From contig JASKJN010000009.1 in the NCBI GenBank assembly GCA_030153385.1, positions 1 through 36,640 of the forward strand: DNA of 36,640 nucleotides, in the 5' to 3' direction. The notes beneath the pieces are model-generated. The model searched no databases. It was not told the origin of the DNA and saw nothing but the letters and a program-made list of their open reading frames with translations. Both the position numbers and the translations under genes were made by a program. Each line of letters starts with the position of its first letter. Position 1 is the stretch's first letter. Below, in pieces: positions 1-36,640 of this stretch. This DNA is from Archaeoglobaceae archaeon (GTDB lineage: Archaea > Halobacteriota > Archaeoglobi > Archaeoglobales > Archaeoglobaceae).

Positions 1-525
1 TCAGACTGCAGGGTTCCTGAAGAGAACAGAATTCCGAATGCTCTCGGCATAAGGGCGCCACTTAGTTGCTTGGATCAGGCAAGATACGGGATCTCTTGGG
101 GCGCGTTGGGAGCTGCAATAGACTGCTACGAGACCGCGCTGAATTATGCGAAGAACAGGAAGCAGTTTGGAGTGCCTATAGCCTCTTTCCAATTAGTTCA
201 GGAGAAGCTTGTGGAAATGTTGATCGAGATCACAAAGGGACAGCTATTGAGCTTTAGATTGGCCCAGCTAATGAATGCTAAAAAGGCTACACCAGAACAG
301 ATTTCCATGGCTAAGAAAAACAACGTTAGAGTTGCGAGGTTCTGTGCAAGAACCGCGAGAGAAATTCTTGGTGCGAACGGAATAAGCCTGGATTACTCGC
401 CAATAAGGCATATGGCAAACATAGAGAGCGTTTACACGTATGAAGGTACTGATGACGTCCACACGCTTATTCTTGGGAGGGCCATCACGGGCGTCGATGC
501 CTTCAGAAGGGAAATTCTGAAATGA
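1..525 (+). CDS. Glutaryl-CoA dehydrogenase-like acyl-CoA dehydrogenase, C-terminal part
   Basis: The gene is cut by the window start and only its last 174 codons are present. The reading frame is open from base 1 (SDCRVPEENRIPNALGIRAP). The fragment holds the end of the middle beta domain and the C-terminal four-helix domain of the flavin-dependent acyl-CoA dehydrogenase family. The segments CLDQARYGISWG, RKQFGVPIASFQ and YEGTDDVHTLILGRAITG match the glutaryl-CoA dehydrogenase branch closely. The Glu of YEGT (codon at 442-444) is in the place of the catalytic base. In anaerobes this enzyme serves benzoate, lysine or glutarate breakdown and passes electrons to ETF. That agrees with the acyl-CoA ligase and NarI-HdrD protein found nearby. 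Whether it also decarboxylates cannot be judged from this part. Confidence 0.85.
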   Translation, partial: SDCRVPEENRIPNALGIRAPLSCLDQARYGISWGALGAAIDCYETALNYAKNRKQFGVPIASFQLVQEKLVEMLIEITKGQLLSFRLAQLMNAKKATPEQISMAKKNNVRVARFCARTAREILGANGISLDYSPIRHMANIESVYTYEGTDDVHTLILGRAITGVDAFRREILK

Positions 526-537
526 TGGATAGAGGCA

Positions 538-549
538 AAAATATTTAAA
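538..549 (+). promoter_or_regulatory. TATA box of the ilv leader/ilvBN transcript
   Basis: An AT-rich archaeal TATA element (AAAATATTTAAA) with a purine-rich BRE-like stretch just before it. The expected start of transcription, about 25 bases on, falls at roughly 569-572. This coincides with the ATG of the small leader ORF at 572, so the transcript would start leaderless on that ORF. Position only; no transcript data. Confidence 0.55.
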
Positions 550-571
550 CAGACAAAGCTACGCTGTGCCA

Positions 572-622
572 ATGGATTACTCTATGAATCTGTTGGTATT
601 GGTATCTGTAGTCCTATTTTAA
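572..622 (+). CDS. Candidate Leu/Val-rich leader peptide upstream of ilvB
   Basis: A 16-codon ORF (MDYSMNLLVLVSVVLF) ends 20 bases before the ilvB start. Eight of the 16 residues are leucine or valine (codons CTG, TTG, TTG, CTA; GTA, GTA, GTA, GTC), the end products of the pathway begun by acetolactate synthase. The ATG lies where transcription from the TATA box at 538-549 should begin, which suits leaderless translation. The layout resembles bacterial ivbL/ilv leader peptides used in attenuation. A second in-frame ATG is at 584. The ORF is too short for composition to prove coding, and a chance hydrophobic ORF remains possible. Confidence 0.5.
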   Translation: MDYSMNLLVLVSVVLF

Positions 623-640
623 ACCTACTCTGAGGTGGGT
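623..640 (+). promoter_or_regulatory. Hairpin covering the ilvB ribosome binding site
   Basis: ACCTAC (623-628) can pair with GTGGGT (635-640) around a 6-base loop, six pairs with one G-U. The 3' arm and loop contain the ilvB Shine-Dalgarno GAGGTGG (632-638). The hairpin begins directly after the leader stop codon (620-622), so a ribosome on the last leader codons would physically open it. This would allow translation-dependent control of ilvB. The stem is short, so its stability at the growth temperature is doubtful. Confidence 0.35.
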
Positions 641-642
641 TC

Positions 643-2304
643 ATGCGTGCTGCTGATGCCTTTGTCAGGGCTCTTGAAAAGGAGGGTGTTGAGGTCGTTT
701 TCGGCATACCTGGAGGTGCGATCCTCGAGATCTACGATGCGCTTTACGATTCGAATATAAAGCATATAACAACGAGACATGAGCAGGGGGCGACGCATGC
801 TGCAGATGGATATGCAAGGGCTAGTGGGAAGGTTGGGGTTGCCTTTGCAACTTCTGGACCGGGGGCAACGAACACGGTAACGGGGATCGCGAATGCCTAC
901 ATGGACTCTTCACCGATCGTGGTTTTCACGGGGCAAGTTGCGAGGAGTTTAATAGGGAACGATGCTTTTCAGGAGGCGGATATAACTGGAATTACAATGC
1001 CGATTACAAAGCACAATTACCTCGTGACTGATCCGAAGAAACTGCTTAGGATCGTGAAAGAGGCCTTTCACATAGCCTCCACTGGTCGTCCAGGCCCAGT
1101 TTTGGTGGACATTCCAAAAGACGTTTCACAGGCAGACATAGAGTTTGATTATCCAAGCAAAATAGAGCTTATGGGCTATAAGCCGAAATACGAGGGGCAT
1201 CCAATGCAGATCAAAAAAGCGGCGGAGCTCATAATGAAGTCAGAAAGACCCATAATACTCGCTGGCGGTGGAGTGAAGATAGCCAACGCAAATAAAGAGC
1301 TTACTGAGCTTGCAGAAACTATTCCAGCGTTTGTAGTGACAACGTTAATGGGTAAAGGCTCGATAAGCGAATATCATCCGCTCTGCTTGGGCTTCGTGGG
1401 AATGCATGGCTCAAAGTACGCGAATTACGCTTTAAGCGAGAGTGATCTCATCATAGCAGTTGGCTGTCGATTCAGCGACAGAACCATAGGCAACACAGCT
1501 CTTTTCGCTCCAGATGCCAAGATCATACACATAGACATCGATCCCGCTGAAATTGGAAAGAATGTTCGTGTAGACGTCCCAATTGTTGGCGATGCAAAGA
1601 GAATCTTATCTCAGCTCATAAAGGTGATTCAGTATAAACAGCGAAAGGAGTGGGAGGAAAAAGTAAGGGAGTGGAGAGAAAAATTCCCGCTGAAATACAG
1701 CAAGCAGGGATTTAAACCGCAATACGTCATCGAAAAGGCTTGCGAATTCTTCCCCGATGCAATAATAACCACTGAGGTTGGGCAGAACCAGATGTGGGCT
1801 GCTCAGTTCTTCAAAGTGAAACACCCAAGACAGTTCATAAGCAGTGGAGGGCTTGGAACAATGGGTTTCGGCTTTCCCGCTGCTATGGGTGCAAAGGTTG
1901 CGTGCCCTGACAGGGAAGTGATCGACATCGCTGGCGACGGAAGCTTCCTGATGAACATTCAGGAACTCGCAACCTGCGTTCACTACGAAATTCCAGTTAA
2001 GGTTTTCATTTTGAACAACGGCTACCTTGGAATGGTCAGACAGTGGCAACAGCTCTTCTACAAAGAGAGGTATTCTGCAACATGCATTGGATGTGAAAAG
2101 GTTAGTTTTGAAAAGATCGCCAACGGTTTCGGAGCACTCGGAATCACAGTTGAGAAGGCAAGTGAAGTTGAATCCGCATTGAGGATCGTTAAGGAGAACA
2201 AAGATGTCCCAGTTGTTGTCGATTTCAGGGTTGACTTTCAGGCAAACGTATTTCCAATGGTCCCACCGGGAAAAGGCTTAAAGGATATAATTGAGGGAGA
2301 GTGA
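643..2304 (+). CDS. ilvB: Acetolactate synthase, catalytic (large) subunit
   Basis: This is the thiamine-diphosphate enzyme that condenses pyruvate (or pyruvate and 2-ketobutyrate), the first shared step of valine, leucine and isoleucine synthesis. At 553 residues it has the normal family length. The catalytic Glu is E47 in RHEQGA. The ThDP/Mg motif is GDGSF at about 431-435, with the paired Asn about 25 residues on (ILNN). A Rossmann-like FAD domain lies in the middle. The start at 643 has a strong GAGGTGG Shine-Dalgarno. ilvN follows at once, so the two form an operon, preceded by the Leu/Val-rich leader ORF. Biosynthetic rather than catabolic use is supported by the partner subunit next door. 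Confidence 0.97.
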
Positions 2305-2305
2305 T

Positions 2306-2794
2306 ATGAAGTATACAATCGCAGTTCTTGTGGAAAACAAGCCGGGAGTTCTGGCAAGAGTTGCATCGCTTTTCAGGAGAAGGGGTTTCAACATTGAAAG
2401 CCTTACTGTCGGCACCACGGAACGAGAGGATCTTTCAAGAATGACAATAGTGGTCAATGGAGACGAAAAGGTGCTTGAACAGGTGACCAAGCAGTTGAAC
2501 AAGCTCATAGAGGTGATAAAGGTAAGCGACGTAACTATGAACTCTGTAGAGAGGGAGCTATGCTTAATAAGAGTCAATTCACCTCCAGAGAAAAGGGGGG
2601 AAATTATAGAATTAACGAATATTTTCAGGGGCAGGATCGTGGATGTGGCAAAGGACAGCTTCATTATAGAGATAACAGGAGACGAGGACAAGATCAACGC
2701 ATTTATTGACCTTATGAGGATCTATGGGATAAAAGAAGTTGCAAGGACTGGTAAGGTGGCAATGGTCAGAGGGGGAAGGAACAGCGAAAAGTAA
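2306..2794 (+). CDS. ilvN: Acetolactate synthase, regulatory (small) subunit
   Basis: The 162-residue protein starts with [19 protein letters not shown], the first strand and helix of an ACT domain. A second half (from about residue 85) matches the C-terminal domain of acetolactate synthase small subunits, with [14 protein letters not shown]. The subunit binds valine and activates the large subunit. The ATG at 2306 lies one base after the ilvB stop and has GAGGGAG at 2293-2299 inside the ilvB end; a TTG at 2291 is less likely. Tight spacing indicates translational coupling with ilvB. Confidence 0.95.
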
Positions 2795-2843
2795 CGTGCG
2801 ATTTTTCGAAGCAAAAATTTTTAATCTTTCGAAAAAGTAGTTC

Positions 2844-4577
2844 ATGATGAATCCAATGCTCACAATTATCACGAAGAGAGAAGACATTAGAGACTGCGAG
2901 ATCGCGATCTTGGAAACAGAAGACATTGAGATCTTGGAAGAAGCAAAGAAGCACAGCAAATTCGTTTTGATTTTTGGAGAAAAAGCGGAATGTAAAGCTA
3001 GAAGCGAAGTCTCTGACTTTATTTCAAAATTTGAGCTTTTCAAGTTGATCGTCGAGAAAATTCCGGAACCAATAATCGTGCACGACATGGATAGAATTCT
3101 TTATGCGAATCCAAAAGCCAAGGAAATCTTTTCTGATGCTTTAAACAGGAGTTTAGTGGATTTAATACCTCCAAATTTTAGGTCAGTGGTATTTCAAAGT
3201 ATGGAGATGGTTCTAAAAGGCGAAAGGGTGGAACCGATTGAAGTCCCTCTCAAGATTCCTGATCTCAAAGAAGTTTGGGTCGAGATGCTTCCGAGTTTGG
3301 TAGCTTTTGAAGGAAAGCCAGCAATTCTGCTTGTGCTTAGAGATCTTACTAAGAAAAAGAGAGTTGAAGAGAAATACAAGGAATTCTTCGAGAATTCTCT
3401 TGATATCATCGTTGTAACAGATCTGGAAGGGAAATATGTAGAAGTCAACAGAGCTTTTGAAGAGACCTTTGGCTACACGAGGGAGGAGATTGTTGGAAGG
3501 AATTTTGCAGAAATCCTTAGACTCCAAAAAGAGACCGCTGAAGAGATCTTTAAAAGCTATAACAGGGCTTTCAGGGAAAAAAGGGATCTTAGAGGACTGG
3601 TATTCGAAGTAAAGAGAAAGGACGGGCGAAAGATAGTAGTTGAAGGCAACGTAAGGCTACTTTGGGAGGGAGGCAGAATAGTGGGCTTTGTCGGTAATTA
3701 CAGAGATATAACTGACCGAGTTAAATTGGAGAAGAAGCTAAAAGAAAGCGAGGAAAGGTATAGGGTGATATTTGAGAATTCTCCAATTCAAATTGCACTG
3801 GTTGACGAAAACGGAGTTTTTATCGAAGCAAATCCTACAATGGTCAAAAGCATAGGGGTTGAGCCCATTGGAAAAAGCTATCATGATCTTTTCTCAAAAG
3901 AAGTTGCAGAGAGGAGGATTCAAAACCTCAGAAAAGCGATCGAGAAAAACGAGGTGCTTGTTTTCGAAGATGAGAGAGAGGGAAGAAGCTTTGTCACCCA
4001 CTACGTACCAATAAAATTGGAGGGAAAAAAATGCTGTTTAATAATCGCTCATGAGATCACCGAGATATTAAGGCTAAACAAGTTTTTGACGCTCATAATT
4101 GAAATAAACGAGGCGATGGTAAGGGTTAGGGATAAGAAAAAGTTGATAGAAAAAGTTGAGAGAATTCTCTCAGACTATTCCGCAAGAATATCCGATCAGC
4201 CTGAGGAATCATGCTTTAAATTGAGCCATGGGGGCAAAGAATATGGGTATCTGTGTCTGAACGTGGAGCGAGAGGAAGAGAAGAAGCTGATCCAGAGTTT
4301 GGCTGAAAATTTAGCTTTCTCTCTCAAAGCAATGGAAGACGAAAAAAGGAAAGAGGAACTTTACCAAAAGCTACTTGAGAATATTCAATTATTGGCTTAT
4401 CTTGTAGATGGGATCAGAAATCCGCTTGCCGCAATAAGGGCATACTCAGAAACTTTGATCGGTGATGAAGCTGTGAGAGAAAAGATCCTGAGGCAGGTAG
4501 ACAGGATTGTTGAGATCATGAAAAGCCTCGATATCGCTTGGATGGAACTGGAAAAGTTTTGTAAAGAGAAAATTTGA
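2844..4577 (+). CDS. Multi-PAS sensor protein with degenerate histidine-kinase core
   Basis: The protein has 577 residues. An unassigned N-terminal segment of about 65 residues is followed by three PAS-like domains (roughly 65-170, 178-295 and 300-405), then a helical or GAF-like part. At the end is a HisKA-like dimerisation helix, LVDGIRNPLAAIRAY. In ordinary kinases the residue before the x-x-RNPL motif is the phosphorylated His; here it is Asp (D522). The protein then stops, so the HATPase catalytic domain is absent. The next gene starts 69 bases on with its own promoter, so no missing half is present. It may sense redox state or a small ligand and act through protein contact. No signal peptide or membrane helix is seen, so it is probably cytoplasmic. 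An A/T-rich TATA element at about 2814-2825 fits a leaderless start at 2844. Confidence 0.8.
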   Translation: MMNPMLTIITKREDIRDCEIAILETEDIEILEEAKKHSKFVLIFGEKAECKARSEVSDFISKFELFKLIVEKIPEPIIVHDMDRILYANPKAKEIFSDALNRSLVDLIPPNFRSVVFQSMEMVLKGERVEPIEVPLKIPDLKEVWVEMLPSLVAFEGKPAILLVLRDLTKKKRVEEKYKEFFENSLDIIVVTDLEGKYVEVNRAFEETFGYTREEIVGRNFAEILRLQKETAEEIFKSYNRAFREKRDLRGLVFEVKRKDGRKIVVEGNVRLLWEGGRIVGFVGNYRDITDRVKLEKKLKESEERYRVIFENSPIQIALVDENGVFIEANPTMVKSIGVEPIGKSYHDLFSKEVAERRIQNLRKAIEKNEVLVFEDEREGRSFVTHYVPIKLEGKKCCLIIAHEITEILRLNKFLTLIIEINEAMVRVRDKKKLIEKVERILSDYSARISDQPEESCFKLSHGGKEYGYLCLNVEREEEKKLIQSLAENLAFSLKAMEDEKRKEELYQKLLENIQLLAYLVDGIRNPLAAIRAYSETLIGDEAVREKILRQVDRIVEIMKSLDIAWMELEKFCKEKI

Positions 4578-4645
4578 AAAGCTTTTTAATTGCCATGACA
4601 ATCAGTATAGAAAAATATTTATCTTTGAATCGAGTATAATTTATC

Positions 4646-6358
4646 ATGCCTGGAACTGAAGGTAAGACTTTGATGGAGCTCAGACCGGAAGATGTTGAGA
4701 AGATCTGGCTCAAGCACTACGACAAAGGGGTTCGGGCTCACATAGACTATCCTGAAATCCCCCTATATGCCTTGCTCGAAGAAAGTGCTAAAAGGTATCC
4801 TGAAAAGCCTGCACTGATCTTTTATGGGAAAAGGATCACGTATAAAGAATTAAATGAACTCACGGACAGGGTTGCAAGTTATTTGTACAGCATTGGGATA
4901 AGAAAGGGTTCCAAAGTTCTTATAGATCTCCCGAATCTCCCACAGTACGTGATCGCTTACTACGGTATCCTAAAAGCTGGTGCGACAGTTGTGCAGTGCA
5001 ATCCGCTTTATACGGAGAGAGAAATACGATACATCATTGAGAATAGCGAAGCTGAAGCTGCCTTCCTCCTTGAATCGCTTTTTCCAAAGTTCGAAAAAAT
5101 TCTGAATGAGGGAAAGCTAAAAAAGGCTGTAATTTGCAAGGTAGAGGATTATCTGCCATTCCCGCTTAACATATTATACCCGCTGAAGAAGGAAAAAGTC
5201 AAAATTCCGAAGAGAAGCGATGTAGCCTTCTGGAAGGAGATTGAAAAACAGAAACCTTTGCGTGAGAGACCGAGCATCGATCCGAAGGAAGATGTAGCGG
5301 TATTCCTTTACACCGGAGGCACGACGGGAGTTCCGAAGGCTGTGATGTCCACACACTACAATCTCGTCGCAAACACGTATCAGGTGCTTGAATGGCTACC
5401 CGACAAAGATCCAGAAAGAGATACTTATCTCGGTGTTTTGCCTTATTTCCACAGCTATGGTATGACAACATCACTCAACGCACCCATTGCATTCGGAGCT
5501 ACTATCGTGCTCGTTCCCGATCCGAGGGATGTGAAGTCGATTCTCAAGTTCATCCAGAAGTATAAGGTAGCAATCTTCTGCGGAGTTCCAACGATGTATG
5601 CTGCGGTACTCAACCATCCTGAAAGGAAGAAATACGATCTCTCTACAGTAAGAGCCTGCATAAGCGGTGCAGCACCATTGCCAGTGGAGCTTAAGAAGAA
5701 CTTTGAAAGCGCAACTGGTGGAAAGCTTGTTGAGGGCTATGGCTTGAGCGAAACTTCACCAGTAACGCATGCAAATCCGATTTATGGTCTGAATAAGGCT
5801 GGAAGCATCGGAATTCCTCTGCCAGACACCCTTGCGGTTGTTGTCGATGAGGAGGGCAGAGTTTTACCTACAGGCCAGATCGGAGAGCTCGCGATTTATG
5901 GGCCTCAGGTTATGAAGGGATACTGGAAGATGGAAAGCGAAACCGCTAAGGTTCTTGTAAATGGCTGGTTGCTCACCGGGGATATGGCTAAGATGGACGA
6001 AGATGGTTACTTCTATATCGTTGAAAGAAAGAAGGACATGATAATAGCGGGAGGATACAATATCTATCCGAGGGAAGTGGAGGAAGTGCTTTACGAGCAT
6101 CCTGCAGTGCTCGAAGCTGCTGTTATCGGTGCTCCAGATCCCTACAGGGGCGAAACTGTGAAGGCCTTTGTCGTTCTCAAGCCAGAGTTTAGGGGAAAGG
6201 TAACCGCTGAGGAGATCATCAAGTTCTGCAAGGAGAGACTTGCAGCATACAAAGTCCCGAAGCTTATTGAGTTCAGGGATGAGTTGCCCAAGTCAGCGGT
6301 TGGAAAAATCCTGAGGAGGGTATTAAAGGAGGAAGAAATAAAGAAGGCCAAGACTTAA
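4646..6358 (+). CDS. AMP-forming acyl-CoA ligase (fatty acid-CoA ligase family)
   Basis: This is a 570-residue adenylate-forming enzyme that activates a carboxylic acid with ATP and joins it to CoA. Family motifs are in order: phosphate loop YTGGTTGVPKAV (from residue 222), EGYGLSETSP, the hinge GWLLTGDMAKMDEDGYFYIV, RKKDMIIAGGYNIYPREVE, and the catalytic Lys in PKSAVGKILRR near the C-terminus. Similarity is greatest to long- and medium-chain fatty acyl-CoA synthetases. The exact acid cannot be told from sequence. The gene stands alone, with TATA-like AAAAATATTTATC at 4611-4623 and no clear Shine-Dalgarno, so it may be leaderless. The downstream cytochromes and HdrD-like protein suggest a role in fatty acid oxidation. 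Confidence 0.92.
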   Translation: MPGTEGKTLMELRPEDVEKIWLKHYDKGVRAHIDYPEIPLYALLEESAKRYPEKPALIFYGKRITYKELNELTDRVASYLYSIGIRKGSKVLIDLPNLPQYVIAYYGILKAGATVVQCNPLYTEREIRYIIENSEAEAAFLLESLFPKFEKILNEGKLKKAVICKVEDYLPFPLNILYPLKKEKVKIPKRSDVAFWKEIEKQKPLRERPSIDPKEDVAVFLYTGGTTGVPKAVMSTHYNLVANTYQVLEWLPDKDPERDTYLGVLPYFHSYGMTTSLNAPIAFGATIVLVPDPRDVKSILKFIQKYKVAIFCGVPTMYAAVLNHPERKKYDLSTVRACISGAAPLPVELKKNFESATGGKLVEGYGLSETSPVTHANPIYGLNKAGSIGIPLPDTLAVVVDEEGRVLPTGQIGELAIYGPQVMKGYWKMESETAKVLVNGWLLTGDMAKMDEDGYFYIVERKKDMIIAGGYNIYPREVEEVLYEHPAVLEAAVIGAPDPYRGETVKAFVVLKPEFRGKVTAEEIIKFCKERLAAYKVPKLIEFRDELPKSAVGKILRRVLKEEEIKKAKT

Positions 6359-6469
6359 TTTTCATATTTATTTTTAGCAATAAATATTTTTGAGAATGAC
6401 TTGTTAAAACTTGGGGGGCAAATAAATTGAGAAAAGTTTATAGCTTTAAAAATTAACGGGGCTCGAAGC

Positions 6470-6856
6470 ATGAAGGGTGAAAGGATGAGGTGGACAATAC
6501 TGATCCCGATCTTAGCCTTGCTTCTGCTCGGATGCATCGAGCAAAAGGCAACTCTAAACGTTGAGAGAAACGTAGTTTACAATTGCCAATGCCACGAAGA
6601 GCCTTGGAAGTATGAAAAACATTACGCAAACGTTACAAGCTGTAAAGAATGCCATGGAAATGAGATCTTGGCAGTTCACAAAAATTTAACAGATTGGGTA
6701 TGGGAAAGCGCTTCTGAAGCCACTTGCACGCTCTGCCACGATTCTTCGTTGCTTGTAAATCATATGCCGGGGAACTGCGAGGTCTGCCATAAGACGATGG
6801 TTGATAGGCACAGCAAGTATTTGGAGAAATACATTGAGCATGAGGTGAAATCATGA
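6470..6856 (+). CDS. Small multiheme cytochrome c lipoprotein
   Basis: The N-terminal hydrophobic segment ends in LLLLGC, a lipobox-like site, so the mature protein is probably anchored outside the membrane. Three CXXCH heme sites are present (CKECH, CTLCH, CEVCH). A fourth site near the N-terminus reads CQCH, one residue short of the motif. It overlaps the next cytochrome gene by 4 bases (ATGA), and a membrane HdrD-like protein follows. The three likely form one electron-transfer unit. ATG 6485 has GGGTGA just before it and is an alternative start. A TATA-like GTTTATAG at 6436-6443 lies upstream. The function is inferred from heme sites only. Confidence 0.8.
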   Translation: MKGERMRWTILIPILALLLLGCIEQKATLNVERNVVYNCQCHEEPWKYEKHYANVTSCKECHGNEILAVHKNLTDWVWESASEATCTLCHDSSLLVNHMPGNCEVCHKTMVDRHSKYLEKYIEHEVKS

Positions 6857-7254
6857 AGAGGCTCGTATTAGTCTTTTTGGTAAGTTTTGCTCTATTCTTT
6901 GCTCCAATAAGTGCACAGCAGAGCGTTCACACGTGCGACACCTGCCACAGTCATGCGGACGTTTATACCGCGCATATTTCGACTTGGACAAATTGCGTTG
7001 ACTGTCACGGTGATCTGCATGCGCTTCATTCCCCGCAGGATGCAAGCTGTCAAGATTGCCATGGCGGTAGCCCGTTCACGATCCTCTGCCATTCAATGCC
7101 GAGCGATATGAAGATCCCGACGATGCAGGGTTTCGATGCTACCTGTGGTAAATGTCATCAAATCGTTACAGATCACCAAGGAGACTGCAAGAACTGTCAT
7201 ACAGAAGAGGTCAACGTCATCCACAAAGATGCGAATGTCTTTGGAGGTGAATGA
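6853..7254 (+). CDS. Pentaheme cytochrome c, exported
   Basis: A 133-residue protein with a typical signal peptide (MKRLVLVFLVSFALFFAPISAQ). Five CXXCH heme sites follow (CDTCH, CVDCH, CQDCH, CGKCH, CKNCH), with many extra His residues able to serve as distal ligands. A further site-like segment (FTILCH) lacks the first Cys. It belongs broadly to the cytochrome c3/c7-like group. It overlaps both neighbours by 4 bases (ATGA), so it is translated together with the upstream lipoprotein cytochrome and the downstream membrane protein. It probably moves electrons to or from that protein on the outer face of the membrane. Confidence 0.85.
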   Translation: MKRLVLVFLVSFALFFAPISAQQSVHTCDTCHSHADVYTAHISTWTNCVDCHGDLHALHSPQDASCQDCHGGSPFTILCHSMPSDMKIPTMQGFDATCGKCHQIVTDHQGDCKNCHTEEVNVIHKDANVFGGE

Positions 7255-9176
7255 AGATGCTTGAGTTCATCTATTACATATTACTGATAATTGCGATTGC
7301 GATCTTTGCCAAGGGGCTTAAAGAGAAGATCGATTTCGTAAAAAGCGGTCGTCCAAGTGCTGAACCGAGAACGAACAACAAGCTGAGGAGAATCGGATAT
7401 GTGATCAAGGATGGATTTCTCCTCATCAGGCTAATGAGAAGAGAGAAAAAGATGGGTTTGGGCCACTTCTTGGTGCTTTGGGGTTTCATAATCCTCTTTG
7501 TCAACATCATCCTGTTTACGATCTATGCGGTAATCCCAGAAGCTTTTAGATCTGCCTACGTAGCTTTCAAGTATTCTATGAGTGCTTCTGCAGTTCTATT
7601 CTTCGCTGGACTGCTTTACATGGCTCTAAATCGCTATATTCTCAGACCTTCGAGATTTTCGAGGAAATACGACAATGCTGGTGACGACAATCTGGTTCTT
7701 CTGCTTCTGGTCTTTCTCGCGATTTTTGGCTTGGCGCTGAAGGAATACTTCCGCTTTGTTCCAGAGTTTGCAAATACCTTTATCGTTGACTTCCTCTGGT
7801 TCGCACACGCAGTGTTGATTCTGGCAATTTTTGCGTTAATTCCATACACAAAACTCATGCACATTCTCGCCGCACCAGTTGCGATCTTTACAAAGACTGA
7901 AAGGAAGCCGGGAATTCTAAGACCAACTCCACAGACAGAAGACTATGTTGGAATGGTAAAGAGGTCAGATCTTACCAGACGCGATCTTCTTGCGAGCCTT
8001 GCGTGCATGCGTTGTGGCAGATGTCAGGACAACTGTCCTGCATTCAACTCAAAGACTTCGCTTTCACCCATGTTTCTCGTTCAGAACATAAGGCACATTG
8101 ACAAGATCCTAAAGGATGAAATGCCCATAGCGAAGCCTTACGATGTCGTGCTCGAGGAAGATGGTGGCGAAGCTGAGGAACCAATGCTTTTGGATAACGT
8201 CCTCGACATGCACGCAATCTGGGCTTGCACAACCTGCAGAGCATGCATGGAGATGTGCCCTGTCTACGTGGAGCAGATGGACATGATCATAGAGATGCGC
8301 AGAGGTATAATTGAGAGTGGTGAAACTCCACCAGATATAAGAGACTTTCTCACGAACATTCAGAAACAGAAGAATCCTTGGGGTGAAGGGAAGTTTAAGA
8401 GAGATCAGTGGACAAAGAAATCAGAAGTTCCAGTGCCCACTGTCAAGGATAACCCTGAATTTGAATGGCTGTGGTTTGTAGGCTGTGCACACAGCTTTGA
8501 CAACAGGAACATTCCTGTGACAGCGAAGCTTGCAAAGATTCTGAAGGACATAAACGTTAACTATGCGATCCTCGGCAGAGATGAAGGATGCTGTGGAAAC
8601 GATGTGCGAAGGGTCGGCGAAGAAGGGCTTTTCCAGCTTCTCAAGGAGGAAAACATTGCCCAATTCGAAAAATTCGGGGTTAAGAACATCATTGCCACCT
8701 CCCCGCACTGCTACAATACGCTGAAGAATGAATACGAGGGCTACAATGTAAAATTCATTCTCGAAGTTATTTATGAGGCCATAAAGGATGGACGGCTGAA
8801 GCTGAAGAAGCCGATAAACAAAACTGTGACATTCCACGATCCATGCTATCTTGGCAGATACAACGGGCTTTATGAGCTTCCAAGAGAGATTCTGAAGGCC
8901 ATTCCGGGACTAAAGCTTGTTGAGATGCCAAGAAACAGAAACAGAAGCTTCTGCTGTGGAGCGGGTGGCGGAAACCTTGTCAGGGAGTATCCCGGGCAGT
9001 TCAGACCGAACAACCTCAGGGCAAAGGAGGCAGCTGAAACTGGAGCGGAGATCCTGGCTGTCGCTTGCCCATTCTGCATGATCATGCTCGAAGACGGTGT
9101 GAAAAGCGAGAAGCTTGAGCAGAAGCTCACAGTAATGGATGTTATTGAGCTCGTTTACGAATCAGCATACACTTAA
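7251..9176 (+). CDS. NarI-HdrD fusion membrane iron-sulfur oxidoreductase (EMO/DsrMK-like)
   Basis: The 641-residue protein joins an N-terminal membrane cytochrome-b-like (NarI/DsrM) part with five or six hydrophobic helices (about 1-210) to an HdrD/DsrK-like soluble part. Two [4Fe-4S] sites are visible at C252-x2-C255-x2-C258-x3-C262 and C326-x2-C329-x2-C332-x3-C336. Two CCG domains follow, with GCCGND (about 446) and FCCGAGGG (about 568). Fusions of this type include the proposed ETF:menaquinone oxidoreductases that take electrons from acyl-CoA dehydrogenases. DsrMK-type menaquinol oxidoreductases share the parts but are usually two genes. The acyl-CoA ligase upstream favours the ETF role, but the cytochromes could equally point to Hme/Dsr-like electron flow. 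Substrate side is inference. Confidence 0.85.
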   Translation: MKMLEFIYYILLIIAIAIFAKGLKEKIDFVKSGRPSAEPRTNNKLRRIGYVIKDGFLLIRLMRREKKMGLGHFLVLWGFIILFVNIILFTIYAVIPEAFRSAYVAFKYSMSASAVLFFAGLLYMALNRYILRPSRFSRKYDNAGDDNLVLLLLVFLAIFGLALKEYFRFVPEFANTFIVDFLWFAHAVLILAIFALIPYTKLMHILAAPVAIFTKTERKPGILRPTPQTEDYVGMVKRSDLTRRDLLASLACMRCGRCQDNCPAFNSKTSLSPMFLVQNIRHIDKILKDEMPIAKPYDVVLEEDGGEAEEPMLLDNVLDMHAIWACTTCRACMEMCPVYVEQMDMIIEMRRGIIESGETPPDIRDFLTNIQKQKNPWGEGKFKRDQWTKKSEVPVPTVKDNPEFEWLWFVGCAHSFDNRNIPVTAKLAKILKDINVNYAILGRDEGCCGNDVRRVGEEGLFQLLKEENIAQFEKFGVKNIIATSPHCYNTLKNEYEGYNVKFILEVIYEAIKDGRLKLKKPINKTVTFHDPCYLGRYNGLYELPREILKAIPGLKLVEMPRNRNRSFCCGAGGGNLVREYPGQFRPNNLRAKEAAETGAEILAVACPFCMIMLEDGVKSEKLEQKLTVMDVIELVYESAYT

Positions 9177-9192
9177 ATTTTTATTTTTTCCT
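9177..9192 (+). terminator. T-rich terminator after the cytochrome/HdrD operon
   Basis: An almost pure T run with one A follows the stop codon, then a gap and a new promoter. Archaeal transcription commonly ends at such T tracts. No hairpin is needed or seen. Confidence 0.4.
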
Positions 9193-9277
9193 AAAATTCT
9201 AGGAGATTTATAGCTTTGCCGTAAGGCTAAATAATAGAAAAAGAGAAAAATATATTTGCTTAGCCTGAACGCAGAAC

Positions 9278-9877
9278 ATGAAGATCTTCCACAGAATCAC
9301 GATCGCTCTTAGCGAGGAAGAGAATAGCTTGCTGGAAGACCTTCGAAAAGAGACTGGAGATTCTCTCAGCCAGATTTTCAGAGATGCTCTGCAGATATAC
9401 TACAGAATTATCAAAGCTGGCAAGAAGGTTGGGATTGACTACAGGAAATACTTGAGCGATGTAGAAAGGCTTGCAAGCCATATATATGGTGTCGAAACTG
9501 CCCAGTTTGTAATTATTGACCGTGAGTTTTACAGGGTTCTGCTTAAAAAGTTGCAGGAGAGGTTTTCAGAGAAAGACCTCGAATCCGATCCTGAAATGCT
9601 AAATGCAATAAGAGGTGTTGCAATGCTCTTCTTGCACAAATACAACTGGAAAGAAGACGATGATGCGACTAAAAAAGTAGAAGAAGTCCTCAAAACCTTC
9701 GAATTTGCTGGAGGCGGAAGAATTTCAAAGATTGGTGAAGGAAAATTCGTCGTCCAGACTCCACCTGAAAATTTGACGATCACAAAGACGATCCTAAAAA
9801 TGCTTTTCGATGCCATGAACGTAATCTCGGAACTTGAAACTTCAGAAGAAAGAATTTTTGTAAAGGTTCTTCAGTAA
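9278..9877 (+). CDS. Ribbon-helix-helix regulator with C-terminal sensor-like domain
   Basis: The first 45 or so residues (HRITIALSEEENSLLEDL, then SLSQIFRDALQIYYRII) match a CopG/Arc-type ribbon-helix-helix DNA-binding domain. The remaining 150 residues form an alpha/beta domain I cannot name with certainty; its shape recalls V4R/4-vinyl-reductase-type sensor domains. The gene sits just before the methyl-transfer operon in the same direction. A perfect 23-base palindrome lies between them (9906-9928), so local control of that operon is likely. A TATA-like AAAAATATATTT at 9246-9257 lies about 25 bases before the ATG and suggests a leaderless start. GGCTAA (9225-9230) and TTAGCC (9260-9265) flank this promoter and might serve self-regulation. 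Confidence 0.75.
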   Translation: MKIFHRITIALSEEENSLLEDLRKETGDSLSQIFRDALQIYYRIIKAGKKVGIDYRKYLSDVERLASHIYGVETAQFVIIDREFYRVLLKKLQERFSEKDLESDPEMLNAIRGVAMLFLHKYNWKEDDDATKKVEEVLKTFEFAGGGRISKIGEGKFVVQTPPENLTITKTILKMLFDAMNVISELETSEERIFVKVLQ

Positions 9878-9905
9878 AAATATTTTTACTTTGTGTAAAA
9901 TAATT

Positions 9906-9928
9906 TTGTTATGAACAGATCATAACAA
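9906..9928. promoter_or_regulatory. Perfect palindrome, putative operator of the methyl-transfer operon
   Basis: TTGTTATGA (9906-9914), a 5-base spacer, and TCATAACAA (9920-9928) form a perfect inverted repeat. It sits immediately upstream of an AT-rich TATA-like stretch (about 9931-9938) and about 45 bases before the corrinoid-protein ATG. The RHH regulator gene ends 28 bases to the left, making it the likeliest ligand. It is not followed by a T run, so a terminator is unlikely. Confidence 0.6.
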
Positions 9929-9972
9929 GAGATTTATTCTGTTGAGTCAAAAATAGCTTTGGAGGTGTTTAT

Positions 9973-10611
9973 ATGGCCAGCATGGAAGAAGAGTTTGTTA
10001 ACGCCTTGGCAGAGCTTGATGAAACGAAAACATTAGAGCTTGCAAAGAAGAGGATAGCTGCGGGCGAGGATCCATTCAAGATTCTGGACGATATCAGAAA
10101 GGCCACCGATATTATAGGAAAAAGATACGAAGAAGGAAGATACTTCGTTTCAGATCTGATAATGGCTGGAGAAATTCTAAAGCAAGTGATGGAAATATTA
10201 AAGCCAGTGATTGGCGAAAAGAGGGGTGAAAGCAAAGGTAAAGTTGTCATAGGGACTGTCGAAGGAGACGTTCACGACATAGGAAAGAACATAGTCATAG
10301 CGCTTCTCGAGGCAGAAGGCTTTGAAGTCGTTGATCTTGGCGTTGATCAACCACCAGAGGTGTTTGTAAATGCCGTAAAAGAGCACAAACCGCAAGTTTT
10401 AGGCCTAAGCGGGCTTTTAACTGAGGCGATAGAATCGATGAAGAAGACAATAGAAGCGATAGAAAAGGCCGGGCTCAGAAATAAAGTGAAAATAATCATC
10501 GGCGGGGGAAGGACGAATGAGGAAGCAAAGCAGTACACAAAGGCTGATGACTGGGCAGACGATGCTGCAGTCGGTGTGAGGAAAATAAAGGCTTTGGCAG
10601 GGGTGGTTTGA
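9973..10611 (+). CDS. mtoC: Methyl-carrying corrinoid protein (MtoC/MtaC family)
   Basis: The 212-residue protein has an N-terminal helical cap domain (about 1-85, B12-binding 2 type) and a Rossmann-like cobalamin-binding domain. The signature D99-V-H101-D-I-G104 gives the lower axial His ligand of cobalt. GLSGLLT (about 144-150) and GGGRTNEE (about 177-184) complete the cofactor pocket. Such proteins accept a methyl group from a substrate-specific methyltransferase and hand it on. The ATG has a strong GGAGGTG six bases before. It opens an operon with a UroD-family methyltransferase, an MFS carrier, an MtrH-like enzyme and a reductive activator. Assignment to methoxy-group transfer (Mto) rests on that gene set; another methyl donor is possible. 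Confidence 0.88.
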   Translation: MASMEEEFVNALAELDETKTLELAKKRIAAGEDPFKILDDIRKATDIIGKRYEEGRYFVSDLIMAGEILKQVMEILKPVIGEKRGESKGKVVIGTVEGDVHDIGKNIVIALLEAEGFEVVDLGVDQPPEVFVNAVKEHKPQVLGLSGLLTEAIESMKKTIEAIEKAGLRNKVKIIIGGGRTNEEAKQYTKADDWADDAAVGVRKIKALAGVV

Positions 10612-11865
10612 ATGGATGTGGAAGAGATCAGAAGGGAGAAAATTGAAAGAATAGAAGCAGTGATAAAGGGAAAAGAACCTGACAAGGTGCCGATAACAGC
10701 AGCAACTACTGTTTGGCATGGTGCTTACGCTGGATATACGCCAAAGGAAGTTCTGTTTGATTACAGTAAATGCAAAGATGCTTGGCTCAAGGTTGCGAAG
10801 GATTTCAACTTCGATACTTTTACATTCATCCCGGGCTTGGAAGGGATGATATATACAATTGCGATGCTTAAAGATGCTGAGATGGCTGGAGCTGCAAGAT
10901 TCATACTTGGCCCAACGCATCTCGCCTTGGGAGATGTTTTCACAAGATGGCCTGGTTACGAGCTAAATGAGAACGCACATCCGCAGTTTATAGGAAAGGA
11001 GATAATGAAGGTAGATGAATACAAACAGCTGATCGAAGATCCGCTCGAATTCGTTAACAAGGTTGCAATGCCAAGAATAAACAAAAAGCTCGCAAATGTA
11101 GGCTCTGCAGAATACAACGCCGCGATGGCCAAGTATGGAGCAGAGCTTGCCAAATTCGGGGCATTTATGGCTGAAGCTTCTGCAGAACTGGCAAAGATCG
11201 GATATCCCACTTTTCCGATGTCCTGGAGCTACGCTCCGCTTGATTTCATCGGTGATTTCTTAAGGGACATAAAGAACGTGGTGATGGATCTGTACAGATA
11301 CAAAGATGTTGTAAAAGAGGCAGTCGAAGCTATTAAACCACTGGTGATAAAAGCAGCAGAACTTACAGCTCCGCCTGCTGAGATAAGAAAGCAAATTTTT
11401 GGTACTGAAGTAGTAGAATGTTTCTTCCCCCTGCACCTCAACGAATACCTGAATCCAAAGCTCTACAATGAATTCTACTGGCCATCTCTCAACGATGTTT
11501 TCAAAGAAGTTGTCAAGACGGGGCAAACACCTTTCGTTCTATTCGAAGGTAAGCACGATGCTCATCTCGAAACCCTGTTAGAAGCTCCAAAAGGAAAGAT
11601 AGTTGGTGTTTTCGAAAAAACAGATCCAAGAAAGGTCAGAGAAGTGCTTGGAAACCATGTTATATTAGTCAGCGGTCCACCAAACTCGCTGCTGATCGGC
11701 GGAACACCGCAAAAGGTTGAAGAATACATGAAAAGTTTGCTCACAGATTGCAAAGAAGGCGGAATGATGATCTGGCCGGGAGTTGATGGTGGAATATCGA
11801 GAGATGCGAAGCCAGAGAACGTTAAGGCGGTTGTGGAAGCCGTAGAGAAATACGGGAGATATTAA
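10612..11865 (+). CDS. mtoB: UroD-family substrate:corrinoid methyltransferase (MtoB-like)
   Basis: A 417-residue protein beginning one base after the corrinoid gene stop. Features of the uroporphyrinogen-decarboxylase/MtaA barrel family are PDKVPITAATTVWHG at the start, FPMSWSYAPLDF, LNEYLNPKLYNEFYWPSL and the ending MMIWPGVDGGI. The Zn-ligand pattern of MtaA (HxC...C) is not present. Instead E320-x14-E335 and H349 lie near the C-terminus, which recalls the E-x14-E-...-H zinc motif reported for bacterial ether-cleaving methyltransferases; here the last gap is 13, not the 20 I remember. The likely reaction is demethylation of a methoxylated compound onto the corrinoid protein. The substrate is inferred from operon context. 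Confidence 0.78.
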   Translation: MDVEEIRREKIERIEAVIKGKEPDKVPITAATTVWHGAYAGYTPKEVLFDYSKCKDAWLKVAKDFNFDTFTFIPGLEGMIYTIAMLKDAEMAGAARFILGPTHLALGDVFTRWPGYELNENAHPQFIGKEIMKVDEYKQLIEDPLEFVNKVAMPRINKKLANVGSAEYNAAMAKYGAELAKFGAFMAEASAELAKIGYPTFPMSWSYAPLDFIGDFLRDIKNVVMDLYRYKDVVKEAVEAIKPLVIKAAELTAPPAEIRKQIFGTEVVECFFPLHLNEYLNPKLYNEFYWPSLNDVFKEVVKTGQTPFVLFEGKHDAHLETLLEAPKGKIVGVFEKTDPRKVREVLGNHVILVSGPPNSLLIGGTPQKVEEYMKSLLTDCKEGGMMIWPGVDGGISRDAKPENVKAVVEAVEKYGRY

Positions 11866-11886
11866 TTTTATTTTTTGGTGTCCAAA

Positions 11887-13152
11887 ATGAATTTTGGGAT
11901 TGGTGAGAAGCATAGACAGCTCTATCCAATTACAGTCGCTTTGATGCTTCTATTCTCAATGCTAATGCTGATCTGGAGCCAGTTCTACCCATACATAATT
12001 CAACTGTATTCTCTTGAATCTGTATCAGCTGTTGCTGTTTCAGCATCGATTCTTGGTGCTGGAACGCTTCTAACACTTGTTTTAAGCGGCTACTTGGCAG
12101 ACAAATTTGGCCCAAAGATCCCGCTTGCAATTTCAGGAGCTTTAATCTTTCTCGGAATGTTTTTAATCTCGCAGATGTTCATTTTTGACCAGTGGAATTC
12201 AGCCAGTTTGTATTGGTATTCAGGTAGCTTCATAGTTGGCCTGGGTTCTGGTTTTTTGATCGGGGCTTTTCCAGTCGTTCTTGGCAGATGGTTCCCTGAC
12301 GCACCTGGCAAGGCTTTTGGAATTGCATTGTTTGGGCAGAACGTTTCCCCCATAGTTCTGGCACCGATTTCCGCATACCTGATATCGCTCGTACGGCTAC
12401 CCGGAACATTTATTGGGCTTGGAGTTATCGTATTTGCTGCCATATACCTAATAGGAGTTCTGCTGTGGAAGGTTCCAGATGCTGACTGGGCCCCAGAAGG
12501 ATTTAAGGTGTTAAAGGTCTCAGAAGAAAGTTTCTCGCTTAAACAAGCAATTTCCGATGCGAGATTCTGGATTCTATTCACAGCCATGCTTTCCACTGCA
12601 ATCGGGTGGTTCTTGATCCTGCTGAACGTTGCTACGATTGTCTTCGAGGGGCTTGTGGAAAAGGCAAGCTTAAGCTACGATTACGTCGTTGGCTTCTACA
12701 TACCCCTATTCATGTCCATCACTGCCTTAGGCAACGGATTTGGGGCGCTGTTTTGGGGCACGCTAAATGACCGCATCGGAACTCTAAAAACGTTACCGGT
12801 GCTTTACACAATCTGCGGGATTTCAATAATGCTTCTATATGCTTCCTACACAAACCCATTGCTTCTGATACTTTTCGGCGTATTGCTATACTTCACCCTT
12901 GGCGGTGAGCCAGCGGTTCATTTCAGCGCAGTTCCAACGTTCTTCGGAAGAAAATTTGTTGCGAGAATAACTTCTGTTCTGAACACATCTGTGATGACCG
13001 CTGCTGTGATTGGACCATATCTGGGAGCAGCTATTAGAGATCTGACAGACTCATACTTCTACTCTCTTCTGATCGCTGCAATTCTGCACTTCTTTGCAGC
13101 TTTGGTCGTATACTTTGGCAGAAGGTATGCCGGAGGTGGTAGGGATGTTTAA
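11887..13152 (+). CDS. MFS transporter in the methyl-transfer operon
   Basis: A 421-residue membrane protein with about 12 hydrophobic helices and the MFS loop signature GYLADKFGPKIPL between helices 2 and 3, where the family shows G-x-L-a-D-r-x-G-r-r. The halves are split by a charged central loop (about 195-220). The ATG at 11887 has GGTG six bases before; a TTG at 11875 is weaker. Overall it resembles oxalate/formate- and monocarboxylate-type carriers. Being flanked by the methyltransferase genes, it probably imports the methylated substrate or exports the demethylated product. It overlaps the next gene by 8 bases. Confidence 0.87.
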   Translation: MNFGIGEKHRQLYPITVALMLLFSMLMLIWSQFYPYIIQLYSLESVSAVAVSASILGAGTLLTLVLSGYLADKFGPKIPLAISGALIFLGMFLISQMFIFDQWNSASLYWYSGSFIVGLGSGFLIGAFPVVLGRWFPDAPGKAFGIALFGQNVSPIVLAPISAYLISLVRLPGTFIGLGVIVFAAIYLIGVLLWKVPDADWAPEGFKVLKVSEESFSLKQAISDARFWILFTAMLSTAIGWFLILLNVATIVFEGLVEKASLSYDYVVGFYIPLFMSITALGNGFGALFWGTLNDRIGTLKTLPVLYTICGISIMLLYASYTNPLLLILFGVLLYFTLGGEPAVHFSAVPTFFGRKFVARITSVLNTSVMTAAVIGPYLGAAIRDLTDSYFYSLLIAAILHFFAALVVYFGRRYAGGGRDV

Positions 13153-14014
13153 ATTTGAAAATCAGAAGGTTTTCGAGATTGCTGGCGTTAAGTTTGGTGG
13201 CGAGCTTGGAGAGAATCCAACGGTGCTGATCGGGAGCATTTTCTATGGAAAGCACAAGATCGTAGAAGATGAAAAGAAGGGTATCTTCAATCGAGAGATG
13301 GCTGAGAAGCTCATAAATGAGCAGGAAGAACTCAGCGACAAAACAGGCAATCCAGGAATTCTGGATGTCGTAGGAATGAGTGAAGAAGCCATAAAGAAAT
13401 ACATCGATTTCGTTGCCAGCGTTACCGAGAAGCCTTTTTTGATTGACTCAGCAACCGCAGACGTGAAGATTTCAGCAGCCAAATACGTTAAGGAGGTTGG
13501 ACTTGAAAAAAGAGTGATCTACAATTCCATATCGCCAGAAACGAAGGATAAAGAGATAAACGCTATCAAAGAAAGTGGAATCGAATCAGCTATCTTTCTC
13601 ACGTACACCTTCAACGTTACAAGCAGCAAGGCGCGAGTTGATGCGCTTGAAAAGATGCTTCCAAAGCTGAGCAACGTAGGTATTAGCAAGTTGCTTGTCG
13701 ACACCTTCGTGATGGATGTTCCGAGCTTGGCTGCGTCAGCAAAGGCTGCAATTGAGATAAAGAAGAAAACAGGCTTCCCATGTGGTTGCGGTGCACACAA
13801 CGCAATCGCAAGCTGGAAAGGTTTCAGAAACATGTTTGGAAAAGATGCTGAGAAGTTTGCTGTGCTCATTGCTGACGTTTTCCAGATAATTCTTGGCTCA
13901 GACTTCGTGCTTTATGGGCCCATAGAAGACTGCAAAATCGTTTTCCCAGCAGTGTACACGATAGACACAACTTACAGATACCTGAGAAGAACAAAAGATT
14001 TTCTCGTGATCTGA
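13145..14014 (+). CDS. mtoA: MtrH-like methyltransferase, methyl-corrinoid to tetrahydromethanopterin
   Basis: The 289-residue protein matches subunit H of tetrahydromethanopterin S-methyltransferase: start MFKFENQKVFEIAGVKFGG, NPTVLIGSIFYGKHKIV, GNPGILDVVG, and PCGCGAHNAIASWKG. No other Mtr subunits are nearby, so it acts free of the membrane complex. In corrinoid operons such proteins take the methyl group from the corrinoid protein to H4MPT, which feeds the archaeal reverse acetyl-CoA or methyl-oxidation path. The ATG at 13145 lies inside the end of the MFS gene and is preceded by GGAGGTGG. The stop abuts the next start directly. Confidence 0.88.
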   Translation: MFKFENQKVFEIAGVKFGGELGENPTVLIGSIFYGKHKIVEDEKKGIFNREMAEKLINEQEELSDKTGNPGILDVVGMSEEAIKKYIDFVASVTEKPFLIDSATADVKISAAKYVKEVGLEKRVIYNSISPETKDKEINAIKESGIESAIFLTYTFNVTSSKARVDALEKMLPKLSNVGISKLLVDTFVMDVPSLAASAKAAIEIKKKTGFPCGCGAHNAIASWKGFRNMFGKDAEKFAVLIADVFQIILGSDFVLYGPIEDCKIVFPAVYTIDTTYRYLRRTKDFLVI

Positions 14015-15808
14015 ATGGTCTCCATACGTCTTGAGCCGATAGGAAAGGTTTTCAAAGCTGATGATGGAAACTTACTTGAGATTCTGCGACAAGCAGGGGT
14101 TTCGATTCGCTCAGATTGTGGAGGCAAAGGTATCTGCGGGAAGTGCAAGATCGTAATTGTGGAAGCGAACGCAACTTTCAGCGAGATCAGTGAGGCGGAG
14201 AGAAAGAATCTTACAGAAGAAGAAATAAAATCAGGCTACAGACTTGCCTGTCAAACCACAATTTCTGGAAAGTCTGCAACCATCTTCATACCAAAGGAGA
14301 GCAAAGCAGAGGTCAGAAAGATCTCAGATCTGTATCGCGAAGCCAAAATCGAATTAAAGCCTGCGATTCGCAAATTTTTTGTCAAACTTCAGAAGCCAAC
14401 GCTTGCTGATAACTCACCAGACTACGAAAGATTGACCCGCATCTTTGGAGAATTTGAGATACCTTTAGAGCTTCTTAGAAAATTACCAAAAAAGCTCAGA
14501 GAAGCTGATTGGGAAATTACAGCGACTTTCTGGAAAAATACGCTCATTGATATCGAAAAAGGCAAATCAGAAGAGTGCTACGGTCTTGCTGTAGACATAG
14601 GATCGTCAAAGATCGTCTGCCATTTAGTTGACATCAACAGCGGCAAGACAGTTGCTAAGGGGTATGAGGAAAATCCGCAGGTCGCTTATGGTGAGGACAT
14701 CGTTTCAAGAGTAACATACGCTTCAAAAAGTCCAGAAAATTTGAAAAAGCTTCAAAAAGCTGTTGTTGATGCGATTAACGGCATCATTGCAAAGCTCTGC
14801 AAAGATGCAAAAGTAGAAAAAGAAAGAATTTACGAAGCCATGGTTGTTGGAAATGCTGTCATGCACCACCTTTTCTTTGGAATTGAGCCAAAATACATCA
14901 GCGTTTCACCATTCACACCAGCGATAAGGAAGGGAGTGAGCTTCTCTGCAAAGGAGATCGGTTTAGATATATGCAAGCAGGGAGTTGTCAGCTCTTTGCC
15001 TTTAATTGCTGGTTTCGTCGGCGCAGATGCGGTGGCAAATATTGCCATTACTGGAGTTCACAAAGAAGACAAGCTTTCCATGGTTATAGACATAGGAACG
15101 AACACCGAAATTATACTGGGGAACAAAGATAGACTTTTAGCCTGTTCTACACCTTCTGGGCCAGCTTTTGAAGGTGCGCATATGGCCTACGGCATCAAAG
15201 CCGTCAGCGGAGCAATAGACAGCGTCAGAATCGTTGAAGGAAATGTAGAGTATAGCACCATTGATAATGAAAAACCAAAGGGTATCTGCGGTACGGGAAT
15301 GATCGATCTGGTTGCAGAGCTTTACAAGAATGGATTCATCAACAGGTATGGGAAGTTTAAAGAAAAGGAAAGCGACAGGATAATTTTCAGCCCAACTCCA
15401 AGATTTGTTGTTGCAAGAGCTGAAGAAACAGAATTTGGAAAGCCGATAACTGTGAGCGAGAAAGATATAAACGAGTTTCTCTTAGCAAAGGCTGCAATAA
15501 AGGCTGGATGGATGCTTCTGATGAGAAAAATGGGGATTGATGAGAGCAAGCTTGAAAAGATCTACCTTGCGGGCTCATTTGGCAGATACATAAACGTTGA
15601 GAATGCCAAGCTCATCGGGCTTCTTCCAAACATTCCACCAGAAAAAATCGATTATGCGGGCGATACTGCTGTGGGTGGAGCAAAGATGGCTTTGCTAAGC
15701 TTAGATGTTCGGGATGAGATGGAGAAAGTCGTGCAGAAAGTTGAATACGTCGAGCTGTCCGTAGAGAAGGATTTTCACAGCGTTTTTATTCGAGCAATTC
15801 CAATTTAA
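14015..15808 (+). CDS. mtoD: Corrinoid reductive activator, 2Fe-2S plus ASKHA/DUF4445 (RamA/MtoD-like)
   Basis: A 597-residue protein. The N-terminal [2Fe-2S] ferredoxin domain has C35-x5-C41-x2-C44 and C79. A linker follows, then an actin-like ATPase part (from about 190: YGLAVDIGSSKIVCHLVD; later MVIDIGTNTEI and LAGSFGRYI). This family uses ATP to drive one-electron reduction of inactivated Co(II) corrinoid back to Co(I). Methanogen RamA has a C-terminal [4Fe-4S] pair; here the single iron site is N-terminal as in bacterial activators. ATG follows the mtrH-like stop without a gap, so the five genes are one operon. The last 42 bases before the stop's final base recur exactly at 19392-19433. 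Confidence 0.88.
   Translation: MVSIRLEPIGKVFKADDGNLLEILRQAGVSIRSDCGGKGICGKCKIVIVEANATFSEISEAERKNLTEEEIKSGYRLACQTTISGKSATIFIPKESKAEVRKISDLYREAKIELKPAIRKFFVKLQKPTLADNSPDYERLTRIFGEFEIPLELLRKLPKKLREADWEITATFWKNTLIDIEKGKSEECYGLAVDIGSSKIVCHLVDINSGKTVAKGYEENPQVAYGEDIVSRVTYASKSPENLKKLQKAVVDAINGIIAKLCKDAKVEKERIYEAMVVGNAVMHHLFFGIEPKYISVSPFTPAIRKGVSFSAKEIGLDICKQGVVSSLPLIAGFVGADAVANIAITGVHKEDKLSMVIDIGTNTEIILGNKDRLLACSTPSGPAFEGAHMAYGIKAVSGAIDSVRIVEGNVEYSTIDNEKPKGICGTGMIDLVAELYKNGFINRYGKFKEKESDRIIFSPTPRFVVARAEETEFGKPITVSEKDINEFLLAKAAIKAGWMLLMRKMGIDESKLEKIYLAGSFGRYINVENAKLIGLLPNIPPEKIDYAGDTAVGGAKMALLSLDVRDEMEKVVQKVEYVELSVEKDFHSVFIRAIPI
15766..15807 (+). repeat. 42-bp exact direct repeat, copy 1 (3' end of activator gene)
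   Basis: Bases 15766-15807 are identical to 19392-19433. Here they encode the natural C-terminus of the activator (KDFHSVFIRAIPI), so this is probably the original copy. Confidence 0.95.
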
Positions 15809-15819
15809 AATAAAAATTT

Positions 15820-16003
15820 TTCTTAACACCTTTTTGTCTATCTTTCCCTCCTCCACAAACTTCATGAGATGATTTCTCAACTCTTCTTCTGTAGGCTTCT
15901 CTCCCGGCATTGGAACGATCAGAGCGATGGGCCTTTCACCCCATTTCTCATGCGGTATGCCTATAACAGCCACTTCTCTGACCTTTGGATGCATGCTCAG
16001 CAT
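15820..16003 (-). pseudogene. Fragment of an acyl-CoA ligase C-terminal domain
   Basis: On the minus strand MLSMHPKVREVAVIGIPHEK, followed by WGERPIALIVPMPGEKPTEE, is unmistakably the C-terminal domain of an AMP-forming acyl-CoA ligase. The start of the gene is missing to the right. The end reads FVEEGKIDKKVLRK. In family members the first GKI-like site is followed by about 25 residues (the WWIPD to PKTS-GKI region) before DKKVLRK, so an internal deletion between two GKI sites is likely. The frame then runs antisense into the activator gene with no proper stop. It is a decayed remnant, not a working enzyme. Confidence 0.75.
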
Positions 16004-16136
16004 CGAGATAAGAACTCGAAAGCCAGAAAACTGTGCTTTGACCGCAATAGAAAATGTGACAAAGGCTTTTATTGAGATTAGTGGAATGGTTCAAACAGAT
16101 AGTGGTGTTAAGATTCTGAAAATCTATTTTGGCTAA
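15993..16136 (+). pseudogene. N-terminal fragment of a bat/HTH-10 type regulator
   Basis: The 47-codon reading frame MLSIEIRTRKPENCALTAIE... ends in ILKIYFG and a stop. It is clearly related to the start of the regulator at 21653 (MLEVQIRTKLPEKCALSSLK). The rest of the gene, including the DNA-binding domain, is missing. It overlaps the acyl-CoA ligase fragment on the other strand by about 11 bases, so two broken genes have been joined here. Non-functional remnant is the simplest reading. Confidence 0.6.
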
Positions 16137-16170
16137 TCGGTTTTTACAGTTTTTTTCAAAACCCAGACAG

Positions 16171-16180
16171 AGATATAATA
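16171..16180 (+). promoter_or_regulatory. TATA box of the sulfur-relay operon
   Basis: AGATATAATA lies about 30 bases before the first start codons of the DsrE-like gene. The expected transcription start is near 16202, so the mRNA leader would be absent or very short. Confidence 0.45.
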
Positions 16181-16210
16181 TCAAACGATTAAATTTCTCT
16201 GGTGATGGAG

Positions 16211-16594
16211 ATGAAGCTGGCTTTAGTTTTGGTGAGTGGAGAACTTGAGAAATTACAGGCAGCGAGCATAATCGCAAGCGTTGCATCGAGTTTTGGAGAA
16301 GTGATGGTTTTTGCGACGATGGATGGCTTAATGGCGTTCAAAAAAGATGTTGTGGAGAAAAAAGCTTGGAAGGCGGGGGATCTTGGAAAAGGGATGCTGA
16401 ACGCAAACGTTCCGCTTTTCATTGACGTATTGAAGCAGGCAAAGGAAGTGGGGAACTTAAAGGTCTATGCATGCGGAATGGTTATGGATATGCTGAAGCT
16501 CAAGAAAGAAGACTTTGTTGACGTCTTCGATGATGTCATAGGTGTTACAAAGTTCCTTGAAATGGTGGCTGATGCGAAAGTTTTGCTCATCTGA
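16211..16594 (+). CDS. DsrE-family sulfur-relay protein
   Basis: A 127-residue protein beginning [20 protein letters not shown], the Rossmann-like start of the DsrE/DsrF/peroxiredoxin-like family. [13 protein letters not shown] holds a Cys in the usual persulfide-carrying region. Such proteins pass sulfane sulfur between carriers. I chose the ATG at 16211, which has GGTGAT at 16201-16206; ATG 16205 is an alternative adding two residues. It leads an operon with a TusA-like protein, an Sqr-like flavoprotein and a DUF1641 protein, a grouping seen in sulfur-metabolising archaea. Confidence 0.82.
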
Positions 16595-16611
16595 AGTTCG
16601 GGGGTGATACT

Positions 16612-16830
16612 ATGATCGTAGACGCCAGAGGCAGTTACTGCCCCGGTCCACTAATGGAACTGATGAAGGCCATTAAAAAAGCTCCTGTCGGGGAAATAAT
16701 AGAAGTCCTATCGAGCGATGCAAGTTCTGCGAAAGATATACCTGAATGGGTAAAAAAGGCCGGACATGAGCTCGTAGAAGTGAAAGAAGAGAAAGGTTAC
16801 TGGAGGATAGTCGTGAGGAAAGTGAAATGA
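16612..16830 (+). CDS. TusA-family sulfur carrier protein
   Basis: The 72-residue protein [20 protein letters not shown]... has the CPGP motif at residues 10-13 in the first helix; this Cys carries a persulfide in TusA/SirA proteins. Length and the two-layer alpha/beta pattern are normal. It is preceded by GGGGTGATA and overlaps the flavoprotein start by 4 bases (ATGA). It probably exchanges sulfur with the DsrE-like protein. It could feed tRNA thiolation, cofactor synthesis or respiratory sulfur metabolism; the neighbours favour the last. Confidence 0.9.
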
Positions 16831-17954
16831 GGGTAGCGATCGTTGGTGGAGGAGTTGCGGGAATACTTACAGCAAACTACTTAGCAATGCGACTCAGAGA
16901 AGAGATCAGAGACAAAAAAGCAGAAATACTGCTTATTTCTGAGAGAGATAAGCTTCTTTACGAACCCGGACTTCTTTACCTTATTTTTAACAAGCTTGAG
17001 GAGAAGGACATAACAAAAGAGCTGAAATACCTGCTTGATCCAAGCGTAAAGCTTATCGTTGACAGAGCTGAAAAGCTGGATCTTGAAAACAGAAAAATAA
17101 AAACAAAAAGCAACGAGTTTGACTACGATTACTTGGTGATCGCAACCGGTTCAAGGATTGTTCCAGAAGAGATCCCGGGATTAGTGCAGTATGGCGACTG
17201 GTTTTACAACCTTGATGGAGCTAAGAGGCTGAGAGAGAAGCTTTCAAGATTCAAAGAAGGGAAAGTTGTTGTAAGCGTGATGGGAATACCGCATAAATGC
17301 CCGGTAGCGCCGATAGAGGTTACATTTCTCCTTCACGAGTTCTTCAAAATCCACAACGTCAGAGATAACATAGAATTGGTTTACACCTATCCAATAAACA
17401 GGGTTTTCACGCTTGGAAACGTTTCAGAGCTTGTTGAGAAGATGTTTGAAGAAAGAAACATAGAAACGAGAACGTTTTTCAATCCCGTTGAGGTAAAAGA
17501 AGGAAAGATAATCACCCTTGAAGGTGAAGAGGAGAGCTTTGATTTATTGATAGCAATTCCACCGCACAAGGGATCTCAGCTGATCATAGACTCTGGCTTA
17601 AGCGATGATGGGTGGGTGCCAACTGATAAGTTCACGCTCGAGGTTAAGGGTTACGACAACGTTTTTGCGCTTGGAGATACAACAGATCTGCCAGTAAGCA
17701 AAGCGGGAAGCGTTGCACACTTCCAAGCTGAGGTTCTGGCTGAGAACCTTTCAGCAGAGATAAAAGGATTGCCGCCTACTGCGAGATACTTCGGCAAAGC
17801 TGTGTGCTTCATCGAAACAAGCTTCAGCGAAGCCACATACATCTGGTTCGACTACGAAACGCCACCAACCTTTGTAAAGCCAAACAGGTTTACACACTGG
17901 ATGAAAATAGCATACAACCGCATGTTCTGGCTAACCGCGAGGGGTGTTTTATGA
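16827..17954 (+). CDS. Sulfide:quinone oxidoreductase-like FAD protein
   Basis: A 375-residue pyridine-nucleotide-disulfide-type flavoprotein. The FAD-binding GGGVAG is at 7-12, YLVIATGSR at 102-110 and the second FAD contact [10 protein letters not shown] near 285-294. C158 in HKCPVAP corresponds to one of the redox cysteines of Sqr/FccB-type enzymes; a second Cys lies late (AVCFIETS). Type and context suggest oxidation of sulfide or transfer of sulfur atoms at the membrane face, but archaeal members of this branch are often uncharacterised. It overlaps both neighbours by 4 bases, so the operon is tightly coupled. Confidence 0.82.
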
Positions 17955-18337
17955 ACGAGATCGAGAAAAAGATTGAGAAGAATAAGGATGCGATAATCTC
18001 CGCCATAGACAAGCTTGTCTGGCTTGAAAAAAGCGGAAACCTTGATGCAATAATCGGCTTCGCATCTCTGATAAAGATACTTCAAGATTTCATAAGCGAT
18101 GCTGTCGTTGAGAAGAGTTCAGAAGTTTTAACAAACCTTGGCCTTCTCTCTGCGAAGTTTACGAACGATAAGGCGATGATGCTTTTCAACACCATCGGTG
18201 ATGCGATTTGCAGATGTGAAAAAGAACCAGAACCTGCAGGAGTCTTGGATGTGCTAAAAGCCATGCGAGATCCGGATGTGAAGAAAGCTATGGGGATGCT
18301 TCTCAACATACTGAAAGAGCTCGGGAAAAATATTTAG
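17951..18337 (+). CDS. DUF1641 family protein
   Basis: A 128-residue, mainly helical protein: [20 protein letters not shown], then a body rich in short hydrophobic repeats and VLDVLKAMRDPDVKKAMGML near the end. The last segment is the recognisable DUF1641 element. These proteins commonly accompany Sqr-like flavoproteins or formate dehydrogenase genes; their biochemical role is not known. The ATG overlaps the flavoprotein stop (ATGA). It ends the sulfur-relay operon. Confidence 0.78.
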   Translation: MNEIEKKIEKNKDAIISAIDKLVWLEKSGNLDAIIGFASLIKILQDFISDAVVEKSSEVLTNLGLLSAKFTNDKAMMLFNTIGDAICRCEKEPEPAGVLDVLKAMRDPDVKKAMGMLLNILKELGKNI

Positions 18338-18468
18338 CTAATTTCTTCAAACATCGATTTTATTTCAATCTCTATCAGCTTCAACCTCTGTACTCGCTGA
18401 CGCTTTGAGAGCTCAAGATACTTAACAATCGGCTTCAGATCGAGCCCGAGACATCTAACAAGAACCAT
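18334..18468 (-). pseudogene. Small ORF or remnant with upstream in-frame stop
   Basis: The minus strand encodes a 44-residue basic helical peptide, MVLVRCLGLDLKPIVKYLEL, then SKRQRVQRLKLIEIEIKSMF and EEIS. Upstream in the same frame is further open sequence (NWFKMREDERMKL) broken only by one TGA four codons before the Met. The combination suggests the tail of a longer gene that has gained a stop. I do not recognise the family. It converges on the DUF1641 gene and overlaps its stop by 4 bases. The next 150 bases to the right show nothing else I can support. Confidence 0.35.
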
Positions 18469-18621
18469 CGCAAAGCTTCAAAGCTTCATTCGCTCATCTT
18501 CTCGCATTTTAAACCAGTTTCCAGAGACCACTATTCAAAGCAGTAAGATGCTGGAAAAGTTTGGAAAAGAATGTCCAATTCTACTAAAGGTTTTAAAAAC
18601 AATTTTATCCTTATATAACTT

Positions 18622-18656
18622 CTTTGAAATTTAAAAATCAAAAAGCTTTTAATATT
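18622..18656 (+). other. Segment resembling the 5' end of the MtrH-like gene
   Basis: The stretch encodes KFKNQKAFNIA in the frame of the following gene. The MtrH-like gene at 13145 starts MFKFENQKVFEIA. About three quarters of the 33 bases agree. It may be a remnant of another mtoA copy fused ahead of the enoyl-CoA hydratase, although so short a match could be chance. Confidence 0.3.
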
Positions 18657-18674
18657 GCCATTATATCGCTATCT

Positions 18675-19505
18675 ATGAAGGACCTGATCTACGATGAAAA
18701 AGACGGCGTAGGCTTTATAACGCTGAATAGACCAGAAAAAAGGAACGCACTTTCAATGGAGCTTCTTGAAGAGCTTAAGGAACTCATAGAAGGCATCTCA
18801 AAGAAAAGAGACGTGAAGGTTGTTGTTCTGAAAGGAGCTGGAAAAGACTTCTCTTCTGGACACGATTTGAGAGAAATCCTCAATGCTCATCCAATAGATG
18901 TTGAAAGGCTCTTCCTTAAATGCTACGAAGTTATGCTTGCAATAAGAAATTCGCCACAAGTTTACATTGCAATGGTTCGCGGAAACGCTGCAGCAGCTGG
19001 CTGTCAGCTTGTGGCAGCATGCGATCTTGCTGTTGCGAGCGATAACGCAAGATTCTCAACCCCCGGCATAAAAATTGGCTTATTCTGCTTCACACCAATA
19101 GCTTTCGTAAGCAGAAATGTTGGAAGAAAGAAAGCTTTTGAGCTTGGATTTACGGGAGAAGCGATAACGGCTGAAGAAGCTTTGAGAATAGGGCTTGTGA
19201 ACAAAGTTGTTCCAGACGATCAGCTTGAATCTGAAACTGAAAAGCTTGCAAGAAAGATAGCGAGCTACGCTTTCGATGTTATAGCTTCTGGAAAGAGGTT
19301 CTTCTACTCGCAGCTTTTCATGGAAGACTTTCAAGCGTTGAAGTATGCCACAGAAGCAATAGCCCTTTACAGCTCTTCTAAAGAAGCAAAGGAAGGATTT
19401 TCACAGCGTTTTTATTCGAGCAATTCCAATTTAGATTTCAGACCCGTAAATTCCCTCTTCGTAATAATAATCCTTAGTCAAGTCATGATCGAAACCAAGG
19501 CATAA
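18675..19505 (+). CDS. Enoyl-CoA hydratase/isomerase family protein with replaced C-terminus
   Basis: From MKDLIYDEKDGVGFITLNRP to EAIALYSSSKEAKEGF (ending about 19400) this is a normal crotonase-fold enzyme. It has the oxyanion-hole segments KDFSSGHDL and GNAAAAGCQL and the GFTGEAITAEEALRIGLVN segment. The native end of the family, about 10-15 residues after KEGF, is missing. Instead the frame runs out of phase through the 42-bp copy of the activator gene end and on for another 24 codons. The fold core is complete, so activity is possible, but the trimer-forming tail is altered. Upstream in-frame codons reach 18624, but ATG 18675 starts the conserved part and follows a TATA-like TTTTAATATT at 18645-18654. 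Confidence 0.8.
   Translation: MKDLIYDEKDGVGFITLNRPEKRNALSMELLEELKELIEGISKKRDVKVVVLKGAGKDFSSGHDLREILNAHPIDVERLFLKCYEVMLAIRNSPQVYIAMVRGNAAAAGCQLVAACDLAVASDNARFSTPGIKIGLFCFTPIAFVSRNVGRKKAFELGFTGEAITAEEALRIGLVNKVVPDDQLESETEKLARKIASYAFDVIASGKRFFYSQLFMEDFQALKYATEAIALYSSSKEAKEGFSQRFYSSNSNLDFRPVNSLFVIIILSQVMIETKA
19392..19433 (+). repeat. 42-bp exact direct repeat, copy 2 (inside enoyl-CoA hydratase 3' end)
   Basis: Identical to 15766-15807 but read in another frame. It begins exactly where the hydratase loses similarity to its family (KEGF). The sequence GAAGGATTT would be natural to both genes at this point, so it could be the site of a short-homology recombination. Confidence 0.95.
19431..19505 (-). 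pseudogene. C-terminal remnant of an unidentified gene
   Basis: On the minus strand about 24 codons are open: ALCLGFDHDLTKDYYYEEGI, then YGSEI and a TAA at 19431-19433. There is no start codon; an in-frame stop lies just before. The composition looks like a real protein end, and its stop coincides with the end of the 42-bp repeat. It may be the gene that once converged on another activator copy. Family not recognised. Confidence 0.3.
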
Positions 19506-19557
19506 AGCTTAGAACAGCGCAAGCATTATATTTCAGTAAGGCGACAAACACACGTAG

Positions 19558-19693
19558 GGGGTCGTGGCGTAGTCAGGAAGCGCGGCGGGCTCCAGTGGTG
19601 TGATGAGTTGTGGGTCTGCTGAGGCGTGATGATCCATTGGAGCGCTGACCCGAAGAGACCCGCAAGTCGTGGGTTCAAATCCCACCGACCCCA
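19558..19693 (+). tRNA. tRNA-Trp (CCA) with intron
   Basis: Acceptor stem GGGGTCG (19558-19564) pairs with CGACCCC (19686-19692), with discriminator A at 19693. The D stem is GCG(T)/(G)CGC; anticodon stem GCGGG (19585-19589) pairs with CCCGC (19659-19663); the T arm is GTGGG-TTCAAAT-CCCAC. The anticodon CCA is at 19592-19594. The 62-base intron (19596-19657) lies between positions 37 and 38, the standard archaeal site cut by the splicing endonuclease. Confidence 0.95.
19596..19657 (+). ncRNA. tRNA-Trp intron acting as C/D-box methylation guide
   Basis: The intron carries a box C (GTGATGA, 19600-19606), box D' (CTGA, 19619-19622), box C' (GTGATGA, 19626-19632) and box D (CTGA, 19644-19647). 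The guide before box D, TTGGAGCG, pairs with the 5' exon; counting five bases from the box targets C34. The guide before D' (GGGTCT) pairs with AGACCC at the 3' exon junction and targets position 39. These are the two 2'-O-methylation sites known for the haloarchaeal tRNA-Trp intron, so the design is conserved here. Confidence 0.85.
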
Positions 19694-19703
19694 CTTAAAA
19701 AAT

Positions 19704-21572
19704 TTAGTTTAATCCGAGCTTTTCTCTCTTGCTCAGGATAACCTTTTCTATGAGCTCTGCCGCCTTTATCGGATCTTCTTCAACCAGAACTTTTCCGCCA
19801 GTCAGGCTCTCGAGATCTTCCGTTAAAAGTTTGACAGCATCCTCGCTTCCAGTTATTGGAGGAATTGGCGATACGTGGGTTGTGATTCCGTAAGCCAATG
19901 CAAATACCGCATCTATAGTTGCCTTTTGTTCCATATACTCCGGGGCGGTAACAGCGATTGGTAGCTGTGGAATGTCAACATTCAAAGCGTCCGCTATCAG
20001 TCTGACCAAATAAGCGCATCTCCCAACGTCTGTGCAGGTGCCAAAGCTGAGAACAGGCGGAATTCCAAGTGCTCTGCATACCTTTTTCAGCCCTTCTCCA
20101 GCCAATTCGATTGCATCAAGCGAAGTCAAACCAGCAACCTGCAGTGCAGCATTCCCACATCCCATTGAAAGGATCAAGATGCCCCTCTTTATCAGCTCCT
20201 TGGCGATAGTTACCGTGTTGTAATCGTGCGGACCATTTTTGAGTGTTGTACAGCTAACAAGGGCAACTATTCCCTTTATATCTCCACTCTTTATTGCATT
20301 CAGCAGCGGATCAAGATTTCCACCCAAAGCCTTCAGAATAGCTTCTGTTGAGAAGCCGACGAGTATTTTCTGCTTTTTCTGAATTCGCAAGGCCTTATCT
20401 TTATCTCTTTTCTTAAAATTCTCTATGGCCATCTCGATAAGCTTTTCAGCTATTTTTTCAACCTTTTCAGGCTCGTAGTCCATCGCTTCGTTTATTCCGC
20501 GAAATCTCACGACCTTGCTCACAGGAATGATCCTAACGCCATAGCGCTGGTATTCTGGCAATGAGGGGAGGGCACAGTTCATATCTGCTGCAAAAACATC
20601 GATGCAACTTGTTGCCAGGGCAAATTCCTGAACGATCCAGTTTCCCACTATTCCAGCAAAAACTGGACTGTCAATTCTCTGTAAAACCTCCTGACCAGTC
20701 TCTATGAATCCAATTATCCTTAAACCCTTCGCTCCAGCTTCTTTAGCTCTCCTCTGAAATTCCTCACGCTCTGCGAGCTTTATCAAAGCTACCGCTACGA
20801 AGGGCTCATGGCCATCGACTGCAACATTAACGAATTCCGGATCAAGAATTCCGAGATCCGCATGGCTTTCATGAGGCATCGGTGTTCCAAAAAGGATATC
20901 TTGGATTATCTCGAGAGATAACTGTCCTGCTAAGCAAGTTGCGATGCTCATCGCCATGCTCTTCTTAGCTAATGAAACATAGTTGCTGTCAACATTTGTC
21001 ATTGCGGATGTTCCCACAGTCAATAATTCCTGAAATACGCCAGAAGGTATTATTCCAAGCTTTTTCCATACCTCATTTCTCTTTTCCGGGGCAAAAATTT
21101 CAACAAGCTTGCTTCTCTCTACCGAGCTTAAATCCGCTATTACAAAGTCCGCAACTTTATTTGCAAGCTCTTTTACGTCATCCCCATGAATCCCAAGCAT
21201 ATTAGCGAACCACTTAAGCTTCTCAACATCCTTTATCTCATAAGGCGTCCTATTCAGCGCTGTTGCCTTAAGAGTCTTCGCAGCCTCTATCGCATGATAA
21301 GTATAGGCTTCAGTTCCGAGCATGTTCTTGTGGACAAAGTTTCTGATCACCATCCCGGCAGCGTCGATTCCACAAGCTCCGTAGGGCTTTTCCTTCCCAA
21401 TCCTGCAAGGCCCCATGCTACAAAGTTGACAGCTCAAACCTACACTGCAAAAAGGACATCTCCCCTTTTCCTGAGCTTTGAATCGATCAACGACATTCGT
21501 TACCCCTTCAGCACTCACTTTTTGATACATTTCGTTGACACTCTCATGGTAGCTAACTCTTTCCGATTCCAT
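19704..21572 (-). CDS. cooS: Anaerobic CO dehydrogenase catalytic subunit, atypical C-cluster
   Basis: A 622-residue Ni-CODH (CooS) family protein. The N-terminal cluster B/D cysteines are C39, C42/C48, C51, C56 and C67 in CPFCSVGLSCQLCSMGPCRI and GACGID. C-cluster ligands H255 (DGHEP), C333 (DMNC), C441 (VSC), C472 (GCG) and C513 (GTC) are present. However the conserved CCTGNE segment, which gives the bridging Cys, is IETGQE (I290-E291), so one Ni,Fe-cluster ligand is lost. His93 and Lys550 are kept. It may be a CODH variant with altered chemistry or a non-catalytic paralogue. It is transcribed alone, divergent from a broken HTH-10 regulator; ATTTATAAGG at about 21593-21602 is a probable promoter. 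Its end faces the tRNA-Trp. Confidence 0.88.
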   Translation of the reverse strand: MESERVSYHESVNEMYQKVSAEGVTNVVDRFKAQEKGRCPFCSVGLSCQLCSMGPCRIGKEKPYGACGIDAAGMVIRNFVHKNMLGTEAYTYHAIEAAKTLKATALNRTPYEIKDVEKLKWFANMLGIHGDDVKELANKVADFVIADLSSVERSKLVEIFAPEKRNEVWKKLGIIPSGVFQELLTVGTSAMTNVDSNYVSLAKKSMAMSIATCLAGQLSLEIIQDILFGTPMPHESHADLGILDPEFVNVAVDGHEPFVAVALIKLAEREEFQRRAKEAGAKGLRIIGFIETGQEVLQRIDSPVFAGIVGNWIVQEFALATSCIDVFAADMNCALPSLPEYQRYGVRIIPVSKVVRFRGINEAMDYEPEKVEKIAEKLIEMAIENFKKRDKDKALRIQKKQKILVGFSTEAILKALGGNLDPLLNAIKSGDIKGIVALVSCTTLKNGPHDYNTVTIAKELIKRGILILSMGCGNAALQVAGLTSLDAIELAGEGLKKVCRALGIPPVLSFGTCTDVGRCAYLVRLIADALNVDIPQLPIAVTAPEYMEQKATIDAVFALAYGITTHVSPIPPITGSEDAVKLLTEDLESLTGGKVLVEEDPIKAAELIEKVILSKREKLGLN

Positions 21573-21652
21573 GAAATAAGTTAATTTAAATCCTTATAAA
21601 TTTGCTCCCTAAGAATTTCGAAAAGATTTATCTTTCAAAGAAAACGTGAGCT

Positions 21653-22267
21653 GTGCTCGAAGTTCAGATAAGAACAAAGCTTCCAGAAAAATGCGCTCTC
21701 AGCTCGCTCAAAGAGGTTGTGAATAACTGCATTGTAAAAATAGAGGGTTTCGCAAGAAAAGATGATACTGTAAGAAGCCTGCTCCGAGTAAAGGCTAAAA
21801 AAATAGAGGATTTGCTTTCAAATCTCCCTCCACAGTGCGAGCTCGCAATAACTTCAGAGAGAGATGCTAAGATCTTGCTTAGGGAGCACAGCTGTTTTGT
21901 AGCACTGCCAATACTTGAATCGGGCTGTATAATAACTTCTGTAGAAATTAAGAAAGATCACGTTATTTGGCAGACCATCTGCAATGATGAGGACTTTTTA
22001 AGTCTGATCGAAAAGCTCGAATCCGCAAAAGGTCGAATTTGAAATAACTTAGAAGGGAAGACCTGAAGGTAAGAGCGAAATAACTTTCAGAGAAGAAGAA
22101 GTGCTGAGATTCGCTCTTGAAAAAGGTTACTTCGATTTTCCGAAGAAAATAAGGCTTGAAGAAATTGCGGAACATTTTGGGATTGCAGGTTCACCGTCTC
22201 GGAAATTCTGAGAAGAGCACAGAAGAAAATTCTCGAAAAGTATTTCAAAGAGATTGACTCCTGCTAA
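21653..22267 (+). pseudogene. Broken bat-type HTH-10 transcription regulator
   Basis: From the GTG at 21653, 129 codons are open (MLEVQIRTKLPEKCALSSLK ... EKLESAKGRI), then stop. A second frame continues with KGRPEGKSEITFREEEVLRF, ALEKGYFDFPKKIRLEEIAE and HFGIA. Near 22188 the reading must shift again to FTVSEILRRAQKKILEKYFK, stopping at 22267. The last two parts are a complete HTH-10 (bacterio-opsin activator) DNA-binding domain. At least two frame lesions therefore split one gene. It was divergent from cooS and probably regulated it. Base-call error is possible but two separate errors are less likely. The 3' end overlaps the convergent LOG-family gene by about 23 bases. Confidence 0.75.
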
Positions 22268-22700
22268 AGGAAAGAATATAGTTTATCGCATCTTCTGGCT
22301 TTTCAAAAACCTTCATTCCCTTCAAAACTACTGGGGGTCTAAGAGATGCCACCGGCTTCCCCTCTTTCAATGCTATAGCTATCTCAGAAATAGTACCATA
22401 TTCGCCTCCAATGGAAATTAGCGCATCGGAAGAGTGGACGATTATCATGTTCCTCGCATGTCCCATGTCGGTTGCGATCTTTATGTCGATGAATGGATTC
22501 GCCTCGCTAATCTTTCTTGGAAGAATTCCGACGGTTATCCCGCCTTTACTCTTCGCTCCTTTTGCACTCGCCTCCATAACCCCACCAAGACCTCCGTTTA
22601 TCAAAATACAGCCCTTCTCAGCCAAAAGCTGACCAACGCGAAAAGCAATCTCATAGGTTTCTTCATCGCACACGCTTGCTCCAATAACACCGATCTGCAT
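22245..22700 (-). CDS. LOG-family/TIGR00725 Rossmann-fold protein
   Basis: The 151-residue protein begins MQIGVIGASVCDEETYEIAF and has GGLGGVMEASAKGAKSKGG, ARNMIIVHSSDALISIGGEY and GTISEIAIAL. These are the nucleotide-binding motifs of the LOG (lysine decarboxylase-like) superfamily, TIGR00725 branch. Members with the PGGxGTxxE motif cleave nucleoside monophosphates; here the motif is GGEYGTISE, so the exact activity is not sure. The ATG at 22700 was preferred to the TTG two codons upstream. It stands alone, convergent with the broken regulator. Confidence 0.82.
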   Translation of the reverse strand: MQIGVIGASVCDEETYEIAFRVGQLLAEKGCILINGGLGGVMEASAKGAKSKGGITVGILPRKISEANPFIDIKIATDMGHARNMIIVHSSDALISIGGEYGTISEIAIALKEGKPVASLRPPVVLKGMKVFEKPEDAINYILSFSRSQSL

Positions 22701-22774
22701 GAGCAAAGTTTGGCATTGTATAAAATCATTGCTTCAATCAAAAAATTCATATCTCTTGCCAAAAGCGAATTAAA

Positions 22775-23089
22775 ATGGAACCAAGAGATTACAGAATTCT
22801 TTTAGCAGAAAAAGGAGTTGAGGAGCTTAAGAGAATCTCCAATTCGTTAAGGGTTCAAAGAAGGAAGGAGTTTGTTGCCAGGATAGGCGAAATCGAAACA
22901 AAGCTCCAGGTCGTGAAGTACAGCTACATGCCAGCTGAAGAGGTTGCAAAACTCGAAGAACTGCTTGCAATCGCGGATATGGCTTCTAAGATGAGAAAGG
23001 AGATTCAGCAAAATGATTTTAACGGTATAACTGCAGAATACTGGCTTGAATACATCGAGATGCTTCCAGAATTGATGAAAAGGGGGTGA
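22775..23089 (+). CDS. Uncharacterised helical protein, first half of a possible two-domain gene
   Basis: A 104-residue, charged, mainly helical protein: MEPRDYRILLAEKGVEELKR ... AEYWLEYIEMLPELMKRG. I do not recognise the family. The last codons are ATG-AAA-AGG-GGG-TGA. The next coding frame, a tRNA-binding-like domain, is open from base 23079, one base out of phase, and has no usual start codon. The A4G5 run at 23078-23086 is a natural slip site, so the two halves may form a single 210-residue protein by frameshift, or may have been one gene before an indel. Confidence 0.6.
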   Translation: MEPRDYRILLAEKGVEELKRISNSLRVQRRKEFVARIGEIETKLQVVKYSYMPAEEVAKLEELLAIADMASKMRKEIQQNDFNGITAEYWLEYIEMLPELMKRG

Positions 23090-23090
23090 A

Positions 23091-23411
23091 ATTCAGAAGA
23101 TCTTCGAGGCTATAAGATTCTTCTCTGGCGATGTTGTCTCAAAAAGAAAGATTGGCAACCTTTGGCTTTGTCTCGTTGACTGCGGTTTCAAAGTTGAAGT
23201 TGTTACGAATTCTGAAGAGCTCGCAAAAGGTAACAGAGTTGTAAGCTATCTGCCCCCAAGGAAATTCGGAGATTTTGTTAGCAGAGGGATGTTTGTTGAC
23301 GTTTCAATTGGAAAAAAGGGAGAGCTGAGCATAGAAGAGATCAGAAAAATATCGAAAAGCCTTGGAGAAGTCGAATCTATTCTAATATCACTGCTGAGCT
23401 CGAAGAGCTGA
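23091..23411 (+). CDS. tRNA-binding OB-fold-like domain without a standard start codon
   Basis: About 106 codons are open from 23079 to the TGA at 23409-23411. The body reads IRFFSGDVVSKRKIGNLWLC, LVDCGFKVEVVTNSEELAKG, NRVVSYLPPRKFGDFVSRGM and FVDVSIGKKGELSIEEI. This pattern (V-nominal-N...K-G..V....P.K..G..S.GM) resembles the tRNA-binding domain of MetRS-beta, Trbp111 and CsaA. No ATG, GTG or TTG precedes the conserved region in frame; an ATT at 23091 lies after GGGGGTGA and might serve. The coordinates use that ATT, but fusion to the upstream ORF is as likely. The stop abuts the convergent manC stop. Confidence 0.5.
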   Translation: MQKIFEAIRFFSGDVVSKRKIGNLWLCLVDCGFKVEVVTNSEELAKGNRVVSYLPPRKFGDFVSRGMFVDVSIGKKGELSIEEIRKISKSLGEVESILISLLSSKS

Positions 23412-24767
23412 TCAGTCTCTTCCGTAGTCGTCATCAAGCCTTTCTATGTCATCCTCTTCGAGATATTCACCGATCTGGGTCTCAATTACTTCAAGGTCAA
23501 CCTTTCCAGGATTTTCAAGTCTGTGGAGAATTCCCGCTGGAATGAATGTGCTCTCTCCAGGGCGAAGAAGCGTCTCTTTTCCACCATAATAAACCCTCGC
23601 AGTCCCTTTAACAACCACCCAGTGCTCGCTTCTATGGTAGTGTCTCTGCAGGCTAAGTCTTTTTCCGGGCTTGATCGTAATTCTCTTTATTTTGTATCTC
23701 TCACCTTCCTCAAGCACTGTATATGAGCCCCAGGGACGATATGCGGTTCTGTGGATCACTACTCTTCTGTCGTTTTTGGCTGAAAGGGCCTTGTAGATGT
23801 CTTTGACTTTTTCAGATTCGCCTAATTTCGAAATCAGCAGAGCATCCTCCGTATCGACGATTATGAGATTCTCTACACCTATTGTCGCTACAAGCTTTTG
23901 AGCAACAATCAAATTGTTTTTGGAAGAAATGCTGACTGGTTTTTCCCCGATTACGGCGTTTCCATTCTCGTCTTTCTCAAAAATCTCATATAGAGAATCA
24001 AAGCTCCCCATATCGCTCCATTTAACTGAAAGCGGAACAACAGCCACTTTTTTCGACTTCTCAAGAATTCCAAAGTCCACAGATAATTCAGGAATGTTGC
24101 TGTATACTTCCTCGATGTCTGCATGCGTCTCAAAAGCTCTAAAGACCTCTGGAGCCAATTTTCTGACCTCCTCTACAAATATTTTTGAGTCGAAGAAGAA
24201 CATTCCGCTGTTCCAGAGATAACCCTTTTCGACAAATTCTTTTGCCTTCTCTAAATCAGGTTTCTCCTTGAATTCGTCCACGATATAGCCGTTTTCAAGC
24301 TTTTCGGAGGGCTTTATGTAGCCATAGCCTGTATGAGGCTTTGTTGGTTTGATGCCGAATGTAACCAAAAATTTCTCAGAAAGCTTCTCTGCGGTGATGA
24401 AAGCATTCCTATATTCCTCGTTAATTTCGATGAGGTGATCAGAAGGCAGGATTGCGAATTTTCCAGAGTTATTTCTCAAAACCCAGAATATAGCTGGAAG
24501 TGTGCTCTTGGCCTGAGGCTCCAAGAATATGTTTTCCTTTGGTATCTCAACGTTCAAATCCCTGAGATCGTCGAGAATTCGGAATTTATATTCCCTGTTT
24601 GCTACTATGAATATATCTTCAGGCTTAGAAAAAATCAGTGCCCTTTGCAATGTCTTCTGGAATAAACTTAAGCCATCAAAGATTTTTATAAACTGCTTCG
24701 GCATGAGCTCCCTGCTCAAAGGCCAGAGTCTCGTTCCCTTGCCACCCGCAAGAATCAAAGTTTTCAT
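23412..24767 (-). CDS. manC: Mannose-1-phosphate guanylyltransferase/mannose-6-phosphate isomerase
   Basis: A 451-residue type II bifunctional enzyme. The N-terminal nucleotidyltransferase has LAGGKGTRLWPLSRELMPKQ at 7-26 and FVEKPxx-like EFKEKPDLEKA further on. The C-terminal part (about 335-450) is a cupin with RPWGSYTVLEEGERYKIKRI, LSLQRHYHRSEHWVVVKGTA and FIPAGILHRLENPG, the phosphomannose isomerase half with its metal-binding His and Gln. Together they make GDP-mannose for glycans, N-glycosylation or compatible-solute synthesis (mannosylglycerate). The gene is transcribed alone, ending against the gene before it. Confidence 0.93.
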   Translation of the reverse strand: MKTLILAGGKGTRLWPLSRELMPKQFIKIFDGLSLFQKTLQRALIFSKPEDIFIVANREYKFRILDDLRDLNVEIPKENIFLEPQAKSTLPAIFWVLRNNSGKFAILPSDHLIEINEEYRNAFITAEKLSEKFLVTFGIKPTKPHTGYGYIKPSEKLENGYIVDEFKEKPDLEKAKEFVEKGYLWNSGMFFFDSKIFVEEVRKLAPEVFRAFETHADIEEVYSNIPELSVDFGILEKSKKVAVVPLSVKWSDMGSFDSLYEIFEKDENGNAVIGEKPVSISSKNNLIVAQKLVATIGVENLIIVDTEDALLISKLGESEKVKDIYKALSAKNDRRVVIHRTAYRPWGSYTVLEEGERYKIKRITIKPGKRLSLQRHYHRSEHWVVVKGTARVYYGGKETLLRPGESTFIPAGILHRLENPGKVDLEVIETQIGEYLEEDDIERLDDDYGRD

Positions 24768-24786
24768 AATGAAAATCTATTGGATA

Positions 24787-25479
24787 TTAATATTTTTTCA
24801 TCAGCCTCTCAATTGCACTCAGAGCTCGGCCAAAGATGCCGAATAGAGTCTGAAGCTCATAATCTCTCAGTCTTGCCCTCCCAAGAACTCTTCGAAGTGT
24901 AACAAGTTCCCTTCTTTCTCTTTGCTTTGGAAATCCTACTAGATCAAGCAATTCTGATACTTTATCGATCAGTATTTCCAGTTCTTCAGCCTTTGCAAGA
25001 TTTTCTACTCTCGGCAAGCTCTTCTTACTTAGGAAGTAGAGTAGAACCGCTGCTGCATGGCTGACGTTCATCACGGGATAAGCATCGCTCGTTGGAATCT
25101 TCACGAGCAGATGACACCTTTCTATCTCCTCGTTCAACAGCCCGAAGTCTTCTCTTCCAAAAAGAACCGCAACTTCGCCTTCGAGATATTCCAAAAGCTC
25201 TTCTGGAGTCAATAAAGGCTTTCTGAAGAACCTGTAATCCCCGCCAGAGATCCCAGTGGTGCCAACGATCAAATTGAATTTTGAAAGGAATGAAAAAAGG
25301 TCATCAACAACTACTGCATTCTCAAGCACGTCCCTTGCATTTGCTGAGGTTTTGAAGCTCTCCTCCGTTACTTTGCAATTGTAAAGGTAGAGTTTTTCGA
25401 ATCCAAAGTTTTTTACAAGGCGGGCTATGAAGCCAACGTTCTCAGGGATCTTGAGTTCAACAAGGACGACATGGATCAT
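24787..25479 (-). CDS. SPOUT RNA 2'-O-methyltransferase, TrmJ-like
   Basis: A 230-residue protein of the SpoU/TrmH class. MIHVVLVELKIPENVGFIAR starts the fold; VAVLFGREDFGLLNEEIERC and VKIPTSDAYPVMNVSHAAAV are motifs 2 and 3, which form the knotted SAM site. The order and the C-terminal helical tail resemble TrmJ, which methylates residue 32 of tRNAs. The substrate is inferred. The start overlaps the end of the cytochrome gene by 4 bases, an odd partnership of a tRNA enzyme with a respiratory operon. Confidence 0.85.
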   Translation of the reverse strand: MIHVVLVELKIPENVGFIARLVKNFGFEKLYLYNCKVTEESFKTSANARDVLENAVVVDDLFSFLSKFNLIVGTTGISGGDYRFFRKPLLTPEELLEYLEGEVAVLFGREDFGLLNEEIERCHLLVKIPTSDAYPVMNVSHAAAVLLYFLSKKSLPRVENLAKAEELEILIDKVSELLDLVGFPKQRERRELVTLRRVLGRARLRDYELQTLFGIFGRALSAIERLMKKY

Positions 25480-25901
25480 TCGCTTATGTTGGCGGAATGA
25501 GGATCATGGCAGTAGGAACATCTCACGCCACTTCCATGGCTTTCGTCCACCGTTGCTATGTTCCTTCCAGCGATGTTCTTGTGGCAGATCATGCAGGCAT
25601 CCCTTGTATCTTCAATGAGAATGCTTTCCGCAGTTCTTAAACTTGCGTGCTCTCTCCCGGATCCATGACAAGCGGAGCATTCAACCGTGGAGTGATTTCC
25701 AGAAGTGCTCGCGGTGAATACATCCAAGTGGCACTGCTTGCATGCGTCGCTCTGCACATATACTGGAGCTCTGCTTGCCTCTTTTTGATTCCAGCTTTCT
25801 ATGCTGTTCTCCTTTACGATGGGTGAAATTCCAAATGTGTAGGCTAAAACCACTCCATAAACAGCAATTGCAAAGATCAGCACGAGCAAATATGGCCTCA
25901 T
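25476..25901 (-). CDS. Membrane-anchored tetraheme cytochrome c
   Basis: The 141-residue protein has an N-terminal hydrophobic helix (YLLVLIFAIAVYGVVLAYTF) that either anchors it or is cut as a signal. Four CXXCH heme sites follow (CKQCH, CSACH, CMICH, CSYCH). It is the last respiratory gene of a three-gene set and overlaps the ferredoxin gene by 4 bases. In NrfBCD-, Qrc- and Act-like complexes such a cytochrome exchanges electrons between the quinone module and an outside partner. The partner is not in the window. Confidence 0.88.
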   Translation of the reverse strand: MRPYLLVLIFAIAVYGVVLAYTFGISPIVKENSIESWNQKEASRAPVYVQSDACKQCHLDVFTASTSGNHSTVECSACHGSGREHASLRTAESILIEDTRDACMICHKNIAGRNIATVDESHGSGVRCSYCHDPHSANISE

Positions 25902-26581
25902 AGATCCACCACCGCATCGAGGTTTATGTAAAAGACTCTTGGCAAAGTCCCAGCCTCAGGCTTTAGAACTCTGACTCGGCTATTTTTCAGAAGCTCGTAG
26001 ATTTCACTTCCTTCTTTCAGCTCACCGAATTTTCTTGCACCTGTTGGGCAGACTAAAACACATGCGGGCTTTAAACCCTTTGTAATTCTGTGGTAGCAGA
26101 AAGTGCACTTGTCCGTGACTTTCTCTTCAGGATTCACGAATGTTGCACCGTAAGGGCAGGCGGTTATGCAATACTTGCATCCAATGCATGTTTCCTTGTC
26201 TACGAGAACTATTCCCTCCTTCGTGTGGAATCTTGCGTAAACTGGACAGACGTTTACGCATGGGGCATTTGCACAGTGGTTGCACAGCTTTGGAACATAG
26301 AAACCATTTTTAGCCTTCGAATTCAGAAACGGGTTCTCATTTGTATTCATAACTATCTTTCTGCCGTCAAGATAACCTTCGATCCACGTTCTCGATATTG
26401 GAAGCTCCATCGGCACATGATTCTCTGTTTTGCATGCAATCACACACTTCCCACAGCCAATGCACTTCTCGACGTCGATCACCATCGCAACACTTCCTGC
26501 ATTCCTAGAATTCGCTGGCATAGAGATTGCTGGAATAAATGGAATAGCAAGCAGAGTCTTCAGAAACTCTCTACGAAGCAT
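25898..26581 (-). CDS. Tat-exported ferredoxin subunit with four [4Fe-4S] sites (NrfC/PsrB-like)
   Basis: The 227-residue protein starts MLRREFLKTLLAIPFIPAIS, a twin-arginine signal (RREFLK) that sends the folded protein outside. Cys groups follow in the order typical of the DmsB/NrfC/PsrB class: CIGCGKCVIAC, CNHCANAPCVNVC, CIGCKYCITAC and CTFC...CVLVC. It relays electrons between the NrfD-type membrane protein encoded just upstream and the cytochrome downstream. Overlaps of 11 and 4 bases with the neighbours show one operon. Confidence 0.92.
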   Translation of the reverse strand: MLRREFLKTLLAIPFIPAISMPANSRNAGSVAMVIDVEKCIGCGKCVIACKTENHVPMELPISRTWIEGYLDGRKIVMNTNENPFLNSKAKNGFYVPKLCNHCANAPCVNVCPVYARFHTKEGIVLVDKETCIGCKYCITACPYGATFVNPEEKVTDKCTFCYHRITKGLKPACVLVCPTGARKFGELKEGSEIYELLKNSRVRVLKPEAGTLPRVFYINLDAVVDL

Positions 26582-27836
26582 GCTCCACCTCCATTGGAAG
26601 GAATTTGTAAACTAGATAATAAGCCAGTAGGGCCAAAGCCAAGGCTCCGATGGCGAACATAGCTTCAAAGGGATGAACTTGGGTTGGGATCGAAATTCCA
26701 GAGATGTTCTTCCCGACTTGGCCACCAAAAATGAAGTCAATTCTGAAGACGAAGAGTCCGATTATCACGAATAGAGCAGAAATGAAGATCGCTTTTATCC
26801 TATTGCCAGCAAAGAGAAGCAGGAATAGCGGAATGAGCATACCAACAGTCAATTCAAGGATCCAGAAGTTGAAAGCATAGCTTCCGAAAAGAATGTTCCT
26901 CACCGCTTCGCTCGCTGGTTGATTCACACCGGGATAGCCAACGATTATGAACTTCCAGGCATTGAATAGGATCGCAATTATAAGCGTAAAGGCGAGGAGA
27001 TTCTTTAGGACAGGTAGCGCTAATATTTTTTCACTTGAGCCTTTGAGCGAAGAAGTTATGACTGCAGAGAGTATAAGAACTGCAGAACCACCTATTATTG
27101 CAGATATTATAAAGTATATCGGAGTGGTCGCATCATGCCACAGTGGAATGTAGGGTGCGCTGAAAAGTGCTCCCAAGTTGCTGTATGCCAATATCGCCGT
27201 TATCAGTGCCACAACTCCGATAGGCATTGCAAAGCTCATGTCAAGCTCTCTGTTCGGATTGACGAGGAATTTGCCCAATCTACGCAATCTCTGAGATTCA
27301 ACGATCTCGATCTTCAGCAGAAAGTCACCGATAAACTTGAGTGAGAGGAGCTTTCCTAAAAAGCCTTTAAATCCCCTCTGCTTCGATTGTGCCAGAAGAT
27401 CCGCTCTAAAGTAGAACCAACCCTCTATCACCAGAAAAACGACTTCGAGGACGTAAAACATGATCATCCAGTACATCACGCTCGTTGGATTTGCATGTCC
27501 CAGCAATGCATATGCTCCCCTTTCTATCCTTTCGAGGTCTACTGCAATTGTAAGAAGTCCTACAGCAATTGAGATGACTGCAATTACTATCGCATCCTTC
27601 ACAATAACCTCAAGCTGTCTTATATGCAGAATCTCTGCAGCTGAAGCTATCGCAGCGGTGCCTATGAGCACAAGAAAAACGTATAGTGCTACGAGAGTTC
27701 TCCACGGAATCCCAAGAGCACTTTCAAAGGGCTCCACTGGCATGATTGTTTGGAAGTGCATCTGATAAGCTCCAAAAATTCCCAGAGATATCAAGGCAAG
27801 CATCGCTAAAATGAATGCGATCTCAGTTAGCCTCAA
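26571..27836 (-). CDS. NrfD/PsrC-like quinone-interacting membrane subunit
   Basis: A 421-residue protein with about ten hydrophobic helices, typical of the polysulfide reductase NrfD family. These have no heme and exchange electrons between menaquinone and an outside ferredoxin subunit. The start is probably TTG at 27836, with GAGGTGA a few bases before. It heads the operon NrfD - ferredoxin - tetraheme cytochrome. No molybdopterin catalytic subunit is encoded here, so the complex more likely links quinone to cytochromes than to its own reductase. Direction of electron flow cannot be read from sequence. Confidence 0.88.
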   Translation of the reverse strand: MRLTEIAFILAMLALISLGIFGAYQMHFQTIMPVEPFESALGIPWRTLVALYVFLVLIGTAAIASAAEILHIRQLEVIVKDAIVIAVISIAVGLLTIAVDLERIERGAYALLGHANPTSVMYWMIMFYVLEVVFLVIEGWFYFRADLLAQSKQRGFKGFLGKLLSLKFIGDFLLKIEIVESQRLRRLGKFLVNPNRELDMSFAMPIGVVALITAILAYSNLGALFSAPYIPLWHDATTPIYFIISAIIGGSAVLILSAVITSSLKGSSEKILALPVLKNLLAFTLIIAILFNAWKFIIVGYPGVNQPASEAVRNILFGSYAFNFWILELTVGMLIPLFLLLFAGNRIKAIFISALFVIIGLFVFRIDFIFGGQVGKNISGISIPTQVHPFEAMFAIGALALALLAYYLVYKFLPMEVEHAS

Positions 27837-28558
27837 TCTCTCACCTCTTCCCTCTGCTCAAGTCTTAGCTTTTTAAGTTTTTCCCAATTGATCCAAGGTG
27901 TTAATCTTGGCTAAACTTGGTTATGGTTAAGAAACTTCATTAAAAAGAATCCAGAATATGGTTATATTTCACACCCCTAAATTTTAAGGGACGCCATCAG
28001 AAATTATATCGTTTATCTTGAAAATATTAAGAAAGGAAGCAAAGGAAAATGGTTAAAATCGGAGAAAGGAACAATCGATTAAGGTGTTTCAGCACTCGCT
28101 GTAATGGGCAGGCGAGGTATCTTCTTAAGATATACCTCACAGATGCGGAAAACCAGGAATTGGAGTTCTATTTCTTAGACTTAAGCGGTGCTCAGAAGTT
28201 ATTTTTGGATGTAGAGTTAGTAAGTGGAGAAAAAATGCATTAAGAGTTTCCTCTGGACTCTCATAAACAAAATCTTACGCCTCTTACCTTGCCTCTGAAT
28301 ATACTTCCTTCTCCGCAATCCAGTAGTTTCTATACCGATTGACATCTTGGTAGTTCTCATTATCCTAATTGCTTTATCGGTAGCCTACTTAATTGTGAAG
28401 AATAGAAAGAGACGTAGCAGAACTTCTCTGTTGTATGGGGGATGCAGTAAATGCAATACAATGGAGACGTCCGGTTAACAGTCGGAAAAAGAGAATTCTT
28501 TGTCTTAGAAACTTATAGAAGCTTTTCAAAGACCAGATCCAATTCTGTCAGAGCTAAA
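27837..28558. other. Gene-poor 720-base stretch with decayed coding traces
   Basis: The left end (to about 27900) holds the promoter region of the NrfD operon. A 64-codon frame at 28049-28243 on the plus strand (MVKIGERNNRLRCFSTRCNG...) has no recognisable family. At about 28311-28480 one frame encodes a hydrophobic helix followed by basic residues (VVSIPIDILVVLIILIALSV, then AYLIVKNRKRRSR). That is the look of a C-terminal membrane anchor, but no start codon is present and a TGA stands before it. The two may be pieces of one broken surface protein. Nothing else is supported. Confidence 0.35.
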
Positions 28559-29269
28559 TTATTCGATCTTCATAGATTTAGCGTATTCGCGAGCAGCGAT
28601 CTGCCTCTTACACCTATCGCAAATTATTTCCATCATTCCAAGGCTCTCTGCATGCTTTTTAGAAATAACGAACCTTCCGCAGATACTGCACTCTAACATT
28701 TCATGATGGGCAACGATCAGCTTTTCAACAACGATCTCCCCCTTTTCATCAAATCTTATCGCTCCCGTTGGACAGATGTTCACACATGCGAGGCAACCTC
28801 TACAGATTTCGGTCTCAATTTCGAAGGGAGGTGAGACCCTTTTTTCGATACCCCTTCCTTCAAAGGAGATCGCATGGGCTCCCATAATCGAGCACACGTT
28901 AACGCACAATCCACAGAGAATACACCTTCTTTCTCCCTCAACAGCTATGCCGTAGCGGGAGGCCAAATTCTCCACAAGATCCGATGATGTGTATTTTGCA
29001 AGAAGCTCGATTATCCCTTTCCTGAGATCTTCAATCCTCTTTGAGTTCGTCCTAACCTTCATACCACCTCTAACGTCTGTGGAGCAGGAGGTTACAACCC
29101 TCCACTCTCCGTTAACTTCAATCTCTACTATACAGAGTCTACATGCACCATAGCTTCCAACCGCTTTGTGATAGCAGATATGTGGTATTTCAAAGCCGAG
29201 ATCTAGAAGAATTTCCAGAAGATTACCTTTTTTTACATCAAATATCGTGCCATCTACTTCAATTCTCAT
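28559..29269 (-). CDS. NuoG-N-like iron-sulfur subunit with C-terminal zinc ribbon-like tail
   Basis: A 236-residue protein. The N-terminal [2Fe-2S] domain reads CYHKAVGSYGACRLC with a further Cys in TSCST. Two [4Fe-4S] sites follow: CILCGLCVNVC and CRGCLACVNIC. The tail (CSICGRF ... CDRCK) carries four Cys like a small metal ribbon. It equals the electron-wiring part of NuoG, HndD or FdhA without any hydrogenase or molybdenum domain. Its start overlaps the NuoF-like stop by 4 bases. It probably bridges the flavin subunit and the CODH/CooF pair. It ends the operon. Confidence 0.82.
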   Translation of the reverse strand: MRIEVDGTIFDVKKGNLLEILLDLGFEIPHICYHKAVGSYGACRLCIVEIEVNGEWRVVTSCSTDVRGGMKVRTNSKRIEDLRKGIIELLAKYTSSDLVENLASRYGIAVEGERRCILCGLCVNVCSIMGAHAISFEGRGIEKRVSPPFEIETEICRGCLACVNICPTGAIRFDEKGEIVVEKLIVAHHEMLECSICGRFVISKKHAESLGMMEIICDRCKRQIAAREYAKSMKIE

Positions 29270-31038
29270 ATTCTCTCCACCGCATCGAATTTGCAGACTT
29301 TAAAGCATGACCCACATTTTATGCACAGATCTTGATCTATCGAAAAAACATCGTCTGTCTTTTTGATCGCACCGACTGGACAGTTGATCTCACACAAACC
29401 GCATGAAACGCACTTCTCAGGCAAAATACTGTATCTCACAAGTGCCCTGCACACACCAGCAGGACATCTCCCTCTAATGTGCTCTAAATACTCCTCCCTG
29501 AAATACTTTAAAGTCGTTAAAAGTGGATTTGGTGCCGTCTTTCCCAAACCGCAGAGAGAGGCTGTAGCAACGATATCGGCAAGCTTTTCAAGTCTTTCGA
29601 TATCTTCTTGACTCCCTTCACCTTGTGTGATCCTCAGAATTACTCCAAACATCTCGTTCAATCCGAGTCTGCAGGGAATACATTTACCACATGACTCAGC
29701 CTTTGTGAACTCCAAGAAGTATTTGGCAACGTCAACCATGCACGAATCGTTACCAATAACCACTAATCCTCCAGAACCCATGACAGAACCCAATTCCACC
29801 AGCCTTTCGTAATCAACGGGAACATCCATCAGTTCAACTGGTACGCATCCTCCCGTCGGCCCCCCTGTCTGCACAGCCTTCACATCGTCTGCTTCCCCGA
29901 TCTCCAAAACTATCTCCCTCAGCGAAATCCCCATTGGAACTTCGATCAGCCCGGTGTTCTTTACCTTCCCTACTACAGAAAAAACCTTTGTTCCCTTGCT
30001 TTTTTCTGTTCCAAAGGATGCAAAAAACTTCCAGCCCTTCAATATTATCACAGGGATGTTTGCCCAGGTCTCCACGTTATTTATCACGGTTGGTTTTTCC
30101 CAGAGACCTTTCTCAGCAGGATAAGGGGGCCTTATTCTTGGTTCACCCGGATATCCCTCAATCGATGCGATCAGGGCGGTTTCTTCTCCGCAAACAAAGG
30201 CACCAGCCCCTTTAACAATATGAATCTCAAAGGAAAAGTCGGAATCCATTATATTTTCACCCAGAAATCCGTTATCTTTTGCAATTTTAACAGCTTCCTC
30301 AAGAGTTCTAACAGCCAGTGGATATTCGTTTCTAACGTAGATGAAGCCTTTATTCGAACCTACAGCGTATGCACCTATTGTCATTCCCTCTATCACGCTG
30401 AATGGATCTCCCTCAAGAACACTTCGGTCCATGTAAGCTCCCGGATCTCCTTCATCCGCATTGCATATTACAAACTTCTCCCCCTCATTTTTCCGTGCTA
30501 TTTCCCACTTCATTCCTGTTGGGAACCCCGCTCCGCCCCTTCCTCTTAATCCCGATTTTTTTATCTCTTCAATAATCTCTTCAGGTTTCATTTCGAGAGC
30601 TTTTTGAAGGGCGTGGTATCCTCCCATGGCGATGTACTGCTCAATACTGAGCGGTTCAATCACACCGCAGTTTCTCAAAACGATCTTCACTTGCTTTCTG
30701 TAGAAGGGGTGCTCCCTTAGATGGGGGAGGTTGTGATGCCCTTCAAGTTCCGGATGATCGATTTCAAGCGGAGAGAATTCCCAAGGATAGAACCATCCTA
30801 AAATTTCGGCCTTTTCAAGTTCCTTAACATTTCTGTAAACGATCGGAGCCTTTCCATCCTCCTGGACAGAAACAAGGGGTTCGGCAGAGCAAAATCCCAG
30901 ACATCCAACTCCTTTGGCGTTAAGAGACTCTTTTACCTTTAAGGCACCGGCAGCGATTCCGCAAGTGGATGTTCCCACCGTAATCCTTTCGCCGTATAAC
31001 GAGCAGATCCCCTTCTCCTTAAGTTTTTGTAGATCCAC
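29266..31038 (-). CDS. NuoF/HndC-like FMN- and NAD(P)-binding subunit
   Basis: A 590-residue diaphorase. A thioredoxin-like [2Fe-2S] domain (about 1-90, TSTCGIAAGA and GCLGFC) is followed by the FMN/NAD(P)H domain with GLRGRGGAGFPTGMKWEIAR and NADEGDPGAYMDRSVLEGDP. Then come an SLBB fold and the [4Fe-4S] site ESCGKCIPCRLGLNEM. The C-terminus adds two ferredoxin sites, CVSCGLCEINC and CIKCGSCFKVC. This layout is that of HndC, HydB and HoxF-type subunits in NAD(P)-linked, often electron-bifurcating, enzymes. Its placement with CooS and CooF suggests CO-dependent reduction of NAD(P)+. It overlaps the NuoE-like gene by about 20 bases. Confidence 0.92.
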   Translation of the reverse strand: MDLQKLKEKGICSLYGERITVGTSTCGIAAGALKVKESLNAKGVGCLGFCSAEPLVSVQEDGKAPIVYRNVKELEKAEILGWFYPWEFSPLEIDHPELEGHHNLPHLREHPFYRKQVKIVLRNCGVIEPLSIEQYIAMGGYHALQKALEMKPEEIIEEIKKSGLRGRGGAGFPTGMKWEIARKNEGEKFVICNADEGDPGAYMDRSVLEGDPFSVIEGMTIGAYAVGSNKGFIYVRNEYPLAVRTLEEAVKIAKDNGFLGENIMDSDFSFEIHIVKGAGAFVCGEETALIASIEGYPGEPRIRPPYPAEKGLWEKPTVINNVETWANIPVIILKGWKFFASFGTEKSKGTKVFSVVGKVKNTGLIEVPMGISLREIVLEIGEADDVKAVQTGGPTGGCVPVELMDVPVDYERLVELGSVMGSGGLVVIGNDSCMVDVAKYFLEFTKAESCGKCIPCRLGLNEMFGVILRITQGEGSQEDIERLEKLADIVATASLCGLGKTAPNPLLTTLKYFREEYLEHIRGRCPAGVCRALVRYSILPEKCVSCGLCEINCPVGAIKKTDDVFSIDQDLCIKCGSCFKVCKFDAVERI

Positions 31039-31420
31039 CTTCCAACCCCCTCTCGACCAGCTTTCGAAGTCTGCTTATGGTCATCTTTCCGTGAATTTCT
31101 CCATCGATCACAACAACGGGAGCCATGCTACATGCACCGAAACATCTTATCGGCTCGTAACCTAGATTAACCCCATCAACATATCCCCTTATAGCATCCT
31201 CTAGAACCTCTGATCCCTTGATCACACAAGCGGTTCCCTTACAGATGTTGATCTTATGCTTTGCAGGAGGTTTTAGGGAAAAAGCTGAATAGAATGTGGC
31301 TATGGAGTACAACCTGCTGATGGGAACGTTAAATTTGCTTGAAATTCTTTTAAGCTCCTCTTTCGGTAGATATCCGTATCTGTTTTGTATATCAAGAAGA
31401 GAATTGATTAAAAATTCCAT
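31019..31420 (-). CDS. NuoE-like thioredoxin-fold [2Fe-2S] subunit
   Basis: A 133-residue protein starting MEFLINSLLDIQNRYGYLPK, with helical N-terminus and a thioredoxin-like domain. The [2Fe-2S] ligands are C-x4-C in CKGTAC and C-x3-C in CFGAC, as in NuoE/HndA. The ATG at 31420 has GGTGATT just before; the longer frame to 31462 would overlap cooS. It lies 10 bases after the cooS stop and overlaps the NuoF-like start. It is the partner of the flavin subunit in every known diaphorase of this class. Confidence 0.92.
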   Translation of the reverse strand: MEFLINSLLDIQNRYGYLPKEELKRISSKFNVPISRLYSIATFYSAFSLKPPAKHKINICKGTACVIKGSEVLEDAIRGYVDGVNLGYEPIRCFGACSMAPVVVIDGEIHGKMTISRLRKLVERGLEGGSTKT

Positions 31421-31430
31421 TGAATCACCT

Positions 31431-33284
31431 TTAAATTCCGAGCTTCTTTCGTTTTTTATCAATGTGCTTTATTATCACCTCAGCCGCCTTCTCAGGATCG
31501 GGCTCGACGACAAATTTACCCCCAGTCAGCTCCTCCACTTTGTTAGTCAGAACATCGAGCACCAACTGGCTTCCGTGTATCGGCGGTGGAACGCCCAATA
31601 CCACGAGAAGTCCTGAGCTAACGAAGTAAGTTCCGATCGCAATGGCCTTCTCGGAATACCATTCCATTGCCGCTCCGGCTGCAGGCAGATCGCTTATATC
31701 AACACCCAATTCGTTTGCAAGGGCACACAATGCGACGAGAATTCTTGAGTTATCAACACAGGAGCCGACGTGAAGAACCGGCGGGATTTTAAGGGCCTCG
31801 CATACCTTTTTCAGCCCATCTCCGGCAAGATTCGCACTCCCCATCCTTTTCAGACCAGCTTTCGCATCCGCAACGGCGGCACATCCAGTATCCAAAACGA
31901 GAACATCATTTTCTATCAACTTCTTCGCAAGTACCGTGTGTCCGTAATCTTGCCTTACCTTTGGATTGTTGCAACCAACAGATCCGACAACTCCCTTTAT
32001 GCTACCTTCCTTGATAGCATCGATGAGGGGTTGAAGAGTCCCTCCAAGTGCCTTAACTATAGCTTCTACTGAGAACCCTGTCATCAACTCCATTGGCTTA
32101 ACATCTGGGATTTTTATGAAATCTGGATTTCTCTTTCTGAATCTCTCTATCGCAAGCTTTAGAACTTCTCTTGCTTTTTCATCAGCATTTTCAGGCGTAA
32201 ACTCTATATGAATTGCTCCCTTAAACTTCGCTTTCGGAGATGTTGTGACCACGGCTGTATGATAGCATTTTGCTACATCCACAATTCCGGGCATTATACA
32301 TTGGTAGTCAACGATTATCACATCCACAACCCCGGTTCCGATGACAAGCTCCTGTAGCAGATGATTTCCTGCCATTGGAATACCTTTCCTCATAAGAACT
32401 TCATTTCCAGTGCAACAAAGTCCCGCGAGATTTATGCCATCCGCTCCTGCTTCTTTTGCAAGTCTTGTGATCTCTTCATCGGAGGCAGCTTCCACCACAG
32501 CTTCCGATACAATGGGATTGTGTCCGTGAAGAATCACGTTCACTTCATTCTTCTTGAGGGTTGCGAGGTTGATCGTTGACACTTTCGGCTGCGGTGTTCC
32601 GAAAAGGATGTCCGAGACTTCTGTGGCGATCATGGAACCTCCAAATCCATCTGCTAAAGAAGCCCTCATGCACTGGAGAAGGATGTTGACTGGATCGTTG
32701 TCAACACCCATGTGTGTCCTGTGCATAAGCTCAACAACTTCTCTGTCAATTCCCCTTGGGATTATTCTGAGCTTTTCCCAAATTTCCAATCTTCTCTTGG
32801 GGGCTCTGTCAATCATCTGAATCCTTTCTTTCTTCGAGCCAAAATCCTCCATCATCGATTCTGCAAGTTCATGGGCGATTTCTTCAACGCTTTTTGAAGT
32901 ATCAATCCCGTACTCCTGCGCCAATCTCTTCAACTTCTCCCCATCTCTCACAGAGTATGCTTTTATTTTTCCAACCAATGCCAAAACCTCGACTAAATCT
33001 CTCCCATGATCGCTGTGAGATGCGGCACCAGAAGCTACAGCTCTTGCGAGATTCCTCGCCACTATTATGTCTGCATCCGCTCCGCATACGCCTTTCTGCG
33101 GTTCATCTCCAAAGGGATTAATCCTGCAGGGACCCATGGCACAGTTTCTACAGCTCAAACCGAGGGCGCAGAATCCACACTGAGGTTCCTGTTTTTCCAA
33201 TCTATCCCACACGAGGTCGATACCTTCTTTCTTCAGCTTTTCAATCATAATTTTGGCATCTTTTTGGATTGTTTTTTCTCCCAT
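31431..33284 (-). CDS. cooS: Anaerobic CO dehydrogenase catalytic subunit, canonical
   Basis: A 617-residue Ni-CODH with all expected ligands. Cluster B/D cysteines C36, C39, C45, C48, C53 and C67 lie in CGFCALGLSCRNCAMGPCRI and GVCGA. The C-cluster has HGHNP, GLCCTGNEVLMR, DYQCIMP, SVGCNNP, DTGCAA and GSCVD. ASHSDHGR holds the catalytic His. It oxidises CO to CO2 and passes electrons through clusters B and D. ATG 33284 has GAGGTGG; a GTG three codons earlier is less likely. It follows the CooF-like gene directly and precedes NuoE/F/G-like genes. No acetyl-CoA synthase subunits or cooC are nearby, which suggests a CO-oxidising rather than acetyl-CoA-forming role. Confidence 0.95.
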   Translation of the reverse strand: MGEKTIQKDAKIMIEKLKKEGIDLVWDRLEKQEPQCGFCALGLSCRNCAMGPCRINPFGDEPQKGVCGADADIIVARNLARAVASGAASHSDHGRDLVEVLALVGKIKAYSVRDGEKLKRLAQEYGIDTSKSVEEIAHELAESMMEDFGSKKERIQMIDRAPKRRLEIWEKLRIIPRGIDREVVELMHRTHMGVDNDPVNILLQCMRASLADGFGGSMIATEVSDILFGTPQPKVSTINLATLKKNEVNVILHGHNPIVSEAVVEAASDEEITRLAKEAGADGINLAGLCCTGNEVLMRKGIPMAGNHLLQELVIGTGVVDVIIVDYQCIMPGIVDVAKCYHTAVVTTSPKAKFKGAIHIEFTPENADEKAREVLKLAIERFRKRNPDFIKIPDVKPMELMTGFSVEAIVKALGGTLQPLIDAIKEGSIKGVVGSVGCNNPKVRQDYGHTVLAKKLIENDVLVLDTGCAAVADAKAGLKRMGSANLAGDGLKKVCEALKIPPVLHVGSCVDNSRILVALCALANELGVDISDLPAAGAAMEWYSEKAIAIGTYFVSSGLLVVLGVPPPIHGSQLVLDVLTNKVEELTGGKFVVEPDPEKAAEVIIKHIDKKRKKLGI

Positions 33285-33286
33285 AA

Positions 33287-33829
33287 TTACCACCTCACAA
33301 ACCAGACAACATCTTTAAGTCGTACTGTTGATTTCTTGGCTTCCTCCTTTCCTTCAACAAAGAACTTTGCAGCTTCTATTTTTCTTTTAGCCGAAAGTTC
33401 ATCGACTTTTTCAAATTTTAATGCACCAACTGGACAGAATTCAACACATGCTGGAATTTTTCCTTTCTCGAGCCGATCGACACACTGATCGCATTTGAAT
33501 GCGGTTCTTTCGAAACGAATTGCTCCAAAGGGGCAGACGATGGCACAGCTTCTACATCCGATACACTTAGACTGATCGATTATGACGGGGCCTTTAGAGC
33601 TCCTTTCGATCGCATCCGTAGGGCACACTCCAAGACAGGGAGCATCGATGCAGTGCCTGCAGTTCATGGGAACAGGGACGCCAACGAAAACAACATCCAT
33701 GCGGGGCTTGACACCTTCCATCACTGCTGAGATGAGATTTTTTCCCTTAGAGTGCTCGATCGCACATGCAATTTCGCACGTCTTACAGCCGACACATAAA
33801 TTCAGATCGGGATACAGAACGAGCATCAT
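33287..33829 (-). CDS. cooF: CooF-like polyferredoxin
   Basis: A 180-residue protein with four [4Fe-4S] sites in the HycB/CooF arrangement: CVGCKTCEIAC, CRHCIDAPCLGVC, CIGCRSCAIVC and CDQC...CVEFC. CooF takes electrons from CooS cluster D and passes them on, in bacteria to a hydrogenase. Here the downstream genes encode a NuoEFG-like diaphorase instead. It has no signal peptide, so it is cytoplasmic. It is the first gene of the operon; AAATATATG near 33853-33861 on this strand is a likely TATA box, giving a nearly leaderless mRNA. It ends within the cooS ribosome binding site. Confidence 0.88.
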   Translation of the reverse strand: MMLVLYPDLNLCVGCKTCEIACAIEHSKGKNLISAVMEGVKPRMDVVFVGVPVPMNCRHCIDAPCLGVCPTDAIERSSKGPVIIDQSKCIGCRSCAIVCPFGAIRFERTAFKCDQCVDRLEKGKIPACVEFCPVGALKFEKVDELSAKRKIEAAKFFVEGKEEAKKSTVRLKDVVWFVRW

Positions 33830-34003
33830 ATATAGTTGTAATAACTTTATGACATATATTTGTTTTGGGTAGTCAGTTTATACATGTGTTGCAGTAGTTT
33901 CAGGATTTTGTAACGAATCTGAAAAATTCTTGATTTAAGTTAGGTTTTATGTTAAAGCAAAGATCTGCAAAAGGCTCATATCTGATGAAATAATTTAAGG
34001 ACT
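33830..34003. other. Intergenic region with the cooF promoter
   Basis: AT-rich region between the CODH operon and the integrase remnant. It holds the minus-strand TATA-like element near 33853-33861. AGTT-GTAAT-AACT at about 33834-33846 is a small inverted repeat beside the cooF start. I see no gene. Confidence 0.4.
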
Positions 34004-34273
34004 TTGAAGGACAGAGGGAAAGTAAGAATCAGAGAAAGGCTCCAAAATCCAAAAGAAGCCAGCAGAAAGGACTTGCACGTTAGGATTTCTAAAGAAGCTT
34101 ATGACTGGCTAAAGGAAAACGTCTCTAACATCTCGAAATTCATAGAAAGGCTCGTTGAAGGCTCGAAATCCCAGATCCAGCAGGCTTATGTTCTGATTTC
34201 AAAATCGGAAACGCCGCCGGCAGGATTCGAACCTGCGACCATGTGGTTAACAGCCACACGCTCCACCAGCTGA
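34004..34273 (+). pseudogene. N-terminal integrase fragment, int(N), ending in tRNA-Asn
   Basis: A TTG-started frame of 89 codons. The first 66 (KDRGKVRIRERLQNPKEASR, KDLHVRISKEAYDWLKENVS and NISKFIERLVEG) are basic and helical and resemble the start of archaeal tyrosine integrases. The last 23 (PPAGFEPATMWLTATRSTS) are the antisense reading of tRNA-Asn. SSV-type archaeal integrases have their attachment site inside the gene and typically show this PAGFEPAT-type segment, then split into int(N) and int(C) on insertion. The C-terminal catalytic part is not seen in the window. An unrelated RHH-like small gene running by chance into the tRNA is the alternative. Confidence 0.55.
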
Positions 34274-34284
34274 GCTACGGCGGC
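34212..34284 (-). tRNA. tRNA-Asn (GTT)
   Basis: On the minus strand GCCGCCG pairs with CGGCGGC, the D arm holds AGCTCAGCTGGTGGAGC, the anticodon stem TGTGG/CCACA encloses CTGTTAA with anticodon GTT, and the T arm is GCAGG-TTCGAAT-CCTGC. The discriminator is G, as usual for tRNA-Asn. No intron and no encoded CCA. Confidence 0.95.
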
Positions 34285-34474
34285 ATTAGTGTTAGTCATC
34301 AACGAATACTTAAGAGATTTTCGAAACATCGCGATTTAAAAAATTACCGAATAGCATGAGCAGCCAATTGCATTTATTATTTAAGTCCAATTGATCACAA
34401 ATTTTTTAACTTTTTCTCCGCGCTGGTTGTGCTTTGCAAAAAATTTGCCGGTAGGCATATCCAAGCGTTTTAAC

Positions 34475-35224
34475 TTAAAGTTCAGGAACGAAGAGAATTT
34501 TGCCATCGTACTTTACGATCTCCGCCCTAATGCCATAGACTGCACTAAGCACTTCTTCGTTGATGCTCTCTCTGCCACCGAATGCAAAGATCTTCCCATC
34601 CTTAAGCACGAGAACTTTTTCAGCATAGTTTAAAGCGAGATTTATGTCATGCATTGTAATGATCGCTGAAATCCTTTTCTCCTTGACCACATTCTTTATA
34701 ATTCTCATCACCTCGATCTGGTTCCTTATGTCGAGATTGTTTGTTGGCTCATCGAGAAGCAAATATTTTGGCTCCTGAGCAAAGGCTCTTGCGATCAGCA
34801 CGAGCTGAAGCTCTCCACCGCTAAGCTCATTCAGCATCCTGAATGCAAGGTGTTCAATTTTCAGCATTCTTATCGTCTCTTCAACTATCTCTATATCTCT
34901 CCGGCTTGCCTCCCAGCCTATGTATGGTCTTCTACCAAGAAGAATCGCATCAAAGACTGTTAAAAAGCTAATTTCTCCCCTTTGCGGAACATAGCCGAAC
35001 TTTTTTGCTATTTCTTTCTGAGATAGCTTTCTCAAGTCTATTTTCTCAACAAAAACCGCTCCTTTTGGCTTTAAAATTCCATTCAGGCATTTCAAAAGCG
35101 TTGTCTTTCCGCTTCCGTTTGGCCCGATGATGAAAAGGATTTCTCCTTCACCCAAAGAAAAGCTTACTTCTTTTAGAACGTCTTTATTACTATAGGAGTA
35201 GTTGATGTTTTCAACCTCTAACAT
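34475..35224 (-). CDS. ABC transporter ATPase, FecE/BtuD class
   Basis: The 249-residue protein has Walker A GPNGSGKTTLLKCL, Q-loop VPQRGEISFLTVFDAILLGR, signature LSGGELQLVLIARAFAQEP, Walker B YLLLDEPTNNLD and the switch His in ITMHDINLALNYAEKV. This is the type that drives import of iron-siderophores, heme or cobalamin. The ATG at 35224 has a GAGGTGG before it and overlaps the permease gene by 14 bases; the upstream GTG is less likely. The substrate is unknown. Cobalamin would suit the corrinoid-dependent genes in the window, iron the cytochromes. Confidence 0.92.
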   Translation of the reverse strand: MLEVENINYSYSNKDVLKEVSFSLGEGEILFIIGPNGSGKTTLLKCLNGILKPKGAVFVEKIDLRKLSQKEIAKKFGYVPQRGEISFLTVFDAILLGRRPYIGWEASRRDIEIVEETIRMLKIEHLAFRMLNELSGGELQLVLIARAFAQEPKYLLLDEPTNNLDIRNQIEVMRIIKNVVKEKRISAIITMHDINLALNYAEKVLVLKDGKIFAFGGRESINEEVLSAVYGIRAEIVKYDGKILFVPEL

Positions 35225-36254
35225 TCCTACCACCTCTCAAAAGAAGATAGATGAACATTGGAGCGCCTATTATGGAGGTGATTATACCAACCGGGATTAT
35301 TACGGGAGAGATCACAAGCCGTCCAAGCGTGTCTGAGGCTAACAAAATTATCGCTCCAACAAATGCACTTGTGGGAATCAGGAATCTGTAGTCCCCTCCA
35401 ATAACAAGCCTAACGATGTGCGGAGAAACTAAACCGATGAATCCGATTATACCTGTGAAGGACACGCAGACTGCGGTTAAGAGGGATGAAAGTAGCATCC
35501 CCTCGAGTCTCAGTCTCTGCGGATTCACACCGAGCGAAATAGCGGTTTCATCTCCCGCTAAAAGCGAGTTGTAGTCCCACCGATGGTAAAAGAAGTATGT
35601 GAAGCAAAGGAGGAATGTGGCGATTATAAGGTAAATTTCAATCCATCTCGCTCTTCCAACGTCTCCAAAAGTCCAGAAGACGATCGAGGCTACCTGGACG
35701 TCGGTTGCGAAATACTGGATCAGCATGACTCCCGCTTGGAATAATGCAGACATTGCAACGCCGGCAAGGATTATAGCCTCTGGTGTCAAGTCCCGAAGCT
35801 TTGCAATTGCCAAGATCACGAATGCGCTGATTAAAGAGCCAAAGAAAGCAAATAATGGAACCAGGTAAGGGTTAAAGATCGTCAGATTTTCGCCAATCCT
35901 GTGCATTTGACCCGCTCCGAGGTAGACTATGGCAATCGCCGCTCCAAATGCAGCACCCTGTGATATGCCAAGCGTGAACGGAGAAGCAAGCGGATTTTTG
36001 AGAATGCACTGCATAACTGCCCCCGCGATAGCCAGACTCGCTCCGACAAAAATCGCAGAAACTATTCTTGGAATTCTAACATTCCATAGAACAGGACTTC
36101 CTTCTAAAATCGCATTAAAAAGCTCTTTCACCGACATCTGGTATGCTCCAAGCCCCAGCGCTACTGCGGATAAGAAAATGAGTAGAAAAATAAGAAGTAT
36201 CCCGAATGATATCCTTTTCCACAGAAGTCTTTTGTATTCACCAGCTACCAACAT
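35211..36254 (-). CDS. ABC transporter permease, FecCD/BtuC family
   Basis: A 347-residue protein with about ten membrane helices. Family segments are VRIPRIVSAIFVGASLAIAG, NPLASPFTLGISQGAAFGAA, AGDETAISLGVNPQRLRLEG, and GFIGLVSPHIVRLVIGGDYR. The third segment is the coupling loop that contacts the ATPase. It forms the channel for an iron-chelate or cobalamin. It lies between the binding-protein gene (17-base overlap) and the ATPase gene, in the usual order. Confidence 0.93.
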   Translation of the reverse strand: MLVAGEYKRLLWKRISFGILLIFLLIFLSAVALGLGAYQMSVKELFNAILEGSPVLWNVRIPRIVSAIFVGASLAIAGAVMQCILKNPLASPFTLGISQGAAFGAAIAIVYLGAGQMHRIGENLTIFNPYLVPLFAFFGSLISAFVILAIAKLRDLTPEAIILAGVAMSALFQAGVMLIQYFATDVQVASIVFWTFGDVGRARWIEIYLIIATFLLCFTYFFYHRWDYNSLLAGDETAISLGVNPQRLRLEGMLLSSLLTAVCVSFTGIIGFIGLVSPHIVRLVIGGDYRFLIPTSAFVGAIILLASDTLGRLVISPVIIPVGIITSIIGAPMFIYLLLRGGRNVRG

Positions 36255-36639
36255 CGATAACCCCTAGTCCTCCGTATTTTGAGGCAATATCGTCGTAAAT
36301 TGCCTTGCCAACGAAGAACTGGTATATTTCATTCGCCTTTTCCTTCATGTTCAAATCTTCGAACTTTTCCGGATAAAGAACCTTGCCTACCCAGTAGCTG
36401 TCAACCAAAGCCTGCTCGACGTTGGTATTGTAGAAGTTGAAGGAATAAATTCCGTATACTTTTCCATCTCTGAATGCATTTAGCGATTGGTAAAAACTCC
36501 TGTCCTTTGAGTAGTCCTCCTTAACCAGGAAAAGATTACCGAGATCCAGAAAGATAACTTCTGGCTGTTCTTTAAGCAAGAATTCCTTGTCTATGAAAAC
36601 ATGTGCGCTCGTGTTGACCTTGCATGCGATATTCTGGCT
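36238..36639 (-). CDS. ABC transporter substrate-binding protein, C-terminal part
   Basis: The reading frame runs off the right window edge; about 133 codons are present, ending GGLGVIDVGSW. LKEQPEVIFLDLGNLFL and GKVYGIYSFNFYNTNVEQAL are typical of the second lobe of FepB/BtuF-type binding proteins. VDSYWVGKVLYPEKFEDLNM and YQFFVGKAIYDD come near the end. Its place before a FecCD permease and ATPase confirms the type. The signal peptide and ligand-contacting first lobe lie outside the window, so the ligand cannot be inferred. Confidence 0.85.
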   Translation of the reverse strand, partial: SQNIACKVNTSAHVFIDKEFLLKEQPEVIFLDLGNLFLVKEDYSKDRSFYQSLNAFRDGKVYGIYSFNFYNTNVEQALVDSYWVGKVLYPEKFEDLNMKEKANEIYQFFVGKAIYDDIASKYGGLGVIDVGSW

Positions 36640-36640
36640 G

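Follow-up and report, generated by a model that had tools for sequence, protein, structure and literature searches.

The closest solved relative of the protein described here is CooS-V of Carboxydothermus hydrogenoformans (PDB 7b7q, 7b7t, 7b95, 7b97 and 7b9a; PMC9311411). According to the portions of that paper available, its cluster is an Fe/S/O hybrid with Glu295 and Glu556 as ligands, Glu295 being bound to Fe through a carboxylate oxygen. X-ray fluorescence gave no Ni signal, neither CO oxidation nor CO2 reduction was detected, NO reduction did not exceed background and hydroxylamine reduction was slow (kcat 0.13 per s). The cluster is restructured depending on redox state, turnover is very slow, and the cluster potentials lie ~300 mV below those of E. 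coli HCP. In the same portions, replacement of Cys295 by Glu is named as the mark of a subclade, and a C295E variant of CODH-II is cited as Ni-deficient and without CO oxidation.

The group had been defined earlier as 'D-1' of Ni-CODH clade D, with Tyr for His93 and an extra Glu (Inoue et al., PMC6344411). The available part of that study proposes HCP-like properties for D-1 and reports HypA/HypB (Ni chaperones) and COG1063 near D-1 genes. The A. fulgidus CooS AF1849 was assigned to clade D in a context survey (PMC13056359, available in part), and A. fulgidus cooS transcripts showed average to low expression without CO response, as far as the accessible part of PMC4543118 reports. Sequences like that of the protein described here are already excluded in the part available of a 2026 marine survey (PMC13240472).

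The CooS-like gene and its cluster residues

The window, i.e. the whole stretch of 36,640 nucleotides analysed, is one contig (36.6 kb) from a draft genome that measures 1.4 Mb and has a stated completeness of 95%. Its CooS-like open reading frame (ORF) is uninterrupted (Table 1). CODH-II numbering (C. hydrogenoformans, 1su6) was carried through a near-identical CODH-II relative (L210) with a gap-free alignment to 1su6. Following alignment, residues 290-295 were found to read IETGQE where CooS has CCTGNE, placing Glu291 at the Cys295 column, as an earlier note on this DNA had reported; the five other C-cluster ligands, which it had listed as kept, are intact. Lys550, also given there as kept, equals CODH-II Lys563. 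For 'His93', the claim holds in the protein's own numbering only: this window residue falls on the CODH-II His96 column, and Tyr90 occupies the column of the catalytic acid-base His93. Overlooked at that stage were Tyr90, a second gained carboxylate (Glu548, at a column occupied by His561 in CODH-II and by Ser in the canonical CooS of the window) and the D-cluster region, in which CODH-II C39 and C47 correspond to Cys39 and Ser47 and an additional Cys42 is present. The B-cluster residues Cys48, 51, 56 and 67 match CODH-II C48, C51, C56 and C70.

Table 1. Features of the window, with positions counted from its first nucleotide.
Feature	Position	Strand	Basis
Very probable CooS-V-type (clade D, structural group D-1) hybrid-cluster protein, 622 aa	19704..21572	-	Intact ORF; 7b7q best solved match, E 1.9e-212; in Glu295 clade, SH-aLRT 100
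Glu291 codon GAG (CODH-II Cys295 / CooS-V Glu295 column)	20700..20702	-	Sequence, alignment
Glu548 codon GAA (CooS-V Glu556 column, second carboxylate ligand; CODH-II His561)	19929..19931	-	Alignment; ligand role in homologue from PMC9311411 (available in part)
Tyr90 codon TAT (CODH-II acid-base His93 column)	21303..21305	-	Sequence, alignment
His255 codon (CODH-II His261)	20808..20810	-	Alignment; position computed from ORF end 21572
Cys333 codon (CODH-II Cys333)	20574..20576	-	Alignment; position computed from ORF end 21572
Cys441 codon (CODH-II Cys446)	20250..20252	-	Alignment; position computed from ORF end 21572
Cys472 codon (CODH-II Cys476)	20157..20159	-	Alignment; position computed from ORF end 21572
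Cys513 codon (CODH-II Cys526; CooS-V persulfide Cys521)	20034..20036	-	Alignment; position computed from ORF end 21572
Canonical CooS, same genome; six C-cluster ligands and His93 and Lys563 columns kept; comparison only	31431..33293	-	Alignment; 38% identity to variant
Divergent HTH_10-type regulator gene, broken	21653..22250	+	129-aa ORF 21653-22042, rest in other frames with stops; PF04967 in L032 relative

Among solved structures, CooS-V was the top match, the runner-up reaching an E value of 1.8e-135. Both proteins (53.5% identity) fall in one clade but on different sub-branches, the window protein being archaeal and known here from its sequence. In CooS-V numbering, they have in common Glu295, Glu556, Tyr91, His94, Asn337, His259, the four Cys, Lys558 and the D-cluster pair Cys38/Cys41. 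The published D-1 residue table (His, Glu, four Cys, Tyr and Lys, in the available part of PMC6344411) fits the window protein without a residue difference. Like D-1, it has Glu at the Cys295 column together with the five other ligands, Tyr90, Lys550, the extra Glu548 two residues before this Lys, and a type III D-cluster (Gly41 to Cys), with Cys39, Cys42 and Ser47 as in CooS-V. One relative (L006), 81% identical and with the same residues, is presumably the A. fulgidus VC-16 copy.

The fold and most cluster residues are common to the variant and canonical Ni,Fe-CODH (CODH-II and the window's own CooS), but Cys295, His93 and His/Ser561 are replaced by Glu, Tyr and Glu, so that the variant lacks both the five Cys plus one His at the C-cluster and the acid-base His93 of active Ni,Fe-CODH. 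The canonical CooS, correctly located by the earlier note ~10 kb away, has Cys at the column in question and is 37.8% identical to the variant. For HCP (TIGR01703; class III 7e0l/7wsx), the cluster is held by His, two Glu and four Cys, likewise found in the variant, with columns equated via CooS-V and ligand equivalences taken from the available parts of PMC9311411 and PMC6344411 rather than from a direct HCP alignment. Prismane/CODH family PF03063 covers the window protein; its HCP profile score (TIGR01703) of 51.9 bits lies below the cut-off of 360.8 and, unlike HCP, it has the full CODH architecture.

A structure model of the window protein (pLDDT 79.9; N-terminal cluster region mostly <50) shows the fold and not ligand geometry. 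The predicted fold superposed on 7b7q with Z 56.0 and rmsd 1.9 over 572 residues, other CooS fitting equally well; Z was 31 against class III HCP.

Other genes of the window were annotated as well. A tRNA gene at 19558-19693 (+), missed by ARAGORN at default settings, bears an intron containing a box C/D guide RNA (Rfam sR3, 19596-19650). The canonical CooS is flanked, within 28559-33829 (-), by a ferredoxin-like protein (33287-33829) and NuoE-, NuoF- and NuoG-like diaphorase subunits, a gene content that suggests CO oxidation coupled to NAD(P). Genes for a corrinoid protein, a uroporphyrinogen-decarboxylase-like methyltransferase, a transporter, an MtrH-like protein and a corrinoid activator lie at 9973-15808 (+), in what looks like a methyl-group transfer cluster.

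The Glu295 clade and its conservation

Homologues were collected from 218 loci; identical cores were collapsed, resulting in 194 unique proteins, of which 193 were kept (L024, 374 aa, was left out of the alignment) and joined with CooS-V to give 194 rows. Glu occupies the 295 column in 126 rows, Cys in 67 and Asp in one, so CCTGNE is not 'otherwise universal', as had been claimed; the homologues were gathered using the window protein and patterns favouring the Glu295 group, and these shares are therefore not frequencies. After thinning by identity, a quick tree of 116 rows was built with the trait columns removed and the root not inferred. All 58 Glu295 rows, the window protein and CooS-V included, form a single clade (SH-aLRT 100) requiring one change, which answers the check for a separate clade proposed in the earlier note. 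Glu or Asp at 556 likewise requires one change and is wider than Glu295, including 21 rows with Cys295. Given a root among the canonical rows, the second carboxylate would thus precede the loss of Cys295.

All 126 Glu295 rows have Tyr91 and Lys558, and 125 of them also have Glu556, Asn337 and the four Cys, the sole exception being L184. In the window's order, 23 of 57 genomes carry a CooS-like gene with Glu, in one case cut, and a further three carry fragments only; Glu stands at the column in 23/23 loci with such a gene. Glu295 is encoded by GAA (69) and GAG (56), and Cys295 by TGC (40) and TGT (27). As all three bases must differ between Cys (TGY) and Glu (GAR), and both Glu codons occur in relatives, a single base error is excluded as the cause. 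Four close pairs of relatives gave dN/dS values of 0.028-0.064, and a fifth gave 0.042 with dS near saturation; dS was saturated between the window gene and ten relatives, so that the ratios come from closer pairs among the relatives only. Relaxed selection, named beforehand as grounds for giving up the interpretation, was not seen in these close pairs. As judged from these sequences, the Glu295 group is a conserved non-CODH group and a product neither of decay nor of sequencing error.

Some homologues depart from the common pattern. In L121 (G082), Asp occurs naturally at the Cys295 column, together with Glu at the 556 column; this Asp is a separate change outside the Glu295 clade, and a structure of an engineered C295D CODH-II exists (7zx3). 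L184 (G585), an open frame of the Glu295 clade, carries Ser, Gly, Ser and Ser in place of four C-cluster Cys, as well as Asp at 556, and is perhaps a dead paralogue. In L137 (G076, of the window's phylum), the Glu295 gene contains one in-frame TAG, read as either pyrrolysine or an early stop. Another clade (L028-L031, L196, L204, L205 and L217) combines Cys295 and Glu556 with replacements of His93 by Tyr and of Lys563 by Gln; some members of the window's family carry it as well, and it matches published clade C, as described in the accessible part of PMC6344411. In a plasmid collection, six records matched, the best with 32% identity.

Gene neighbourhoods and distribution of HCP

Gene orders were compared for 18 archaeal loci, comprising the window and L032-L049 minus L034, which has 36 bases of upstream sequence. 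A gene for an HTH_10 regulator adjoins the Glu295 gene in nine of these, the window included; it is intact in the eight relatives and broken in the window, either as a pseudogene or through an assembly error. Only this regulator recurs, and no conserved enzyme partner adjoining the gene was found among the 18 loci.

Flanking genes were further compared between 80 Glu295 loci and 20 Cys295 controls. A rubrerythrin, flavodiiron, FTR or HAO-like gene lies near 14/80 Glu295 loci vs 0/20 controls, the Glu295 loci being non-independent (few lineages), often contig-cut and the source of the query proteins, and the controls hand-chosen. Eight loci of ANME-2 or Methanosarcinales type have rubrerythrin and flavodiiron genes ahead of the CooS-like gene, in most of them with a ferredoxin-thioredoxin reductase chain in between. 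A multihaem cytochrome (PF13447) lies at most two genes away in six loci, and a 4Fe-4S protein family is found nearby in 16 of the 80. The control flanks contained no rubrerythrin, flavodiiron, FTR, HAO-like, 4Fe-4S or HTH_10 family. The window's own locus has no rubrerythrin, flavodiiron, FTR or HAO-like gene adjoining, and its lineage shows the regulator only. A hydroxylamine oxidoreductase-like cytochrome in cooS clusters of Methanoperedens BLZ2 is mentioned in the available part of a 2026 paper (PMC13079737), and the eLife 2026 context survey, in the part available, states no clear pattern for the clade (PMC13056359). A search for literature joining cooS, flavodiiron and ANME returned none, and the words flavodiiron and rubrerythrin are missing from the main text of two context surveys, supplementary files lying outside the scope of this comparison. 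The stress-gene context is possibly a new lead, short of proof.

HCP genes were searched with TIGR01703 at 1e-40, with positive controls that included E. coli and M. jannaschii, and were found in none of the 57 genomes of the window's order. For two larger sets, genomes were scored for both gene types, the Glu295-type being assigned by score range with residues checked in the fetched loci only. The 392 genomes of the window's phylum were divided into 38 with both, 59 with the Glu295-type only, 91 with HCP only and 204 with neither (p 0.14). The corresponding numbers for 299 genomes of a bacterial phylum, where the Glu295-type count includes two partial genes and excludes the degenerate L184, were 41, 13, 175 and 70 (p 0.62). 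Replacement of HCP, or co-occurrence with it, was consequently dropped as a general rule: there is no association either way in the two phyla, and only the order-wide absence of HCP is left.

Proposed function and alternatives

The gene very probably encodes a CooS-V-type protein of Ni-CODH clade D, group D-1, with an Fe/S/O hybrid cluster, performing neither CO oxidation nor CO2 reduction and likely acting as a low-potential reductase or in redox sensing. By analogy, we hold with high confidence that the archaeal protein would behave like CooS-V. It would be a CODH-fold homodimer in which the hybrid cluster replaces the Ni,Fe C-cluster, with His255, Glu291, Cys333, Cys441, Cys472, Cys513 (a persulfide when oxidised) and Glu548 as putative ligands. 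Electrons would reach this cluster via the B-cluster (Cys48, 51, 56 and 67) and the subunit-bridging D-cluster (Cys39 and Cys42), and a substrate channel may open upon reduction, as in CooS-V. Neither CO oxidation nor CO2 reduction would be expected; the protein would most likely reduce small oxidised species of nitrogen or oxygen, or act in redox sensing. The observation that started this work is thus real and was mostly read correctly. Its two proposals, a change of function instead of decay and Glu as an oxygen ligand, are borne out by CooS-V, for which the phenomenon is already in print (PMC9311411, available in part).

A CO dehydrogenase in which Glu291 supplies an oxygen ligand to a Ni,Fe cluster is very improbable. 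In its favour, the window protein reaches 881 bits with the NCBIfam equivalog CO_DH_cata (cut-off 478), and the Lys563 column is kept; genetic work on M. acetivorans that points to CO is also cited by Inoue et al. (PMC6344411, available in part). As far as the accessible part of PMC13079737 goes, five CooS-type genes of Methanoperedens BLZ2 rise with CO plus nitrate and its CO oxidation is linked to its five CooS; of the four CooS found here in that organism, two are Glu295 (L105 and L108). The same source gives lower cooS levels for CO without nitrate, close to those with methane plus nitrate, so that the expression, reported for the genes as a group, fits nitrate as well as CO. Against CO dehydrogenase activity stand CooS-V itself, which has the same residues and for which the available text reports neither Ni signal nor CO activity, the Ni-deficient and CO-inactive C295E CODH-II cited there, Tyr90 in place of the acid-base His93, and the A. 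fulgidus cooS transcripts without CO response (PMC4543118, available in part). Loss of function or a misread codon has next to no probability. The frameshifted regulator next door and the Glu295 paralogue L184, lacking four C-cluster Cys, would fit decay, but the ORF is intact, the codon change involves three bases with both GAA and GAG used by relatives, dN/dS is 0.03-0.06 in close pairs and Glu is kept in 23/23 loci of the order, which refutes this explanation for the family.

With the hybrid-cluster reading retained, the role may still be sensing rather than detoxification, a change in cluster shape upon contact with NO or upon a redox shift being signalled to a partner or transcription factor; we regard this as possible but rather unlikely. 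It agrees with the redox-dependent restructuring and very slow turnover of CooS-V (PMC9311411, available in part), the regulator gene adjoining the window gene and eight relatives, the CRP/FNR genes beside 5/80 Glu295 loci, and the regulatory role proposed for clade D in the available part of the eLife 2026 survey (PMC13056359). However, CRP/FNR genes also occur at 1/20 control loci, the window's regulator is broken while its CooS-like gene is intact, and a neighbouring regulator gene is no proof that signalling takes place. A detoxification role is in turn weakened by the lack of NO reduction above background and the very slow hydroxylamine reduction of CooS-V. Further points against the main reading are the absence of the stress-gene context from the window's own lineage, the HypA/HypB genes near D-1 genes and the M. 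acetivorans genetics given by Inoue et al. (PMC6344411, available in part), and the fact that HCP and Glu295 genes are not mutually exclusive outside the order. A cellular role of the hybrid-cluster protein in stress defence is accordingly put forward tentatively, at somewhat below even chances.

A broader scheme is offered as a speculation that we consider doubtful. CooS-V-type proteins with Glu295 would take the place of HCP in Archaeoglobales, and would belong to wider modules against anaerobic oxidative and nitrosative stress, reducing N-oxides or reactive oxygen beside flavodiiron protein, rubrerythrin, FTR and HAO-like cytochromes. They would have arisen stepwise, the second Glu being gained first with Cys295 kept, followed by Glu (once Asp) at 295. 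If this scheme is true, several archaeal 'cooS' genes to which CO oxidation is now ascribed, including two in Methanoperedens BLZ2, do not encode CO dehydrogenases. Genomes with the gene are credited with CO dehydrogenase owing to an NCBIfam equivalog score far above cut-off, and the enzyme so credited is probably unable to oxidise CO; for the clade, the gene neighbourhoods suggest a concrete role in stress defence.

Follow-up and report, generated by a model that had tools for sequence, protein, structure and literature searches.

Suicidal integrases of the pT26-2, pTN3 and SSV families (PF16795) carry the attachment (att) site inside their own gene, which is split into int(N) and int(C) upon integration at tRNA 3' ends (PMC8371274). 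Members of the pT26-2 family use 14 tRNA targets in Thermococcales, and suicidal integrases have already been reported in Archaeoglobales (PMC8371274). The ArcVen-P3 provirus of Archaeoglobus veneficus, located at tRNA-Ser, has an SSV-like split integrase, a 55-nt direct repeat and an int(N) that was originally unannotated (PMC4158269). An element trapped via its split integrase joins the chromosome, a route of gene capture in archaeal chromosomes for which She et al. (2001) are cited in PMC8371274. In 'Ca. Methanoperedens', a 156-kb circle shares cooS and nitrate-reductase genes with the chromosome (PMC13079737).

The window, the whole 36,640-nucleotide stretch of Archaeoglobaceae DNA that was analyzed, is contig C14 of an assembly of 1.40 Mb in 79 contigs that is 95% complete. 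It contains an integrase-like frame at a tRNA gene and, to its left, a CODH operon, arranged as follows.

23412 to 27836, minus strand: left chromosomal flank with HmcC/HybB-like, Fe-S, cytochrome c, TrmJ and GMP/PMI genes; same order in genomes G003, G002 and G007
27884 to 28558, no strand: gene-poor left edge of the insert; DNA conserved upstream of hmcC stops at about 27883
28099 to 28454, plus strand: truncated, stop-containing AN1 zinc-finger/transglutaminase-like gene; 86-87% DNA identity to the copy on contig C33
28559 to 29269, minus strand: hoxU/nuoG-like gene, operon member
29266 to 31038, minus strand: nuoF-like gene, operon member
31019 to 31462, minus strand: nuoE-like gene, operon member
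31431 to 33293, minus strand: cooS1 (TIGR01702, 723 bits)
33287 to 33829, minus strand: cooF, in the operon (28559 to 33829) that is the probable captured cargo
34004 to 34210, plus strand: int(N), N-terminal part (predicted to be ribbon-helix-helix-like) of an SSV-type integrase, reaching the tRNA 3' end
Onward to 34273, plus strand: extension of the int(N) frame inside the antisense of tRNA-Asn; the start of the frame is degenerate (TTG)
34211 to 34285, minus strand: tRNA-Asn(GTT), found with ARAGORN, the attachment gene, whose 3' part would be att
34475 to 36579, minus strand: right chromosomal flank, a FecCD/BtuC-type ABC transporter, which adjoins tRNA-Asn also in G003 and G007

The open reading frame at 34004-34273 of the plus strand encodes 89 amino acids from a TTG start, with no ATG in the window copy. 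It begins with a basic helical domain, LKDRGKVRIRERLQNPKEASRKDLHVRISKEAYDWLKENVSNISKFIERLVEGSKSQIQQAYVLISKSE, and passes from this predicted DNA-binding leader into the antisense of the tRNA-Asn 3' end, which yields the peptide PPAGFEPAT. Because the frame enters tRNA-Asn from the 3' side, the element would have lain on the left, with int(N) reading rightward into the tRNA, as an earlier note on this DNA had proposed. That note had given the span of the feature as 34004-34284; the start stands, but the frame stops at 34273, and 34284 lies near the tRNA 5' end. The leader of the window frame had no match in Pfam or PHROGs, every Pfam match of its copy on contig C1 fell under the cut-off, and no relative of the leader was found in the viral contigs searched. 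An AlphaFold2 model of the leader was poor (pLDDT 57), too poor for a structure search, and the weak match to CcdA (ribbon-helix-helix type) that bears on its fold was seen only in an integrase of G020.

Copies of the leader DNA were detected elsewhere in the same assembly, on C69 (81% over 252 bp, E 1.9e-63), on C1 (77%, E 5.6e-43) and, in pieces, on C33 and C21 (82% and 74%, E 1.5e-31 and 1.9e-20), two contigs that overlap by 99 identical bases. These copies adjoin the 3' ends of tRNA-Thr(GGT), tRNA-Lys(CTT) and tRNA-Met(CAT), respectively. The int(N) frame is open at tRNA-Asn and tRNA-Lys and broken by stops or a frameshift at tRNA-Thr and tRNA-Met. Comparison of the leader with the C1 copy gave a dN of 0.088 and a dS of 1.97 (dN/dS ~0.04), and the leader therefore diverged under strong constraint. 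This constraint may predate integration, when the domain belonged to a working integrase. Behind the int(N) at tRNA-Thr(GGT) on C69 (L042 3843-8239), the genes include a Holliday-junction endonuclease-like gene, a weak F-93-type winged-helix match and a Cdc6-like ATPase, a plasmid- or virus-like content. At tRNA-Lys(CTT) on C1 (L043 6540-15824), the int(N) is the most intact of the genome, and the stretch behind it contains small regulator-like genes together with a DNA methylase/ResIII helicase pair resembling type III restriction-modification.

The leader was also searched in 60 relatives and, by profile, in ten genomes of the genus, and was found to be widespread. In the genus, the profile search recovered about 26 distinct loci; the Met copy, which in the window genome spans two contigs (C33/C21), is counted once. 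Among these loci, 24 lie at a tRNA 3' end in the same antisense orientation, and 13 tRNA species are hit: Asn, Thr GGT, Lys CTT, Met, Ser GCT, Leu CAG/TAA/GAG, Gly GCC/TCC, Phe, Ile and Arg TCG. One of the two exceptions, L216 in G002, joins the end of the leader, a tRNA-Gly-type att peptide and the catalytic domain in one open frame, and the same arrangement, interrupted by a stop and a frameshift, was found at L065 in G024. Full-length integrases of G019 and G020 (L047/L048) follow the same plan and match PF16795. In public genomes, leader loci were found in MAGs assigned to Archaeoglobales, Archaeoglobi, Archaeoglobaceae, Archaeoglobus, Geoglobus and Ferroglobus.

Sister elements with both ends were found at other tRNA genes, with att repeats of 42-52 bp. 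One of these, in G007 (L224), has the leader at tRNA-Gly; 15 kb away, 50 bp of the tRNA 3' end are repeated (96%), followed by an int(C) of the PF16795 family. Its cargo is of the type I restriction-modification kind, and the genes between the two ends are two HsdM, HsdS, DUF3800 and HsdR. The leader shows homology to the N-terminal part of PF16795 integrases, whether full-length or split, as seen in L216, L065 and this G007 pair. Contig C8 of G020 (L268 86-17607) bears a tandem pair of SSV-type elements at tRNA-Lys, whose units are identical over 8,766 bp with a period of 8,724 bp. The pair begins with int(C) on the left and ends with int(N)-tRNA-Lys on the right, and its junction bears a full-length integrase frame of 353 aa; if this is not an assembly artefact, tandem integration would restore a suicidal integrase gene within the chromosome. 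At L061 (4800-6237), int(C) and int(N)-tRNA-Lys are only ~320 bp apart, the element having shrunk to little beyond the integrase halves.

Two other readings of the window frame were weighed. A chance open frame across an antisense tRNA, unrelated to integrases, would draw on the fact that antisense tRNA frames yield GFEPAT-like peptides anywhere, and many weak matches of the leader search are only that. However, the homology lies in the 50-60 residues preceding the tRNA, is common to loci with different tRNAs and continues into the catalytic domain in relatives. The window frame is not a chance one, because the same leader adjoins other tRNA 3' ends in the same genome, and this explanation, now scarcely credible, is refuted by L216, where leader and catalytic domain are fused in the same frame, and by L065, where a frameshift interrupts the fusion. 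Retention of int(N) as a stand-alone ribbon-helix-helix DNA-binding protein with its own function would fit the low dN/dS against the C1 copy and the intact frames at tRNA-Asn and tRNA-Lys. It is nonetheless very unlikely, as stops or frameshifts interrupt the copies at tRNA-Thr and tRNA-Met, the window copy lacks an ATG and constraint can predate integration. The window frame is almost certainly, by its sequence relationships, an SSV-type int(N). The frame itself and its homologues at other tRNAs bear out the earlier claim of an SSV-type int(N) running into antisense tRNA-Asn, and we regard its position at the split-integrase border of a tRNA-Asn element as predicted with very high confidence.

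To the left of this border, an insert of 6.3 kb (~27884-34210) separates int(N)/tRNA-Asn from the hydrogenase-like (HmcC) block and holds the CODH operon. It is specific to this genome and lies between the att border and a conserved chromosomal flank. In G003, the gene order is ABC transporter, tRNA-Asn, o21653, CooS2, HmcC, Fe-S, cytochrome c, TrmJ, GMP/PMI and SLOG, and between the same flanks in the window tRNA-Asn is followed by int(N), cooF, cooS1, nuoE, nuoF, hoxU and the gene-poor stretch before HmcC. CooS2 adjoins HmcC in G002, and in G007, as in G003, CooS2 and its small neighbor gene stand directly at tRNA-Asn. In the window, CooS2 is found at 19704-21572, and its pair with o21653 occupies 19704-22042, with the small gene inverted relative to CooS2. 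This displacement indicates that the locus has also been rearranged, and the insert therefore need not stem from one event.

The gene-poor stretch had been described earlier as holding decayed frames that might mark a border. The decay is real and corresponds to the truncated AN1 zinc-finger/transglutaminase gene, and the stretch marks the other edge of the insert, where synteny with the relatives ends. On C33, an intact gene of this type (524 aa) lies ~2.1 kb from int(N)/tRNA-Met. It belongs to an island between tRNA-Pro and tRNA-Met that is missing at the same place in G003, G006 and G007, in which the upstream block ending Csl4-RpoL-thioesterase-tRNA-Pro is conserved. Since a gene of this island recurs in broken form at the opposite edge of the insert, there is circumstantial support for the insert as an island of the same kind. 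The pseudogene, a possible link of the insert to the int(N)/tRNA-Met island, is not an element hallmark gene.

CODH genes move between lineages, and the vehicle is rarely seen. The window operon unites CooS and CooF with NuoE-, NuoF- and HoxU-like proteins, and from these family assignments it would oxidize CO by CooS and pass the electrons through CooF to a NuoEF/HoxU-like diaphorase that reduces NAD(P)+. None of the nine other genomes of the genus has CooS1; their best matches, ~40% identical, are the paralogue CooS2. At E below 1e-180, CooS1 is found in 9 of 55 genomes of the family, the window genome included. Operons of G018, G028 and G067, also Archaeoglobaceae, have a CooF-CooS-NuoE-NuoF-HoxU gene order like that of the window, with identities to it of 63-65% for CooF, 64-66% for NuoE, 76-77% for NuoF and 56-61% for HoxU. 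Their CooS, however, is only 53-56% identical to CooS1, and no int(N) was found there. CooS proteins of G019, G021, G065 and G072 are 79-83% identical to CooS1 and are accompanied by a different CooF and no NuoEF. This mosaic suggests that cooS was replaced in the operon. At 45.6%, the G+C content of the operon is close to the 43.8% of its surroundings, a point against arrival as cargo. None of the eight other loci of the family with a related CooS showed an integrase or any int(N) or int(C) trace. A tRNA-Arg lies near the G067 operon, but another open frame separates the two, and it was therefore not taken as support.

Neither far-end hallmark of a whole SSV-type integrated element, int(C) or the direct repeat, was found. 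A repeat of the tRNA-Asn 3' end, expected at 42-52 bp, occurs nowhere in the window or the 1.40-Mb assembly apart from other tRNAs, which extends to the entire assembly what had been noted earlier for the window. Likewise, no int(C) partner for the window int(N) was found anywhere in the 95%-complete assembly, and the only int(C) of the genome, which is also its only PF16795 match, is part of another element, at tRNA-Leu(TAA) on C69. This 3.7-kb element (L042 10980-14763) has a 52-bp perfect att repeat, an int(C) with one stop, a DNA methyltransferase-like gene and a gene of no assigned family, and a frame that by its sequence motifs is putatively DNA polymerase B-like runs into att. As a far-end att remnant in the gene-poor stretch of the window, the best match to tRNA-Asn was the 9-mer GGTTAACAG near 28473, which was rejected (p=0.16 by shuffling). 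The far end of the window element is either lost or in the missing 5% of the genome. Because it was not found, we infer, and do not observe, carriage of the operon by the element.

We propose that an element with an SSV-type ('suicidal') integrase entered the 3' end of tRNA-Asn(GTT), cutting its own integrase gene in two as it integrated, so that int(N) (34004-34210) now runs into a tRNA gene made whole again. The operon would have been carried by this element, or by a composite built up from several insertions at this tRNA. Once attR and int(C) had been deleted at the left end, excision would no longer have been possible, and the operon would have become fixed in the chromosome, a presumed case of gene capture. 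The main rival holds that int(N) is indeed left over from a lost element and that the CODH operon came or moved beside it independently, either through homologous recombination or through a rearrangement, at a tRNA hot spot where relatives already have a CODH neighbor, CooS2. The missing att and int(C) partners speak for such an arrival, as do the other CODH loci of the family without integrase traces, the position of CooS2 next to tRNA-Asn in G003 and G007 and its displacement in the window, and the mosaic operon, in which the affinities of CooS and NuoF differ. A solo int(N) at tRNA-Phe on contig C3 of G007 (L050 4369-4811), ~165 bp from tRNA-Pro with no cargo between, points the same way and shows that int(N) can persist without any island. 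Against independent arrival stand the edges of the insert, one of which coincides with int(N)/tRNA and the other with an island-type pseudogene, and we consider such an arrival possible but not favored.

Capture by loss of int(C) and attR is the most likely explanation, and the CODH-diaphorase operon was probably captured as cargo of the integrase element. The earlier proposal that the operon lies on an integrated element is partly borne out: the operon is inside a genome-specific insert, and against its carriage by the element speak the missing attR and int(C), the CODH loci free of integrases and the rearrangement of the locus. One refuting check set out in the earlier note, the same CODH-diaphorase genes in a syntenic place with no integrase trace, did not overturn the proposal: in G003, the syntenic place is held by the different, ~40% identical CooS2. 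More tentatively, we suggest that an NAD-linked CODH operon was cargo of a suicidal-integrase family that hits at least 13 tRNA species in one genus, that loss of int(C) fixed a mobile CO-oxidation trait, and that int(N) stubs at tRNA genes could serve as tags for cataloguing captured islands. If a suicidal integrase captured the operon, its int(N) stub is the footprint of the vehicle, and the same stub search can find further captured islands in Archaeoglobaceae. That one int(N) family has spread over 13 tRNA species in a single genus is also relevant to how an integrase with a built-in target site comes to switch targets.

No paper on a CODH operon in an SSV-type element was found in the open-access literature. 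Suicidal integration in archaea is already established and capture by this route already described, and the advance here is a modest one, the unusual probable cargo. The window family shares with SSV-type integrases the split at tRNA 3' ends and the many tRNA targets, whereas the window itself has int(N) alone, with no partner half and a leader without a Pfam match. ArcVen-P3 comes from the same host order and has an SSV-like split integrase; unlike the window locus, which lacks a far end and holds a metabolic operon, it has both ends and virus-like genes. The 'Ca. Methanoperedens' element ties cooS to an archaeal mobile element, as is proposed for the window, but is a circle and not a tRNA-borne integrase element. 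The trapping route would be that of the gene capture for which She et al. (2001) are cited, as far as that citation describes it, with a CODH-diaphorase operon as the proposed captured cargo.
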